Made by a program: the position numbers and the translations under genes | Source: Thauera carbonicopians | GTDB taxonomy: Bacteria; Pseudomonadota; Gammaproteobacteria; Burkholderiales; Rhodocyclaceae | Reading direction: 5' to 3' | Assembly: GCF_025699485.1 (NCBI RefSeq) | Contig: NZ_JANUXN010000003.1 | Coordinates: 434,001 to 498,000 of the forward strand | DNA length: 64,000 bases | Shown here: positions 1 to 64,000 of the stretch, piece by piece | Position numbering within the stretch: position 1 is the stretch's first letter | Layout of the letters: each line of letters begins with the position of its first letter | The notes under the pieces: model-generated | Databases searched by the model: none | What the model was told of the DNA's origin: nothing | Seen by the model: only the letters and a program-made list of their open reading frames with translations

Positions 1-255
1 CGCGGCGCAGGGCTCGCGGCCTGTGCAGGAAGTCGTCGATCGGACGAGCCCGGGAGAATACGCCCAACGCGGCCGGCGGCGACCATCCTGCCGGGCCGAT
101 CCGGCAGTGGCCGCCGGCGTCGGGCGCCTTGGCGGACAACTTTGCTCACCAACGGAAGGTGCGCGTGCATGGAACGCGCTGCCCCTGCCGGAGATAATTC
201 CATCGTTTCGATCGTCTGCGGCCCATAACCGAGCCCACACCACAGGACACCGTTC

Positions 256-786
256 ATGCCCTCTCGTCGCCCCGCTGCATCCGCCGCATTCTTGCTGGCC
301 CTGGCCGGCCTTTCGCTCCCTGCCCACGCGGTCGACGACATCCGCCCCGGCCTGTGGGAGTTCCGCTCCACCCACCTGAGCCTGGGCGGTTTGCCCGACA
401 TGTCGTCGCAGATGGCCCAACTGCAGCAGCAGCTCAAGCTCCTGCCCGCCGAAACCCGCCGCATGCTCGAACAGGAGATGGCGCAGCGCGGCGTGAGCCT
501 TGGCCAGGACGGTTCCGCCCGCACTTGTATCACGCCCGAGCAGGCGCGCCAGGACACGATCTATTCGGGCAAGGTGGAAGGCAACTGCACGCTGAGCGAT
601 GTCGCGAAGGCCGGCAATGCGGTCACCGGCACGCTGAAGTGTACCGGGCCGGACGCGACCGGCCGGTTCAGGGCCCAGGTCGATAGCCCCGAGCGCTTCA
701 CCACGCGGGTGACGATGCGCTCCACGCAAGGCGATCTCGATGTCGAAACCGCGGCGCGCTGGCTCGCTGCGAGTTGTGATAGTTGA
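256..786 (+). CDS. DUF3617 family exported protein
   Basis: The 176-residue product has a signal peptide (basic start, then a hydrophobic AAFLLALAGLSLPAHA segment ending near residue 25) followed by the IRPGLWEF motif that opens DUF3617 proteins. Two cysteines in the second half (TCIT, NCTL) and two more (KCTG, SCDS) could form disulfides. The family is periplasmic and of unknown function. It stands alone on the plus strand. The 255 bases before it hold no gene that I can support; an open frame at 23-379 has no recognisable protein character and overlaps this gene. Confidence 0.85.
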   Translation: MPSRRPAASAAFLLALAGLSLPAHAVDDIRPGLWEFRSTHLSLGGLPDMSSQMAQLQQQLKLLPAETRRMLEQEMAQRGVSLGQDGSARTCITPEQARQDTIYSGKVEGNCTLSDVAKAGNAVTGTLKCTGPDATGRFRAQVDSPERFTTRVTMRSTQGDLDVETAARWLAASCDS

Positions 787-937
787 CTGCGGCGGCAACT
801 GACCTCCGCAATCCGGCGGGGCAGGCGAGCGCGGCGCTCCAGTGGGCGCCCGGCACCCGATCGCCTGGCTGTGCACCGGCTCACGAACCGGCTTCCTTGG
901 CTATACTGGAACCGACCCCAGTGCGGAGGATGCCATC

Positions 938-1294
938 ATGTTCTGCCCCCAGTGCGGTAAGGAGAACGAGGCGGGCGCACGATTCTGCGGCCATTGCGGC
1001 GCGGCCGTCGGCGAACCCGCACCCGAGCCCCCGCCGGCGCCGGGACGCCCTGTCGCGCCTGGCGAGCCTGTGCGTATCGTCGATCTCAGCCGCGCCGGCC
1101 CCGCTGTCTCGCCGGGGCTCAAATGGGGGGTGATCGCCGCCAGCGTGGTGTTCCCGATCGTCGGCATGGGCATGGGGCTGTATTACTGGATGCGTGCCGA
1201 GTCGCCGGAGAAGCTGGCGCTCGGCAAGACCTGGTTCTTCGTCGGCCTCGGCATCACTGTTTTCTACCTTTTGCTCGGTACCGAGCAGTATTGA
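938..1294 (+). CDS. Zinc-ribbon membrane protein
   Basis: This 118-residue protein starts with a four-cysteine zinc ribbon (Cys3, Cys6, Cys17, Cys20 in MFCPQCGK...FCGHCG), then a Pro-rich linker (residues 24-45) and two hydrophobic segments (about 63-85 and 98-115), so it is an inner-membrane protein with a cytoplasmic metal-binding head. The ATG at 938 has GGAGGA seven bases upstream; longer in-frame extensions lack the family look. Only 14 bases separate its stop from the next gene, whose product ends in a second, similar zinc ribbon, suggesting the two are co-expressed and may work together. The function is unknown. Confidence 0.8.
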   Translation: MFCPQCGKENEAGARFCGHCGAAVGEPAPEPPPAPGRPVAPGEPVRIVDLSRAGPAVSPGLKWGVIAASVVFPIVGMGMGLYYWMRAESPEKLALGKTWFFVGLGITVFYLLLGTEQY

Positions 1295-1308
1295 GGGAGC
1301 CCGGACTC

Positions 1309-2307
1309 GTGAGTGCCCCGCTGGCCGCCATTGAACTTACCCGCCCGCGCGCGGCGGTGAACGTGCTGCGCAGCTACGGCGTGCTCATCGATGGCCGCAA
1401 GGTGGACAGCCTCGAAGCGGGTGCTACGCGGCGCTATGCCTTGCCGGCCGGCGCCCACGAGATCGGTGTGGAGATGGATTTCTACAAGAGCCTGCCGCTG
1501 ATGCTCGAATTGCGTGCGGGCCAGACCGTGCGCCTGGAATGCGGCGAAAGAGCGCCCTTGCTCGGCCAGAGTGGACTGTCCTTGCGCGGGCTGGGCGCAG
1601 CGTTCGGTTCGATGCTGTCACCAAGCGACTATTTCTACCTGAGCGTCGTCGGCACCGAAGTGGCCGAGGCGCCTGCAGCCGGCTCCGCGACCGCAGCAGC
1701 GGACCGCATCACGCCTCCGCCGCGCCTGCAGGCGAGCGCCGAGCCGATGATCTTCCTGTCCTACCGCCGCGACGACACCGAACACATCACCGGCCGTATC
1801 CGCGACCGGCTCGGCATGTGCTTCGGCGAACACGCGATCTTCCGCGACGTCGACTCGATCCCGGCCGGCATGGACTTCGTGCGCAAGGTCGAGGAAACGA
1901 TCCGGGTCGCGCATGCGATGGTGGCGATCATCGGTCCGCAATGGGCCGAGGCTACCGATCGCCAGGGCCGCCGCCGCCTCGATCAGGCCGACGATCCGGT
2001 GCGCTTCGAGCTCGAGACTGCGCTCGGCCTGGCGCTGCCACTGGTGCCGGTGCTCGTCAAGCAGGCCAGGATGCCCGCGCGCGAGGACTTGCCGGCCTCG
2101 CTCGCGGCGCTGCCCTCGATCAATGCCGTGATCATCCCGCCCGAGCCCTACTTCGCCGACGGCGTCAAGCGCCTGGCGGCAGCGATCGAGGCCTTGGTGG
2201 CGCCCGCCGCGCCGCCTACACCCGCGCGGCCGCAGTTCTGCGTCGCCTGTGGCCACCGGATTGCGCCTGGCCAGGTTTTCTGCACCCGCTGCGGGCAGCG
2301 GGTCTGA
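1309..2307 (+). CDS. TIR-domain protein with C-terminal zinc ribbon
   Basis: The product is 332 residues from a GTG start preceded by GAGGGAG. Three parts are visible: an N-terminal beta-rich region (about 1-85) resembling PEGA-like carrier domains, a linker, and a TIR domain (about 147-300) opening with MIFLSYRRDD and containing FRDVDSIPAG and VRFELETAL. The last 23 residues form a zinc ribbon (CVAC...CTRC). Some bacterial TIR domains hydrolyse NAD+ using a conserved Glu; the Glu in VRFELE is a candidate, but activity is inference. It follows the zinc-ribbon membrane protein by 14 bases. There is no adjacent nucleotide cyclase, Sir2-type partner or nuclease, so a known defence system cannot be assigned. 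Confidence 0.85.
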   Translation: MSAPLAAIELTRPRAAVNVLRSYGVLIDGRKVDSLEAGATRRYALPAGAHEIGVEMDFYKSLPLMLELRAGQTVRLECGERAPLLGQSGLSLRGLGAAFGSMLSPSDYFYLSVVGTEVAEAPAAGSATAAADRITPPPRLQASAEPMIFLSYRRDDTEHITGRIRDRLGMCFGEHAIFRDVDSIPAGMDFVRKVEETIRVAHAMVAIIGPQWAEATDRQGRRRLDQADDPVRFELETALGLALPLVPVLVKQARMPAREDLPASLAALPSINAVIIPPEPYFADGVKRLAAAIEALVAPAAPPTPARPQFCVACGHRIAPGQVFCTRCGQRV

Positions 2308-2333
2308 TGCCGCGGTACCGCACGCACGCCGGC

Positions 2334-2681
2334 TCAAGTCCCCCAGGTCACCGGCACTGCTTCCTTCTGCGCGGTTTCGAGCATGTCGAGCAGCGGCCAG
2401 GCGCGCTGCGCGAGCCCGACCGGCGCCGCCATGCCGGTGCGGCCGGCTTCGCGGTCGGCGGCAACATCCTGTTCGGTGCGCTGGCGTTCGAGTTCGGCCT
2501 GGCGCGCGCGGTCTTCCTCGATCGCGGTGCGCAGGCAGACGATCGCGTCCGGCAACTGTTCGACCGTGACGATGCCCTGGCTGTCGGCAGCGTCCTTGCC
2601 CATGATGGCGATGAGCTTCTTCGCCGAGTCGCCCAGCATCAGCACGTCGGCGCTGGCGGAAGACTTGAAGGTGTAGAGCAT
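2334..2681 (-). CDS. DUF1840 domain protein
   Basis: The 115-residue product begins MLYTFKSSASADVLML and continues with a lysine-rich helix (SAKKLIAIMGKD), matching the small cytoplasmic DUF1840 family of betaproteobacteria, whose function is unknown. It is encoded 29 bases downstream of the hypoxanthine phosphoribosyltransferase-like gene and probably shares its transcript. Its end converges with the TIR gene with 26 bases between the stops. Confidence 0.85.
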   Translation of the reverse strand: MLYTFKSSASADVLMLGDSAKKLIAIMGKDAADSQGIVTVEQLPDAIVCLRTAIEEDRARQAELERQRTEQDVAADREAGRTGMAAPVGLAQRAWPLLDMLETAQKEAVPVTWGT

Positions 2682-2710
2682 GGCGATTCTCCTGGTGGTC
2701 AGGGTCGGTC

Positions 2711-3268
2711 TTACAGGCCTTTGACGGCGTAGATGCCCGGCGCGTTGCGCCAGTAGCCCTTGTAGTCCATGCCGCAGCCGAACAGGAAGCGGTCGGCGAC
2801 GTCGAGGCCGCTGAAATCGGCACGCATGCCGGGGCTGGCCTTGCGCTCGTGCAGCTTGTGCACCAGCACCGCGGACAGCACTTCGGCGGCGCCTTCTTCC
2901 TTCAGGTGCTCGATGATGGCCTTCAGCGTGTGGCCTTCGTCGAGGATGTCGTCCAGCACCAGCACGCTGCGGCCGCGCAGATCCTGGGTCGGGCGCACGC
3001 GCCAGTCGAGCTGGGTGCCCTGCAGCGCATGGCCGTAGCGGGTGGCGTGCAGGTAGGCGACTTCGAGCGGGAACAGCAGGCGTGGCAGGATGCGTCCGGC
3101 GAGGATGAGGCCGCCGTTCATCACCGTATAGACCAGCGGATTGCGATCGGCCAGGCGCGCGGTGATTTCCGCTGCCATGCGGTCGAGCGCCGCTTCCACG
3201 GTGGCACCGTCGGCGAGACAGTCCGCTTCCTCGCGGGCGCGTTTGATTTCTTCCAGATCTGCTTGCAT
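2711..3268 (-). CDS. hpt: Hypoxanthine-guanine phosphoribosyltransferase
   Basis: The 185-residue protein has the type I phosphoribosyltransferase fold. The PRPP-binding loop is VLVLDDILDEGHT and the hood/base region ends FLFGCGMDYKGYWRN, as in purine salvage enzymes that make IMP and GMP from hypoxanthine and guanine with PRPP. VYTVMNGGLILAGRI forms the first loop. Length fits the family. The gene symbol follows the family; substrate preference cannot be read from the sequence. Confidence 0.85.
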   Translation of the reverse strand: MQADLEEIKRAREEADCLADGATVEAALDRMAAEITARLADRNPLVYTVMNGGLILAGRILPRLLFPLEVAYLHATRYGHALQGTQLDWRVRPTQDLRGRSVLVLDDILDEGHTLKAIIEHLKEEGAAEVLSAVLVHKLHERKASPGMRADFSGLDVADRFLFGCGMDYKGYWRNAPGIYAVKGL

Positions 3269-3424
3269 GTCGATGGGCCGCGGAGCCGCGCCTGGCGAAT
3301 GTTCGGGCTCGTCATTCTAGCGCCGAACTGGAAACGGCGGCGGCATATGGTGCTGCATGTCCTTGTGTGGGTTCCGGCTGTGCGGTAGAAGAAGCGGATC
3401 TTTGCCCTGTTGCCTGGAACCGCC

Positions 3425-4057
3425 ATGCCCATCCACGAAATCCGCCACCCGCTCGTGCGCCACAAGATCGGCCTGATGCGTGAAGGCGACATCAGCACCA
3501 AGAAATTCCGCGAGCTCACGGCCGAGATCGCGCGCCTGCTGGCCTATGAGGCCTGCAAGGATTTCCCGCTGGAAACGGTCGAAATCGACGGCTGGGCGGG
3601 TCCGGTCCGGATCGAGCGGATCAAGGGCAAGAAGGTCACCGTGGTGCCCATCCTGCGCGCGGGGCTGGGGATGCTCGACGGGGTGCTCGACATGGTGCCG
3701 AGCGCCAAGGTCAGCGTGGTCGGTATTGCACGCGACGAGGAAACCCTGCAGCCGGTGCCGTACTTCGAGAAGTTCGTCGGCCAGCTCGACGAGCGGATGG
3801 CGCTGATCATCGACCCGATGCTGGCCACCGGCGGCTCGATGGCGGCGACGGTCGATATGCTCAAGCGCAAGGGCTGCAGGCAGGTTCGCGCGCTGGTACT
3901 GGTGGCGGCGCCCGAGGGCATCGCGCTGATGAACGCGCAGCATCCGGATGTCGATGTCTTCACGGCCAGCATCGACAGCCACCTCGATGAGCAAGGCTAC
4001 ATCATTCCCGGGCTCGGCGATGCGGGCGACAAGATCTTCGGCACACGCCACGACTGA
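3425..4057 (+). CDS. upp: Uracil phosphoribosyltransferase
   Basis: The product (210 residues from the ATG at 3425) converts uracil and PRPP to UMP in pyrimidine salvage. It starts [17 protein letters not shown] and carries the characteristic [13 protein letters not shown], the PRPP site [13 protein letters not shown], and the uracil-binding C-terminus [16 protein letters not shown]. The ATG at 3425 is preferred over a TTG at 3410 because it gives the usual family N-terminus and a length close to the 208 residues of E. coli Upp. No uracil permease lies next to it. Confidence 0.97.
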
Positions 4058-4137
4058 TCTGCGGCGTGCCGTGGCGGACCTTGTTTCCGGGCAATGAGGC
4101 CGCCGGCCGGGCGGCAAGCGGGAAACGATGGCGCCGT

Positions 4138-4485
4138 TCAGGCCGACAGCGCGCGCTTCAGCGAGCGCAGCAGGCGCCGCAGCACCGGGACGGCGAACGG
4201 CAGCAGACGGCTGCCGCGCGCCTGGCGCAGCAGCAGCCAGCCCAGCCAGGCGCGCCGGGCCAGGCGCAAGGTGAGGCGAGGTTTGAACAGCAGCACGGTG
4301 ATCACGCCGATCGACAGCAGCGGTACCTTCTCCTTCGCCCACGACAACTGGTCGCGCACGACGTCGAGGCGCGACAGGCCGGCTTCGATGCCGGCCAGGC
4401 GTGCCGTCATGTCTTCGCGCTGGGCCTCGGCGCGAAGCTGCAGGCGCTGCTTGCGCAGGGCGATGTCGACGAGTCGCGGGTCCAT
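4138..4485 (-). CDS. YqjK-like small membrane-associated protein
   Basis: This 115-residue protein starts MDPRLVDIALRKQRLQLRAEAQRED, a helical segment, and ends in a hydrophobic and very basic stretch (PLLSIGVITVLLF then arginine-rich residues). By position and character it is the third member of a yqjD-yqjE-yqjK type set. The function is unknown. The start is chosen at the ATG 13 bases after the holin-like gene ends; upstream in-frame extension would run back into that gene. Confidence 0.7.
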   Translation of the reverse strand: MDPRLVDIALRKQRLQLRAEAQREDMTARLAGIEAGLSRLDVVRDQLSWAKEKVPLLSIGVITVLLFKPRLTLRLARRAWLGWLLLRQARGSRLLPFAVPVLRRLLRSLKRALSA

Positions 4486-4498
4486 GGCGGAAAGCCGT

Positions 4499-4891
4499 TC
4501 AGTTGTCGTCGTCGGGTGCGCGCAGGGCATCCCGGTCGCGGGCGAGTTCGGCGAGGCTGGCGGCGAACAGCCGGCTGCCCTGCTTGAATTCGCGCGCCAC
4601 GTTGGTGGCGGTGAATAGTGCACCGCCGAGGCAGATCGCGGTCGACAGGCCGAGTGCGAGCAGGCGGTGCTCCTCCCAGAACAGCACGGTCAGGAACACC
4701 ATCAGGAAGACCAGGCCGAAGCCCAGCAGCAGTCCGCACAGCACGATGTTGATCGCCAGGCGGGCGAGGCGCAGTTTTTCTTCCTGCGCCTCGAGCGCCA
4801 GCAGTTCGAGCCGCGTCTGCAGTGTCTGCAGCGCGGCATCGGCGATGCCGCGCAGGCGTCCGGCCAGGCGCGGCTTGCGGGCCTGCTCCAT
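4499..4891 (-). CDS. Phage-holin-family (YqjE-like) membrane protein
   Basis: The 130-residue product has an amphipathic N-terminal helix (residues 1-40) and two transmembrane segments (about 46-75 and 80-100: INIVLCGLLLGFGLVFLMVFL and LALGLSTAICLGGALFTA). It fits the YqjE/holin-X superfamily. Despite the name there are no phage genes nearby; in proteobacteria this protein accompanies the DUF883 ribosome-associated membrane protein encoded just upstream, as here (8-base gap). Confidence 0.8.
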   Translation of the reverse strand: MEQARKPRLAGRLRGIADAALQTLQTRLELLALEAQEEKLRLARLAINIVLCGLLLGFGLVFLMVFLTVLFWEEHRLLALGLSTAICLGGALFTATNVAREFKQGSRLFAASLAELARDRDALRAPDDDN

Positions 4892-4899
4892 CTTCGGCG

Positions 4900-5211
4900 T
4901 CAGCGGCGGCTGGCGAGCAGGCCGAGCAGGAAGGCGACGCCGGCGGCGACGCCCAGCGACTGCCAGGGGTGCTCATGCACGTAGTCGTCGGTGGCGCGGG
5001 CAGCTTTCTTGCTCGAATCGATCAGCGCGGCTTCGGCGTCGGACAGCTTGTCCTTGGCAGCGGCGAGGCGTTCGGTGATGCGGCCGCGAAGGTCGCCCAG
5101 CTTGTCGCCGGTCTGGTCGGCGGTCAGGGCAAGCAGATCTTCAGCGTCGGTGATGATGGCCTTGAGATCATCGACGAGCTTGTCTTTCGAGGGGATTGCA
5201 GCTTTGGCCAT
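4900..5211 (-). CDS. DUF883 (ElaB/YqjD/YgaM) family protein
   Basis: The 103-residue product is a long charged helix with a C-terminal transmembrane anchor (WQSLGVAAGVAFLLGLLASRR). The VHEHPWQSLGVA motif is diagnostic of the DUF883 family, whose E. coli member YqjD tethers ribosomes to the inner membrane in stationary phase. It is the first gene of a three-gene minus-strand set with the holin-like and YqjK-like genes. Confidence 0.9.
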   Translation of the reverse strand: MAKAAIPSKDKLVDDLKAIITDAEDLLALTADQTGDKLGDLRGRITERLAAAKDKLSDAEAALIDSSKKAARATDDYVHEHPWQSLGVAAGVAFLLGLLASRR

Positions 5212-5482
5212 GGTATCTCTCCTTGTTCATCCGTCATGAATGATCGCGCTTCTGCGCGCCCATCCACAGGCTAACGCCGCAGGGGGGCAAAGGCAATGCA
5301 AAAGCGGGTAACAAAAAATGGGCGCGTGCCCTGAAATGGGCGCCAGTGCTGGCGCCGGAGGGTTGGTGCGGCGCAAAACCGCGTATAGTCCGATGAAGAC
5401 CAACAGCCTGACGGCATCGTCCGGATACGCCATCCGTGTGGCGGGCGGCCAGCCAGGCAGCAATTCCCTTTCCCTCTGCCCG

Positions 5483-6190
5483 ATGAGCATACATACCGAA
5501 TCCGTGCCGCTGGCCGGTAACAAGATGTCCGGCGCGAAGCTGCCGGAATATCTGCGCCGCACCTATACCTGGGCTTACCTGAGCCCGCGCACCATGCCCT
5601 GGCTGGACCGGGCGCCGGTGGTGTCGGCGATCCTGTGGGGCAACGCCGGCCGCCTGATGCGCTGGGCGGCGGCGCAGTTCGCGCCGGGCGAGCATGTCTT
5701 GCAGGCGGCCTGCGTGTATGGCGATTTCTCGCCGATGCTGGCGCGGCGCGTCGGCCCGCAGGGGCGCCTGTCGATCCGCGACGTGGCGCCGATCCAGATC
5801 GACAACGTGCGGCGCAAGCTCGCCGGCCTGCCGCAGGCCGACGCCGAAGTGGCCGACCTCGTCGATCCCCTGCCCACACGCCATGACGCCGTGTGCTGTT
5901 TCTTCCTGCTCCACGAGGTGCCCGAGGCCGAGCGGCGGCGCATCGTCGCCAATCTGCTCGCGGCGGTGAAGCCCGGCGGCCGCGCGGTGTTCGTTGATTA
6001 CCACCGGCCGCGCGCCTGGCATCCGCTGGCGCCGGTGATGGCGGGCGTGTTCCGCTGGCTCGAGCCCTTCGCCGAATCCCTGCTCGACGTGCCGCTGGAA
6101 ACGCTCGCCGACGAGGCGGGCGACTTCGAATGGCACAAGGAGACCCGCTTCGGCGGCCTCTACCAGCTCGTGATCGCGCGCCGCCGCTGA
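5483..6190 (+). CDS. rquA: Rhodoquinone biosynthesis protein RquA
   Basis: The 235-residue product resembles a class I SAM-dependent methyltransferase with the features of RquA, which replaces a methoxy group of ubiquinone with an amino group to give rhodoquinone. Diagnostic segments as I know them from the Rhodospirillum rubrum family are YLRRTYTWAYLSP (23-35), ILWGNAGRL (50-58), the unusual glycine-poor motif ACVYGD (76-81), RRKLAGL, CCFFLLHE, VDYHRPRAWHPL and a C-terminal ETRFGGLYQLV. A weak promoter (TTGGTG, 15 bases, TATAGT at 5384-5389) would begin transcription after an alternative ATG at 5392, supporting the start at 5483. The neighbours are unrelated. It could in principle be another methyltransferase, but motif agreement is extensive. 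Confidence 0.88.
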   Translation: MSIHTESVPLAGNKMSGAKLPEYLRRTYTWAYLSPRTMPWLDRAPVVSAILWGNAGRLMRWAAAQFAPGEHVLQAACVYGDFSPMLARRVGPQGRLSIRDVAPIQIDNVRRKLAGLPQADAEVADLVDPLPTRHDAVCCFFLLHEVPEAERRRIVANLLAAVKPGGRAVFVDYHRPRAWHPLAPVMAGVFRWLEPFAESLLDVPLETLADEAGDFEWHKETRFGGLYQLVIARRR

Positions 6191-6201
6191 AACGGTGCGC
6201 C

Positions 6202-6984
6202 CTATGGCGCCCAGTCGTAGTCGACGGTCAGCGGCGCGTGGTCCGAGAAGCGCTGTTCTTTGTAGATCGCCGCGGCGGCGGCGGTGTCGGCCAGGCCGGG
6301 CGTGGCGATCTGGTAGTCCAGCCGCCAGCCGACGTTCTTCGCCCAGGCCTGGCCGCGGTTCGACCACCACGTGTAGCAGGCATCGGTGGCCTCGGGGTGC
6401 AGCCGGCGATAGACGTCGATCCAGCCCTGCTCGTCGAACAGGCGGCTGAGCCAGGCGCGTTCCTCGGGCAGGAAGCCCGAGTTCTTCTGGTTCGATTTCC
6501 AGTTTTTCAGGTCGATCTCGCGGTGGGCGATGTTCCAGTCGCCGCACACCACGACTTCCTGGCCGCTGGCGGCGAGCGCGGCCATGTGCGGCAGGAAGCG
6601 GTCCATGAAACCGAACTTGATCTGCAGCCGCTCTTCTGAGCTGGAGCCCGACGGCAGGTACAGCGACACCACCGAGAGCTTGCCGAAATCGAGCTGCAGG
6701 AAACGGCCTTCGGCGTCGATGTCGGCGATGCCCAGGCCTTCGACGACGCGGTCCGGCTCGATGCGGCTGTAGATGCCGACGCCGCTGTAGCCCTTCTTCT
6801 CGGCGTGATGGAACCAACCCTTCATGCCTGCCGGCGCGCGCATCTCCGCGCTCAGGTCGCCGGCCTGCGCTTTCAGCTCCTGCATGCAGACGATGTCGGC
6901 CTGCTGGCGGGGCAGCCATTCCAGGTAACCCTTGCTGACTGCGGAGCGGATGCCGTTGAGGTTGAGGGAGATGATGCGTAACAT
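6202..6984 (-). CDS. xth: Exodeoxyribonuclease III
   Basis: The 260-residue enzyme is an AP endonuclease and 3'-5' exonuclease of base excision repair, of the endonuclease/exonuclease/phosphatase fold. Visible catalytic motifs are [10 protein letters not shown] (metal-binding Asn), CMQELKAQ (Glu), [16 protein letters not shown] (Asp and Asn), and the C-terminal RLDYQIA and [11 protein letters not shown] (Asp-His pair). Its ATG is divergent from pyrE with 15 bases between the two starts. An apparent longer open frame upstream overlaps pyrE and is not part of the gene. Confidence 0.96.
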
Positions 6985-6999
6985 GGATACTTTCCAGAA

Positions 7000-7668
7000 A
7001 TGCTGCACAGCAGCCGGACAGCCGTGGATTTTAGCCGGGATTTCATCGCGCTTGCCTGTCGCAAGGGGGTGCTGCGCTTCGGCGCCTTCGTGACCAAGGC
7101 GGGGCGCAACTCGCCGTATTTCTTCAATGCCGGTCTGTTCGACGACGGTGCCTCCTTCCGCGAGCTGTGCGGCTATTACGCGCGGGCGATCCGTGCTTCG
7201 GGCGTGGCCTGCGACATGCTCTTCGGCCCGGCCTACAAGGGGATCCCGCTGGTCGCCGGCACGGCGATCCGCCTCGTCGAAGAAGGCATCGACCTGCCTT
7301 TCGCCTTCAACCGCAAGGAAGCCAAGGACCATGGCGAAGGCGGCACCCTGATCGGCGCGCCGCTGAAGGGCGGCGTGCTGATCCTCGACGACGTGATCTC
7401 GGCCGGCACTTCGGTGCGCGAGTCGGTGGAGATCATCCGTGCCGCGGGCGCGACGCCGGCAGGCGTGGTGATCGCCCTCGATCGCATGGAGCGCGGCAAG
7501 GGGGCGCTGTCGGCGGTGCAGGAAGTGCGCGAGCAGTTCGGCATTCCGGTGATCGCGGTGGCGACGCTCGAAGACCTGATCGCCTACCTGGCCGACAGTC
7601 CCGAGCTTGCGGCGAACCTGGGTGCAGTGCAGGCCTACCGCGAACAATATGGCATTGCGTCGAACTGA
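7000..7668 (+). CDS. pyrE: Orotate phosphoribosyltransferase
   Basis: The 222-residue product joins orotate and PRPP to give OMP in pyrimidine biosynthesis. It has [33 protein letters not shown], the flexible loop [13 protein letters not shown] and the PRPP motif [13 protein letters not shown], as in E. coli PyrE. The last 20 bases overlap the start of the next gene. The divergent xth start is only 15 bases away, so the promoter may reach into xth. Confidence 0.97.
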
Positions 7669-8329
7669 GCAGTCGTCCGGCAGGGGCGTGCTGGCGGGCG
7701 TGCTGGCCGCTGCGGCGCTGATGGCGGTCGATGGGGCGCTGGCCCAGGCGCAAGGCGGGCGCGTGATCTATTGCTGCGACGTCGGCAGCCAGGCGGTCTG
7801 CGGCGACATCCTGCCCCCTGTCTGCTATGGCCGCGCCTATCGCGAGATGAATCCATCGGGTACCGTGCGCCGCATCGTGCCGGCACCCTTGACCACCGAG
7901 GAGATCGCCCGGCGCAATGCGCTGGAACGGGAGCGCCGCGCCCAGGAGGCGGTTCGCCTGAAGCAGCAGCGCATGGACGAGGCCCTGCTCGAAACCTATC
8001 GCAGCCTGCAGCATCTCGACGAGCGGCGCGACCGGGAAATCGGTGCGCTGGACAAGTCCATCCAGGTCCTGCGCCAGCGCGAGGCCGAACTGATCGAGCG
8101 CCAGCACGAGCTGATCGAGGAAGCGTCGCGGGCGGGCGAGGGCCAGGCCGATCCGGTGATCGAGGAGAACATCCGCAGCCTGGACGGCGAGATCGTCGCC
8201 CAGCGCAGCGTGATCGATGCCAAGATGCGCGAGCGCTCGGCGATACTCGACCGTTTCGACGAAGACCGGCAGCGCTACATCGAGCTGACCTCGCCCGCCT
8301 CTTCTGCCTCGCAGCCCGGGGGGCACTGA
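7649..8329 (+). CDS. Exported coiled-coil protein, function unknown
   Basis: The 226-residue product has an N-terminal hydrophobic segment ([20 protein letters not shown], about 12-31), a short cysteine-containing region ([26 protein letters not shown]) like the start of DUF4124-type proteins, and then a long charged coiled coil (about 75-200) dense in Glu, Arg and Gln. It is probably periplasmic or membrane-anchored. Its ATG lies inside the end of pyrE, so the two are translationally linked. I do not recognise the family with certainty. Confidence 0.7.
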
Positions 8330-8341
8330 GCTCTTCCCGCC

Positions 8342-9133
8342 ATGTACCGCGATCATCCGGATTCCGAACTGGACCGCGTCGCCGCGCTGCTGGCCCGGGC
8401 GCAACGCATTCTCTTCATCACCGGCGCGGGCATCTCGGCCGATTCCGGCCTGCCCACTTACCGCGGCATCGGCGGCCTGTACCACGAGCGCCTGACGGCC
8501 GAAGGGCTGACGATCGAGGAAGCGCTGTCGGGCGAGATGATGGCGCTGCGGCCCGAGGTCTCGTGGAAATACATCGCCGAGATCGAGGCCAACTGCCGCG
8601 GCGCCCGCCCCAATACCGCGCATCGCCTGATCGCCGCGCTCGAGCAGGAGAAGTCGATGGTCTGCGTGCTGACGCAGAACGTCGACGGCCTGCATGCCGA
8701 TGCCGGCTCGCGCAAGCTGATCGAGATGCACGGCACGGTGCACCGCCTGCGCTGCGACGACTGCATGAATGCGCGCCGGGTGGCCGACTACGCCGGGCTG
8801 CAGATCCCGCCCGAATGTCCGCGCTGCGGCGGCATCATGCGGCCGGACATCGTGCTGTTCGGCGAGCAGTTGCCGCAGCATGCGCTGGAGCGCCTGGAGC
8901 ACGTGCTGCAGCAGGGGCTCGATCTGGTGGTCTCGATCGGCACCACCAGCGTCTTTCCCTACATTGCCGGGCCCGTCGTATGGGCGGCGCAGGACGGCGT
9001 GCCGACGGTGGAGATCAACCCGGGCGATACCGAGGTCAGCAGCATCGTCCGCCATCGCCTGCGCCTGACCGCGAGCGAAGCGCTGCGTGCGCTGTGGGAC
9101 CGCACCCACCCCAGCGAAGCTGCCGAAGGCTGA
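8342..9133 (+). CDS. cobB: Sirtuin NAD-dependent protein deacylase
   Basis: The 263-residue protein removes acyl groups from lysines using NAD+. Visible motifs are FITGAGISADSGLPTYRG (NAD site), LTQNVDGLHADAG, the catalytic His in EMHGTVHRLRC, a four-cysteine zinc site (CDDC...CPRC), MRPDIVLFGEQLP, SIGTTSVFPYIAGPV and VEINPGDT. The Tyr-x-x-Arg pair that marks desuccinylase-type (class III) sirtuins such as E. coli CobB is not seen at the equivalent helix (WKYIAEIEAN), so simple deacetylation is more likely. It is followed by a strong hairpin terminator. Confidence 0.92.
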   Translation: MYRDHPDSELDRVAALLARAQRILFITGAGISADSGLPTYRGIGGLYHERLTAEGLTIEEALSGEMMALRPEVSWKYIAEIEANCRGARPNTAHRLIAALEQEKSMVCVLTQNVDGLHADAGSRKLIEMHGTVHRLRCDDCMNARRVADYAGLQIPPECPRCGGIMRPDIVLFGEQLPQHALERLEHVLQQGLDLVVSIGTTSVFPYIAGPVVWAAQDGVPTVEINPGDTEVSSIVRHRLRLTASEALRALWDRTHPSEAAEG

Positions 9134-9193
9134 AGCTGCGCTGCCCGGCGCGATGGCTGGCTCGTCCAGCCTTGTTGTAGCAGGGTCGAATGC

Positions 9194-9230
9194 AAAGGGC
9201 CGGGGTCTTGCGATCCCGGCCCTTTGTTTT
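9194..9230 (+). terminator. Rho-independent terminator after the sirtuin gene
   Basis: An 11-base stem AAAGGGCCGGG (9194-9204) pairs perfectly with CCCGGCCCTTT (9215-9225) around a 10-base loop, followed by GTTTT. It lies between the converging sirtuin and D-lactate-dehydrogenase-like genes and may also stop the leftward transcript, though the T-tract is only on the plus side. Confidence 0.85.
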
Positions 9231-9246
9231 GCTGCGTCGCCTCCGC

Positions 9247-12200
9247 CTACAGCAGCACGCGCTCGATGCCGCCGTTGTTGGCCTTGCTGACGTAGTCGGG
9301 CAGCCAGTTCTCGCCGAGCAGGTGGCGGGCGAGTTCGATCACGATGTAGTCGGGCTCGACGCCGCCAGCGTCGTTGGCGTAGCGGTGCATGCCCTGCAGG
9401 CAGCTCGGGCAGGAGGTCAGCAGCTTGATGCGGGCGTCGGGGTCGTCCTCGCGCAGCCTGGCCGCGCCCTTCTCGATCTCTTCCTGCTTGCGGAAGCGCA
9501 CCTGGGTCGAGATGTCGGGGCGGGCGACGGCGAGCGTGCCGGATTCGCCGCAGCAGCGGTCGGACAGGTCGACGCGCGTGCCCATCAGTTCATTGGCCAC
9601 CTTGATGCCGGAGTGCACCTTCATCGGCGTGTGGCAGGGCTCGTGGTACATGTATTTCACGCCCTGCACGCCATCGAGCTTGACGCCTTTCTCCATCAGG
9701 TACTCGTGGATGTCGAGCAGCCGGCAGCCGGGGAAGATCTTCTCGAACTCGTACTTCTGCAACTGATCCATGCAGGTGCCGCAGGACACGATCACGGTCT
9801 TGATGTCGAGATAGTTCAGCGTGTTGGCGACGCGGTGGAACAGCACGCGGTTGTCGGTGGTGATCTTCTGGCCCTTTTCGTCTTCGCCGGCGGCCGTCTG
9901 CGGGTAGCCGCAGCACAGGTAGCCCGGCGGCAGCACGGTCTGGGCGCCGACGTGGTAGAGCATGGCCTGGGTGGCCAGGCCGACCTGGCTGAACAGGCGC
10001 TCGGAGCCGCAGCCGGGGAAGTAGAACACGGCGTCGCCGTTGTAGTCGGGGCCGTTGACCTTGCGCGGGTCGCGGATCACCGGGATGACCTTGTCGTCCT
10101 CGATGTCGAGCAGCGCGCGGCTGGTGCGCTTGGGCAGGTTGCCGGGCATCGGCTTGTTGATGAAGTGGATCACCTGGGCCTTGACCGGCGGCTTGCCGAG
10201 CGTCGCCGGCGGCGCTTTCAGCTGCGGCTGGATCAGGCCGAACTTCTTCGCCATGCCGTGCGCCCAGCGCTGGGCCTTGTAGCCCCAGCCCATCATGCCG
10301 ACGCGCATGGCCTTGATCGTCGCCGGGTCCTTGATGGTCAGGAAGGCCATCGCCGCCGCCTTGCCCGGGTTGAACGACTTCTTGCCCTGCTTGCGCAGCA
10401 GGTTGCGCATCTTGATCGAGACGTCGCCGAAGTCGATGTCCACCGGACAGGGCTTCTCGCACTTGTGGCAGATCGTGCAGTGGTCGGCGACGTCCTCGAA
10501 CTCGGCCCAGTGCGCCAGCGACACGCCGCGGCGGGTCTGTTCCTCGTACAGGAAGGCCTCGATCAGCAGCGAGGTCGACAGGATCTTGTTGCGCGGGCTG
10601 TACAGCAGGTTGGCGCGCGGCACGTGGGTCGAGCACACCGGCTTGCACTTGCCGCAGCGCAGGCAGTCCTTGATGTCGTGGGCGATGTCGCCGACGTCGG
10701 TCTGCTCCATGATCAGGGACTCGTGCCCCATCAGGTTGAAGCTGGGCGTGTAGGCGTTGTCGAGGTTGCCCTTGACCGGCCCCTTGCGCATCAGCTTGCC
10801 GCGGTTGAAGCGGCCCTCGGGGTCGACCTTCTGCTTGTAGGCCCAGAAGCTCGCCATCTCCTCGTCGGTGAGGTAGTCGAGCTTGGTGATGCCGATGCCG
10901 TGCTCGCCCGAGATCACGCCGTCCAGGCTGCGCGCCAGCGCCATGATGCGGTCGACCGCGCGGTTGGCGGTCTGCAGCATCTCGTAGTGGTCGGAGTTGA
11001 CCGGCAGGTTGGTGTGCACGTTGCCGTCGCCGGCGTGCATGTGCAGCGCGACGAAGACGCGGCCGCGCAGCACTTCGCGGTGGATGTCGGCGATGCGGGC
11101 CAGGATGCGGGCGAACAGCGCGCCGTCGAAGACCTGTTCGAGCAGCGGGCGCAGCTCGGTCTTCCACGACACGCGGATGGAGTAATCCTGCAGGCGGTGG
11201 AACAGCACCGGATCGGCGGCGCGGTTACTCAGCTCGCCGGCGTCGATGCCGTAGTCGGCGAACTGCGGCTCGGCTTCGGCCAGCGGCAGGTCGAGGTTGT
11301 CGAGCAGCCACTGCCAGCGCCGCCGCACCGCGGCGACGTAGGCCAGCGCCTGGGCGCGGTGATCGGCGATCAGCGTCTCACGGTCGACGATCTCGTCCTT
11401 GACCTCGAGCGGCAACTCGCCACGCAGGAAAGTTTCCAGCGTGTCGCACAGCTCGATCTTGTTCTGCAGCGACAGTTCGATGTTGATGCGCTCGATGCCG
11501 TCGCAGTACTCGCCCATGCGCGGCAGCGGAATGACCACGTCCTCGTTGATCTTGAAGGCGTTGGTGTGGCGCGAGATCGCCGCGGTGCGGCTGCGTTCGA
11601 GCCAGAAGCGCTTGCGCTGCTCGGGGCTGACGGCGATGAAGCCTTCGGCGCCGCGGCTGTTGGTCATGCGCACGACTTCGGAGGCGGCCTGCATCACCGC
11701 GTTCTCGTCGAAGCCGACGATGTCGCCGATCAGCACCATCTTCGGCCGGCCGTGGCGCTTGGCCTTGGTGGCGTAGCCGACCGCCTTCACGTAGCGCTCG
11801 TCGAGGTGCTCGAGGCCGGCCAGCAGCACGCCGGCGAGGTTGCCGGCGCCGCCCGGCTTGAACCAGTCGGTGATCTCGACGATCGCCGGCACCGCCTCGC
11901 GCACCTGGCCGAAGAACTCCAGGCACACGGTGCGGGTGATCGGCGGCATCTTGTGCAGCACCCAGCGCGCAGCGACGATCAGGCCGTCCGTGCCTTCCTT
12001 CTGCACGCCCGGGATGCCGCCGAGGAACTTGTCGGTGACGTCCTTGCCCAGGCCGTCCTTGCGGCAGTGGGCGCCAGGCATCGACAGCAGCTCCTCGCCC
12101 AGCGGCGCGTAGGTGAAGCCGTCGAAGCGGCGCAGGCGGAAGCGCGCGGTGTGCTGTTCGTGGATCTTGCCGAAGTTGTGGTCGAGGCGCTCGACTTCCA

Positions 12201-13137
12201 GCCAGTTGCCGTCCGGCGTGACCATCTTCCACCACGCCAGGTTGTCGAGTGCGGTGCCCCACAGCACGGCCTTCTTGCCGCCGGCATTCATCGCGATGTT
12301 GCCGCCCACACAGGAGGCGCTGGCCGACGTCGGGTCGACCGCGAACACGCGGCCGGCCAGCGCGGCGGCCTCGGACACGCGCTCGGTGACGACGCCGGCG
12401 CCGGTGCGGATCGTCGCGTAGGGCGAATCCATCGGCTTGCCTTCGGCATCGGGCAGCACCATGTCCTCGACCGTGCCGATGGCGATCAGCTTCTCGGTGT
12501 TGATCACCACCGAGTCGGCGTCCAGCGGCACCGCGCCGCCGGTGTAGCCGGTGCCGCCGCCGCGCGGAATGATGGTGAGGCCGAGGCTGATGCACTCGCG
12601 CACCAGCGGCGCCATCTCTTCCTCGGTGTCGGGATAGAGCACGACGAAGGGGTACTCGACGCGCCAGTCGGTAGCGTCGGTGACGTGCGATACGCGGGCG
12701 TGGCCGTCGAAGCAGATGTTGTCGCGCCGGGTGTGGCGCGACAGCGCCTTGAGCACCGACTTGCGCCGCCGCGCGGTGGCGTCGAACCAGCTCTCGAAGC
12801 TGGAGATGGCATCGCGGGTGCGCGCAATCAGCAAGGTCACGCGGTCGTTGCCCTGGCGGCGCTTCTCGATTTCGTTGAGGCGGTGGTTCAGCGCGCCGAT
12901 CAGCGCCTCGCGCCGTTCGCGGCTGTCGAGCAGGTCGTCCTCGAGATAGGGGTTGCGGCGCACCACCCAGATGTCGCCGAGGACTTCGTACAGCATGCGC
13001 GCCGAACGGCCGGTGACGCGCTCCGCGCGCAGCTCATCGAGCACCGCCCAGGCTTCGCTGCCGAGCAGGCGCATGACGATCTCGCGATCCGAGAACGAAG
13101 TGTAGTTGTACGGAATTTCGCGCAGGCGTTGGGTCAT
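9247..13137 (-). CDS. FAD/4Fe-4S D-lactate-dehydrogenase-like oxidoreductase (DUF3683)
   Basis: This 1296-residue protein joins an N-terminal DUF3683 region (about 1-130), a PCMH-type FAD-binding domain ([17 protein letters not shown], about 205-221), an FAD-oxidase C-terminal domain ([19 protein letters not shown]), two 4Fe-4S motifs ([11 protein letters not shown] near 825 and [12 protein letters not shown] near 888), and a heterodisulfide-reductase-like cysteine-rich region ([30 protein letters not shown]; about 1040-1260). It resembles Dld-II/GlcD-GlcF fusions that oxidise D-2-hydroxy acids and pass electrons to quinone. The substrate is inferred as D-lactate; glycolate or D-2-hydroxyglutarate remain possible. 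The gene for the LhgO-like oxidase is next upstream. Confidence 0.85.
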
Positions 13138-13274
13138 CGGGATACCGGGAGAGCTGCTGCTGGGGAACGTGCCATTTTAGCCGACCGCAGTGCACCATGC
13201 AGCAAAAAACAAGACCTTACCGGGAGCGTGGGCACGCATCGGCATGCAGGAGCCGGTTCAGCGTGCGGTGGGGA

Positions 13275-14378
13275 TCAGCCGCTCACCAGCTTCGCCACGT
13301 GGGCGCCGATCGCCAGCGAAGCGGTCAGCCCGGGCGATTCGATGCCGTACAGATGGACCAGCCCGGCCACACCGTGCCGTGCCGGACCGTCGATGCGGAA
13401 ATCCGCGTCCGCCTGGCCGGGGCCGACGATCTTGGGCCGCACACCGGCATAGCCGGGCTGCAGGCGATCGGCGTCGAGCGCCGGCCACCAGTTGCGGATC
13501 GCGTCGGCGAAGCGCGCGGCCCTGGCCGGGTCGACATGGTAGTCGGGGTGTACGATCCACTCGACGTCCGGGCCGAACCTGGCCTGGCCGCCCAGATCCA
13601 GGGTCAGATGCACGCCCAGCCCGCCCGGCTCGGGAATCGGATAGATCAGGCGCGAGAACGGTGCCTTGCCGCTGTAGCCGAAATACACGCCGCGGGCGAA
13701 ATGAGCCTGCGGCGCCTGCGCCGACGCTGCGCTGCGGATGGCGCTGCTGAGTGCCACCGCATCCAGGCCGGCCGCATTGATCACGCAGCGCGTGCGCAGC
13801 GTCATCGGCGCCTTGCCGCCGATCTCCAGTACGATGCCGCCGCCGTCGGCGGCACCGCCTTCCACTGGGCTGCCGAGTGCCAGCATTGCGCCGTGGTCTT
13901 CGGCATCGCCGAGCAGGGCGAGCATCAGACCGTGGCTGTCGACGATGCCGGTGGAGGGCGACAGCAGGCCTGCTTCGGCGTCGAGTGCCGGTTCGAGTTC
14001 GGCGATCTCGGCGCGATCGAGCAGGCGCAGGTCGTCCACGCCGTTCTGGCGTGCGCGGCCGGCGATCTCCTGCAGTGCATCGAGCTGAGCCTCGCGGCTG
14101 GCGACCACCAGCTTGCCGCAGCGGGCATGGGCTACCCCGCGCTGCGCGCAATAGGCGTACAGGCGTTGCCGTCCTTCCACGCACAGCCGTGCTTTCAGCG
14201 AGCCGGGCGGGTAATAGAGGCCGGCATGGATCACTTCGCTGTTGCGCGAACTGATGCCGCTGCCGATGCAGTGCTCGCGCTCCACGATCAGCACTTCGCG
14301 GCCGGCCTCGGCCAGCGCGCTGGCGCAGGCGAGGCCGACCACGCCGGCGCCGATCACTACGACGTCCACGGTTTCCAT
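13275..14378 (-). CDS. FAD-dependent 2-hydroxyacid oxidase (LhgO-like)
   Basis: The 367-residue protein has an N-terminal dinucleotide fold ([30 protein letters not shown]) and the [33 protein letters not shown] type segment of the L-2-hydroxyglutarate oxidase branch of the DAO family. It ends [19 protein letters not shown]. These enzymes oxidise L-2-hydroxyglutarate to 2-oxoglutarate with transfer of electrons to quinone. It lies 137 bases upstream of the large FAD/Fe-S gene on the same strand, so the two could serve 2-hydroxyacid oxidation together, but they might have separate promoters. Confidence 0.82.
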
Positions 14379-14450
14379 GCGGAAGAGGCTCCTGTCAGTG
14401 GGGCAGTATGGGCCAGGCTCCAGTGCGCGATGCTTGCTTGCAAGGCTTCC

Positions 14451-14855
14451 TCACGCCATCAGCCAGGCGATCGCACCGTAGCGCAAACCCTTTCCAAGAG
14501 CCATCCAGGCCATGCAGGCAAGCCAGTTCAGGCGCAGCACGCCGGCTGCGGCGCACAGCGCGTCGCCGATCAGCGGCACCCAGGACAGCAGCAGGATCAG
14601 GCTGCCGTGGCGGCGCACCAGTTCGAGCCGCGGCGGCAGCTCCTTGCGCGGCAGCAGGCGGCCGAGGGCGTAGGTGCTCATGCCGCCTGCGGTGTTGCCG
14701 AGGGTCGCCAGCGCGAGTGCGGGCAGGCTCAGGTCCGGCCGAAGGGCGACGAGGCCGGCGAACACCGCTTCCGAGCCGCCGGGCAGCAGCGTTGCGGCGA
14801 GGAAGGCGGCAAGCGTCAGCGAGCCGAGCAGGGCGAGATCGGTGTCAGCGCCCAT
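14451..14855 (-). CDS. YqaA-family (DedA-like) membrane protein
   Basis: The 134-residue protein is mostly hydrophobic with about four membrane segments and the motif LLPGGSEAVFAGLVAL, followed by GNTAGGMSTYALGR and LLSWVPLIGDALCAAAGVLRL, matching the YqaA branch of the SNARE-associated/DedA superfamily. Members are thought to move lipids or protons across the inner membrane; the exact role is not known. Confidence 0.87.
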   Translation of the reverse strand: MGADTDLALLGSLTLAAFLAATLLPGGSEAVFAGLVALRPDLSLPALALATLGNTAGGMSTYALGRLLPRKELPPRLELVRRHGSLILLLSWVPLIGDALCAAAGVLRLNWLACMAWMALGKGLRYGAIAWLMA

Positions 14856-14903
14856 GGCAGGGGCGGCGGTGTGCTGTTGACGATGACATTCGATTCAATT
14901 TAA

Positions 14904-14932
14904 TTGACATATGAATATGACAAAAGCAGAAT
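14904..14932 (+). promoter_or_regulatory. Probable sigma-70 promoter of the psiF gene
   Basis: A consensus -35 TTGACA (14904-14909) is followed after 17 bases by CAGAAT (14927-14932). Transcription would start near 14939, ahead of the AGAGGAG ribosome site at 14959-14965 and the ATG at 14971. The region is AT-rich relative to its surroundings. Confidence 0.55.
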
Positions 14933-14970
14933 CTGGCCGCAGCCATGCTGCGCAAACCAGAGGAGATTCG

Positions 14971-15333
14971 ATGATGAAGAACACATTGCATGCTCTTGTC
15001 GCCAGCCTTGCCGTCCTGATGCTGGCTCCTGCCGATGCACTGGCCAATCCGCAGCACGAGCGCATGAGGAACTGCAATGCCGAAGCCAAGGCGCAGGAGC
15101 TGAAAGGCGATGAGCGGAAAGCGTTCATGAGCACTTGCCTGAAGGGCAAGCACGTCGCGGCGGAGACGGGGGCCGCAGCCGCTGTGCCGGTCGCCGACGA
15201 GCAGCCGGTTTCCCGGGCTGCGATGCCGGATGACGGTGTCGACAAGAAGAAGGCCTGCAACCAGGCGGCGACCGAGCAGTCGCTGACCGGCGCCAAGCGC
15301 AAGGCTTTCATTGCCGAGTGCACCAAGGCCTGA
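14971..15333 (+). CDS. psiF: PsiF-repeat exported protein
   Basis: The 120-residue product has a signal peptide (residues 1-25, cleaved after ADALA) and two PsiF repeats of about 30 residues: RMRNCNAEAKAQELKGDE with KAFMSTCLK, and KKKACNQAATEQSLTGAK with KAFIAECTK. E. coli PsiF is phosphate-starvation inducible and periplasmic with unknown role. The start at 14971 has AGAGGAG upstream. A tandem Pho-box with canonical 11-base spacing is not seen in the promoter. Confidence 0.88.
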   Translation: MMKNTLHALVASLAVLMLAPADALANPQHERMRNCNAEAKAQELKGDERKAFMSTCLKGKHVAAETGAAAAVPVADEQPVSRAAMPDDGVDKKKACNQAATEQSLTGAKRKAFIAECTKA

Positions 15334-15350
15334 CAGGTTTTTTCTCGACA

Positions 15351-15387
15351 TGCGCCGCCGACCCGCCAAGGGCGGGAAGGCGGCGCA
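15351..15387. repeat. Strong hairpin between convergent genes
   Basis: TGCGCCGCC (15351-15359) pairs with GGCGGCGCA (15379-15387), and inside it CCCGCC (15362-15367) pairs with GGCGGG (15371-15376). It lies between the ends of psiF and the FHA gene. A run of T residues sits before it on the plus strand rather than after it, so it is not a textbook terminator in either direction. Confidence 0.55.
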
Positions 15388-15430
15388 ATGCTTCGTGGGC
15401 GCCGGGAGAGGGCGTGGCGGGGGCGCGGTC

Positions 15431-16297
15431 TCAGACGATGTCGAAGAACACCAGGTCGCGCTCGATTTCATCGGCGGAGAAGCCACAGCCGATCCGGCCG
15501 GGGCCGCGCAGCACCAGCTTGTCGTGACGGATGCGGCGTTCCTCGCCGCCTTCGACCGACACGAAAGTGCCGTTGGTGCTTTCGTCGATGAGGGTGAAGC
15601 CCTCGCGCTGCCGCTCGATGCGCGCATGCTGGCGCGAGGCGCGAGGGTCCATGATCACGATGTCGTTGCCCAGTTCGCGGCCCAGCAGCAGGACCGGCCG
15701 CTGTTCCTCGACGAACACGACGTCCTGCTGGTGGCGCAGGCGCAGGCGCTGCGACAGTCGTGCGGTGGGCGGGATGGACGTCACCGTACCCATGCGCTGG
15801 CCGATGGCGTAGATCGGCCAGTCGAGCGCCTGCAGCGCCGGTGCCTGCAGCGGATGGGCGCTTGCGGTGTGGCGGGCGGCGGGCGTCAGCAGCAGCACGG
15901 CGGTGCTGCTGGCCAGCGCCTGCTCCGATTCGGCGTGGGCGGCGATGCGCCGGGCGATGTCGATGCCTTCTCCCGATCCCTGCGACGGATCGACGATGCC
16001 GTAGTGCAGGCCGATCCGCACCGGCTGGCGCAGCCCGTTCATGCTCGGCAGGTTCCTGATCCGCTCGAGCATGTCGCTCGCCGCGAGCACGCCGGTGTCG
16101 CAGCGCTCGAAGGCCGCGACGATCGAGCGGCCCTGCTGCTGCAGCATCCGGCCGCCGTGTGCAGCGATCGCGCGCTCGATGCGGTTCAGGCAGCGTTCGG
16201 CCGCATGGCTGGCTTCCGTGCTGCCGAGGCGTGCGACGAAGCTGTCGTCGGCAAGCGCATTGGCGGCGAGCACGCAGAGGTTCTTGCGGTCGGGCAT
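15431..16297 (-). CDS. FHA-domain protein with nucleotide-cyclase-like N-terminus
   Basis: The product is 288 residues from the ATG at 16297 (an in-frame ATG at 16372 would add 25). The first half resembles a class III adenylate/guanylate cyclase fold (LCVLAANALAD, RMLQQQGRSIVAAFERC, RIGLHYGIVD, DIARRIAAHAE), but the two metal-binding aspartates of active cyclases are not evident, so this part is probably non-catalytic. The C-terminal half is an FHA domain (LGRELGNDIVIMDPRASRQHARIE and DESTNGTFV), which binds phosphothreonine peptides. No Ser/Thr kinase gene is in the window. It overlaps nothing and follows ttcA on the same strand. Confidence 0.8.
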   Translation of the reverse strand: MPDRKNLCVLAANALADDSFVARLGSTEASHAAERCLNRIERAIAAHGGRMLQQQGRSIVAAFERCDTGVLAASDMLERIRNLPSMNGLRQPVRIGLHYGIVDPSQGSGEGIDIARRIAAHAESEQALASSTAVLLLTPAARHTASAHPLQAPALQALDWPIYAIGQRMGTVTSIPPTARLSQRLRLRHQQDVVFVEEQRPVLLLGRELGNDIVIMDPRASRQHARIERQREGFTLIDESTNGTFVSVEGGEERRIRHDKLVLRGPGRIGCGFSADEIERDLVFFDIV

Positions 16298-16393
16298 GGC
16301 TTCGATGTCGTCTGGATGCAGGGAGCGTGCGTGGCAGCGTCCAATGATGTTGAAATGCGGCCTGTTGCGCAAGCCCTCGCCGGGGCAGCGGCT

Positions 16394-17335
16394 TCAGTCC
16401 GCATCCTGCAGCCGCGACACGATCCGGACGGCTTGTGGCACTAGGCGCGGCAGTTCGGGCGGGTCGAAGGCGGTGTCGCCTTCCTCCACTTCCGTCTGCT
16501 GCGTGAGACCGGTGAAATCGAACAGGCGCTGATCGGCCAGGTGCGAGGGCACGACGTTCTTCAGCGAGGTCGCCAGCGATTCGATGCGGCCGGGGAAGTC
16601 GCGCGCCCAGCCCTGCAGCATCGCCTTGATCTGCTTGCGCTGGGCGTTCTCCTGCGAGCCGCACAGGTTGCACGGGATGATGGGGAAGTCCATCGCGCGG
16701 GCGAAGCGGGCGATCTCGGCTTCGGTGCAGTAGGCCAGCGGCCGGATCACGACGTGGTTGCCGTCGTCGCTGACGAGCTTGGGCGGCATGGCCTTGATCT
16801 TGCCGCCGAAGAACATGTTCAGGAACAGGGTTTCCAGAATGTCGTCGCGATGGTGGCCGAGCGCGATGCGGGTGGCGCCGATCTCCTTCGCGGTGCGGTA
16901 GATGATGCCGCGGCGCAGGCGCGAGCACAGCGAGCAGGTGGTCTTGCCTTCCGGGATCTTGTCCTTGACGATGGAATAGGTGTCCTCGGTGACGATGCGG
17001 TATTCGACGCCGATGGATTCGAAATAGGCCGGCAGGATGTGGTCGGGGAAGCCGGGCTGCTTCTGGTCGAGGTTCATCGCCACGATGCGGAAGTCGACCG
17101 GTGCGCGTTCGCGCAGCGCCAGCAGGCAGGACAGCAGCGTGTAGGAATCCTTGCCGCCCGAGATGCAGACCATCACGGTATCGCCGTCGCCGATCATGTC
17201 GTAGTCGCCGATCGCTTCGCCGACGCTGCGTTCGAGCTTCTTCTTCAGCCGCAGGAAGGTGTTCGAATGGCGGGTTTCCGGCCCGGCATCGACGGCGGGG
17301 GCGAGGGTTTCAAGCGGGGCGGTGGCTGCACTCAC
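16394..17335 (-). CDS. ttcA: tRNA 2-thiocytidine(32) synthetase
   Basis: The 313-residue enzyme thiolates cytidine 32 of tRNA with an ATP-dependent PP-loop mechanism and a 4Fe-4S cluster. The PP-loop is [12 protein letters not shown], the cluster cysteines include CSLC and the later NLCGSQ, and [19 protein letters not shown] is typical. A GTG start at 17335 gives 313 residues, next to the 311 of E. coli TtcA. A TATAAT on the minus strand at 17367-17372 is 32 bases upstream. The pteridine reductase gene precedes it. Confidence 0.96.
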
Positions 17336-17366
17336 GGGTCGGCTCGGTCGGCGAAAAAAGCGAAGA

Positions 17367-17372
17367 ATTATA
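17367..17372 (-). promoter_or_regulatory. Candidate -10 element of ttcA
   Basis: The minus strand reads TGTATAAT here, a perfect -10 with one base of the extended element, 32 bases before the ttcA GTG. The corresponding -35 (GGCCAG) is poor. Confidence 0.35.
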
Positions 17373-17394
17373 CACTTGGCGCTGCCCGGCTGGC

Positions 17395-18180
17395 CTACAG
17401 GTGGGCGCTGCGGCCGCCATCGACGGCGATGATCTGGCCGGTGACGTAGGGCGCATCGAAGATCAGGAAGCGCACCGTGCGGGCGATGTCCGCCGCCGAG
17501 CCGATGCGCTTGAGCAGGGTGTCGCCGATGATCCGCCGGCGTTCCTCGGCGGAGAACTGGCCGTCTTCCGGCCATTCGATCGGCCCCGGCGATATGCCGT
17601 TGACGCGCGCTTCGGGCGCCAGCTCGATCGCCAGTGCGCGGGTCAGACCGGCCAGGCCGGCCTTGGCCGCACTGTACACCGGGTAGTGCGGCAGCGGCCG
17701 TTCGGCGTGGATATCGACGATGTTGACGACGGCGCCGTGCCGATGCCGGATCTCGGGCGCCAGCGCCTGCGACAGGAACAGCGGACCCATCAGGTTCGAG
17801 CCGACCAGTTCGTCCCAGGCGGCGCGGTCGATGTGGCCGAGCGGCGTGGGGAAGAAGCTGGAGGCGTTGTTCACCAGCCCGTCGATGCGGCCGAAGCGGG
17901 CGAGGGCGGCGGCGGCGACTTCGTCGGCGGCGCCGAAACGGGCGAGATCGCCACCGACGGTGGCGGCCGAGCCGGCGCGTTGCCTGTTCAGTTCCGCCGC
18001 GAGCCTTTCCGCCTCGTCGCCGCTGTTGCGGTAGTGCAGCACGACGCGGGCGCCGGCGGCGTGCAGCTGGCGGGCGATCTCGGCACCGACGCGGCGGGCG
18101 GCGCCGGTGACGAGGACGACGGGTGCGCTGCCCGTGGCGGGTGCGTTCGGATCGGTCTTGGAAGGATCGAAAAGCGTCAT
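17395..18180 (-). CDS. Pteridine reductase (SDR family)
   Basis: The 261-residue protein is a short-chain dehydrogenase with the NADPH motif [16 protein letters not shown], in which the double Arg is characteristic of pteridine reductases, then [13 protein letters not shown], and catalytic Tyr-x3-Lys in [12 protein letters not shown]. Family members reduce dihydropterins or dihydrofolate to the tetrahydro forms and can complement folA. It is encoded divergently from the MidA-like methyltransferase gene, with about 100 bases between starts. Confidence 0.85.
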
Positions 18181-18284
18181 GTCGGATCGAGCTGTCGAAG
18201 GTTTTGGTCTGCCCACGGCATGAGCATGGACGATCGGGCTTGCCGGTACAATCCCGCACTTCCGTTTCACTGCCTGCCGCGCCC

Positions 18285-19460
18285 ATGTCCTCATTGCCCC
18301 AGCCCTCCGCCGATGCGCTCGACCAGAGCTCCCGCCTGCTCCGACTCGTCGAGGCCGACATCGATGCTGCCGGCGGCTGGCTGCCGTTTTCCCGCTACAT
18401 GGAGCGGGTGCTGTACGCACCGGGCCTGGGCTATTACAGCGGCGGCGCGCGAAAGTTCGGCCCCGGCGGCGATTTCATCACCGCGCCCGAACTCACGCCG
18501 CTGTTCGGCCAGGCGCTGGCCGCCCAGGTCGAACAGGTGATGCGGGCGAGCGCGCCGCAGGTGATCGAAGTCGGCGCCGGCACCGGCCTGCTCGCCACCG
18601 ACCTGCTGCTCGAACTGGAGCGCCGCGGCTGCCTGCCCGAGCACTACGGCATTCTCGAACTGTCGGGCGAACTACGCGAGCGCCAGTTCGACACCCTGGC
18701 GCAGAAGGCGCCGCATCTGGCCGCGCGGGTGCGCTGGCTGGACGAACTGCCCGGGCGCTTCAGCGGCGCGGTGGTGGCGAACGAAGTGCTGGACGTGATG
18801 CCGGTGCATCTGCTGGCTTCGCGCGCGGACGGCCTGTTCGAGCGCGGCGTGGGGCTTGCCGACGACGGTGCCGGCGGGCGCCGCCTGTGCTGGGCCGACG
18901 TGCCGGCGGCCGGCGCGGTGCGCGATGCCGCGCAGGCGCTGGAGCTGCCCGCACCCGCCAGCGGCGAATACGTGACCGAGCTGAATCTGGCCGGAGGCGC
19001 CTGGGTGGCGGCCTGGGCCGAGCGGCTGGAGCGCGGGGCGATGCTGCTGATCGACTACGGCTACCCGCGCGCCGAGTACTACCTGCCTTCGCGCTCCGGC
19101 GGCACCTTGCTGTGCTACTACCGCCACCATGCCCACGGCGATCCCTTCCTGTGGCCGGGGCTGAACGACATCACGACCTTCGTCGATTTCACCGCGGTGG
19201 CGGAAGCGGGCTTCGCGGCGGGGCTGGACGTGCTGGGCTACACCTCCCAGGCCCATTTCCTGTTCAACTGCGGCGTGCTCGACTGCCTGGCGCGGCGCGG
19301 CCCGCAGGAAAGCGCCGACTACATCCGCGCAGCGCGGGCGGTGCAGCGGCTGACGGCACCGCAGGAGATGGGCGAACTGTTCAAGGTGCTGGCGCTCGGC
19401 CGCGGCATGGCCGAACCGCTGCGGGGCTTCACCCGCGGCGACCGGCTGCACACCCTGTAG
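18285..19460 (+). CDS. MidA/NDUFAF7-family SAM-dependent methyltransferase
   Basis: The 391-residue product belongs to the DUF185 methyltransferases. It has [40 protein letters not shown] near the N-terminus, the SAM motif [27 protein letters not shown] and [13 protein letters not shown]. The mitochondrial homologue NDUFAF7 methylates an arginine of a complex I subunit; the bacterial substrate is not established. The start is the ATG that places the family N-terminus about 30 residues in. Confidence 0.88.
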
Positions 19461-19484
19461 GCGTGCCGCCGGCGGCACGCCGCT

Positions 19485-20288
19485 TCAGCAGCGCTGTTCC
19501 TGCAGCCAGGCGGCGATGCGCTCGGCGACTTTTTCCCAGTCGCGCTCGAGCATCAGGCCGTGCCCCATGCCGGGGAAGATTTCCGCCTGGCGGCCGTAGG
19601 TCATGGCGGTCATCCGCACCTGGTCGGGCGGGATCAGGGTGTCGTGCTCGGCGCCGAGGATCAGCATCGGCACCTTGCGCACCTGCATCGGGTTGGGCAG
19701 GTTGAACAGCGTCATGTCCCAGATCGCGCGGTGCGATTCGGGTTGGCACAGGGTGTAGTAGCGCTGCAGGTCGCGGGCGTCCACCGGCTGGTGGAACAGC
19801 GCCTCGCGCAGGCTGCTGATGTCGATGTCGTTGCCGGCCATGATGCGGTTGAGGTCGCTCATCAGCGTGGGGCGCTGCATCATCAGGCCGAGCGCCGAAC
19901 TCATCAGGCCTTGCGGCGGTACCGAGGACATCAGTACGGCTGCGGGCGCGTCGTGCCGCTCGAGGTATTTCTGCACCACCAGGCCGCCCATCGAATGGCC
20001 GATCAGCACCGGCGCCGCCGGCAGCGACGCGGCCACTTCGGCGACGTCGCGCACGTAGTCGTCGATGGAGTAGGTGTCGAGATGCTCCCGCTGCCGGCTG
20101 AAGCCGTGGCCGGACAGCGACACCGCGTAGGACGTCCAGCCGCGCGAGGCGAACCAGGGCTGGAAGTGCTCTTCCCAACACCAGGCCGAGACGTAGGCGC
20201 CGTGCACGAACAGCAGCGGCGTCGAATGGACCGGGGTGGCGGGCGAGTGGCAGAGGACTTCGAGATCACCGAAGCGGCGAGTGTTCAT
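19485..20288 (-). CDS. Alpha/beta hydrolase
   Basis: The 267-residue protein has the alpha/beta hydrolase triad elements: oxyanion region LLFVHGAYVSAWCWEEHF, nucleophile elbow LIGHSMGGLVVQKYL, acid in LGAEHDTLIPP and His in GMGHGLMLE. Such proteins hydrolyse esters or related bonds; the substrate is not evident. It converges with the methyltransferase gene and is followed upstream by cca with roughly 180 bases between. Confidence 0.85.
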   Translation of the reverse strand: MNTRRFGDLEVLCHSPATPVHSTPLLFVHGAYVSAWCWEEHFQPWFASRGWTSYAVSLSGHGFSRQREHLDTYSIDDYVRDVAEVAASLPAAPVLIGHSMGGLVVQKYLERHDAPAAVLMSSVPPQGLMSSALGLMMQRPTLMSDLNRIMAGNDIDISSLREALFHQPVDARDLQRYYTLCQPESHRAIWDMTLFNLPNPMQVRKVPMLILGAEHDTLIPPDQVRMTAMTYGRQAEIFPGMGHGLMLERDWEKVAERIAAWLQEQRC

Positions 20289-20470
20289 TTGGGCTCCTGG
20301 GGAAGAGGGCGGCAGGCACGGCGCAGGGGCGCTCGTGCTCGGCGGAGAAGAGGCGTGATGCGCTTTTTGTTCTTGAGGGGTGTCGTATCCGCTGTGGTGT
20401 CTGCGCTGTTGCGCCTGAAATCGCAGGCCGATTCTTGCACGCAGCCTGCCACGGCGCCAAGCCGAGTGGT

Positions 20471-21727
20471 TCACGTTCGCGTAATGTTTGCCGGATTCGG
20501 GCTGGCGGCAGAAGCGCGGAGGCCGAGCGCGCGCACCGCGTCGACCCGGGCGGCGTGGATCGCCTGCGGTATCCGTTCCTTGTTGGCGCAGCCGCGCGCG
20601 ATCGCGCCGGCGTCGAGGCGGCGCACCGCGTCCAGCGCCGCCAGCCAGGCCGCGCGCGGCGCCCATTCCGGCCGCGGGCCGCCGCCGCGGCCGAAGTAAT
20701 CGCAAGCCGCCGCATCGAGCGCGAGCGCGAAGCGTTCGGGGCGCCGCAAGGCGTCGCAGCGCTCCAGCACCTTGACCATGGTCTCGGGCCGCAGGATCGC
20801 CGCCTGGCCGAAGATGCCGTGCTCGCGCGCGACCATTTCCGCAAGGTCGCGGCAGTCGGCCGGCGCTTTCAGCCGTATCGACACTTCACGCGCGCGCCGC
20901 GCGCTGGCCTGCTCGTGGCCGTAGTGGTGCGGCAGGATGCCGGCCGGCGTGTCGCCCTTGCCGAGATCGTGCAGCAGGCAGGCCCAGCGCACGGCGAGCG
21001 GCTGCCGGGTGGCGGCGGCATGGTCGATGACCATCATGACGTGCTCGCCGGTGTCGATCTCGGGGTGGTGCTGGGCGGGCTGGGGCACGCCGAACAGCTT
21101 GTCCACTTCCGGCAGGATGTGGGCGAGGGCGCCGCAGTCGCGCAGGCTGCGGATCATGCGCGAAGGCTTGTCCTCCATCAGGCCGCGGGCGAACTCCTGC
21201 CACACCCGCTCGGCGACGAGGTGGTCGACTTCGCCGGCCTCGACCATCCGGCGCATCAGCGCGAGCGTTTCCGGCGCGGTGTCGAAGTCGGCGTAGCGTG
21301 CGGCGAAGCGCGCCACCCGCAGGATGCGCAGCGGGTCCTCGGCGAAGGCCGGCGAGACGTGGCGGAACACCCGGGCTTCGAGATCGCGGACGCCGCCGTA
21401 GGGGTCGATCAGGCTGCCGTCGGCGTCGCGCGCGATGGCGTTGATCGTCAGGTCGCGGCGCAGCAGATCCTCTTCGAGCGTGACCTCGGGCGAAGCATGG
21501 CAGACGAAGCCGGCATAGCCCTTGCCTGACTTGCGTTCGGTGCGGGCGAGGGCGTATTCCTCCTGGGTCTGCGGATGCAGGAAGACCGGGAAATCCTTGC
21601 CCACCGGGCGGAAGCCCCGGGTCAGCATGTCCTCGGGAGTGGCGCCGACTACCACCCAGTCATGGTCGGTGACCGGCAGCCCGAGCAGGGCGTCGCGCAC
21701 CGCGCCGCCCACCACGTAGCACTGCAT
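20471..21727 (-). CDS. cca: Multifunctional CCA-adding protein
   Basis: The 418-residue enzyme adds or repairs the CCA end of tRNA. The nucleotidyltransferase head is [26 protein letters not shown] with the metal-binding DHD, followed by [21 protein letters not shown] and [12 protein letters not shown]. The C-terminal HD domain ([24 protein letters not shown]) marks the phosphohydrolase-containing form found in proteobacteria. Its ATG shares one base with the stop of the GST gene upstream, so the two are translationally coupled. Confidence 0.96.
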
Positions 21728-22371
21728 CAGTCGTACAGGTCCTCGGCCGGGATCGATTCGGTTTCGGCGCGTGCCGCCGCCGCCCAGTCCTGCATGTGCG
21801 GGTTGGCCAGCATCGTGGCGAGGTATTCGCCGGCGGCGCCGTCCGGCTGCACGCCATAGGTCTGGAAGCGGAAGCAGACCGGCGCGAAGGCGGCGTCGGC
21901 GAGGCTGAAGCGGCCGAACAGGTAGGGGCCGCCCTGGCCGAAGCGGGCGCGGCAGTCGTTCCAGATCGCGGTGATGCGGGCGATGTCGGCATCGACTTCC
22001 GGCGTGTGGCCGAAGCCGCGGTAGTCCTTGCGGATGTTCATCGGCATCTTGCTGCGCAGGGCCTGGAAGCCGGAGTGCATTTCCGCGGTGACCGAACGGG
22101 CGGTGGCACGCGCGGTAGCGTCGGCGGGCAGCAGCGCGGGCTGCTTCTCGGCGAGGTATTCGCCGATCGCCAGCGAATCCCATACCAGCACGCCGTTGTC
22201 GTTGAGGCAGGGCACCTTGCCCGAGGGCGAGTGCGCCAGGATGCGCTCGCGGCTGCCCGGGATGAACAGCGGGATGTCGATTTCCCCGAAGCTGAAGCCG
22301 CCTTCGCGCGCGGCGAGCCAGGCGCGCAGGGACCAGGACGAGTAGTTCTTGTTGCCGATGATGAGTTTCAT
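21727..22371 (-). CDS. Glutathione S-transferase family protein
   Basis: The 214-residue product begins [22 protein letters not shown], with the Ser-containing N-terminal active-site region of bacterial GSTs, then [30 protein letters not shown] (glutathione-site SGKVP and DSLAI). The all-helical C-terminal domain includes [19 protein letters not shown]. It probably conjugates or reduces with glutathione; the substrate is unknown. It overlaps cca by one base. Confidence 0.9.
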
Positions 22372-22425
22372 GGCCGACTCCGGGTGGTGAGGGTGGTGGG
22401 CTGCGATGCGTGTCAGCTACGCGCG

Positions 22426-23382
22426 TCAGCGTCGCGCGTGGCGCCGGAAGGGATAGTAGCGCGAGCGGACGGTTCCATCGCCCAGCCAGCTCGGCACCAC
22501 CGCTTCGATGGCGGTCGGCTGCAGGCCGAAAGGCAGCGGCGCGCCGTCGGTGACGTTGTCGACGCGCATCGAGCGGACGTTGTCGCGGCTCATCAGCGGC
22601 TGGGGGGCGAGCTCCAGCAGGCTGGCCTGCAGCATCGCCAGGCCTTCCGGCAGGCCGATCACCGGGCGCGGCTTGCCGATCTGGGCGGAAACGTATTCGA
22701 CGAGCTGGCGCAGGGTGTAAACCCGGGGGCCGGCGACGTCGAAGATCTGGCCGGCCGCGCCCGGCGTGTCCAGGCTGCGCCAGACGACTTCGGCGACGTC
22801 TTCGACGTAGACCGGCTGGAAGCGGGTATCGGCGCCGGCCAGCGGCAGTATCGGGAAAGTCGAGGCGAGATCGGCGAACAGGTTCAGGAAGCGGTCGTCG
22901 CGGCCGAAGATCACCGAGGGCCGCAGGATGACCCAGTCGAGGTCGGCGCCGGTGCTGCGGATCGCCGCTTCGCCTGCGGCCTTGGAGCGCTGGTAGCCGG
23001 ACGGGCCGTCGGCGCTGGCGCCGAGCGCGCTGATGTGCACCAGCCGGCGCACGCCGGTATTGCGACAGGCGGTGACGATCTTCTTCGGCAGTTCGACGTG
23101 GGCCTGGGCGAAATCGGCGCCATAAGGCTCGCCGCCGCGCGAGTGCAGGATGCCGACCAGATTGACCACCGCGTCGGCGCCGGCGAGCAGGCGTTCCAGC
23201 GTGGCGGGATCATGCACATTGGCTTCGACGGCCTCGACCGTCGGCAGCAGCACGACGTGGCCGGCACGGCTGCGGCGGCGGGTGGGGACGACGACCTGGA
23301 CGCCGGCTTCGACGAGGCGGTTGGCGACGGCATGACCGACGAAGCCGGTGCCGCCGATGAGGACGACGCGTTTGATGTTCAT
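22426..23382 (-). CDS. NDUFA9-like NAD(P)-binding protein
   Basis: The 318-residue protein is an atypical extended short-chain dehydrogenase: [30 protein letters not shown] at the N-terminus, [31 protein letters not shown] and [18 protein letters not shown]. This pattern matches the complex I NDUFA9 subunit family, often annotated in bacteria as accessory to complex I. It lies 41 bases after slt on the same strand. A catalytic role is not evident. Confidence 0.85.
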
Positions 23383-23423
23383 GGCAGGGACTCGCTGTTG
23401 TTGCTCGATCGGAAAAGCTGTGT

Positions 23424-25370
23424 TCATTCGCTGGCCGGACGCGGGCCGATCACGCCCAGCCGTGTTTTCAGCGACTGGGGCCGGTGCTCGAACATCGCGC
23501 CGTAGATGATTGCATTGACCATCACCTTCTTGACGTAGTCGCGCGTCTCGTTGAAGGGAATGGTCTCGATGTAGATGGCCGCTTCGAGCGGCTTGTCGTC
23601 GCGCCAGCGGCGGGCACGCCCCGGGCCGGCGTTGTAGCCGGCGCTGGCCAGCACCGGATGATCGTCCAGGTCGTTCAGGATCAGGCGCATGTAGCTGGTG
23701 CCGAGCAGCACGTTGGTGTTGGGGTCGTTCAACTGGCGGGGATGGTAGCCGCGCAGGCCGATCTTGTTCGCCACCCATTTCCCGGTTGCCGGCATCACCT
23801 GCATCAGGCCCTGGGCGCCGGCGCTGGAGCGGGCCGGGACGACGAAGCGGCTTTCCTGCCGCATCAGGCCGTACACCCAGCCCAGGTCGAGGCCCTGCAT
23901 ATGCACTTGCGGCTCGATCAGCTCGCGATAGGGGGTCAGGAAGCGCAGCGCATAGTTTGCGCGCGGGTTGGACAGTTCGGCGCTGTTGATGGCGCGGTCG
24001 TAGAGCTCGTTGCGCAGCGCGAGGTGGGCGGCGGCAAGGCGGAAGGTTTCGTCGCGGCCGCGTAGGGCCCAGCTCCATTCACGGGTCGCTTCGGTGCGCA
24101 GGCCGAGCCGGTACAGTGCGAGGGCGCGGCGCAGGGCGGGATCGTTTTCGGCCTCGTCGAGCGGGGGCACGGCAAGCGAGTCCCCGCTCGCCGGAAGCGC
24201 AAAGGGCCGGCCGAGTTCCTCGGCGGCGAGGATGCCGTAGAAATGCGGTTCGGCGGCAATATGGCTGAACAGCGCCTCGGCGTCGCCGGCGCGGCCGGTC
24301 GCGGCATGCGCGCGCCCGAGCCAGTAGGTCCATTCGGGCTGCTGGCGCTCGGATTCCGGCAGCGCTTCGATGGCCGTGCGGACGGCGGCCCAGTCTCCGG
24401 CCCGCAGCGCGGCGCGCACGCGCCAGGCGCGCTGCAGCGGCGTCAGCTCGGCATTGCCCACCGCACGATAGAAGGCCATCGCCTCGGGCATCTGGTCGAT
24501 GGCGGCATGCATGGCGATGACGGCCTGGATGTCGCCGCGCTCCTCGCTGCCGAGGCGGTCCTGCAACTGCAGCAGGCAGGCGTGGGCGAGGCGGGCGTCC
24601 TGCCAGGCGATGCGCGTCAGCGCGGCGAGGACGAGCTCCCGGCCGGCGCGGGTGACGGCGAAATTGGCCGGCAGGCGGTCGAGCCAGGCGGCGGAAGAGC
24701 GCAAGGCCTGTTCGGCATCGGCGGCGGCCGGCGCGATTTCGGTAGGTAGCCAGCTCCAGCTCAGCAGCGCATCGTCGGGTTTGCGCGTGTCGGCCTGATG
24801 GCGCGCACGGCGCCAGAGCGCGTCGTCATCGACCCGGCCGGTGGCATGGGTGGCGCGCAGCGCGGTGTCGCAGGCCGCCGGCGCATTGTCCAGTGTGCGC
24901 CATTCCAGCGCGACTTCGTCGAGCGCGCGGGTGTCGCCGGTCATCAGGCGGGCGGTCCAGGCCGTGCAGCGCATTTCGCGGTCGGGATTCTGCAGGCCGG
25001 GGTAGAGCGCCGCGAAGCGTGTCCAGTCGCCGTCCGTCGCCAGGCGGCGCAGCCATTCGGCACGCAGGCGCTCGGCCAGCACGGTACCGGCTTCCCGCTG
25101 CAGGAACGCGTCGAGTTCCTGCGCCGGGGGAGGCAGTTCGGGGCGCGCCAGCACATTGACGAAGCGCCAGTAGCGGACGTAGGCATCCAGTACGTGCGGG
25201 CTGGACTCGGCGGCGAGCACGTCGAGCGTGTCGCGGTCCCCCTTGCGCACGGCCTCGTGAGCGGCGACGATGCGGTCGTCGCCGAAAGCCCGCGACACCT
25301 GGGCCGGCGCCGCTGCCGGCAGCAACATCCCGGCCGCGCAGAGCGCGGCCGCCATCAAGCCCGTTTTCAT
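23424..25370 (-). CDS. slt: Soluble lytic murein transglycosylase
   Basis: The 648-residue exported protein has a signal peptide (about 1-25, AAPAQ), a long superhelical region of repeated alpha-helices (about 40-440), and a C-terminal lysozyme-like SLT domain. The catalytic Glu is in GLMRQESRFV, followed by GLMQVMPATGKWVA and SAGYNAGPGRARRWR. It cleaves peptidoglycan glycan strands in the periplasm to give anhydro-muropeptides. The ATG at 25370 is chosen (GGGGAAG just upstream); an in-frame ATG at 25388 would add six residues. Confidence 0.93.
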   Translation of the reverse strand: MKTGLMAAALCAAGMLLPAAAPAQVSRAFGDDRIVAAHEAVRKGDRDTLDVLAAESSPHVLDAYVRYWRFVNVLARPELPPPAQELDAFLQREAGTVLAERLRAEWLRRLATDGDWTRFAALYPGLQNPDREMRCTAWTARLMTGDTRALDEVALEWRTLDNAPAACDTALRATHATGRVDDDALWRRARHQADTRKPDDALLSWSWLPTEIAPAAADAEQALRSSAAWLDRLPANFAVTRAGRELVLAALTRIAWQDARLAHACLLQLQDRLGSEERGDIQAVIAMHAAIDQMPEAMAFYRAVGNAELTPLQRAWRVRAALRAGDWAAVRTAIEALPESERQQPEWTYWLGRAHAATGRAGDAEALFSHIAAEPHFYGILAAEELGRPFALPASGDSLAVPPLDEAENDPALRRALALYRLGLRTEATREWSWALRGRDETFRLAAAHLALRNELYDRAINSAELSNPRANYALRFLTPYRELIEPQVHMQGLDLGWVYGLMRQESRFVVPARSSAGAQGLMQVMPATGKWVANKIGLRGYHPRQLNDPNTNVLLGTSYMRLILNDLDDHPVLASAGYNAGPGRARRWRDDKPLEAAIYIETIPFNETRDYVKKVMVNAIIYGAMFEHRPQSLKTRLGVIGPRPASE

Positions 25371-25407
25371 ACTTCCCCTGCTCTTCATTGCAAGCAACCA
25401 TACCACA

Positions 25408-26049
25408 GTGACGAAGCCTGTTTCCGACCCCGCCGATGACATCGAGAAACGCCGCAGATTCCTGCGGCAGCAGGCAATCCAGGCGCGTGAGGCGCTGGAC
25501 GAGGCGAAGCGGGCATGGCTCACCGCGCGCCTGGCAGGCCATCTCGGCGGCGTGATCGACGAACTGGCACCGCGCACGCTGGGTTTCTGCTGGCCTTTCC
25601 GTGCCGAGCCCGATCTCAGGGACTGGGTCCGGGACTGGCTGGCCGGCGATGCGCAGCGCGTGGCGGCCTTGCCGGTGGTCGTCGCAGCAGGAGCGGCGAT
25701 GCATTTCCGCCGCTGGACGCCGGGGGCCGGGATGGTGCTCGACCGCCATGGCATCCCGCATCCGGCGACGCCGGAGGAGGTGGCGCCCGAGGTCGTGATC
25801 GTGCCGCTGAACGCCTTCGATGCGGCCGGTTACCGCCTGGGCTACGGCGGCGGCTACTTCGACCGCACGCTGGCGGGGATGGACGTGGTCGCGATCGGCG
25901 CCGGCTTCGAGCTGGGCCGGGTGCCGAGCGTGCTGCCGCAGCCGCACGACCGGCCGATGGACTGGATCGTCACGGAAGCTGGGGCGGCCCATGCTGGGGC
26001 AGCCCGTGCTGGCGCGGTACCCACCGGCGCGGCCCGCGCCAGCCGCTGA
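25408..26049 (+). CDS. 5-formyltetrahydrofolate cyclo-ligase
   Basis: The 213-residue enzyme converts 5-formyl-THF to 5,10-methenyl-THF using ATP. It shows EKRRRFLRQQAIQAREAL, FCWPFRAEPDLRDW, PLNAFDAAGYRLGYGGGYFDRTL (the ATP/folate signature) and IGAGFELGRV. The GTG start at 25408 is the only in-frame start giving a normal N-terminus; it lacks a clear ribosome site. The last 20 or so residues are an Ala/Gly-rich tail from a 15-base tandem repeat and are not part of the family fold. It is divergent from slt with 37 bases between starts. Confidence 0.9.
   Translation: MTKPVSDPADDIEKRRRFLRQQAIQAREALDEAKRAWLTARLAGHLGGVIDELAPRTLGFCWPFRAEPDLRDWVRDWLAGDAQRVAALPVVVAAGAAMHFRRWTPGAGMVLDRHGIPHPATPEEVAPEVVIVPLNAFDAAGYRLGYGGGYFDRTLAGMDVVAIGAGFELGRVPSVLPQPHDRPMDWIVTEAGAAHAGAARAGAVPTGAARASR
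25978..26037 (+). repeat. Four degenerate 15-bp tandem repeats at the 3' end of the cyclo-ligase gene
   Basis: Units begin at 25978, 25993, 26008 and 26023, based on GCTGGGGCGGCCCAT. They encode the five-residue pattern A/T-G-A-A/V-x (AGAAH, AGAAR, AGAVP, TGAAR). The unit length keeps the frame, so copy number can vary without breaking the protein. Confidence 0.75.
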
Positions 26050-26088
26050 GACGCGTGCAATACGCCGCCGGGAACCCGACGGAAGGGC

Positions 26089-27609
26089 TCAGGCAGCGAG
26101 GAACAGCCGGTAGGCGGGGTTGCCGGTCTCGGCCACGTACTCGTAGCCGAGCCGTTGCAGGAAGTCCTCGAAGGCTTGCGTGTCCTCGGGCGGAACCTGC
26201 ATGCCGATCAGCACGCGGCCGTAGTCCGAACCGTGGTTGCGGTAGTGGAACAGTGAGATGTTCCAGTCCGAATGCAGCTTGGAGAGGAAATTCATCAGCG
26301 CGCCCGGCCGTTCGGGGAAGACGAAGCGGTAGAGCACCTCGTTCTCGGCCTGCGGCGAGCGGCCGCCGACCATGTAGCGGCCGTGGGTCTTGGCCAGTTC
26401 GTCGTCGGTCAGGTCGATCGCCGGCAGTTCGTGGCGTTCGAGCATTTCCACCAGGCGGCCGACTTCGTTGCGGTTATGCACCGTCACGCCGACGAAGATG
26501 TGGGCCTGCTCGGGGTCGGCGTAGCGATAGTTGAACTCGGTGATGTTGCGGTTGCCCAGCAGGCTGATGAACTTGCGGAAGGCGCCCGGCCGCTCCGGAA
26601 TCGTCACCGCCAGCACGGCTTCGCGCTGTTCGCCGAGTTCGGCGCGTTCGGCGACGAAGCGCAGGCGGTCGAAGTTCATGTTGGCGCCGGAGGCGACGGC
26701 GACCAGGTTCTTGTCGCGCAGCCTGTGGCGCTTGGCGTATTCCTTGGCGCCGGCGATGGCGAGCGCGCCCGAGGGTTCGAGGATCGAGCGGGTGTCCTCG
26801 AAGACGTCCTTGATCGCGGCGCAGATGGCGTCGTTGTCGACGACGATCATCTCGTCCACGTACTGTTGGCACAGGCGGAAGGTCTCGGCGCCGACCTGCT
26901 TGACCGCGGTGCCGTCGGCGAACAGGCCGACCTGTTCCAGCGCCACGCGCTTGCCGGTGGCGAGCGACTGCGTCATCGCGTCGGCGTCGACGGTCTCGAC
27001 GCCGATGATCTTCGTCTCCGGGCGCACCCGCTTGACGTAGGCCGCCACGCCGGCGAGCAGCCCGCCGCCGCCGACCGCACAGAAGATGGCATGGATGGGC
27101 TTGGCATGGGCGCGCAGGATCTCCATGCCGATCGTGCCCTGGCCGGCGATGACGTCCGGGTCGTCGTAGGGGTGGACGAAAGTCAGCTTCTCGCTCTTTT
27201 CCAGTTCCTGCGCATGGGCGTAGGCGTCGGAATAGGACTCGCCGGCGAGCACGACTTCGCCGCCGCGCGCCTTGACCGCGTCGATCTTGATCTGGGGCGT
27301 GGTGCTGGGCATCACGATGACGGCGCGGGTGCCGAGCCGCGCCGCCGACAAGGCGACGCCCTGGGCGTGGTTGCCGGCCGAGGCGCAGATCACGCCGCGC
27401 TTCAGGGCCTGCGGCGACAGCCGCGCCATCTTGTTGTAGGCGCCGCGGATCTTGAAGCTGAACACCGGCTGCATGTCCTCGCGCTTGAGATGGATGCGGT
27501 TGTGCACGCGTGCGGACAGGTTGGCGGCGAGATCGAGCGGCGTCTCGACGGCGACGTCGTAGACGTGGGCGTTGAGAATGCGCTCGAGGTAATCCGTGGG
27601 GGTGCTCAT
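26089..27609 (-). CDS. ilvA: Threonine ammonia-lyase, biosynthetic
   Basis: The 506-residue PLP enzyme deaminates threonine to 2-oxobutyrate, the first step of isoleucine synthesis. The PLP lysine is in FSFKIRGAYNKM, followed by ICASAGNHAQGVALSA and the phosphate-binding AVGGGGLLAGVAAYV. The C-terminal 170 residues contain two ACT-like regulatory domains (ERPGAFRKFISLLG and ERPGALMNFLSKLH), which mark the isoleucine-inhibited biosynthetic form. Length equals the E. coli IlvA size class. Start ATG at 27609. Confidence 0.96.
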   Translation of the reverse strand: MSTPTDYLERILNAHVYDVAVETPLDLAANLSARVHNRIHLKREDMQPVFSFKIRGAYNKMARLSPQALKRGVICASAGNHAQGVALSAARLGTRAVIVMPSTTPQIKIDAVKARGGEVVLAGESYSDAYAHAQELEKSEKLTFVHPYDDPDVIAGQGTIGMEILRAHAKPIHAIFCAVGGGGLLAGVAAYVKRVRPETKIIGVETVDADAMTQSLATGKRVALEQVGLFADGTAVKQVGAETFRLCQQYVDEMIVVDNDAICAAIKDVFEDTRSILEPSGALAIAGAKEYAKRHRLRDKNLVAVASGANMNFDRLRFVAERAELGEQREAVLAVTIPERPGAFRKFISLLGNRNITEFNYRYADPEQAHIFVGVTVHNRNEVGRLVEMLERHELPAIDLTDDELAKTHGRYMVGGRSPQAENEVLYRFVFPERPGALMNFLSKLHSDWNISLFHYRNHGSDYGRVLIGMQVPPEDTQAFEDFLQRLGYEYVAETGNPAYRLFLAA

Positions 27610-27706
27610 CGAAGGCTCGCGGGGCAGCAAAGCCGTCGAGGGTAGCAGCCGATGCGGCACTGCGGCAATAGCGCCGCTGGTGGGCTGCTTGCCGGCCGGA
27701 GCGTGC

Positions 27707-28654
27707 TTACACCGTGCCGTCGCTGTCGGCGGCGCTCATCGCCTGCATCTGACGGTCGATGAATTCCTGCATCGCGTCGATGCCGCGCAACTGCAGGATG
27801 GTCGAGCGCACGGCGGCTTCGAGCAGCACTGCGAGGTTGCGGCCTGCGGCGACGGGCAGCACCACGCGCATGACCTTGACGCCGAGGATGTCCTTCACTT
27901 CCTGCTGCACCGGCAGCCGGCTCGGGTCGCCGTCGCCGGGCAAGCGGCGTTCGAGGTGGCAGACCAGGCGCAGGCGCATTTTCCGGCGGCAGGCGGTCTC
28001 GCCGAAGATGGTGCGGATGTTGAGGATGCCGAGGCCGCGGACTTCGATGAAATCCTGCAGCATCGGCGGGCAGCGGCCTTCCAGCACGGTCGGGGCGATG
28101 CGCGCGAACTCGACGACGTCGTCGGCGACCAGGCCGTGGCCACGCGAGATCAGTTCGAGCGCGAGCTCGGACTTGCCGGCGCCGGAGTCGCCGGTGATCA
28201 GTACGCCGACGCCGAGCACGTCCATGAAGACGCCGTGCAGCGAGGCTTTCTCGGCCAGTTCGCGCGACAGGTAGAGCCGCAACTGGTCGATGACGCTGGC
28301 CGATGGCTGGGGTGTGGTGAATAGCGCGACGTCGTGCGCTTCGCAGACGCCGCGGATGATGTTCGATACCGTGCAGCCGTCGGCGACGATGATCGCCGGC
28401 GGCTGGCTGGACAGGATCTCGTTGAGGTGGTGGGTGACCTTGTCGGTGGTCTGGCGCTGGGCCCAGGCCAGTTCGGCGGCGCCGACGATCTGCAGGCGGG
28501 TGGGGTGGATCAGGTTCAGGTGGCCGACGAGGTCGGCCGGCCAGATCCGCTCTTCGGCCACGGCCAGCACGGCATCCAGCCGTCCGCTGACATGGCTGAG
28601 CTGAAGGAGCTCCCGTTCAGCCTCGAACAGCCGCGCGACGCTGGTCTGCCTCAT
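27707..28654 (-). CDS. hprK: HPr kinase/phosphorylase
   Basis: The 315-residue protein phosphorylates or dephosphorylates a serine of HPr. It has the P-loop GVLITGDSGAGKSELALELI, DDVVEF, the family signature EVRGLGILNIRTIFGE and the K-rich C-terminal region. In betaproteobacteria it regulates the nitrogen/carbon PTS relay rather than sugar uptake. The gene overlaps the end of ptsN by four bases (ATGA), showing tight coupling. Confidence 0.96.
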   Translation of the reverse strand: MRQTSVARLFEAERELLQLSHVSGRLDAVLAVAEERIWPADLVGHLNLIHPTRLQIVGAAELAWAQRQTTDKVTHHLNEILSSQPPAIIVADGCTVSNIIRGVCEAHDVALFTTPQPSASVIDQLRLYLSRELAEKASLHGVFMDVLGVGVLITGDSGAGKSELALELISRGHGLVADDVVEFARIAPTVLEGRCPPMLQDFIEVRGLGILNIRTIFGETACRRKMRLRLVCHLERRLPGDGDPSRLPVQQEVKDILGVKVMRVVLPVAAGRNLAVLLEAAVRSTILQLRGIDAMQEFIDRQMQAMSAADSDGTV

Positions 28655-29112
28655 TCATCGGCGCCCCAGTTCACGAACAGCTTGTGGATGTGCGCGGCGT
28701 CGGGCGCGTCGAGCAGGGCTTCGCGGAACTCGCGGTCGCTGAACATCTGCGCCAGTTCGGACAGCAGCTGCAGGTGGGTCTCGTTGGCCTGCTCGGGCAC
28801 GAGCAGCACGAACAGCAGATTGACCGGCTTGCCGTCGGGCGAGTCGAACTGCACCGGTGCCGCCAGGCGGAGGAAGGCGCCTGCCGCGTCCTTGAGGCCC
28901 TTGATGCGGCCGTGGGGAATCGCGATACCCTGGCCGAGGCCGGTGGAACCGAGCCGTTCGCGGGCGAACAGGCTGTCGAACACCAGGCTCTGGGCGATGC
29001 CCTGGTGGTTCTCGAACAGCAGGCCCGCTTGTTCGAAGACGCGCTTCTTGCTGCTGGCGTCCAGATCGACCACCACGTTCGACAGTGGCAGGAGTTGAGA
29101 TATCAGGCTCAT
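28651..29112 (-). CDS. ptsN: PTS IIA-like nitrogen regulatory protein
   Basis: The 153-residue protein is EIIA-Ntr, a phosphocarrier of the nitrogen PTS. The phosphorylated His is in GIAIPHGRIKG, and LLPLSNVVVDLDASSKKRVFEQ and HLQLLSELAQMFSD are typical. It usually sits downstream of rpoN, as here, with hpf between. It modulates potassium uptake and other processes depending on its phosphorylation state. Confidence 0.96.
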   Translation of the reverse strand: MSLISQLLPLSNVVVDLDASSKKRVFEQAGLLFENHQGIAQSLVFDSLFARERLGSTGLGQGIAIPHGRIKGLKDAAGAFLRLAAPVQFDSPDGKPVNLLFVLLVPEQANETHLQLLSELAQMFSDREFREALLDAPDAAHIHKLFVNWGADE

Positions 29113-29210
29113 TCGCTATGGAGCTTGCGCAGCGCCGTTACCGCTGGCGCCACGCTGGGCGACGGGGGTTGGACCGGGGTGCGTTGAAGCCGCGTCTTGA
29201 AAACGCGCGC

Positions 29211-29216
29211 ATTATA
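29211..29216 (-). promoter_or_regulatory. Candidate -10 element upstream of ptsN
   Basis: The minus strand reads TATAAT in the 137-base gap between hpf and ptsN, within an otherwise GC-rich stretch. No good -35 is found at 16-18 bases, so this may be a weak internal promoter for ptsN-hprK. Confidence 0.3.
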
Positions 29217-29249
29217 ACCACACCCCGGAAGGAAAACCGCAATAGGCGA

Positions 29250-29576
29250 TCAGGCCTCGGGCGGCGCCTGGTGCTTCAGGGCTTCGTGGTTGTGGTCGGT
29301 CATTTTCTGCTTGTACTTCTGGACCTGGCGGTCGAGCTTGTCGGCCATCGCGTCGATGGCGGCGTACAGGTCGGTATCCTCGCTTTCGACGAAGATGTCC
29401 TTGCCACGCACGTGCAGCGTGACTTCGGCCTTCTGCTGCAGCTTCTCGACGGAGAGGATCACCGCCACGCTGGTGACGTTGTCGAAGTGGCGGATGACGC
29501 GGTCGAGCTTGGCGCCGACGTAGTCGCGAATGGCCGGCGTGACTTCGACGTGGCGCCCGGTGATGTTGAGATTCAT
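29250..29576 (-). CDS. hpf: Ribosome hibernation promoting factor (short form)
   Basis: The 108-residue protein starts MNLNITGRHVEVTPAIRDYVGAKLDR and contains VHVRGKDIFVESEDTDLYAAIDAMADKLDRQVQKYK-like helix, matching short HPF/YhbH. It binds the 30S decoding region in stationary phase and promotes 100S dimers. The position between rpoN and ptsN is the conserved proteobacterial order. Confidence 0.95.
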   Translation of the reverse strand: MNLNITGRHVEVTPAIRDYVGAKLDRVIRHFDNVTSVAVILSVEKLQQKAEVTLHVRGKDIFVESEDTDLYAAIDAMADKLDRQVQKYKQKMTDHNHEALKHQAPPEA

Positions 29577-29593
29577 GCTAACTCCTGTTGTTG

Positions 29594-31054
29594 TCAGATC
29601 GATTTGCGCAAACTGACCGGCGGGATATTGAGTGATTCGCGGTATTTCGCGATGGTGCGACGTGCGACCACGATACCCTGCTGGCCCAGAACTTCTGCAA
29701 TTCGTGCGTCGGACAGGGGCTTCTTCCTGTCCTCTGCGTCCACCAGCTGGCGGATCAGTGCGCGGATTGCCGTTGAGGAAGCTGCTCCGCCGGTGTCGGT
29801 GGAAACGTGGCTGCCGAAGAAATACTTGAGTTCGAAGACGCCACGCGGTGTCGCCATGTACTTCTGCGTCGTGACGCGCGATACGGTGGATTAGTGCAGT
29901 TCGAGCTGGTCTGCGATCTCCCGGAGGGTCAGTGGCCTCATCGCCACATCACCATGATCGAAGAACTGTCTTTGCTGGTCAACGATGGCCTGGGACACGC
30001 GCAGGATGGTGTCGAAGCGCTGCTGCACGTTCTTGATCAGCCAGCGCGCTTCCTGGAGCTGGCCGGTGAGCCCGCCGCCCTGTCCCCTGTTCTGCTGCAG
30101 CAGGCTGGCGTACAGGCGATTGACGCGCAGGCGCGGCATCGCTTCCTGGTTCAGGCTGACGGTCCAGCGGCCGCGAACCTTGCGCACGACGACGTCGGGC
30201 AGCACGTAGCGCGTCTCGGAAGCCGAGTGGCGCAGGCCGGGGTGCGGGTCCAGGCTGCAGATCAGGGCGTGCGCGGCGCGCAGTTCGTCGTCGTTGCAGC
30301 CGGTCAGCTTCTTCAGGCGGACGAAGTTGCGTTCGGCCAGCAGTTCGAGGTGCGCATCGACGATCTCGAGCGCCAGCATCTGGATCGAGCTTTCGGGCAT
30401 CGCGCGCAGCTGCAGCGCCAGACATTCCTGCGGCGTGCGGGCGCCGATGCCTGCCGGATCGAGGTTCTGCACGTGGCGCAGCGCGATCGACAGATCGTCG
30501 AGGTCGATCTCGAGCTCGGGCGGCAGCAGTTCGAGCAGCTCTTCTAGCGGCTGGTACAGGTAGCCGTCGTCGTCGAGCGCTTCGATGATGAAGCGCACCA
30601 GCGCACGGTCGAGATCGTTCAGCGGCGACAGCGCGACCTGCTGGTCGAGGTGTTCGCGCAGCGACAGCTCGGCGGCCTGGATTTCCTGGAAGTCGACGTC
30701 GTCGTCATCGTCGCGCTTGGCCGATGCGCCGGTGCCGACGTTCGACCAGTCGATGCCTTCGTCGCCGCCTTCGTGCTCGGCTGCGCTGCCGGCGTCGGCG
30801 TCGCCGCCCGCGTTGGTGTCGGCTTCGCGCTGCTGCTCACGTTCGCGCTCGGCCGGAGAGGTGCTGGTCGAGGGCTCGAGCCTGGGCGGCGGCTCGTCGA
30901 ATTCCTCGCGTTCCAGCATCGGATTCTCGAGCAGGAAGCGCTCGATCTCCTGGTTCAGCTCGATCGTCGACAACTGCAGCAGCTTGATCGACTGCTGCAG
31001 TTGCGGCGTCAGCGTGAGATGCTGGGAGAGCTTGAGCTGGAGACTGGGTTTCAT
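29594..31054 (-). pseudogene. rpoN: RNA polymerase sigma-54 factor, interrupted by an in-frame stop
   Basis: The frame runs from ATG at 31054 through region I (QLKLSQHLTLTPQLQQSIKLLQ), the acidic region II and the core-binding region to REIADQLELH, where TAA occurs (29891-29893) as codon 388. The same frame continues [20 protein letters not shown] to the RpoN box [10 protein letters not shown] and a normal stop, 486 codons in all, a typical RpoN length. In the family the interrupted position is Glu of HESTVSRVT. The stop removes the -12 recognition HTH and the -24 RpoN box, so the 387-residue product would not start transcription. A reinitiated 87-residue C-terminal piece (ATG at 29857) is possible but lacks a ribosome site. 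TAA differs from GAA by one base. Confidence 0.9.
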
Positions 31055-31060
31055 CCTGGA

Positions 31061-31783
31061 CTAGAGGCGGAAATGCTCGCCGAGGTAGACCTGGCGGACT
31101 TTTTCGTTGGCGATGATCTCGCCCGGCTGGCCGCTTGCGAGCACGCGGCCTTCGCTGATGATGTAGGCACGGTCGCAGATGCCGAGCGTCTCGCGGACAT
31201 TGTGGTCGGTGATCAGCACGCCGATGCCGCGTTCCTTGAGGAAGCGGATGATCTTCTGGATGTCGATCACCGCGATCGGATCGACGCCGGCGAAAGGCTC
31301 GTCGAGCAGGATCAGGCGCGGGTCGGTGGCCAGCGCGCGGGCGATCTCGCAGCGGCGGCGCTCGCCGCCCGACAGCGAGATGGCGGTGTTGTCGCGCAGA
31401 TGGCCGATGCCGAGCTCTTCGAGCAGTTCCTGCAGGCGCTCGTCCACCTGGCGGTTCTCCAGCCCCTGAAGCTCCAGCACGGCGCGGATGTTCTCGGCCA
31501 CCGTGAGCTTGCGGAACACGCTCATTTCCTGCGGCAGGTAGGACAGGCCCAGCCGCGCCCGGGCGTGGATCGGCAGGTGGGTCAGGTCCTTGCCGTCGAG
31601 GCCGATCTGGCCGCCGTCGGCGCGCACCAGGCCGACGATCATGTAGAAACAGGTGGTCTTGCCCGCGCCGTTGGGGCCGAGCAGGCCGACGACCTCGCCC
31701 GAGCCGACTTCGAAGCCGACGTCATGTACGACGGTGCGTGCCTTGTAGCGCTTTTGCAGGCCAGCGACCTTAAGCAGACTCAT
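31061..31783 (-). CDS. lptB: Lipopolysaccharide export ABC ATPase
   Basis: The 240-residue ATPase drives LPS transport from the inner membrane with LptFGC. It has Walker [11 protein letters not shown]-loop [10 protein letters not shown], signature [15 protein letters not shown], Walker [16 protein letters not shown] and the H-loop DH. Its downstream neighbour is rpoN with six bases between, the conserved order. Unusually, the gene upstream is recX (14-base overlap); no lptC or lptA gene precedes it in this window. Confidence 0.95.
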
Positions 31784-32219
31784 CGTGGGGCTCTTTCAGC
31801 AGCTTGCGGATCAGGTCGGGTGCGAAGCCGCGGGTTTGCAGGAAGCGCGCCTGCCGCGCCCATTCGCGGGCGTCGGCGGGCGGCGCGGTGAAGCGGCTGC
31901 GCAGCACGCTGCGCGCACGCTCTGATTCCGATTCTGCACATTCGCCGGCGGTTGCCTCGTCGACCAGGTCACGGTCGAGGCCACGCCGCGCCATTTCGCT
32001 GCGCAGGCGGCTGGCGCCGAAGCGCGCCGCCTTGCTGCGCACGAAAGCCTGGGCGAAGCGCTCGTCGGACTGCAGGCCGAGCTCGCCCAGGCTTTCGATC
32101 ACCGCACGGATCTCGTCCTCGTCGCCGTGGGCCGCGAGCTTCTTCGCCAGTTCGGCACGAGAGTGGTCGCGGCGGGCGAGGTGGCGCAGGGCGCGTTCGC
32201 GCAGGCTCGGTTCGGCCAT
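31770..32219 (-). CDS. recX: Regulatory protein RecX
   Basis: The 149-residue protein has [23 protein letters not shown] and three-helix repeats ([34 protein letters not shown]) of RecX, which limits RecA filament growth. It follows recA by nine bases on the same strand and overlaps the start of lptB, so all three may be co-transcribed. Confidence 0.93.
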
Positions 32220-32228
32220 GGCAGCCGA

Positions 32229-33269
<1,041 letters not shown>

Positions 33270-33299
33270 GAAAACTTTTCCTGAGTGATGGGCTGATTA

Positions 33300-33315
33300 T
33301 GGCACAGAGCTTGCA
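33300..33315 (+). promoter_or_regulatory. Sigma-54-type -24/-12 sequence (TGGCAC-N5-TTGCA)
   Basis: On the plus strand TGGCAC (33300-33305), five bases, then TTGCA (33311-33315) matches the sigma-54 consensus exactly. It points away from recA, towards the 3' end of the leftward cinA gene, so any transcript would be antisense to cinA. It may be chance. Confidence 0.3.
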
Positions 33316-33378
33316 GGGATTTTCGGCGGCGAGCTGCCGCAGCCGTGAACAAGGTCTCTGACGGCCTCAGCTTAGCAT

Positions 33379-33394
33379 CTGTATTTATATACAG
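33379..33394. promoter_or_regulatory. LexA-type SOS box upstream of recA
   Basis: The 16-base palindrome CTGTATTTATATACAG matches the CTGT-N8-ACAG consensus. On the minus strand TTGCTG precedes it and TAAGCT lies 17 bases further, so the box would occupy the spacer of the recA promoter, a position that allows repression by LexA. Confidence 0.8.
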
Positions 33395-33402
33395 CAAATA
33401 TG

Positions 33403-33909
33403 TCACGCAATATCCGCGCCAGCCAGTTCGATCAAGCGGCGCAGCGCCTGGATGACGGTCTGGCGCCGCACTGCCTCGCGGTCGCCGGCCAGTTGCAGCG
33501 TCTGCACCAGCGTGGCCGCGCCGCGCCGTGCCCAGGCCACGCACACCATGCCGACGGGCTTTGCCGGCGTGCCGCCGCCCGGGCCGGCGACGCCGGAAAC
33601 GGCGATCGCGACGTTTGCCGTGCTGTGGGCCAGCGCGCCTTCCGCCATTTCGGTGACGGTCGCCTCGCTGACGGCACCGTACGCTTCGAGCGTCTTAGCG
33701 CGGACCCCCAGCATGTCGGTCTTGGCCGCGTTGGAATAGGTGACGAAGCCGCGGTCGAACCAGGCCGAGCTGCCGCTGGTGGCGGTGACGGTCGCCGCGA
33801 TCCAGCCGCCGGTGCAGGATTCCGCGGTGGCCAGCAGCCAGCCCCGTGCGGCCAGTGCGGCACCGGCCGCGGCCGAGAGTTCGTTCAGTTCGCTATCCAT
33901 CGTTCGCAT
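33403..33909 (-). CDS. pncC: CinA-family nicotinamide-nucleotide amidohydrolase
   Basis: The 168-residue protein (start 33909; an in-frame ATG at 33900 would shorten it by three residues) is the C-terminal CinA domain alone, which deamidates nicotinamide mononucleotide to NaMN. Typical motifs are LATAESCTGGWIAATVTATSGSSAWFDRGFVTYSNAAKTDMLGV and AVSGVAGPGGGTPAKPVG. It ends the thiL-pgpA-cinA set, 26 bases after pgpA. Confidence 0.9.
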   Translation of the reverse strand: MRTMDSELNELSAAAGAALAARGWLLATAESCTGGWIAATVTATSGSSAWFDRGFVTYSNAAKTDMLGVRAKTLEAYGAVSEATVTEMAEGALAHSTANVAIAVSGVAGPGGGTPAKPVGMVCVAWARRGAATLVQTLQLAGDREAVRRQTVIQALRRLIELAGADIA

Positions 33910-33935
33910 GTGTGCCGGAGGGGGATTGGGGCCGG

Positions 33936-34418
33936 TCAGCGGCCGAACAGCTGGACCAGGATGGCCAGCACGAGCAGGGTGTAGCCGGCGGCGATGATGT
34001 CGTCGAACATCACGCCGAAGCCGCCCTTGAAGCTGCGGTCGGCCCAGCGCACCGGCGGCGGCTTGACGATGTCGAAGAAGCGGAACAGCGCCACGGCGGC
34101 CGCCTGCCAGCCCAGCGTTGCCGGCGTGAATGCCAGCACCAGCCAGATTGCCACCATCTCGTCCCAGACGATGCCGCCGTGGTCGGGCACACCGAGCGTG
34201 CGGCCGGTGCGTTCGGCGGCGAGCACGCCGACGATGAACAGGCTGGCAAGAAAGGCCAGGAAGACGAATTCCGACAGCGGCGCGCTGAGCAGCGGATACA
34301 GCGCCCAGCCCAGCAGCGTACCCACCGTGCCCGGCGCCCATGGCGACAGGCCGGAGCCGAAGCCGAGCGAGATGAAGTGGGCAGGGTGGCTCATCATCAG
34401 TTTCAGAGTGGGGCGCAT
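33936..34418 (-). CDS. pgpA: Phosphatidylglycerophosphatase A
   Basis: The 160-residue membrane enzyme removes phosphate from phosphatidylglycerophosphate to make phosphatidylglycerol. It has FGSGLSPWAPGTVGTLLG, DHGGIVWDEMVAIW with its acidic active site, and RWADRSFKGGFGVMFDDIIAAGY. Four hydrophobic segments are seen. It lies between thiL and the cinA-type gene. Confidence 0.94.
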   Translation of the reverse strand: MRPTLKLMMSHPAHFISLGFGSGLSPWAPGTVGTLLGWALYPLLSAPLSEFVFLAFLASLFIVGVLAAERTGRTLGVPDHGGIVWDEMVAIWLVLAFTPATLGWQAAAVALFRFFDIVKPPPVRWADRSFKGGFGVMFDDIIAAGYTLLVLAILVQLFGR

Positions 34419-34476
34419 CGGCTCGCTCCGGAAGATAGGGTGTGCGGAAGAACGGGCGTGACGGCGGCAGCGATGT

Positions 34477-35466
34477 TCATGTGAAGTGATCGTAGCCGCC
34501 CGGGTGCAGGACCTGCTCCTCGCCGTCGGCCGTGCGCAGCAGGCATTCGCCCGCCCGGTCGGTGATCCGGCCGATGCGGTGCAGCGGCAGCGCGAGCCGG
34601 CGCGACAGCGCGTCGATGTCGGTGCGCGCGGCGGCCGCTGCGGTGAATAGCAGCTCGTAGTCGTCGCCGCCCGCCAGCAGGCAGGCGCGGGCCTTGTCCT
34701 CGGACGCGCCGGTCGCGAGCAGCGCCGCCAGCGGCAGGGCCGCGCTATCGATGACAGCGCCGGCGCCCGACTGCGCCAGGATGTGGGCCAGGTCGCCGAG
34801 CAGGCCGTCGGAGACGTCGAGCATCGCACTGGCGAGCCCGCGCAGCGCCAGCCCCAGCGCCATGCGCGGCTGCGGGCGCTGCAGCGCGGCGATGCAGCCT
34901 TGGCGGCCGGGCAGGTTCAGATCGACTTCGCAGCGCAGCGCGGCGAGGCCGAGCGCAGCCAGGCCGGGCTGGCCAGAAACCCACAAATCGTCGCCGGCGC
35001 GGGCGCCGGCGCGGCCGATCGCTGCGCCCGCCGGCACTTCGCCGATGATCGTGACGGACAGGTTCAGCGGCCCGCGGGTGGTGTCGCCGCCGGCCAGGTC
35101 CACGCCGAAAGCGTCGGCGCAGGCGTAGAAGCCGCGCGCGAAGGCGGCGATCCAGTCCTCGTCGGCCGACGGGAGCGCCAGCGCGAGGAAGGCCCAGCGC
35201 GGTTCCGCGCCCATCGCGGCGAGGTCCGACACATTGACCGCCAGCGTCTTCCAGCCGAGGTCCTGCGGGTCGGTGCCGGCGAAGAAGTGCGTGCCGGACA
35301 CCAGCATGTCGGTCGACACGGCCAGTTGCATGCCCGGCCGTGCGCGTAGCAGCGCCGCATCGTCGCCGCCGGCGAGATCGGTATGCCGTGTGCCGCGGCT
35401 GAAATGCCGCCGGATCAGGTCGAACTCGGAGGCGGTGGCGGGCTGTGGAGGCGAGGCGGAGGGCAT
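34477..35466 (-). CDS. thiL: Thiamine-phosphate kinase
   Basis: The 329-residue enzyme phosphorylates thiamine monophosphate to the active diphosphate. It begins SEFDLIRRHFSRG and has GGDDAALL, STDMLVSGTHF, VNVSDLAAMGAEPRWAFLAL, GGDTTRGPLNLSVTIIG and MLDVSDGLLGDLAHI, matching the AIR-synthase-like fold of ThiL. It precedes pgpA, as in many proteobacteria. Confidence 0.95.
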   Translation of the reverse strand: MPSASPPQPATASEFDLIRRHFSRGTRHTDLAGGDDAALLRARPGMQLAVSTDMLVSGTHFFAGTDPQDLGWKTLAVNVSDLAAMGAEPRWAFLALALPSADEDWIAAFARGFYACADAFGVDLAGGDTTRGPLNLSVTIIGEVPAGAAIGRAGARAGDDLWVSGQPGLAALGLAALRCEVDLNLPGRQGCIAALQRPQPRMALGLALRGLASAMLDVSDGLLGDLAHILAQSGAGAVIDSAALPLAALLATGASEDKARACLLAGGDDYELLFTAAAAARTDIDALSRRLALPLHRIGRITDRAGECLLRTADGEEQVLHPGGYDHFT

Positions 35467-35654
35467 GGTGCAGCGAGCGGCTACGGCAGCGAGACGGGGG
35501 CGCAAGCTTAACGCAGATGCCGCCGCTCCGTCCGCCGCCCTCGCCGGCGTGCCATGCCGGCCTGCCCTCGAAGCGGGAAGGAGGGGCGAAGCCGCAGGCC
35601 GTGCCGGGGTTGCCGCACGGCAAGGCGGTGACCGCCGCCCCGGCGGCTGCGATG

Positions 35655-36188
35655 TCAGCGGCCGAGGCCCAGCCTGGCCTTCAGTGCATCCCAATCGACC
35701 GCATCGAGCGTGTTCTTGACCAGCAGGCCCAGTTCGGTGTCGCCTTCCATGCGCAGGCGGCGGCTGAAGAACAGCGTGTCGGGGTCTTCCTCGCGCAGGG
35801 CCAGGGCGATGAAGTCGCGCGTGGTGGCGGAAATGACCAGATCGGGCTTGCCGTCGCCGGCCGCCGGCGCGGCGCGCTGGAAGCCCTTGTCGCCCAGCGT
35901 GAAGTCGAGCCTGAGGCCGGCATCGAGCACTCGTATCTGCAGGTGGCGGCCGCTCAGCGGCGCCAGTGTGTCGCGCGGCAGGATGCGGTCGAGCGCCAGG
36001 TTCAGCGCCAGCGTCAGCGCCATCGTGGGCGGCTGCTGCGGCAGGCGGCCGGCCAGCTTCGCCAGTGCGGCGGGCACGGTGAAATCCGGCACGCGGAAGT
36101 GCTCCAGGCGCTCGCCGATGCGGCGGCGCAGGTTGCCGGGCAGCAACACGGCCGGCGGCGGGAAGGGCAGGGAAGGCAGGGCGGGCAT
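35655..36188 (-). CDS. ubiT: Anaerobic ubiquinone biosynthesis accessory protein UbiT
   Basis: The 177-residue protein carries an SCP2 sterol-carrier domain (about 45-165; DFTLGDKGFQ, PDLVISATTRDFIALAL, GDTELGLLVKNTLDAVDWD) typical of UbiT/YhbT, which binds the lipid ubiquinone intermediates in the oxygen-independent pathway. It follows ubiV by 66 bases and completes the ubiU-ubiV-ubiT set. Confidence 0.9.
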   Translation of the reverse strand: MPALPSLPFPPPAVLLPGNLRRRIGERLEHFRVPDFTVPAALAKLAGRLPQQPPTMALTLALNLALDRILPRDTLAPLSGRHLQIRVLDAGLRLDFTLGDKGFQRAAPAAGDGKPDLVISATTRDFIALALREEDPDTLFFSRRLRMEGDTELGLLVKNTLDAVDWDALKARLGLGR

Positions 36189-36254
36189 GTTCGGGCTCCG
36201 GATGTTCTCAGGGCGGATATGCGGCAGAAAGCGGGCCGATTCGGGCTGCTGCGC

Positions 36255-37166
36255 TCACGCCGCCACGTACTGCTCGGCGCCGGCGCGGCCGTGCCAGAAG
36301 CCGTTGCACGGCGCTTCCACCATCAGTTCGCGGCTGGCGGCGAGCGCGGCGGCCGGTGTCTGTGCATCGTCGAGGGCGGCGCGGAACAGCTCGACGACAC
36401 GGCGGGTGTCCGAACCCTGCGGGCTGATGCGCAGCACTTCGGCGTTCTGCCGTACCGCCGGCAGGTCGCCGAGCAGGTTGTGCACGCGGGCGGACTGCGT
36501 CTGCACGCCGTTCAGGGTCAGGAAGGGCTCGCCCTCGCGGGTGCGCAGCGTGATGCCGTCCATGATGGCCAGGCAGCGGAATTCGCAGGTGTCCTTCTGC
36601 AGGTTGAAGTGGCGGGCGGTGAAGCAGCGTGCCGAATGCGCCAGCGGCAGGCGGCCGTAGGCGAAGACTTCGGTCTCGATCGCTGCGGCGAGCGCGGCGC
36701 GCACGGCGGCGAGTGCCGTGCCCGACATCTCGGGCGCGACCGCCCAGCGCGTGGCGCCGGCGTCGATCATCAGTTGCAGCGTCGCCGGGTTGAAGATGTT
36801 CAGCGTCGGGCCGGCGACCCAATCAGTGGCGCCGGCTTCGCCGAGCAGCCGTACCGCGCCCATGTCGTTGGCTTCGACGCGGAAGCCGGGCCGGTCTTCG
36901 GCGCTTTGGCGGACGATGCGGCGCAGCACCTTGAGGTCGGATTCGGATTCGATCAGGCCCTGGGTGCTGATCACCACTTCCTTGCCGGCGGCGTTCAGCA
37001 TGTCGCCGACTTCGAGCCAGTCGTCGAGGCGCAGCTCGTGGCGGCGCGAGCAGACGGTTTCGCCGAGATAGACACTGTCGACCGGGCTGTCGGCGATGTC
37101 GGCGTAGAAGTCGAGCACGCTCTGGCGCGGCCAATAGTAGAGCAGGGGGCCAAGGGCGAGTTTCAT
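36255..37166 (-). CDS. ubiV: Oxygen-independent ubiquinone hydroxylation protein UbiV
   Basis: The 303-residue protein is a U32-peptidase-family homologue that with UbiU hydroxylates ubiquinone precursors without oxygen, using prephenate as donor in E. coli. The four 4Fe-4S ligands match E. coli spacing: Cys39 (GETVCSRR), Cys181, Cys194 and Cys198 (ARCFTARHFN then CEFRC). It begins 14 bases after ubiU ends, so the two are one operon. The ATG at 37166 is preferred over one further upstream because it gives the standard N-terminus. Confidence 0.93.
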   Translation of the reverse strand: MKLALGPLLYYWPRQSVLDFYADIADSPVDSVYLGETVCSRRHELRLDDWLEVGDMLNAAGKEVVISTQGLIESESDLKVLRRIVRQSAEDRPGFRVEANDMGAVRLLGEAGATDWVAGPTLNIFNPATLQLMIDAGATRWAVAPEMSGTALAAVRAALAAAIETEVFAYGRLPLAHSARCFTARHFNLQKDTCEFRCLAIMDGITLRTREGEPFLTLNGVQTQSARVHNLLGDLPAVRQNAEVLRISPQGSDTRRVVELFRAALDDAQTPAAALAASRELMVEAPCNGFWHGRAGAEQYVAA

Positions 37167-37180
37167 CGGGTGGGTTCCCA

Positions 37181-38191
37181 TCATTTCCACGGACGGTAGT
37201 AGGCGCCGAGCGTGTGGCTCTGGCCTTCGGATACCTTGTTGAGTTCGGCCATCCAGCCCGGCAGCACGCTGAAGGCGTCGGCGCCGCCGGCGGCGAGTTT
37301 GTCGAGCGCGGCGCGCCACACCTGGGTGACCTGGGCGACGTAGGCCGGGCTGCGCTGGCGGCCTTCGATCTTGATCGCGCGGATGCCGATGCGCGCCAAC
37401 TCGGGCAGCAGTTCCAGCGTGTTGAGGCTGGTCGGCTCCTCGAGCGCGTAGTAGGTCTCGTCGTTGACCTCGAAGCGGCCCTTGCACAGCGTCGGGTAGC
37501 CGGCGCGTTCGCCGTCGGCGAAGCGGTCGATCAGGATGCCGTTGAGGCGGGTTTCCATGCCTTTCGGGGTCTCTTCCCAGCGCACGTGCTTGCCGGGCGA
37601 GCAGGCGCCGTTGCAGTTGGGTGATTCGCCGGTGGCGTAGGCCGACAGCGCGCAGCGGCCTTCGACCATCACGCACAGGCCGCCGAAGCCGAAGACTTCG
37701 ATCTCCACCGCGGTGTTGGCGACGACGTGGGCGACCTGGGGCAGCGACAGCACCCGCGGCAGTACCGCGCGGCGGATGTCGAAACGCTCGGCGTACCAGT
37801 TGATCGCCTCGTAGCTGGTGGCCGAGCCCTGCACCGACAGATGCAGGCGCAGTTGCGGATGCGTGCGGGTGGCGTAGTCCATCAGACCGGGGTCGGCCAG
37901 GATCAGCGCATCGACGCCGAATTCGGCGGCGCGGTCGATCGCCTGCGTCCAGCTCGGCCAGTTGTTTGCCTGCGGGTAGGTGTTGAGCGCCAGCAGCACC
38001 TTGCGGCCGCGGGCGTGAGCATAGGCGACGCCTTCGCGCATCTGCGGCGGGTCGAAGTTCAGGCCGGTGAAGTTGCGCGCGTTGGTCGCATCCTTGAAGC
38101 CGAGATAGACGCAGTCGGCGCCGTGGTCGACGGCGGTCTTGAGGGCCGGCAGGCTGCCGGCGGGGCAGACGAGCTCGATCGGGGCAGGCAC
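37181..38191 (-). CDS. ubiU: Oxygen-independent ubiquinone hydroxylation protein UbiU
   Basis: The 336-residue U32-family protein forms a heterodimer with UbiV. Cysteines 173, 180, 197 and 236 (LCVMVEGRC, NGAC, TLCKGRF) correspond to the cluster ligands of E. coli UbiU. It begins IELVCPAGSLPALKTAVDHGADCVYLGFKDATNARNFTG-type sequence as expected. An FNR-type box sits 62-75 bases upstream in class II position, so oxygen-limited induction is likely. Confidence 0.95.
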   Translation of the reverse strand: MPAPIELVCPAGSLPALKTAVDHGADCVYLGFKDATNARNFTGLNFDPPQMREGVAYAHARGRKVLLALNTYPQANNWPSWTQAIDRAAEFGVDALILADPGLMDYATRTHPQLRLHLSVQGSATSYEAINWYAERFDIRRAVLPRVLSLPQVAHVVANTAVEIEVFGFGGLCVMVEGRCALSAYATGESPNCNGACSPGKHVRWEETPKGMETRLNGILIDRFADGERAGYPTLCKGRFEVNDETYYALEEPTSLNTLELLPELARIGIRAIKIEGRQRSPAYVAQVTQVWRAALDKLAAGGADAFSVLPGWMAELNKVSEGQSHTLGAYYRPWK

Positions 38192-38226
38192 GATGATGGT
38201 GTCCGGAACGGGAAAAACTCCGCCAC

Positions 38227-38266
38227 CTTAGACGAGGGGGGCGAGCCGTTCGTTGATCACCATCAA
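38227..38266 (-). promoter_or_regulatory. FNR/Anr-type box and -10 of the ubiUVT operon
   Basis: The minus strand reads TTGATGGTGATCAA (38253-38266), a perfect TTGAT-N4-ATCAA site. A -10-like TCTAAG (38232-38227) is centred 30 bases downstream, placing the box near -41.5 of the predicted start, the class II activator position. The ubiU ATG is at 38191. Confidence 0.8.
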
Positions 38267-38316
38267 AGCCGGGCGCCGGGAGGGGCGGCGCTCGCCGGCG
38301 CTGCCCGCGGTTTCGC

Positions 38317-39744
38317 TCAGTGCGTGGTGCGATGCACGCCGGACGCCGGGCGCGGGCCGAGATAGCCGCCGATCAGCATGCCCAGGGCGCTGGCGAACAG
38401 GCCGTAGAGCTGCGGCTCGATGTCGCCTTCGGCGACGAAGAGTTCCAGCAGGAGCCAGGTCCCCAGGCCGAAGCCGATCGACAGTGCCGCCCCCAGGTTG
38501 TTCGCCCGTTTCCAGAACAGGCCGGCGGCCAGCGGCACGAAGGCGCCGGCCAGCGTCACGCGGTAGGCGCTCTCGACCATGTGGTGGATCGACGCGTCGG
38601 TGCTGGTCGCGTACCAGGCCACCAGCGCGGTGAACACGATGATGGTGACGCGGGTGCACCACAGGAACTGGCGATCCTTTATGTCCGGAATGAAGCCGCG
38701 CAGCACGTTCTCGGCAAAGGTCACCGACGGCGCCAGCAGCGTGCCGGAAGCCGTGCTCATGATCACCGACAGCAGTGCGCCGAAGAAGATCACCTGGGCG
38801 TAGAAGGGCATGTACTGCAGCACCAGCGTCGGCAGGATGAGCTGGGAGTCCTGTTCCATCAGGCGTTCGACCATCGCCGGGTCGATGATGTTGGCGGTGT
38901 AGGCCAGGAACAGCGGCACCGCGGCGAAGAAGAAATAGCTGACGCCGCCGAGGGCCGTCGCCCACACCGCGATGTTCTCGGACTTGGACGAATTGACTCG
39001 CTGGAACACGTCCTGCTGCGGGATCGAGCCGAGCGCCATGGTGGCGAACGCGGCGATCCAGGCCAGCATGTCGAGCATGTCGAGCGAGGGCAGGAATTCG
39101 AACTTGCCTTCCGCCGCTGCCCGCGCGATCACCGGGCCGAAGCCGCCCGCCATGTCGCCGGCGAGCCAGGTGACGTAGAGCAGGCCGAGCACGATGATGA
39201 TCATCTGCACGAAAGTGGTCACCGCCACCGACCACATGCCGCCGAACAGGGTGTAGACCAGGATCACCGCCGAGCCGATCATGATCCCCTGGTTCATCGA
39301 CACGGCGTCGTCCGACAGCACGCTGAACACCAGCCCCAGCGCGGTGATCTGTGCCGCGACCCAGCCCAGGTAGGACAGCACGATGCAGATCGACAGCACC
39401 AGCTCGGTCGTGCGGTTGTAGCGCATGCGGAAGAAGTCGCCCAGCGTCAGCAGGTTGAGCCGGTACAGCGGGCGGGCGAAGACGAGGCCGAACAGCACCA
39501 GGCAGGCCGAGGCGCCGAGCGGATCGGAAATCAGGCCGCGAAAACCTTCCTCGAGGAAGGTGGCCGAGATGCCGAGCACCGTTTCGGCGCCGAACCAGGT
39601 CGCGAACACCATGGCCAGCACCACCGCCATCGGCAGGTTGCGGCCGGCATTGACGTAGTCCTGGGTGTTGTGCACCCGGGTGGCGGCGATGAGCCCGATC
39701 GCGATGGACACGACCAGGTAGGCGGCAACGAGCCAGAGCATCAT
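38317..39744 (-). CDS. Sodium:solute symporter family protein
   Basis: The 475-residue protein has about 13 hydrophobic segments, the SSS-family signature FATWFGAETVLGISATFLEEGFRG, and QDYVNAGRNLPM near the N-terminus. SSS proteins couple uptake of a solute (amino acid, sugar, carboxylate) to sodium. The adjacent arginase-aminotransferase gene upstream (251 bases away, same strand) suggests an amino acid or basic amino acid as substrate, but this is inference. Confidence 0.9.
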   Translation of the reverse strand: MMLWLVAAYLVVSIAIGLIAATRVHNTQDYVNAGRNLPMAVVLAMVFATWFGAETVLGISATFLEEGFRGLISDPLGASACLVLFGLVFARPLYRLNLLTLGDFFRMRYNRTTELVLSICIVLSYLGWVAAQITALGLVFSVLSDDAVSMNQGIMIGSAVILVYTLFGGMWSVAVTTFVQMIIIVLGLLYVTWLAGDMAGGFGPVIARAAAEGKFEFLPSLDMLDMLAWIAAFATMALGSIPQQDVFQRVNSSKSENIAVWATALGGVSYFFFAAVPLFLAYTANIIDPAMVERLMEQDSQLILPTLVLQYMPFYAQVIFFGALLSVIMSTASGTLLAPSVTFAENVLRGFIPDIKDRQFLWCTRVTIIVFTALVAWYATSTDASIHHMVESAYRVTLAGAFVPLAAGLFWKRANNLGAALSIGFGLGTWLLLELFVAEGDIEPQLYGLFASALGMLIGGYLGPRPASGVHRTTH

Positions 39745-39994
39745 GTTGGGCGTCTCCAGGCGGCGGGTAGAGGGGCCAGGGGAAAAGGGGGGCGAATCCG
39801 ATGGGGCGACGGCAAAACCGGCGGATTCTAGCAATGAATCGGGCGTGTGTTGCAGTGCAATTTGCCTCTGTTCCGGCTGTCGTGCAGCGGAGTTCAGGAG
39901 GGGGCGGCGATGGATGCGCGGACGGCGGCGCCGAAACGGCCCCCGAGCGGGCCCGGCATGCCGCGCCGGACCCCTCATGGCGGTGCCGGCGCCG

Positions 39995-42103
39995 TCAGCC
40001 CGTCAGGCCGGCCAGCGTGTCGATGACGACGTTCGCGCCTTCGCGCAGCACCGCTTCGTCGATGACCAGCGGCGGCGCCAGCCGCAGCACGTTGCGGTTG
40101 GTGTCGCGGGTGGCGATGCCGCGCGCCAGCAGGCATTCGGCCGCATGGGCGGCGCTGAAGGCGGGGTCGAGCTCGATGCCGACCAGCAGGCCGCTGCCGC
40201 GCACCTCGCGCACGCAGGGCAGCGCGGCGGCGCTCAACTGCGCGCGCAGCGTTTCACCCAGCCGTTCGGCCGCCTCCCAGGGCCGGGTTTCGGCCAGCAG
40301 CGCGAGCACTTCGGTGCCGACCGCCGCCGCCAGCGGGTTGCCGCCGAAAGTCGAGCCGTGGTCGCCGGGGCGGAACACGTCCATGACCGCGTTATCGGCG
40401 AGGAAGGCCGAGACCGGCAGCAGGCCGCCGCCCAGCGCCTTGCCCAGGATCAGGCCGTCGGGCCGCACGCCTTCATGTTCGCAGGCCAGCAAGCGGCCGG
40501 TACGGCCGAGTCCGGTCTGGACTTCGTCGGCGATCAGCAGCACGCCGTGACGGCGGCAGATCTCGGCACAGCGGGCCAGGTAGCCGGCCGGCGGCACGAC
40601 GATGCCGCCTTCGCCCTGGATCGGCTCGACCAGGAAAGCCGCGGTGCGCGGCGTGATCGCCGCTTCCAGCGCATCCGCGTCGCCGTAGGGGATGCGGCGC
40701 AGGCCGGGCGGGAAAGGGCCGAAGCCGTCGCGGTACTGGTGATGAGAGGAAAAGCCGACGATGATGATCGAACGGCCGTGGAAATTGCCGTCGCAGGCGA
40801 TGATCTCGGCTTCGTCCTCGGCGATGCCCTTGACCTTGTAGCCCCATTTGCGCGCCGCCTTCAGCGCCGTCTCGACCGCTTCCAGGCCGGTATTGACCGG
40901 CAGCGCGCGCTCGTAGCCGAAGGTGGCGCACAGGCGTTCGAGGAAGACCGGCAGGCGGTCGCTCGAAAACGCGCGCGAAGTCAGCGCCAGGCGCTGCGCC
41001 TGCTCGGTCAGCGCGCGCAGCAGGCGCGGGTGGCCGTGGCCGAAGCTGACCGCCGAATAGGCGCTCATCATGTCGAGGTAGCGCCGTCCTTCCACGTCCC
41101 ACAGCCACACGCCCTCGCCGCGCTGGAACACCACCGGCAGCGGCGCATAGTTGGCGGCGCCATGACGCCGTTCGCGCTCGCGCAGATCGCTGCCGTCCGG
41201 GCCCAGCGCCGCCGCGGCGAATTCGAGCGCCCAGTGCGCGCTGCGGCCGTCGGCATCGAGATCGGGGCGGTACTCGACGATCTCGAGGGCGAGGAAATCG
41301 TCGCAGGCGCGCAGCGCCAGCAGTGCGTCGGCCAGTTCGCGGGCGTCGAGGCCATCGGCTTCGGGACAAGTGACGGCGGGCACGGCCTGCGGGTCGAGGG
41401 CGTCGAGATCGAGGCTGAGGCCGAAACCACCGCCACCTGCGCGCGCGATGCCTAGCGCGTCGCGGAACACTGCCGCCAGGCCGCGCCGCCGGACTTCCAT
41501 GATGTCGAAGATGCGCACGCCGAGCCCTTGCAGCAATTGCAATTCTTCCATTTCCCAGGCGCGTGCGCCGACGATGCAGACCCGTGCCGGCTCGAGCCGC
41601 GGGCCCGGGATGCCGGCCAGGGCCGGATCGCCTTCGCCCAGCAGCGCCGCCAGCGGCATGCCGTGGATGTTGCCGGAATGGGTGGTGGCGGCGGTATGGC
41701 TGTCGAGATGGGCATCGACCCAGATCAGGCCGGGCGCATGGCCGGCGCGCCGGGCGATGCCGCGCCAGGTGCCGGTGGCGACGGCGTGGTCGCCGCCGAC
41801 CACCAGCGCGGTGGCATCGGCCGGCAGCGCCGCGACCTGGTCGGCGAGGCGGCGGGCGAAGTCGCCGTTGGCCTGCAGGCGCGCCGCCATGCCAGCAGCG
41901 GCCGACGCGGCGGCGGGTGCTTCGAGCGTCGTGTTCCATTCGACGCTGAGCCCGATCGAGGCCAGGTGTTCGGCCAGCCCGCCCTGGCGCAATGCTTCGG
42001 GCGCGGCGGCGCTGCCGGGGTGGGGGGCGCCGAGCGCGGAGCCGGCGCCGATGATCTTCAGTGGGGAACGCGGCGCGGACGGCCGCAGCGCTGTCTTCTC
42101 CAT
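39995..42103 (-). CDS. Arginase-ornithine aminotransferase fusion
   Basis: One frame of 702 residues holds two enzymes of arginine breakdown. Residues 1-about 310 are an arginase-like domain with the Mn ligands in VVGGDHAVATG (His106), WVDAHLDSHT (Asp130, His132, Asp134) and LSLDLDALDP (Asp232, Asp234). Residues about 315-702 are an ornithine-oxo-acid aminotransferase: NYAPLPVVFQRGEGVWLWDVEGRRY, NTGLEAVETALKAARKW, LIADEVQTGLGRTG and PLP Lys555 in LGKALGGGLLP. Together they would convert arginine to urea, then ornithine to glutamate-5-semialdehyde. Arginase motifs differ in detail from standard ones (DSHT for DINT), so agmatinase-like specificity cannot be excluded. The frame is continuous, so this is a true fusion rather than an overlap. 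Confidence 0.88.
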   Translation of the reverse strand: MEKTALRPSAPRSPLKIIGAGSALGAPHPGSAAAPEALRQGGLAEHLASIGLSVEWNTTLEAPAAASAAAGMAARLQANGDFARRLADQVAALPADATALVVGGDHAVATGTWRGIARRAGHAPGLIWVDAHLDSHTAATTHSGNIHGMPLAALLGEGDPALAGIPGPRLEPARVCIVGARAWEMEELQLLQGLGVRIFDIMEVRRRGLAAVFRDALGIARAGGGGFGLSLDLDALDPQAVPAVTCPEADGLDARELADALLALRACDDFLALEIVEYRPDLDADGRSAHWALEFAAAALGPDGSDLRERERRHGAANYAPLPVVFQRGEGVWLWDVEGRRYLDMMSAYSAVSFGHGHPRLLRALTEQAQRLALTSRAFSSDRLPVFLERLCATFGYERALPVNTGLEAVETALKAARKWGYKVKGIAEDEAEIIACDGNFHGRSIIIVGFSSHHQYRDGFGPFPPGLRRIPYGDADALEAAITPRTAAFLVEPIQGEGGIVVPPAGYLARCAEICRRHGVLLIADEVQTGLGRTGRLLACEHEGVRPDGLILGKALGGGLLPVSAFLADNAVMDVFRPGDHGSTFGGNPLAAAVGTEVLALLAETRPWEAAERLGETLRAQLSAAALPCVREVRGSGLLVGIELDPAFSAAHAAECLLARGIATRDTNRNVLRLAPPLVIDEAVLREGANVVIDTLAGLTG

Positions 42104-42194
42104 TGCACACCTCCCGTCCCGCTTTGGCGCGGGCGCCGCTGGATTGTTCTGGCAGGCCGTTTTGCGAAATTGGACGGGGGCGAGGGGGATTCGT

Positions 42195-43724
42195 TCAGCC
42201 GAACAGGCGGTACAGCTCCAGGCCGAGCAGGGCCGCGGCCAGCGCGCCGATCACGGCCAGCATGCGTCCCTGCAGGCGCTGGCCGGCGGCGAGCTGGTCG
42301 AGGCGCTGCTGCTGGGCGGCCTGCTGCCTGCCGGCGTCGCTCAGGTTCTGGTGGATCAGGCGCGGCAGCTGCGGCAGCGCGCCGGCCCAGGCGGGCGCTT
42401 CTTCCTTGACGCCGTGCACCAGGGCGCGCCAGCCCATGCGCTCGTCCATCCAGCGTTCGAGGAAGGGCTTGGCGGTCTTCCACAGGTCCAGCTCCGGGTC
42501 GAGCTGGCGGCCCAGGCCTTCGATGTTGAGCAGGGTCTTCTGCAGCAGCACCAGTTGCGGCTGCACTTCCATCTCGAAGCGGCGTGCGGTCTGGAACAGG
42601 CGCAGCAGGGTCTTGCCGAAGGAGATGTCCTTCAGCGGCTTGTCGAAGATCGGTTCGCAGACGGTGCGGATCGCCGCCTCGAACTCATCCACCCGGGTCT
42701 TCGCCGGCACCCAGCCGGCTTCGATGTGGGCCAGCGCCACGCGCCGGTAGTCGCGCTTGAAGAAGGCGAGGAAGTTCTGCGCGAGGTAGTTCTTGTCCAC
42801 CTCGTTGAGCGTGCCCATGATGCCGAAGTCGAGCGCGATGTAGCGGCCGTCCCGGTGCACGAAGATGTTGCCCGGGTGCATGTCGGCATGGAAGAAGCCG
42901 TCGCGGAACACCTGGGTGAAGAAGATCTCGACGCCGGCGCGCGACAGCGCCTTCAGGTCGTTGCCCTGGGCGATCAGCGCCGGCGTCTGCGAGATCGGCA
43001 CGCCGTGCATCCGCTCCATCACCATGACCCGGCTGCCGCACCAGTCCCAATGCACTTCGGGCACCAGCAGCAGCGAGGAATCCTTGAAGTTGCGCCGCAG
43101 CTGCGAGCAGTTGGCCGCCTCGCGCATCAGGTCGAGCTCGTCGTGCAGGTGCTTGTCGAACTCGGCCACCACTTCGCGCGGCTTCAGCCGCCGGCCTTCC
43201 GGCCAGATCTTTTCCAGCAGCATCGCCGCCGCTTCGAGCAGGGCGAGGTCGTGGGCGATGACGCGGTCGATGCCCGGCCGCAGCACCTTGACCGCCACTT
43301 CGGTGCCGTCCGGCAGGCAGGCGAAATGCACCTGCGCGACCGAGGCCGACGCCACCGGCGTGCGCTCGAAGTTGCGGAACACCTCGTCGATCGGCCGGCC
43401 GTAGAAGCCTTCCAGCACGCCGAGCGCCTGCTCGATCGGGATCGGCGGCACGCGGTCCTGCAGCAGCGCCAGTTCGTCGGCGAGATCGGGGGGCAGCAGG
43501 TCGCGGCGGGTGGACAGCATCTGGCCGAACTTGACGAAGATCGGCCCGAGCGACTCCAGCGCCTGGCGCAGCCGCACGCCGCGCGGTTCGGCAAAGCTGC
43601 GCCAGAAGAACACGGCCTGCCAGACCCGCGCCAGCCGGCCACTGCTGTCGGCGTCGAGGATCAGGCGGTCCAGGCCGAAGCGCAGGCTGACGGAAACGAT
43701 CTTGATGAGGCGGAAGAGGCGCAC
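42195..43724 (-). CDS. ubiB: Ubiquinone biosynthesis protein UbiB
   Basis: The 509-residue protein is an atypical kinase-like ATPase of the ABC1/ADCK family needed for ubiquinone synthesis. It has the KxGQ motif ([23 protein letters not shown]), the Ala-rich loop [32 protein letters not shown] and ALDFGIMG, and ends in a transmembrane segment (about 485-505). It is separate from ubiE/ubiJ here and lies between the arginase fusion and an XRE-type regulator gene. Confidence 0.95.
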
Positions 43725-43831
43725 GGCGGGAGGGGAAACGGCGGCAAAGGCCGGACTTTAGCCGGAAAGCGCCGGGCGGGGAACGGGTGGGGGTGGGCGC
43801 AGGCGCAGCGCGGGCACGCGACGGCCGTGTT

Positions 43832-44218
43832 CTAGCGGGTTTCCGCCTGGTGCAGCGACTTGACCAGATCCCTGACGACCTGCTGATGGGCGTCGCTGAG
43901 CGCCGCGATGTCGCGCATCAACTGGTAGTCGAACACGGCTTCCGCTTCCCTGGCGACGAAAGCCGCGTTTCCCGCACCGAAGCGCAGCCATTCGGCGCTG
44001 ACGCCGAGCCAGTCGGCCAGCACGCGCAGCTTGTCCTGGGCCGGGATGGCATCGCCGCTCAGCCACTTGCGGGTGGCATGCAGTGTCACCGGCTCTCCGG
44101 CGTAGCGGCGGTTGAATTCCCGAGCCAGTGCCGTCGGCCGTGCGACATCGGGCGCGACGCGCGCGAGGGCTTCCCGCAGGCGGGTGCTGAAGGCATCGCG
44201 TTCGAGGTAGGGTTGCAT
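43832..44218 (-). CDS. Small HTH transcriptional regulator
   Basis: The 128-residue protein has a helix-turn-helix-like region (about 25-70: PTALAREFNRRYAGEPVTLHATRKWLSGDAIPAQDKLRVLADWLGVSAEWLRFG) typical of phage-repressor-like regulators that bind near their own promoter, and a C-terminal helical tail. It is divergent from a small membrane protein gene, 138 bases away, and TACCGTCTGAAGGTA (44242-44256) in between is a candidate operator. Its target is unknown. Confidence 0.8.
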   Translation of the reverse strand: MQPYLERDAFSTRLREALARVAPDVARPTALAREFNRRYAGEPVTLHATRKWLSGDAIPAQDKLRVLADWLGVSAEWLRFGAGNAAFVAREAEAVFDYQLMRDIAALSDAHQQVVRDLVKSLHQAETR

Positions 44219-44241
44219 GAACGCAACGCTAGCAATCACGG

Positions 44242-44256
44242 TACCGTCTGAAGGTA
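44242..44256. promoter_or_regulatory. Candidate operator in the divergent regulator/membrane-protein gap
   Basis: TACC and GGTA form an inverted repeat around GTCTGAA. It lies 24-38 bases upstream of the regulator ATG, in an AT-rich gap that also contains TATAGT at 44280-44285 facing the membrane-protein gene. Confidence 0.3.
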
Positions 44257-44356
44257 TATGTTTTTTCGTCGACCGGAAGTATAGTGCGGCTGCATATGCG
44301 GAATGCTTGATCGCGGCAGCGCCGCGACGGGCGCGGATGTCAAGGAAGCGGCGACG

Positions 44357-44815
44357 ATGGCAGGCAAGCAGCGGCCCCCCTACTTCAGGGTGGCTTTCCG
44401 GGGGACGGTGAGGACCGTTACGGAAGAGATGGCGTGGGAAGGGCACTGGCGCCGCCGGACCTATCTCGATTTCGGGCGGTACCGCCTGAAGGACGTCGTG
44501 ACTTGCCCGCGAATGGATCGTGTGCTCGACGAGTGTGGCAGCGACCCCGACGCGGTCGTCAGGCTCGGGCACTTTCTGGTCTGGCGCTGGGTGTTGTCGG
44601 TGAGCAGGGGCGGACGGGTCGAGCGCCAGGCGTTCCTGCTCTTCGCCCTCGGCCTGCTGGCCATCACTGCCGTGTTTGCGGGTGGCGGCTTCGTGTGCCT
44701 GTTCATCTGCATCGGTGTGCTGGAGACGGTCGATGGCGTCTTGCCGGGCCTGGCGTTTCCCGTGCTGTGGGCGACGCACATGGCGATGAATCTCAGGGCC
44801 TGGCTGGGCACCTGA
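44357..44815 (+). CDS. Hypothetical two-segment membrane protein
   Basis: The 152-residue product starts at ATG 44357 with AAGGAAG upstream. The N-terminal half is soluble and rich in Arg, Trp and acidic residues (FRGTVRTVTEEMAWEGHWRRRTYLDFGRY), and the C-terminal half has two hydrophobic segments (about 87-125). I recognise no family. It is divergent from the small HTH gene, which may control it. Confidence 0.6.
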   Translation: MAGKQRPPYFRVAFRGTVRTVTEEMAWEGHWRRRTYLDFGRYRLKDVVTCPRMDRVLDECGSDPDAVVRLGHFLVWRWVLSVSRGGRVERQAFLLFALGLLAITAVFAGGGFVCLFICIGVLETVDGVLPGLAFPVLWATHMAMNLRAWLGT

Positions 44816-44878
44816 GCGGCGCGGGCAGCGGAGTGAAGACGGTCACCCGCCGCCCGTGAGCGGCGGGCCGTGCGGCGG

Positions 44879-46984
44879 TCAGAAGTCCAGCTTGACGCCG
44901 ACCGTGACGTTGCGCCCCATCAGCGGCGCGACGTGCTTGATGAAGGAGCTGTGATTGTAGGCCAGCTTGTCGGTCAGGTTGTTGGCCTTGACGTAAAGCA
45001 GCCAGGGCATGCCTTCGTATTTGCCGCGGTAGCTGGCACCGAGGTTCAGCATCGTGTAGCCGGCGGTTTCGCTCTCGAACTCGGCGACTTTGTTCTGGCG
45101 GCCGACGCGGTAGATCTCGGCTTCGCCGCTCCATGCGTTCCAGTCGGCGTCCAGCCGCAGGCCGATGCGGTGGGCGGGAATGCGCGGCAGGTCGCGGTTG
45201 CCACCGCTGTCGAGGCGGGCGCGGACATAGTCACCGAACACGGTGGCGCCGAAGATCGGGTTCAACTGCTGGCGAAGCCGGCCTTCGATGCCGGTGAAGC
45301 GGGCGTCGCGCTGGGCGTACTCGATCAGCTGGAAGCCTTCGTGCACGTCCAGGGTGTTGGCGTAGATGTAGTCCTTGACCCGGTTGTGGAAGATGCCGAC
45401 CGAGAAAGTGGTGGCGCCTTCGGTCTTGCGCAGCGACAGATCGATGTTGCGCGAAGTCTCCGCCTTCAGGTCGGGGTTGCCCACTTCCCAGGTGTTGGTC
45501 GCCAGGTGGATGCCGTTGGCGTAGAGCTCCTCGGCGCTCGGCAGCCGCTGGGTGCGCGACAGCGACAGGCCCAGCGCGTACTGCGGGGCGAAGTTCCACA
45601 CTGCGCCGAGCGACAGCGAATTACCGCGGTGGCTGCGGTCGCGCTGTGCCGAGTCGACGTCGATGTCCTGCCATTCGTGGCGCAGGCCGGCTTCGAAGCG
45701 CCAGTCGCCGAGCGCGTATTCCTCGATCAGGAAGACGGCGTGCTTCTTCGTCAGCGTCGGCGGGACATAGGCTTCTTCGCCATTGGCGCTGAAGTCGCGG
45801 CGCGAGGTCTGCAGGCCGACGACGCCGCGCCAGCCGGCGAGCGGTGCGTGTTCGAGCTCGAGGCGGCCGTCGTGCGCCTTGCTGCGGAAGCGGGTCGAGA
45901 CGTGGCGCTCGCCGTCTTCCTTCTCGATTTCGTCATGCACGTAGTCGGTGTGCGCGGCCCGCAGCCGCAGCCGGGTGAAGCCGGGCAGCGGGTCGAACAG
46001 CTCGCCACGCAGGTCCCAGCGCTTGCTGTCGAGCTCGACGTAGGGAATGCCGTGCGCGTGCTCATGGTCGTGGTCATGCCCATGGTCATCGTCGTCGTGG
46101 CCGTGCCCGTGTCCGCCGCAATGCAGGTGGTCGCCGTGCGGGTGGCAGTCCTCGTATTCGTGGTTGTGGCCGGGCAGGCCGTAGTCGTTGCGCTGGCGGC
46201 TCCAGGCGACACCGAGGTAGCCGCGTTCGCCGACCCAGGACAGGCCCAGGCTGCCGCTGTCGGTGGTGTTGTAGCTGCCGTCGACGCGGCGGCCGTCGTG
46301 CCAGCCGTCGCCGACGCGGTATTCGTTGGCGTCTCGCTTCAGGCCCTCGGCGTGGACGGCGACGTTGCCCGATCCGGCGGTGATCGCGAAGGCGCCGGCG
46401 CCCTCGCGGGCAGCGCTGCCGGCGCGCAGCTCGATGCTGCCTTCGACGCCTTTTTCCGGCACCGCGGTCGGCACCCGGTCGTCGAGCACATTGACCACGC
46501 CGCCGATGGCGCCACCGCCGTAGGCGAGCGCCGACGGGCCGCGCAGCACCTCGATCTGGCGGCTCAGCATCGGCTCCAGCGCGACGGCATGGTCGGGGCT
46601 GATGCTGGAGGCATCCATGATCTCGGCGCCGTCGGACAGCACCTTGACGCGCGGGCCGTCCATGCCGCGGATGATCGGCCGGCTGGCGCCGGCGCCGAAG
46701 TGGCTGGCGGCGATGCCGGGTTCGCTGATCAGGGTGTCGCCCAGCGTGGCGCCGCGGCGCAGGACGAGTGCGTCGCCTGCGAGCACGCTGGTCGGCGTGC
46801 TCATGGCGTCGGTGCCGAGGGCGAGCGCGCTGGCGGAGACGGTGACCGGCGCGAGCGTGGTGCTGCCGTCGCTCGCCTCGTCGGCGAAGGCCGGCGCCTG
46901 GGCGACGGCGAGCAGCAGGCCGGCGGCGAGGGGGCGGCGGGCGGGGAAAGCGGAGCGGGGCTTGGGGTGAAGCGTGGTGGACAT
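44879..46984 (-). CDS. znuD: TonB-dependent zinc-type outer membrane receptor (ZnuD-like)
   Basis: The 701-residue protein has a signal peptide (1-35), a plug domain (VTVSASALALG, TLGDTLISEPGIAASHFGAGASRPIIRGMDGPRVKVLSDG, IEVLRGPSALAYGGGAIGGVVNV) and a beta-barrel ending in a terminal Phe (VGVKLDF). A large loop near residues 280-315 holds about a dozen His with Asp, Glu and two Cys (DCHPHGDHLHC, then HGHGH and HDHDHEHAH). This matches ZnuD-type zinc receptors. It is preceded on the same strand by a small DUF2946-like gene 151 bases upstream. Confidence 0.88.
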   Translation of the reverse strand: MSTTLHPKPRSAFPARRPLAAGLLLAVAQAPAFADEASDGSTTLAPVTVSASALALGTDAMSTPTSVLAGDALVLRRGATLGDTLISEPGIAASHFGAGASRPIIRGMDGPRVKVLSDGAEIMDASSISPDHAVALEPMLSRQIEVLRGPSALAYGGGAIGGVVNVLDDRVPTAVPEKGVEGSIELRAGSAAREGAGAFAITAGSGNVAVHAEGLKRDANEYRVGDGWHDGRRVDGSYNTTDSGSLGLSWVGERGYLGVAWSRQRNDYGLPGHNHEYEDCHPHGDHLHCGGHGHGHDDDDHGHDHDHEHAHGIPYVELDSKRWDLRGELFDPLPGFTRLRLRAAHTDYVHDEIEKEDGERHVSTRFRSKAHDGRLELEHAPLAGWRGVVGLQTSRRDFSANGEEAYVPPTLTKKHAVFLIEEYALGDWRFEAGLRHEWQDIDVDSAQRDRSHRGNSLSLGAVWNFAPQYALGLSLSRTQRLPSAEELYANGIHLATNTWEVGNPDLKAETSRNIDLSLRKTEGATTFSVGIFHNRVKDYIYANTLDVHEGFQLIEYAQRDARFTGIEGRLRQQLNPIFGATVFGDYVRARLDSGGNRDLPRIPAHRIGLRLDADWNAWSGEAEIYRVGRQNKVAEFESETAGYTMLNLGASYRGKYEGMPWLLYVKANNLTDKLAYNHSSFIKHVAPLMGRNVTVGVKLDF

Positions 46985-47135
46985 CGGAGTTCCCTTGTGG
47001 TCCGGGCGGGGCGTGCGCCTGCCCCCGACGGGGCCGGCGGGCGGCAGCGAACCCCACCGGCCGGCGGTGCCGGCAGTGGAAATGCCGCGGCCCGGCGGTA
47101 TGCAGGCGCGGCGGGCGTTCAAGCGGAGTGGCGGT

Positions 47136-47495
47136 TCAAGCCAGCAGGGCGGACGGGGAAGATGTCGGCGGCGCGCGGCAGCGCGGCCGGAGCGGGGAAG
47201 CGTCGGGGACGGGGAGTGCTGCGGCCTCCGGCGGCCGCAGCATCGCGGCGTGATGGGTGCGGGCGGGAGAAGGGCCGCCCAGCGGCATGTCGATGCCGCT
47301 CAGCGCCAGGCATTCGAGGCAGGCACCGGCGACGTGCTCGCCGTCGCTTTCGGCCTCGCCGGATGTGCCGGGCATGCTGCCGGCGTTCCCGCCTTGCAGC
47401 AGTTCTCCGGCATGGCCGATGAGGTGGATCCGGGCCTCGCCTTGCACCGCAAGCAGGGCCAGCGCCAATGCCAGTGCCCATGTCAGCCGGGCCAT
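47136..47495 (-). CDS. DUF2946-like small exported protein
   Basis: The 119-residue product from ATG at 47495 begins with a signal-like MARLTWALALALALLAVQG and includes CLECLALSG, a His/Pro-rich region and a C-terminal RAPP, like DUF2946 proteins that often accompany metal-receptor genes in betaproteobacteria. An in-frame ATG at 47585 would lie at the predicted transcription start, which favours 47495. It would be the first gene of the operon with the ZnuD-like receptor. No metal-binding function is demonstrated. Confidence 0.65.
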   Translation of the reverse strand: MARLTWALALALALLAVQGEARIHLIGHAGELLQGGNAGSMPGTSGEAESDGEHVAGACLECLALSGIDMPLGGPSPARTHHAAMLRPPEAAALPVPDASPLRPRCRAPPTSSPSALLA

Positions 47496-47591
47496 GACGC
47501 TGCCCGCGCATGCCCACGAAGCGGCACTGCGCGGTGGTGCGGCGGCGCAGCGGATGTGGGGTGGAATGGCCGAGGCGGGAGGCATGGCTGG

Positions 47592-47629
47592 ATTTTATGG
47601 GGGTTGCGCTTTATTTGCAACATTGTTGC
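47592..47629 (-). promoter_or_regulatory. Promoter of the DUF2946-znuD operon with overlapping palindrome
   Basis: On the minus strand TTGCAA (47620-47615), a 17-base spacer and TAAAAT (47597-47592) form a good sigma-70 promoter. The 13-base palindrome GCAACATTGTTGC (47617-47629) overlaps the -35, as a repressor operator would. Regulation by Zur is plausible from the receptor type, but the palindrome does not match the Zur consensus I know. Confidence 0.6.
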
Positions 47630-47706
47630 GATAGTGACGAATTATGCTTCCGGCTTCCTGTAATTCGCGCTCACATGCCTGCCGCGGAGCGTGGAAGGCG
47701 ATCCGC

Positions 47707-47712
47707 TATAAT
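47707..47712 (+). promoter_or_regulatory. Candidate -10 element of argS
   Basis: TATAAT is followed by the argS ATG at 47741, giving a leader of about 22 bases. The -35 is poor (GCGGAG at 17 bases). Confidence 0.4.
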
Positions 47713-47740
47713 CCAAGGTTTAGATTTCCAGCCGAGTGCC

Positions 47741-49504
47741 ATGAGCGCCGATCCCAAAGCCCTGCTGACCGACCTGCTGAAAACCGCGCTGAAGAGCGTG
47801 GCACCGGATCACACCGACACCCCCATCCTGCTGGAGCGCCCGAAACAGGCGAGCCATGGCGACTTCGCCACCAATCTCGCGCTGCAGCTCGCCAAGCCGC
47901 TGAAGCGCAACCCGCGCGATCTGGCGGCGATGCTGCTGGCCGAACTGCCGGCGTCGAAGCTGGTGGCCAAGGCCGAAGTGGCGGGCGCGGGCTTCATCAA
48001 CTTCACCCTCGCCGCCGATGCCAAGACCGCGGTCGTCGCCGACGTGCTGGCCAGGGGCGCGGACTTCGGCCGCGGCGCGGCCAAGGGCGTGAAGGTGCAG
48101 GTGGAGTTCGTCTCCGCCAACCCGACCGGGCCGCTGCACGTCGGCCACGGCCGCGGCGCGGCCTACGGCGCCTCGCTGTCGGACGTGCTGGCCTTCGCCG
48201 GCTTCGACGTCACGCGCGAGTACTACGTCAATGACGCCGGCCGCCAGATGGACATCCTGGCGCTGTCGACCTGGCTGCGCTACCTGGCGCTGTTCGGCAT
48301 CGAGGTCGCCTTTCCGCCCAATGCCTACCAGGGCGACTACGTCACCGAAATGGGCCGCGACATGCGCGATGCCCATCAGGACCGTTTTGCCCGCGTGAGC
48401 GCCGAACAGGTGCTGGCCGGCACGCCGGGCCTGCCACCCGCCGAGCGTAACGACGACGACGCCAAGCAGCAGCGCGAGGAGCACCTCGACGCGCTGATCG
48501 CCAATGCCAAGCGCCTGCTCGGCGACGACTACGCCTGGGTGCATGGCTTCGCGCTGAACGAACAGCTCGGCGATGGCCGCGACGACCTCGGCGAGTTCGG
48601 CGTGCGCTTCGACAAGTGGTTCTCCGAGCAGAGCCTGTTCGACACCGGCCTGGTCGAGCGCGCCGTCGAGCAGCTCGAGAAGCAGGGCCACATCTACGTC
48701 CAGGACGGCGCCAAGTGGTTCCGCTCCAGCGCCTTCGGCGACGAGAAGGACCGCGTCGTGCAGCGCGAGAACGGGCTATACACCTATTTCGCCTCCGACA
48801 TCGCCTACCACTTCAACAAGTACGAGCGCGGCTTCGACCGCATCATCGACATCTGGGGCGCCGACCATCACGGCTACATCCCGCGCGTGAAGGGCGCCAT
48901 CGCCGCGCTCGGCCTGCCGCCGGAAAAGCTGGAAGTCGCGCTGGTGCAGTTCGCGGTGCTGTACCGCAACGGCCAGAAAACCTCGATGTCGACCCGCTCG
49001 GGCGAGTTCGTCACCTTGCGCGAGCTGCGCCAGGAAGTCGGCAACGACGCCTGCCGCTTTTTCTACGTGCTGCGCAAGTCGGACCAGCATCTGGACTTCG
49101 ACCTCGACCTGGCCAAGAGCCAGAGCAACGAGAACCCGGTCTATTACGTGCAGTACGCCCACGCCCGCGTGTGCTCGGTGCTGAACCAATGGGGCGGCGA
49201 AGCGTCCGAGCTGGCAGGTGCCGACCTCGGCCTGCTGCAGCACGAACGCGAGCTGGCGCTGTGCGCGCGCCTGGCGGCTTTCCCCGAACTGGTGCAGAAC
49301 GCCGCAGCCGACCATGCGCCCCACCAGGTGGCTTTTTATCTGAAGGATCTCGCCGCCGATTTCCACAGCTGGTACAACGCCGAACGCATGCTGGTCGAGG
49401 ACGAGGCGCTCAAGCTCGCCCGCCTGGCGCTTGCCGGGGCGGTGCGCCAGGTGCTGGCCAGCGGCCTCGCGCTGCTCGGCGTGTCGGCGCCGGAATCGAT
49501 GTGA
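47741..49504 (+). CDS. argS: Arginyl-tRNA synthetase
   Basis: The 587-residue class I synthetase has the HIGH-type motif SANPTGPLHVGHGRGAAYG, the LVERAVEQLEKQG and FASDIAYHFNKYERGFD segments, GADHHGYIPRVK, and QKTSMSTRSG in place of KMSKS, a normal ArgRS variant. The C-terminal DALR domain includes VQYAHARVCSVLNQW. It is followed by the SPOR and dsbA genes, a common betaproteobacterial order. The ATG at 47741 gives the family N-terminus. Confidence 0.97.
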   Translation: MSADPKALLTDLLKTALKSVAPDHTDTPILLERPKQASHGDFATNLALQLAKPLKRNPRDLAAMLLAELPASKLVAKAEVAGAGFINFTLAADAKTAVVADVLARGADFGRGAAKGVKVQVEFVSANPTGPLHVGHGRGAAYGASLSDVLAFAGFDVTREYYVNDAGRQMDILALSTWLRYLALFGIEVAFPPNAYQGDYVTEMGRDMRDAHQDRFARVSAEQVLAGTPGLPPAERNDDDAKQQREEHLDALIANAKRLLGDDYAWVHGFALNEQLGDGRDDLGEFGVRFDKWFSEQSLFDTGLVERAVEQLEKQGHIYVQDGAKWFRSSAFGDEKDRVVQRENGLYTYFASDIAYHFNKYERGFDRIIDIWGADHHGYIPRVKGAIAALGLPPEKLEVALVQFAVLYRNGQKTSMSTRSGEFVTLRELRQEVGNDACRFFYVLRKSDQHLDFDLDLAKSQSNENPVYYVQYAHARVCSVLNQWGGEASELAGADLGLLQHERELALCARLAAFPELVQNAAADHAPHQVAFYLKDLAADFHSWYNAERMLVEDEALKLARLALAGAVRQVLASGLALLGVSAPESM

Positions 49505-49519
49505 GTTTCGGAGAGTTTC

Positions 49520-50149
49520 GTGAGTCGTGATCGCAAATCTGCCCGCAAGCCTGCGCGCGCACCGTCGCGCAGCGGCGGCAGCACCCTGATCGGCATCTTC
49601 ATCGGCCTGGTGTTCGGCGCGCTGATCGCCGCCGGCGCGGCCTGGTATTTCACCCGCGCCAATCCCTTCCAGTCGGCACCGACGGCTTCGCGCATGCCGC
49701 CCAGCGAGCGCCAGGCGCCGGCCGCACTGCCCGGCAAGCCGGGCGACCGCCCGGTGGCGAAGCAGGATTTCGAGTTCTACAAGATCCTGCCCGACGGCGA
49801 CAACGTGCCCGCCCCGGCCGAGCCGCCGGCGCGCCCGCAGCGACCGCCGGTGGTGAACGTGCCTGCGCAGCAGGCGCCGGCGCCGGTGCAGGAAGTGTCG
49901 GTGAAGCCGGCCGAGCGCCTGTACCTGCAGGTGGGTGCGTTTGAGAACCCGGGCGAGGCCGACAACCTGAAGGCGCGCCTGGCGCTGGCCGGCATCGAAG
50001 CCAGCGCCCAGCGCGCGCAACTGGCCGACGGCCGGGTCGTGCATCGGGTGCGTATCGGCCCGTTCTCGCGGCCCGAGGACATGAACCCGACCCGCGCGCG
50101 GCTGGCCGAAGCCGGCTTCAATGCCTCGGTGAGCCGCAGCGCACCGTGA
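49520..50149 (+). CDS. SPOR-domain membrane protein
   Basis: The 209-residue protein starts with GTG, has a basic N-terminus, one transmembrane segment (STLIGIFIGLVFGALIAAGAAWYF, about 21-44), a Pro-rich linker (about 50-125) and a C-terminal SPOR domain (about 133-206, YLQVGAFENPGEADNLKARLALAGIEA) that binds denuded peptidoglycan. It follows argS by 15 bases. Confidence 0.9.
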   Translation: MSRDRKSARKPARAPSRSGGSTLIGIFIGLVFGALIAAGAAWYFTRANPFQSAPTASRMPPSERQAPAALPGKPGDRPVAKQDFEFYKILPDGDNVPAPAEPPARPQRPPVVNVPAQQAPAPVQEVSVKPAERLYLQVGAFENPGEADNLKARLALAGIEASAQRAQLADGRVVHRVRIGPFSRPEDMNPTRARLAEAGFNASVSRSAP

Positions 50150-50231
50150 TGCCCGATACTTTCCGGATCGCCGGGAACGCGAAGGCGTTGCCGGCGTCTG
50201 AAGGCCGTTATCGAACTTGGAGTGAGCCTGA

Positions 50232-50867
50232 ATGAACCGCCGTGATGTCCTGAAGCAGCTTGCCGCCGTATCCGCAGCCCTGCCGCTCGCCAATCTCGCC
50301 TGGGCCAAGGATCCGTTCGTGGTCCTGAATCCAGCTCAGCCGACCGACGATCCGTCGAAGATCGAGATCATCGAGTTCTTCCACTACGGCTGCCCGCACT
50401 GCCGCGACTTCGACCCGCTGGTCGCGGCCTGGAGCAGGAAGCTGCCGGCGGATGTCAGCTTCCGCCACGTGCCGGCGATCTGGAACAACCCGCAGCTCGC
50501 CGCGCTGGCGCGGCTGTTCTACGCCGCCGAAGCTTCGGGCGACCTGAAGACGCTGCATGAAAAGGTGTTCGTCGCGGTCCAGGACGAGCGCCGGCCGCTG
50601 CATACCGAGGACGGCGTGCGCGAGTGGATCGACGGCAAGGTGGCCGATCCGGCCAAGTTCATGGAGGCCTACAAGTCCTTCGGCGTCAATTCCAAGCTGC
50701 AGCGGGCCGATCAGCTCGCGCGCGCGATGAAGATCCAGGGCGTGCCGACGGTGGCCGTCGATGGCCGCTTCCTGACCTCGGCCTCGATGGCGGGCAGCCA
50801 CGACGGCGCGCTGCAGGTCGTCGACCAACTGGTCGAGCGGATCCGCAAGGAGCGCGGCGGGAAATGA
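50232..50867 (+). CDS. dsbA: Thiol:disulfide interchange protein DsbA
   Basis: The 211-residue periplasmic oxidase has a signal peptide (MNRRDVLKQLAAVSAALPLANLAWA) and the thioredoxin-like active site FFHYGCPHCRDF (CPHC), with the cis-Pro in QGVPTVAV. It puts disulfides into exported proteins. An ATGA overlap with the PilZ gene links the two. Confidence 0.95.
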   Translation: MNRRDVLKQLAAVSAALPLANLAWAKDPFVVLNPAQPTDDPSKIEIIEFFHYGCPHCRDFDPLVAAWSRKLPADVSFRHVPAIWNNPQLAALARLFYAAEASGDLKTLHEKVFVAVQDERRPLHTEDGVREWIDGKVADPAKFMEAYKSFGVNSKLQRADQLARAMKIQGVPTVAVDGRFLTSASMAGSHDGALQVVDQLVERIRKERGGK

Positions 50868-51298
50868 GCGAGACGCGCGCCGCGCCAGTGCCGTCCCGGG
50901 TTGACGAGGCTCCGGCCGAGCGCCGGGGCTGCCAGCGCTTCGTCGCCCGGCGCCGGGGCGAGCCCTGCTTCTGGGTGGTGATGGACGGGGTGCGCATCCC
51001 GCTCAACGACCTGTCCGCCGACGGTTTCTCGTATCCGTCGGCAACGCCGCCTGCCAGCGGCGAGGCATTCGATTTCGTGCTGCAACGCGAGGGCGTGCCG
51101 GACGAAATCCGCGGCCGCGCCGTGGTCGTGAACTTCCTCGCGGCGTCGGCGCAGGCCGGTTGTTCCTTCGCCAGTCTCGACGGCGATGGCGCCGAGCGCC
51201 TGCGCGACTGGCTGATCGCCCACGTGCTGATGACCGCGACGGTCCGCATCACCGAAAAGGATGCGGCCGCGATCGTGTCGGGGCCGTCGCTGATCTAG
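50864..51298 (+). CDS. PilZ-domain protein
   Basis: The 144-residue product has the cyclic-di-GMP-binding residues of a PilZ domain: RRGCQRFVARR near residues 20-30 and DLSADGFS near 50-57. A second face has a beta-barrel-like pattern. It probably binds c-di-GMP and controls an unknown partner. It starts inside the dsbA stop region (overlap of four bases). Confidence 0.85.
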   Translation: MSETRAAPVPSRVDEAPAERRGCQRFVARRRGEPCFWVVMDGVRIPLNDLSADGFSYPSATPPASGEAFDFVLQREGVPDEIRGRAVVVNFLAASAQAGCSFASLDGDGAERLRDWLIAHVLMTATVRITEKDAAAIVSGPSLI

Positions 51299-51309
51299 GC
51301 GGGGCAGGA

Positions 51310-52125
51310 GTGGCCACTTGCCGGACCAACATCGACGCCCTCGGCCATGCGCACCCGCCGGCAGGGCCCGATGCCCGCATCGTCTCGCTGGTGCCGTCGC
51401 TGACGGAGCTGATCTTCGAACTGGGCCTGGGGGAGCGGCTGGTGGGCCGCACCGGCTTCTGCATCCATCCCCGCGAGGCCCTGCGTGCGGTGCCCAAGGT
51501 CGGCGGCACCAAGGACGTGAAGCTCGACGTGCTGAAGGCGCTCGCGCCGACGCACCTGATCGTCAATATCGACGAGAACCGCAAGGAAACGGTCGATGAG
51601 CTGGCGGCATTCGTGCCGCATGTGATCGTCACGCATCCGTGCACGCCGGCCGACAATCTTCAGCTCTACCGCCTGTTCGGCGGCGTGTTCGACCGCGACG
51701 CCGAGGCGGCAAGGCTGTGCACGGCACTGCAGGCCGCGCTGGACGATGCCGCCGCGCTGCGTGCAAGCCTGGCCGAAGAGGCGGTGCTGTACCTGATCTG
51801 GCGGCAGCCGTGGATGACGGTGGCGCGCGACACCTATATCGCGGCGATGCTCGAGACGGTCGGCTGGCGCAGCTTGCCGGAGGAGGCGCAGAAACGCTAT
51901 CCGGAGTTCGAGTGGGCGCTGGCGGAGCAGGCTGCGCGGGTCTTCCTGTCGTCCGAGCCCTACCACTTCAACGACAGCCATCTGGCGGAAGTCGAGGCGC
52001 TCGGCAAGCGCCCCGCGACGCTGATCGATGGTGAGATGGTGTCCTGGTACGGCAACCGGGCGGTCGCCGGGCTGCGCTACCTGATCGCGCTGCGCCGTCG
52101 GCTGGCCGGCCTGGCGACCGACTAG
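51310..52125 (+). CDS. BtuF-like helical-backbone metal receptor
   Basis: The 271-residue product from a GTG start resembles periplasmic substrate-binding proteins of cobalamin or ferric-siderophore transporters: RIVSLVPSLTELIFELGLGERLVGRTGFCIHP, LKALAPTHLIVNIDENRKETVDELAAFVPHVIVTHPCTPADN, and VGWRSLPEEAQKRYPEFEW. No signal peptide is visible at this start. The family symbol is withheld because no transporter genes are adjacent. It ends against the PIN gene with a four-base overlap of the converging ends. Confidence 0.8.
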   Translation: MATCRTNIDALGHAHPPAGPDARIVSLVPSLTELIFELGLGERLVGRTGFCIHPREALRAVPKVGGTKDVKLDVLKALAPTHLIVNIDENRKETVDELAAFVPHVIVTHPCTPADNLQLYRLFGGVFDRDAEAARLCTALQAALDDAAALRASLAEEAVLYLIWRQPWMTVARDTYIAAMLETVGWRSLPEEAQKRYPEFEWALAEQAARVFLSSEPYHFNDSHLAEVEALGKRPATLIDGEMVSWYGNRAVAGLRYLIALRRRLAGLATD

Positions 52126-52580
52126 CGTTCCGGTGGCGCTGCCGGGGCGAGCGTTTCGGCGATGAAGCGCTCGGGTGTCGTCACCCGGGAGCGGCCGCGC
52201 AGCAGGCTGTGCCGGCCGGCCCGGAGCAGCAGCTTGTCGCGCGTAAGCAGGTGGCTGGCGCCGGCGTCGAAGGCGATTTCGAGGAATTTCTGGTCGTCGC
52301 CGTCGCGGCAGACGGGGAGCGCGCGCGCTTCGCCTGCGGCCGTTTCCGGCAGGATCTCGACCCGGCTGCGATAGTCCGCCAGCAGCGCATGCTGCGCATC
52401 CTCGCCGAGCCTGAACTGGGAATAGGCGAGCACGTGTCGCAACTCGGTCAGCGCGTCCTCGCGCGACACGAGCGTGCAGGCGCCGCCTTCGATCCAGTCA
52501 CGCAGCGAAGCGAGGCGGGGATCACGGAACATCCACAGCGCGAGGATGGTATTGGTATCGAGGACGAGCCGGGGGGGCAT
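52122..52580 (-). CDS. PIN-domain putative toxin
   Basis: The 152-residue protein is of the COG1569 PIN family. The acidic site residues are in VLDTNTILAL, EDALTELRHVL and CRDGDDQKFLEIAFDAGASHLLTRDKLLL. These proteins are Mg-dependent ribonucleases, usually paired with an antitoxin. No antitoxin gene is seen on either side (75 bases lie upstream before the phaC terminator region), so it is orphan or its partner is elsewhere. Confidence 0.85.
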   Translation of the reverse strand: MPPRLVLDTNTILALWMFRDPRLASLRDWIEGGACTLVSREDALTELRHVLAYSQFRLGEDAQHALLADYRSRVEILPETAAGEARALPVCRDGDDQKFLEIAFDAGASHLLTRDKLLLRAGRHSLLRGRSRVTTPERFIAETLAPAAPPER

Positions 52581-52601
52581 GGAAGGCGTGGGGGCGGCGG
52601 C

Positions 52602-52632
52602 AACAAAAACGGGGAGGGTCGCCCCTCCCCGC
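52602..52632 (-). terminator. Terminator after phaC
   Basis: GGGGAGGG (52611-52618) pairs with CCCTCCCC (52623-52630) around a 4-base loop. On the minus strand it is followed by GTTTTTG, so it ends leftward phaC transcription. Confidence 0.8.
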
Positions 52633-52656
52633 TTGCTTCCGGCTGCTTTGCTGCGA

Positions 52657-54483
52657 TCAGGCCGCTTGCGTGGCGTCGATGCGCATCTTGACGAAGGAGC
52701 CCGGTGCGTCTTCCAGCACCTTCAGCTTGCCCTTGGCGGGGTCGCGCGGCTCGGCCTGCTCGCTGTCGATGGCGGTCAGCCAGGCCTGCCAGTCGGTCCA
52801 CCACGAACCCGGGTGCTGCTGCGCGCCGGCCAGCCAGTCGTCGGCGTTGCCGGGCAGCTTGGCGGCCGGATTGATCCAGTAGCCGTATTTGTTGGCCGCC
52901 GGCGGGTTGACGATGCCGGCGATGTGGCCCGAGCCACCCAGTACGAAGCGGACCGGGCCGCCGAAGTTGCGCGCACCCATGTAGGTGCTCTTCCACGGCG
53001 CGATGTGGTCTTCGATGGTCGAGATGAAGTAGCAGGGCGTCTTGATCTTGCCGAGGTCGATCGGCACGCCGTCGACGCTGATGCCGCCCGGCTCGACGAG
53101 GCGGTTTTCCATGTACAGCTTGCGCAGGTAGAAGCTGTGCATCTTGGCCGGCATGCGGGTGGAGTCCGAGTTCCAGTACAGCAGGTCGAACGGGAACGGG
53201 TCCTTGCCGAGCAGGTAGTTGTTGACCACGAAGGACCAGATCAGGTCGTTGGCGCGCAGCATGTTGAAGGTGCCGGCCATTTCCGAGCCTTCCAGGTAGC
53301 CGCGTTCGAACATCTTCTTCTCGAGGCTGGAGATCTGGCCTTCGTCGATGAAGACACCGAGTTCGCCCGGATCGGAGAAGTCGGTCATGGTGGTGAAGAA
53401 GGTCGCGGCCGAGATCCGGCTGGACTGCTTCTTGGCGGCCAGGTAGGCCAGCGTGGTGGCGAGCAGGGTGCCGCCCAGGCAGTAGCCGGCGGCGTTGACC
53501 GACTTCTCGCCGGTCTGCTGCTCGATGGCGTCGAGCGCGGCGAGCGTGCCTTCGAGCAGGTAGGAATCGAACAGCTTGTCCACATGGCGCTCGTCCGGGT
53601 TCACCCACGAGATGACGAACACGGTGTGGCCCTGGTCGACACACCACTTGATGTAGGAGTTCTTCTCGCGCAGGTCGAGGATGTAGAACTTGTTGATCCA
53701 GGGCGGCACGATCAGCAGCGGCTTCTTCAGCACCTTGTCGGTGCTAGGCGTGTACTGGACCAGCTGCATCATGTCGGTCTGGAACACGACCTTGCCCGGC
53801 GTCGTGGCGACGTTCTTGCCCAGCTCGAAGGCCGTGGTGTCGGTCATCTTGACGCGCAACTGGCCGCCGCCGTCCTCGACGTCGCGCAGCAGGTTGTTCA
53901 GGCCCTTCAGCAGGTTCTGGCCGCCGCTCTTGACGGTTTCGCGGAAGACTTCGGGGTTGGTGACGGCGAAGTTCGACGGCGACAGCGCGTCGATGTACTG
54001 GCGGGTGTAGAAGTTGACCTTCTTCTGGGTCTGCTCGTCCAGGCCGTCGACGCAGCACACGGTGTCATGGATGTGGCGGGCGGCGATCAGGTAGGACTGC
54101 TTGATGAAGTCGAACAGGAAGTGCTGCTCCCATTCCTCGTCCTTGAAGCGCTTGTCGGTCTTCTCGGGGGCGGCGATCGGCGAGGCGTTGAGGCCGGCGA
54201 AGCGCATCATCGAGTGCTGCCACAGCGAGAAGTAGTCCCACACCAGGTTCATCTGGGCCTGGGCGAGCTTGTACGGGTTCGACAGCAGCTTGGCCATCAT
54301 GTCCATGAAGGCCTGGGCGATGCCCAGTTCGTCGGCGGGGGCGGTGATGCCCTTCTTCAACTGGCGGTTCACGTGATCGCTGATCAGGTGCGAGGCACGG
54401 CGGGCAACGTCGGCGTAGGTCTTGGCGACCTCCTGCGGATCGGGCAATTCGGCGCGAGGGGTTTCGGTGGAAGGTGCAGCCAT
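52657..54483 (-). CDS. phaC: Class I poly(3-hydroxyalkanoate) synthase
   Basis: The 608-residue enzyme polymerises 3-hydroxyacyl-CoA into storage granules. The catalytic Cys (about residue 335) is in AAGYCLGGTLLA, the Asp in STIEDHIAPW and the His in GGSGHIAGIVNPP. The N-terminal third includes the class I region with NPYKLAQAQMNLVWDYFSLWQ. Length is normal for class I. The enzyme acts at the granule surface; no phaA, phaB or phasin gene is in the window, though a thiolase is encoded at 57990-59201. Confidence 0.96.
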   Translation of the reverse strand: MAAPSTETPRAELPDPQEVAKTYADVARRASHLISDHVNRQLKKGITAPADELGIAQAFMDMMAKLLSNPYKLAQAQMNLVWDYFSLWQHSMMRFAGLNASPIAAPEKTDKRFKDEEWEQHFLFDFIKQSYLIAARHIHDTVCCVDGLDEQTQKKVNFYTRQYIDALSPSNFAVTNPEVFRETVKSGGQNLLKGLNNLLRDVEDGGGQLRVKMTDTTAFELGKNVATTPGKVVFQTDMMQLVQYTPSTDKVLKKPLLIVPPWINKFYILDLREKNSYIKWCVDQGHTVFVISWVNPDERHVDKLFDSYLLEGTLAALDAIEQQTGEKSVNAAGYCLGGTLLATTLAYLAAKKQSSRISAATFFTTMTDFSDPGELGVFIDEGQISSLEKKMFERGYLEGSEMAGTFNMLRANDLIWSFVVNNYLLGKDPFPFDLLYWNSDSTRMPAKMHSFYLRKLYMENRLVEPGGISVDGVPIDLGKIKTPCYFISTIEDHIAPWKSTYMGARNFGGPVRFVLGGSGHIAGIVNPPAANKYGYWINPAAKLPGNADDWLAGAQQHPGSWWTDWQAWLTAIDSEQAEPRDPAKGKLKVLEDAPGSFVKMRIDATQAA

Positions 54484-54534
54484 CTTAGTTTGAACTCCTG
54501 GTTGGCGACCGGAATGTCTCTCCGGCTGGTTTCT

Positions 54535-55557
54535 TCATTGTTTGCTGTCGATGAAACGGATCAGGCCGTCCGCGCCGACTTCCCGGCGGAGCTCTCCCCG
54601 CTCCTCCAGGTAGTTGAGGTGGGCAATGGCCTCCCCCATGGCGAACATGACCTGATGGGTGTCCAGCTCGCGCGGAAACAGTGTCGTCAGCACTTCGCCC
54701 GCCGTTCGTGCGCTGCGGCACTCGGCCTGCAGTGCTGCGCAGCGCTCACGGTGGTGGGCGACGAGTTGCTCCACTCTTGACCGGATACCCTTGAAAGGCC
54801 TGCCGTGCGATGGTAGCACGAGCGTGTCATCGGGCAAGTTGCAAAGTTCCTGAATCGAGTCGAGAAAATAGCCGAGGGCGTCGTCATGCGGCGTTGCAGC
54901 ATGGACGCTGACGTTGGTCGAGATGCGCGGCAGCAGCATGTCGCCGGAGATGAGCACGCCGAGCTCGGCGCAGTACAGGCTGGCGTGCTCGGGAGCGTGG
55001 CCGTAGCCGACGATGACGCGCCATTCCCGGCCGTCGATCGGTAGGATGCTGCCGTGGCGCAGGCGCTCGTAGCGCGAAGGCAATTCGGGGATGCCGCGGC
55101 GGTAGGCGTTGCCGCGCGTTGCCAGGGCCGTCGCCGGGGCATCGTCGAGGCCGTGGGCGCGGAACTGGGCCACCATGTCCTGCACGTTGTATCCCGGCAA
55201 CTGGTGCCAGATGGCGTGGCCGAGGAGATACTCCCCCAGCGTCATGTGTATGCTGGCGCCATTGCGCGCGGCCAGCCAGGTCGCCAGGCCGACGTGATCC
55301 GGATGGTGATGGGTGACGACGACGCGCGTGACCGGGCGCGGATCGGCATCGAGCACGGCGGTCCAGGCCTGACGCGTGTCGTCCGAGCCGTAGCCGCAGT
55401 CGACGATCACGCGTTCGTCGCCGTCGTCCAGCAGCCACAGGTTGATGTGGTCGAGCGCAAAGGGCAAGGGCATTCGCACCCAGTGCACGCCGGGGGCGAC
55501 TTCGGTGGCATGGGTGGCGGCAGGGAGGTCGGGAAAGGGGTAGTGCAGTGGGGACAT
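54535..55557 (-). CDS. MBL-fold metallohydrolase
   Basis: The 340-residue protein has the metallo-beta-lactamase metal motif THHHPDHVG (about 85-93), CGYGSDDT near the N-terminus, GYGHAPEHASLY, and ISGDMLLP and LPSHGRPF, typical of glyoxalase II-like hydrolases. The substrate is unknown. The ATG at 55557 has AGGAAGA six bases upstream; an in-frame ATG at 55617 is possible. It is divergent from the MerR gene across an AT-rich gap. Confidence 0.87.
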   Translation of the reverse strand: MSPLHYPFPDLPAATHATEVAPGVHWVRMPLPFALDHINLWLLDDGDERVIVDCGYGSDDTRQAWTAVLDADPRPVTRVVVTHHHPDHVGLATWLAARNGASIHMTLGEYLLGHAIWHQLPGYNVQDMVAQFRAHGLDDAPATALATRGNAYRRGIPELPSRYERLRHGSILPIDGREWRVIVGYGHAPEHASLYCAELGVLISGDMLLPRISTNVSVHAATPHDDALGYFLDSIQELCNLPDDTLVLPSHGRPFKGIRSRVEQLVAHHRERCAALQAECRSARTAGEVLTTLFPRELDTHQVMFAMGEAIAHLNYLEERGELRREVGADGLIRFIDSKQ

Positions 55558-55650
55558 CGGTCTGTCTTCCTGTTGGGCTCGTGCTTTAGCGGCTTGCGGC
55601 GGCCTGGCGTTGCTCAAACTGCCGAAATCTGCTTAACTTTCGCTGTTTTG

Positions 55651-55656
55651 TATAAT
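55651..55656 (+). promoter_or_regulatory. AT-rich divergent promoter region with TATAAT
   Basis: The gap between the MBL gene (minus) and the MerR gene (plus), 55558-55729, contains an AT-rich block with TATAAT on the plus strand. Promoters for both genes probably lie here; a -35 is not convincing. Confidence 0.4.
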
Positions 55657-55729
55657 TTTTTGTTTATAAAACAATATCTTGCTGTTTGTGCCGCGCCTCA
55701 TGCGGTGTCAGCGGCCACCCGGACGACCC

Positions 55730-56194
55730 ATGGGCGACGAACAAACCTACACCATCACCGAGCTCGCACGCGAATTCGACATCACACCCCGCGCGATTCG
55801 CTTCTACGAAGACCAGGGCTTGCTGACCCCGGCCCGCGCCGGGCGTGCCCGCATCTACACCAAGGCCGATCGCACCCGCCTCAAGCTCACGCTGCGCGGC
55901 AAGCGCCTGGGCCTGTCGCTTGCCGAGATCCGCGAACTGCTCGACATGTACGGCGGCGTGCACAATTCCGCTTCGCAGCTCGAACTCTTTCTCGACGTGC
56001 TGAAGGAGCGCCGTGCGGCGCTGGAACAGCAGCGGCTCGACATCGAGGCGGTGCTGCTCGAGATCGACATGCTCGAACAGCAATGCCATGCCCTGCTCGG
56101 CCACAATGCCGCAGGTGCCGCGGCGGCAAGGGCGAAGCTGGTTAGGCACATCGACGGTGTCGGTACTGGCGGTGTCGGTGCCGATGCCGACTGA
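55730..56194 (+). CDS. MerR-family regulator (LiuR-like)
   Basis: The 154-residue protein has the MerR winged-helix head (ITELAREFDITPRAIRFYEDQGLLTPARAGRARIYTKADRTRLKLTLRGKRLGLSLAEIRELLDMY) and a coiled coil, as in LiuR-type regulators of acyl-CoA and branched-chain amino acid catabolism. The start at 55730 gives the standard N-terminus. A palindromic site at 56231-56250, between this gene and the thioesterase gene, is a likely operator. Confidence 0.85.
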   Translation: MGDEQTYTITELAREFDITPRAIRFYEDQGLLTPARAGRARIYTKADRTRLKLTLRGKRLGLSLAEIRELLDMYGGVHNSASQLELFLDVLKERRAALEQQRLDIEAVLLEIDMLEQQCHALLGHNAAGAAAARAKLVRHIDGVGTGGVGADAD

Positions 56195-56230
56195 GTGGTA
56201 TGCCGCGCTTCCGCTCCATCGGGTTTAATA

Positions 56231-56250
56231 TTACGTTGACGTAAACGTAA
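56231..56250. promoter_or_regulatory. LiuR-type candidate operator
   Basis: TTACGTTGACGTAAACGTAA has repeated ACGT cores with partial dyad symmetry and resembles the TTGACGTAAACGTAA sites I associate with LiuR-type MerR regulators. TTGACG (56236-56241) within it could be a -35; MerR promoters have long spacers. Confidence 0.55.
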
Positions 56251-56301
56251 AAACAAAGAAAATACGCGCCGGAACACAAGAGCCCTGCCAAGGAGACCGC
56301 C

Positions 56302-56784
56302 ATGCGCCCGGAAATGCCGCAGTTTCAGCCCAAGGACCCCGGCTACGCCGCCCGCGTGCGGGCGAGTTTCGAGCTGCAGCAGGCCATGGCCCTGATCGGT
56401 GCGCAACTGGCGGTGATCGAGCCGGGCTATACCGAGATCCACCTGCCCAGCAAGCCGGAAATCACCCAGCAGCACGGCTACATCCACGGCGGCGTGGTCG
56501 GCATGATCGCGGATTCCGCTGCCGGCTATGCGGCCAACACGCTCACGCCCGCCGACACCAGCGTGCTGACGGTGGAGTACAAGCTCAACCTCGTCGCCCC
56601 TGCCGACGGCCAGCGCCTGGTGGCGCGCGGCGAAGTCATCAAGCCCGGCCGCACGCTGATCATCACCAAGGCCGAAGTGTTCGCGATCCGCGACGAGCGC
56701 TGGACGCTGTGCGCGATCATGCAGCAGACCATCATGGCCATGCAGGGCAAGAACGAGCGCCAGGGTCGAGGGTCCGAAGACTGA
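56302..56784 (+). CDS. PaaI-family hotdog thioesterase
   Basis: The 160-residue protein is a hotdog-fold acyl-CoA thioesterase with the HGYIHGGVVGMIADSAAGYAANTL active-site region and TVEYKLNLVAPADGQRLVARGEVIKPGRTLIITKAEVF. It would release CoA from acyl or phenylacetyl-like thioesters. The ATG follows AAGGAGA. It is the first gene after the candidate LiuR site and probably shares a transcript with the next genes (25-base gap). Confidence 0.88.
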   Translation: MRPEMPQFQPKDPGYAARVRASFELQQAMALIGAQLAVIEPGYTEIHLPSKPEITQQHGYIHGGVVGMIADSAAGYAANTLTPADTSVLTVEYKLNLVAPADGQRLVARGEVIKPGRTLIITKAEVFAIRDERWTLCAIMQQTIMAMQGKNERQGRGSED

Positions 56785-56809
56785 TGCCACCACGACCCGA
56801 GGAACTCAC

Positions 56810-57952
56810 ATGTCTCTGAGCCTGCGCGCATTGACGCCGTCCGACACGGCCGAACTGGAGCAGGTGCGCCAGTTCTTCCGCAACTACGCCGCCTGGCTGG
56901 GCGTCGATCTCAGCTATCAGGGCTTTGCCGACGAAGTCGCCAACCTGCCGGGTGCCTACGGCGAGGCCGACGGGCGCCTGTTCTTCGCCGAACTCGACGG
57001 CCGTCCGGCTGGCTGTGTCGGCGTGCGGCGCTTTTCCGACGGTGTCTGCGAGATGAAGCGGCTGTACGTCGACCCCGAGGCGCGCGGCCACGGAGTGGGC
57101 CGCAAGCTGGCGCTGGCGGCGATCAAGGCGGCGCAGGCGCTGGGCTACCGCCGCATCCTGCTCGACACCCTGCCGGCGATGCGCATCGCCGTGAAGCTGT
57201 ACCGCGAGCTGGGCTTCACCGAAGCGCCGGCCTACTACCCCAGCCCGATCGAAGGCACGATCTTCCTGACGCTCGACCTCGCGCAGTGGTCCGAGGAGCA
57301 GGGGAACAACGAAAGCCTGCTGCACCTGTTCGACTACAACCAGGCCTGGTCGCGCCAGATGCAGCAGCTCGATCCGAGCTTCTTCGAGAAGCTGTCCCAT
57401 CTGCAGAGCCCGGAATACCTGTGGATCGGTTGTTCCGATTCGCGTGTGCCGGCCAACCAGATCGTCGGCCTGCTGCCGGGCGAAGTCTTCGTCCACCGCA
57501 ATGTCGCCAACGTCGTCGTGCACACCGACCTGAACTGCCTGGCGGTGATCCAGTACGCGGTGGATGTGCTGAAGGTGAAGCACATCATGGTGGTCGGCCA
57601 CTACGGCTGCGGCGGTGTCAAGGCGGCGCTCGACCGCGCCCGCGTCGGCCTCGTCGACCTGTGGCTGCGCCACGTGCAGGACGTGCATTTGCGCCACTTG
57701 CAGGCGGTCGATACGCTGCCGCCCGAATTGCGCCATGACCGCCTGTGCGAACTGAACGTGCTCGAACAGGTGGTCAACGTCGCCCAGACCGTGGTCGTGC
57801 AGGACGCCTGGAGCAAGGGCCAGCCGCTCACCGTGCATGGCTGGATCTACGGCCTGAAGAACGGCCTGATCCGCGATCTCGGCCTCAACGTCGGTCGCCC
57901 GCAGGATCTGATGCCGCGCTACATGGCGGCGCTCGACGCGCTCCGCCACTGA
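56810..57952 (+). CDS. GNAT acetyltransferase-beta carbonic anhydrase fusion
   Basis: One continuous 380-residue frame holds two domains. Residues 1-160 are a GNAT acetyltransferase (MKRLYVDPEARGHGVGRKLALAAIK is the acetyl-CoA loop). Residues about 167-380 are a beta-carbonic anhydrase close to E. coli Can, with zinc ligands Cys208, His264 and Cys267 and partner Asp210 (WIGCSDSRVPANQ and VVGHYGCGGVKAAL). The second half is complete relative to Can. A ribosome site GAGGA precedes the ATG. The role of the join is unknown; bicarbonate supply for acyl-CoA carboxylation is a guess. Confidence 0.93.
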   Translation: MSLSLRALTPSDTAELEQVRQFFRNYAAWLGVDLSYQGFADEVANLPGAYGEADGRLFFAELDGRPAGCVGVRRFSDGVCEMKRLYVDPEARGHGVGRKLALAAIKAAQALGYRRILLDTLPAMRIAVKLYRELGFTEAPAYYPSPIEGTIFLTLDLAQWSEEQGNNESLLHLFDYNQAWSRQMQQLDPSFFEKLSHLQSPEYLWIGCSDSRVPANQIVGLLPGEVFVHRNVANVVVHTDLNCLAVIQYAVDVLKVKHIMVVGHYGCGGVKAALDRARVGLVDLWLRHVQDVHLRHLQAVDTLPPELRHDRLCELNVLEQVVNVAQTVVVQDAWSKGQPLTVHGWIYGLKNGLIRDLGLNVGRPQDLMPRYMAALDALRH

Positions 57953-57989
57953 GCGCGGCCGGCAACAAAACATCAATGAGGAGAACAGC

Positions 57990-59201
57990 ATGTCCGATCC
58001 CGTCGTCATCGTTTCCGTCGCCCGCACGCCGCTGGGCGGTTTCCAGGGCGATCTGTCCGGCCTGAGCGCACCGCAGCTCGGCGCCGTCGCCATCAGCTCG
58101 GCGGTCGCGCGCGCCGGCCTGGCGCCGGAGCAGGTGCAGGAAGTGATCATGGGCTGCGTGCTGCCCGCCGGCCTAGGCCAGGCGCCGGCCCGCCAGGCCG
58201 CGCTCGGCGCCGGCCTGCCGCTGTCGGCCGGCTGCACCACGATCAACAAGGTGTGCGGCTCGGGCATGAAGGCCACGATGCTGGCGCACGACCTGATCCT
58301 CGCCGGTACCAACGAGGTGATGGTCGCGGGCGGCATGGAGTCGATGTCCAACGCCCCCTACCTGCTGCCCAAGGCGCGCGCCGGCTACCGCCTCGGCCAT
58401 GGCCAGACGCTGGACCACATGTTCCTCGACGGCCTGGAAGACAGCTATTCGAAGGAAAACAAGGGCCGCCTGATGGGCACGTTCGCCGAGGACTGCGCCG
58501 GCCACTTCGGCTTCAGCCGCCAGGCGCAGGACGAGTTCGCCATCGCCTCGACCACTCGCGCCCAGGCCGCGATCAACAACGGCGATTTCAGTTGGGAAGT
58601 CGCGCCGGTGACGGTGTCCGGGCGCAAGGGCGAGGTCGTCGTCGACAAGGACGAGCAGCCGCTGAAGGCGCAGATCGACAAGATTGCGTCGCTGAAGCCG
58701 GCTTTCCGCAAGGACGGCACGGTCACGCCGGCCAACTCCAGCTCGATCTCGGACGGCGCCGCGGCGCTGGTGCTGATGCGCAGATCGACTGCCGACCGGC
58801 TCGGCCTGAAGCCGGTCGCCACCATCGTCGGTCATGCCACCCATGCGCAGGAACCGGCCTGGTTCACCACCGCGCCGGTGGGCGCGATGCAGAAAGTGCT
58901 GGACAAGGCCGGCTGGCGCAGCGACGAAGTCGACCTGTGGGAGATCAACGAAGCCTTCGCCGTGGTGACGATGGCGGCGATGCACGAGATGAAGCTGCCG
59001 CACGACAGGGTCAACGTCAATGGCGGCGCCTGCGCGCTGGGCCACCCGATCGGCGCGTCCGGCGCCCGCATCCTGGTGACGCTGATCGGCGCGCTGCGCA
59101 AGCGCGGGCTGAAGCGCGGCGTCGCCAGCCTGTGCATCGGCGGCGGCGAGGCGACGGCGGTTGCGATCGAAGTCGACGCGGCCGTCGGCTGCGGCGGCTG
59201 A
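57990..59201 (+). CDS. Acetyl-CoA C-acyltransferase (thiolase)
   Basis: The 403-residue enzyme has the nucleophile Cys in [32 protein letters not shown] with the catalytic His, and a C-terminal [14 protein letters not shown]. Thiolases cleave 3-ketoacyl-CoA or make acetoacetyl-CoA. In this setting, between the thioesterase/carbonic anhydrase and acyl-CoA dehydrogenase genes, beta-oxidation or branched-chain breakdown is likely. It could also feed phaC. 37 bases separate it from the preceding gene. Confidence 0.92.
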
Positions 59202-59215
59202 AAGGAGCATCGACC

Positions 59216-60349
59216 ATGATTCTGACCCAGGAACAGGAACTCGTCCGCGACTCGATGCGCGCCTTTGCCCAGGAGCGCCTGGCGCCTTTCGCTGCCGAAT
59301 GGGACCGCAAGCACACCTTCCCGCGCGAGGCGCTGAAGGAGCTGGCCGAACTCGGCGCGCTCGGCATGGTGGTGCCGGAGGAGTGGGGCGGCGCTGGCAT
59401 GGACTACATGAGCCTGGTGCTGACGCTGGAGGAAGTCGCCGCCGGCGACGGCGCCACCTCGACCATCCTCAGTGTGCAGAACTCGCTGCCCTGCGGCATC
59501 CTCAACCGCTTCGGCACCGAGGCGCAGAAGGAAGCCTGGCTCAGGCCGCTGGCCCGCGGCGAAAAGCTCGGCTGCTTCTGCCTCACCGAGCCGCATGTCG
59601 GTTCCGACGCCGCCGCCATCCGCACGACCGCGGTGCGGGAGGGGGATGAATGGGTGCTGAACGGCGTCAAGCAGTTCATCACCACCGGCAAGCACGCCGA
59701 CGTCGCCATCGTCTTCGCCGTCACCGACAAGGCGGCGGGCAAGAAAGGCATCACCTGCTTCCTGGTGCCGGCCGATGCGCCGGGTTATCAGGTCGGGCGC
59801 ATCGAGGAGAAGATGGGCCAGCGGGCCTCGGACACCACGCAGATCCTGTTCGAGAACTGCCGCATCCCGGCCGGCTCGGTGATCGGCGCTGAAGGAGAAG
59901 GTTACAGGATTGCCCTGTCCAATCTGGAAGCCGGCCGCATCGGCATCGCCGCCCAGTGCCTCGGCATGGCGCGGGCCGCGCTGGAAGCGGCGATCAAGTA
60001 CGCGCAGGAGCGCGAGACCTTCGGCAAGCCGATCTTCGAGCACCAGGCGGTCAACTTCCGCCTCGCCGACATGGCGACGCAGCTGGAAGCGGCGCGCCAA
60101 CTGGTATGGCATGCCGCCAGCCTGAAGGACGCCGGCCGGCCCTGCCTCAAGGAGGCCTCGATGGCCAAGCTGTTCGCCTCGGAAATGGCCGAGCGCGTGT
60201 GCTCCGACGCCATCCAGGTGCATGGGGGCTACGGCTACGTCACCGACTTCCCGGTCGAGCGCATCTACCGCGACGTGCGGGTATGCCAGATCTATGAGGG
60301 CGCCAGCGACATCCAGCGCCTGGTGATCGGACGCGCGCTGGTGGGCTGA
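59216..60349 (+). CDS. Acyl-CoA dehydrogenase
   Basis: The 377-residue flavoenzyme introduces a trans-2 double bond into acyl-CoA. It has [66 protein letters not shown] and the catalytic Glu in [24 protein letters not shown] lies upstream of the ATG. The gene is 14 bases after the thiolase and is followed by a strong terminator. Substrate is probably short or branched chain; chain length cannot be read. Confidence 0.94.
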
Positions 60350-60385
60350 CCACCCGCTTCCCGCTTCACCGCCAGCCTGACCACC

Positions 60386-60429
60386 AGGGCCGGCCCGCTC
60401 GAACCGAGCGGCGCCGGCCCTGCGTTTTT
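60386..60429 (+). terminator. Terminator after the acyl-CoA dehydrogenase gene
   Basis: AGGGCCGGC (60386-60394) pairs with GCCGGCCCT (60413-60421), and inside it CCGCTC (60395-60400) with GAGCGG (60406-60411); GCGTTTTT follows. It closes the acyl-CoA gene set. Confidence 0.9.
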
Positions 60430-60468
60430 CAGCCTCCAGTGTGATGAGAAGGCGAATCAGTAAGCTGT

Positions 60469-60601
60469 TTGGTCAGACCAATTCGATAATAATTGCTAAT
60501 GGGTGCCAATAACTGTATTTTTCGACCTTGCCGATATGCCTGCCAGGGAACTGGCTCCATATAATCGCGCAGCGCGATAGGCATGATTTTGGTATGACCA
60601 A
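60469..60601 (+). promoter_or_regulatory. lctP promoter flanked by two LldR-type operators
   Basis: The 382-base gap before lctP (60350-60731) holds no gene. It contains TTGGTCAGACCAA (60469-60481) and TTGGTATGACCAA (60589-60601), two matches to the TTGGT-N3-ACCAA operator of FadR-type GntR regulators, exactly 120 bases apart. TATAAT (60560-60565) lies between them, so the first operator would be near -97 and the second near +23, like the two-operator layout described for E. coli lldPRD. LldR, encoded downstream, is the natural ligand-responsive protein. Confidence 0.8.
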
Positions 60602-60731
60602 TATGATCGGCGCGGGAGCGGGTTTTGCCCAATGCGGCGAACTGCCCTCGGTAGCTGGCGCGCAGAAGGGCCAAGCTGAAGAGCAATAACTTCAGAGGCC
60701 GTGTTCATCGACCAAGGAAGGCAAGGCAAAA

Positions 60732-62432
60732 ATGGAACACATCTGGCAACAAAACTACGATCCCGCCGGGAACGTATGGGTTTCGGCGCTGATCGCGCTG
60801 ATACCGATCATCTTCTTCTTTCTGGCATTGACGAAGTTGCGATTGAAAGGCTATGTGGCCGGCACCATCACCGTGCTGCTGGCGCTGGCGGTAGCCCTGA
60901 TCTTCTACCAGATGCCGGTCTCGGCGGCGCTGGCCTCGGCCGTTTACGGCTTCTTCTACGGCCTGTGGCCGATCGCTTGGATCATCGTTGCCGCGGTGTT
61001 CCTGTACAAGGTCTCGATCGCGACCGGACAGTTCGACGTCGTCCGTTCCTCGATCCTGTCGGTCACCCCTGACCAGCGCCTGCAGATGATCCTGGTCGGT
61101 TTCTGCTTCGGTGCCTTCCTGGAAGGTGCGGCCGGTTTCGGCGCGCCGGTGGCGATCACCGCCGCGCTGCTGGTCGGCCTGGGCTTCAAGCCGCTGTACG
61201 CCGCCGGCCTGTGCCTGATCGGCAACACCGCGCCGGTGGCTTTCGGCGCGATGGGCATTCCGATCATCGTCGCCGGGCAGGTGTCGGGCGTGGATGCGTT
61301 CGCGATCGGCCAGATGGCCGGCCGCCAGCTGCCGTTCATGACCATCATCGTGCTGTTCTGGCTGATGGCCATCATGGACGGCTGGCGCGGCATCAAGGAA
61401 ACCTGGCCCGCGGTGCTGGTGGGCGGCGGTTCGTTCGCGATCGTGCAGTTCCTGACCGCCAACTACATCGGCCCCGAACTGCCGGACATCACCTCGGCGA
61501 TCGTCTCGCTGGTGGCGCTGACCGCCTTCCTCAAGGTGTGGCAGCCCAAGCGCATCTTCCGCTTCGAACTCGAGGACGGCACGCCGCCCCCGGGCGCGGC
61601 AGGCGGCGCAGCCGGCCTGGCCAAGCCCGAGGTGCAACTGACCCTCGGCACGGTGCTCAAGGCATGGTCGCCTTTCATCATCCTGACCGCGATGGTGACG
61701 CTGTGGAGCCTGAAGCCCTTCAAGGCGCTGTTCGCCGCCAATGGCGCGCTGGCCGACTGGGTGGTCAATATCCCGGTGCCGCTGCTGCACAACCTGGTCG
61801 AGAAGATGCCGCCGGTGGTCGGGGCAGCCACGCCGTATGGCGCGGTGTACTCGTTCAACTGGTTCTCCGCGACCGGTACCGCGATCATGATCGGCGCCTT
61901 GCTGACCATCATCTTCCTGCGCCTCAAGCCGGCCAAGGCGATCGAGACCTTCGCCGACACGCTGAAGAGCCTGGCGTGGCCGATCTACTCCATCGGCATG
62001 GTGCTGGCGTTCGCCTTCATCGCCAACTACTCCGGCCTGTCCGCCACGCTGGCGCTGGCGCTGGCCCACACCGGCGATGCCTTCGTGTTCTTCTCGCCCT
62101 TCCTGGGCTGGATCGGCGTGTTCCTGACCGGTTCCGACACCTCCGCCAACGCCTTGTTCGGCGCGCTGCAGGCCACCACGGCGCAGCAGCTGGGCCTGCC
62201 CGAAGTGCTGACGGTGGCGGCCAACACGACGGGCGGCGTGACCGGCAAGATGATCTCGCCGCAATCCATCGCCATCGCGTGCGCGGCAGTGGGCCTGGCC
62301 GGCAAGGAGTCCGACCTGTTCCGCTTCACGGTGAAGCACAGCCTGATCTTCGCCGCCATCATCGGTGTGATGACGACGCTGCAGGCCTACGTCTTCCCGT
62401 GGATGATCCCGGTCGTCCATGCGGCGCACTGA
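60732..62432 (+). CDS. lctP: L-lactate permease
   Basis: The 566-residue protein has about 14 hydrophobic segments and the LctP/LldP segments [65 protein letters not shown]-type region and [14 protein letters not shown]. It imports lactate with protons. It is the first gene of the lactate operon and follows the two LldR operators. Confidence 0.95.
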
Positions 62433-62451
62433 GTAGGATAGGAAGCACGTG

Positions 62452-63237
62452 ATGCGCCTGGCTGATCAGATCGCCGAGCAACTGCATACCCTCGTCCGGC
62501 AAGGCAAATGGCAGCCGGGCGAGCGCTTGCCGGCCGAACGGCAGCTTGCCGAGCAACTGGGGGTTTCCCGGCCTTCCCTGCGGGAAGCCATCCAGAAGCT
62601 GGTCAGCCAGGGCGTGCTCCACAGCCGGCGGGGCGCGGGCACCTACGTCCAGGAGCGCAACCGGGGTTTTCTGCTGTCGGGCACCTTCGAGCCTCTGGCC
62701 AACCTGCTCACCGCGGACCCCGAATACCGCTACGACGTGCTGGAAGCCCGCCATGCGCTCGAAAGCAGCACTGCCTGGCATGCCGCGCTGCGCGCGACGC
62801 AGGCCGACAAGGACCGCATCCGGCGCTGCTACGACGTCATGGTGCGCCACCAGCAGAGCGGCCACGCCGAGCTGTCCGCGCGCGCCGATGCGCAGTTCCA
62901 CCTCGCCATCGCCGAAGCCTCGCACAACGTGGTCCTGCTGCGCGTGATGCACAGCCTGTTCGAACTGGTGTTCTCCAACGTCATGCACAGCCGGCGCACC
63001 ATGTTCACGCTGAGTTCGGCGGAAACCATCAACGAACTCACCGACCAGCACCGCGCGCTGATGCAGGCCATCCTCGACGGAGACGCACCGCAGGCGCGTG
63101 CGCAGATCGAAAACCACCTCGATTTCGTGCGCGACACCGTTCGCCGTTTCGACGACGACGCCGCCAGGCGCGCCCGCTACGGCCGCCTGCCCGAGGAAGC
63201 GCGTGTGCCCACGTTGATTCCCGATGAACCGGGCTGA
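62452..63237 (+). CDS. lldR: GntR-family regulator LldR
   Basis: The 261-residue protein has a GntR wHTH head (LADQIAEQLHTLVRQGKWQPGERLPAERQLAEQLGVSRPSLREAIQKLVSQGVLHSRRGAGTYV) and a helical FCD effector domain (HALMQAILDGDA with histidine metal ligands). In E. coli LldR senses L-lactate and controls lldPRD. A GTG just before the ATG (62449) could add one residue. It follows lctP by 19 bases and precedes lldD. Confidence 0.93.
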   Translation: MRLADQIAEQLHTLVRQGKWQPGERLPAERQLAEQLGVSRPSLREAIQKLVSQGVLHSRRGAGTYVQERNRGFLLSGTFEPLANLLTADPEYRYDVLEARHALESSTAWHAALRATQADKDRIRRCYDVMVRHQQSGHAELSARADAQFHLAIAEASHNVVLLRVMHSLFELVFSNVMHSRRTMFTLSSAETINELTDQHRALMQAILDGDAPQARAQIENHLDFVRDTVRRFDDDAARRARYGRLPEEARVPTLIPDEPG

Positions 63238-63279
63238 TGCTTCGCCAGCCCGATCCAGCTATCAAGGAAGACAAACGCA

Positions 63280-64000
63280 ATGATCATCTCTTCTGCCAGT
63301 GATTACCGGGCTGCCGCGCAAAAGCGCCTGCCGCCCTTCCTGTTCCACTACATCGACGGCGGTGCCTACGCCGAAAAGACCCTGCGCCGCAACGTCGACG
63401 ACCTCGCCGAAGTCGCGCTGCGCCAGCGCGTGCTCAAGGACATGAGCCAGCTCGACACCAGCATCGAGCTGTTCGGCGAAAAACTCTCCATCCCGGTCGC
63501 GCTGGCGCCGGTCGGCCTCACCGGCATGTACGCGCGCCGCGGCGAAGTGCAGGCCGCGGTCGCCGCCGACAAGAAGGGCATCCCCTTCACGATGTCCACC
63601 GTGTCGGTGTGCCCGATCGAGGAAGTCGCGCCCAAGCTCAAGCGGCCGATGTGGTTCCAGCTCTATGTGCTCAAGGACCGCGGTTTCATGCAGAACGCGC
63701 TCGAGCGCGCCCAGGCCGCAGGCTGCTCGACGCTGGTGTTCACCGTCGACATGCCGGTGCCGGGCGCCCGCTACCGCGACGCCCACTCCGGCATGAGCGG
63801 TCCCAACGCCGCCCTGCGCCGCTACATCCAGGCCGTGCTGCACCCGCACTGGGCCATCGACGTCGGCCTCAAGGGCAAGCCGCACACGCTGGGCAACATC
63901 TCCACCTACAAGGGCAAGGACATCAACCTGGAAGACTACATGGGCTATCTGGGGGCCAACTTCGACCCCTCGATCTCGTGGAAGGACCTGGAATGGATCC
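63280..64000 (+). CDS. lldD: L-lactate dehydrogenase (FMN), partial
   Basis: The gene runs off the right edge after about 240 codons; the full protein is expected near 380. The start is ATG 63280 with AAGGAAG upstream. Visible are the FMN-domain opening [82 protein letters not shown] and [13 protein letters not shown]. It oxidises L-lactate to pyruvate, passing electrons to quinone at the membrane. It completes the lctP-lldR-lldD operon. Confidence 0.95.

Follow-up and report, generated by a model that had tools for sequence, protein, structure and literature searches.

The rpoN gene of Thauera carbonicopians, which encodes sigma-54, is interrupted by an in-frame stop codon, raising the question of whether the sequenced clone has lost sigma-54, makes it in some other form, or only appears to lack it through an error in the sequence. 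The window, i.e., the whole stretch of 64,000 nucleotides that was analysed, lies on contig 33 of a genome assembled into 48 contigs with a total of 4,524,829 bases, for which completeness is given as 100% and contamination as 0.33. Translation of the minus strand from 31054 to 29594 gave a reading frame of 487 codons (internal and final stops included) with a normal end and a sole internal stop, the TAA at 29893-29891 (codon 388); the stop as seen in the sequence is thus confirmed. The features of the locus are as follows, all on the minus strand:

31061-31783: lptB, the upstream neighbour, without an internal stop (comparison with T. butanivorans).
29594-31054: rpoN (sigma-54) reading frame (translation), with 96.4% nucleotide identity to T. 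butanivorans over 1461 bases, gapless.
29894-31054: part encoding the 387-residue upstream piece, comprising the activator-interacting domain, the core-binding domain and the first part of the DNA-binding domain (Pfam).
29891-29893: in-frame TAA, codon 388, E. coli position 378 (alignment and translation).
29594-29890: part 3' of the stop, encoding the rest of the helix-turn-helix (HTH) and the RpoN box (Pfam and codon comparison).
29594-29857: candidate reinitiation ORF of 87 residues, ATG at codon 400, without a recognisable Shine-Dalgarno sequence (ORF list and anti-Shine-Dalgarno pairing).
29250-29576: hpf, the downstream neighbour, without an internal stop (comparison with T. butanivorans).

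Since the rpoN frame is homologous over its whole length, chance is not at issue. In alignments with PDB chains of E. coli-type sigma-54 (e.g., 7qv9), the first residue after the stop corresponds to residue 379, and the stop therefore occupies position 378 in E. coli numbering. The initial annotation had placed it at a conserved glutamate of the HTH, and this was borne out by an alignment of 110 rows (its own row included, with some genomes entering twice via two collections), in which the column of codon 388 holds Glu in 108 rows, TAA in this genome and a gap in one metagenome-derived sequence (L107). Glu-378 of sigma-54 has reportedly been the subject of mutational work in Klebsiella; a literature search with that term gave no paper containing it among the 12 listed. 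Pfam searches placed Sigma54_AID (PF00309; region I, the activator-interacting domain) at residues 4-48 (64 bits) and Sigma54_CBD (PF04963; the core-binding domain) at residues 122-315 (197.2 bits), whereas Sigma54_DBD (PF04552; 160 positions) is split by the TAA, with positions 6-62 before the stop and 64-159 after it. The HTH and the RpoN box are consequently not within the same polypeptide. According to PMC7057263, the HTH binds the -12 element and the RpoN box the -24 element, and the earlier claim of a 387-residue product lacking the elements that recognise both is upheld by the split domain; judged from its domains, this product would have lost the recognition helix and the RpoN box while keeping the activator-interacting and core-binding domains. 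The lptB, hpf, ptsN and hprK genes, also described as intact, indeed have no internal stop when set against their T. butanivorans counterparts.

The best explanation, to which we assign a probability of about 0.7, is a recent spontaneous nonsense mutation in the only rpoN of the sequenced clone, which would make it a sigma-54 null. Translation would stop inside the HTH, leaving a 387-residue protein that is perhaps still able to bind core RNA polymerase. This truncated protein would not recognise the promoter elements at -12 and -24, so that sigma-54-dependent transcription would be off, and with it flagella, urea/nitrogen scavenging and the PEP-CTERM floc proteins. We infer, in other words, that the stop base is real and that the truncated product is inactive. 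The change would have arisen by chance or by selection during isolation or culture, and the loss of flagella or flocs may be favoured in shaken medium. The strain is accordingly predicted to have no flagella, no flocs and no nitrogen-stress control.

Reliance on another rpoN copy had been raised as a way out for the strain. A profile search of the whole assembly gave one PF04552 match, that of the interrupted gene, and a second rpoN elsewhere in the genome was rejected on that ground. The comparison with close relatives that the initial annotation proposed showed one PF04552 match in each of 29 Thauera genomes, its own included, and no stop in the match of the other 28. In a family-wide draw, an rpoN match was found in 381 of 395 genomes, and among the matches listed a stop occurs in this genome alone. 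The nearest named rpoN is that of T. butanivorans (97% amino acid identity over the first 387 residues; 96.4% at the nucleotide level over 1461 bases), followed by that of T. linaloolentis (92% and 90.6%, respectively). A search of plasmids returned 11 records, in each of which the match spanned less than 80% of the query; of the five listed, the first three matched on lptB-type genes and two carried no listed gene.

Parts of the regulon that sigma-54 would serve are still present. Fifteen matches to the sigma-54 activator profile (PF00158) exceeded 200 bits and none contains a stop; 13 have a counterpart of at least 83% identity among the 15 strong activators of T. butanivorans and two do not, these counts leaving out weak matches (five here, at 21-32 bits, and six in T. 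butanivorans, at 24.7-32.4 bits). A strict -24/-12 pattern occurs at 12 sites in this genome vs. two for the reversed control, and at 13 vs. one in T. butanivorans. Around seven of these 12 sites, the DNA could be aligned right through the site with a T. butanivorans locus, the comparison covering only loci that hold the pattern. The frames downstream were picked mechanically and nine of the 12 scanned with Pfam, which identified FliD, a FliK hook-length domain, FliE, a periplasmic binding protein (of the urea type, to judge by its start), a PEP-CTERM protein, an AraC-type regulator and a UbiE methyltransferase, the remaining two having no match. PrsR, the PEP-CTERM response regulator, is also present (744.4 bits against a cut-off of 502.6). 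Within the window itself, a consensus -24/-12 site lies on the plus strand at 33300-33315, between recA and the next gene; it reads away from recA, into the antisense of the neighbour, and the same 16 bases stand at the matching place in T. butanivorans. This site may be a chance occurrence.

The main rival to a real mutation is that the organism has an intact rpoN and that the stop is an artefact of base calling, of assembly or of a mixed culture. The persistence of the regulon, the absence of the stop from the other 28 genomes of the genus and the conservation of the remainder of rpoN, which resembles that of a working gene, would all be expected under this explanation, and a consensus error confined to one site would likewise leave a gene intact except for a single altered codon. 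To gauge the quality of the sequence, we picked frames in the window by their codon-position substitution bias, some of the small ones perhaps not being genes, and kept 51, of which 49 could be compared with a T. butanivorans counterpart and two had none. Stops were found in three of the 49. Apart from rpoN, one of these has its stop ahead of a plausible start, and the other falls 22 residues short of the end of its T. butanivorans counterpart. No compared frame in the window other than rpoN has its conserved core broken, and since the other two stops spare conserved cores, errors are not widespread in this part of the assembly. The contig, moreover, is long (502,565 bases). Considering these two results together, it is possible but improbable that a random error created a stop at a codon as conserved as this one; the comparison of 49 frames makes an error less likely, although a single base is not settled in this way, and we regard the artefact as an unlikely explanation, albeit the most serious of the alternatives. 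The early end of the third frame, which resembles a BtuF-type binding protein, falls at window positions 52123-52188 and looks like ordinary C-terminal variation.

The sequence behind the stop bears on the age of the loss. Compared with T. butanivorans, 50 codons of rpoN differ, 38 synonymously and 12 not (the stop included). Codons 1-300 account for 25 synonymous and 11 non-synonymous differences and codons 301-387 for six and none, there being no amino acid change in codons 299-387, while the 98-codon tail (codons 389-486) shows seven synonymous and no non-synonymous differences. When changes were assigned to lineages with T. linaloolentis as the third sequence, the tail had three synonymous and no non-synonymous changes on the window lineage and four and none on the other; codons 1-300 had nine synonymous and three non-synonymous changes on the window lineage, and 12 codons could not be polarised. 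The window-lineage changes alone bear on when the tail fell out of use, and for an unselected tail the probability that all three would be synonymous is about 0.02. The frame contains no frameshift and no other stop. Judged as a loss-of-function allele, then, the lesion is absent from 28 relatives, is accompanied by no second copy and is followed by no further decay. The lack of amino acid change in the tail speaks less for an old loss than for a recent one, for a sequence error or for a tail that is still expressed. It is moderate evidence for recency, and because only three tail changes fall on the window lineage, it gives no close date. An older, fixed loss, in which sigma-54 had been missing from the lineage for much of the time since its divergence, would account for the stop itself, and with so few changes in the tail drift is not strongly excluded. 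However, an older pseudogene is disfavoured by the conservation of rpoN around and after the stop, and the activator genes are intact, making this explanation very improbable.

It could also be that sigma-54 still works, whether by read-through, by tRNA suppression or as two pieces through reinitiation at codon 400. The unchanged amino acid sequence after the stop and the persistence of activators and promoter-like sites are consistent with such an arrangement. Against it, the stop is not shared by the other 28 genomes of the genus, the cut falls inside the HTH, and the TAA is followed by T, a context that makes an efficient stop. The genome has 49 tRNA places, covered by 46 loci, and no TTA anticodon, as would be borne by a UAA-reading tRNA, was present in the ARAGORN calls at 48 of them. 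The one uncalled place is cut by a gap of 100 N, near 84,400-84,500 of G000:C46, and reads GGC by eye, and on the other side of the gap is a cut tRNA-Glu copy reading TTC by eye. An ochre suppressor tRNA was thus not seen among the ARAGORN calls, while the gap in this one cluster could hide a further tRNA copy. The break itself interrupts a repeated tRNA-Ala(GGC)/tRNA-Glu(TTC) unit (L176:83-520; G000:C46 near 84,230-84,670) and is probably a tandem repeat collapsed in the assembly. Reinitiation would use the ATG at 29857, previously numbered codon 399 and in fact codon 400. Its anti-Shine-Dalgarno pairing is almost nil (-0.5 kcal/mol, vs. -6.9 for hpf), and 89% of the 742 minus-strand ATGs of the window pair as well or better, leaving the two-piece sigma-54 that had been suggested without support. 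This test is not a strong one, since the genes' own starts are weak too (rpoN, -1.9; ptsN, -1.5; lptB, -2.1). Reinitiation at 29857 was nonetheless set aside for want of a Shine-Dalgarno sequence. Two-piece function or read-through therefore appears unlikely, and we consider the whole group of explanations that keep sigma-54 working to be highly doubtful. Least probable of all would be a natural split sigma factor, made as two polypeptides or by leaky read-through and divided inside the recognition helix.

Truncation of rpoN is already known in other bacteria, and a null mutation in Thauera would be one more case, worthy of attention mainly because the copy affected is the sole one found and the genome still has the regulon in place. 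Among betaproteobacteria, the rpoN-like sequence (RLS) of Neisseria gonorrhoeae and the atypical rpoN of N. meningitidis have likewise lost the HTH and/or the RpoN box, in their case through frameshift, stops or deletion: the product of the gonococcal RLS is described as likely inactive, and of 290 meningococcal isolates, 17 were frameshifted, four were truncated by stops and 269 were without the HTH but with the RpoN box (PMC6755734). Unlike the single stop in one Thauera genome with 15 strong activator genes open, however, the loss in Neisseria is widespread, and the same report states that no GAFTGA activators were identified there (PMC6755734). Strain 10_S of Pseudomonas aeruginosa, a natural isolate from cystic fibrosis, also carries an rpoN that stops prematurely towards its C-terminal end, and RpoN-dependent genes were enriched among those repressed; its lesion differs from the Thauera nonsense change in being a frameshift (1082delT) of clinical origin, and the frame was re-established by later laboratory indels (PMC8160344). 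In that species an rpoN knock-out grew 56% more slowly (PMC8160344), which speaks against rpoN loss being favoured in culture. The route proposed for Thauera has a parallel in serially cultured Campylobacter jejuni, in which rpoN was lost along with motility and the authors concluded that selection favoured the loss (PMC7677240). The C. jejuni changes were deletions of 21 to 8448 bases, in a distant organism and followed experimentally (PMC7677240), and it is by analogy that rpoN loss might have been favoured in culture here.

With regard to floc formation, disruption of rpoN1 in the floc-former Aquincola tertiaricarbonis RN12 gave a planktonic mutant, and overexpression of an RpoN1-dependent PEP-CTERM gene restored flocs (PMC9850573). 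The Thauera genome has a PrsR-type regulator and, preceded by a -24/-12 site, a PEP-CTERM gene; the RN12 mutant, in contrast, was made in the laboratory, and its genome contains four rpoN paralogues (PMC9850573). Floc formation in Azoarcus halotolerans is also regulated by RpoN1, and Thauera is listed among the floc-formers (PMC9012009). If the stop is real, this genome, which alone represents its species in the collection searched, is from a clone that may lack all sigma-54 functions. Reports of the strain as non-motile, planktonic or slow to grow when nitrogen is limiting might in that case describe a strain artefact. The clone would also be a sigma-54 null that arose naturally and recently in an activated-sludge genus and still has its regulon, offering a means of testing how RpoN is linked to floc formation.

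Two further irregularities were seen among the rpoN sequences of other genomes. In the metagenome-derived betaproteobacterium L107 (isolate Emb289P4bin32; L107:6001-7560), a frameshift disrupts rpoN a few codons ahead of this HTH motif, which reflects either an independent loss or an assembly error. The metagenome bin Th196P4bin58 has one rpoN on each of two contigs (L100 and L101), perhaps representing two copies or two strains in one bin.
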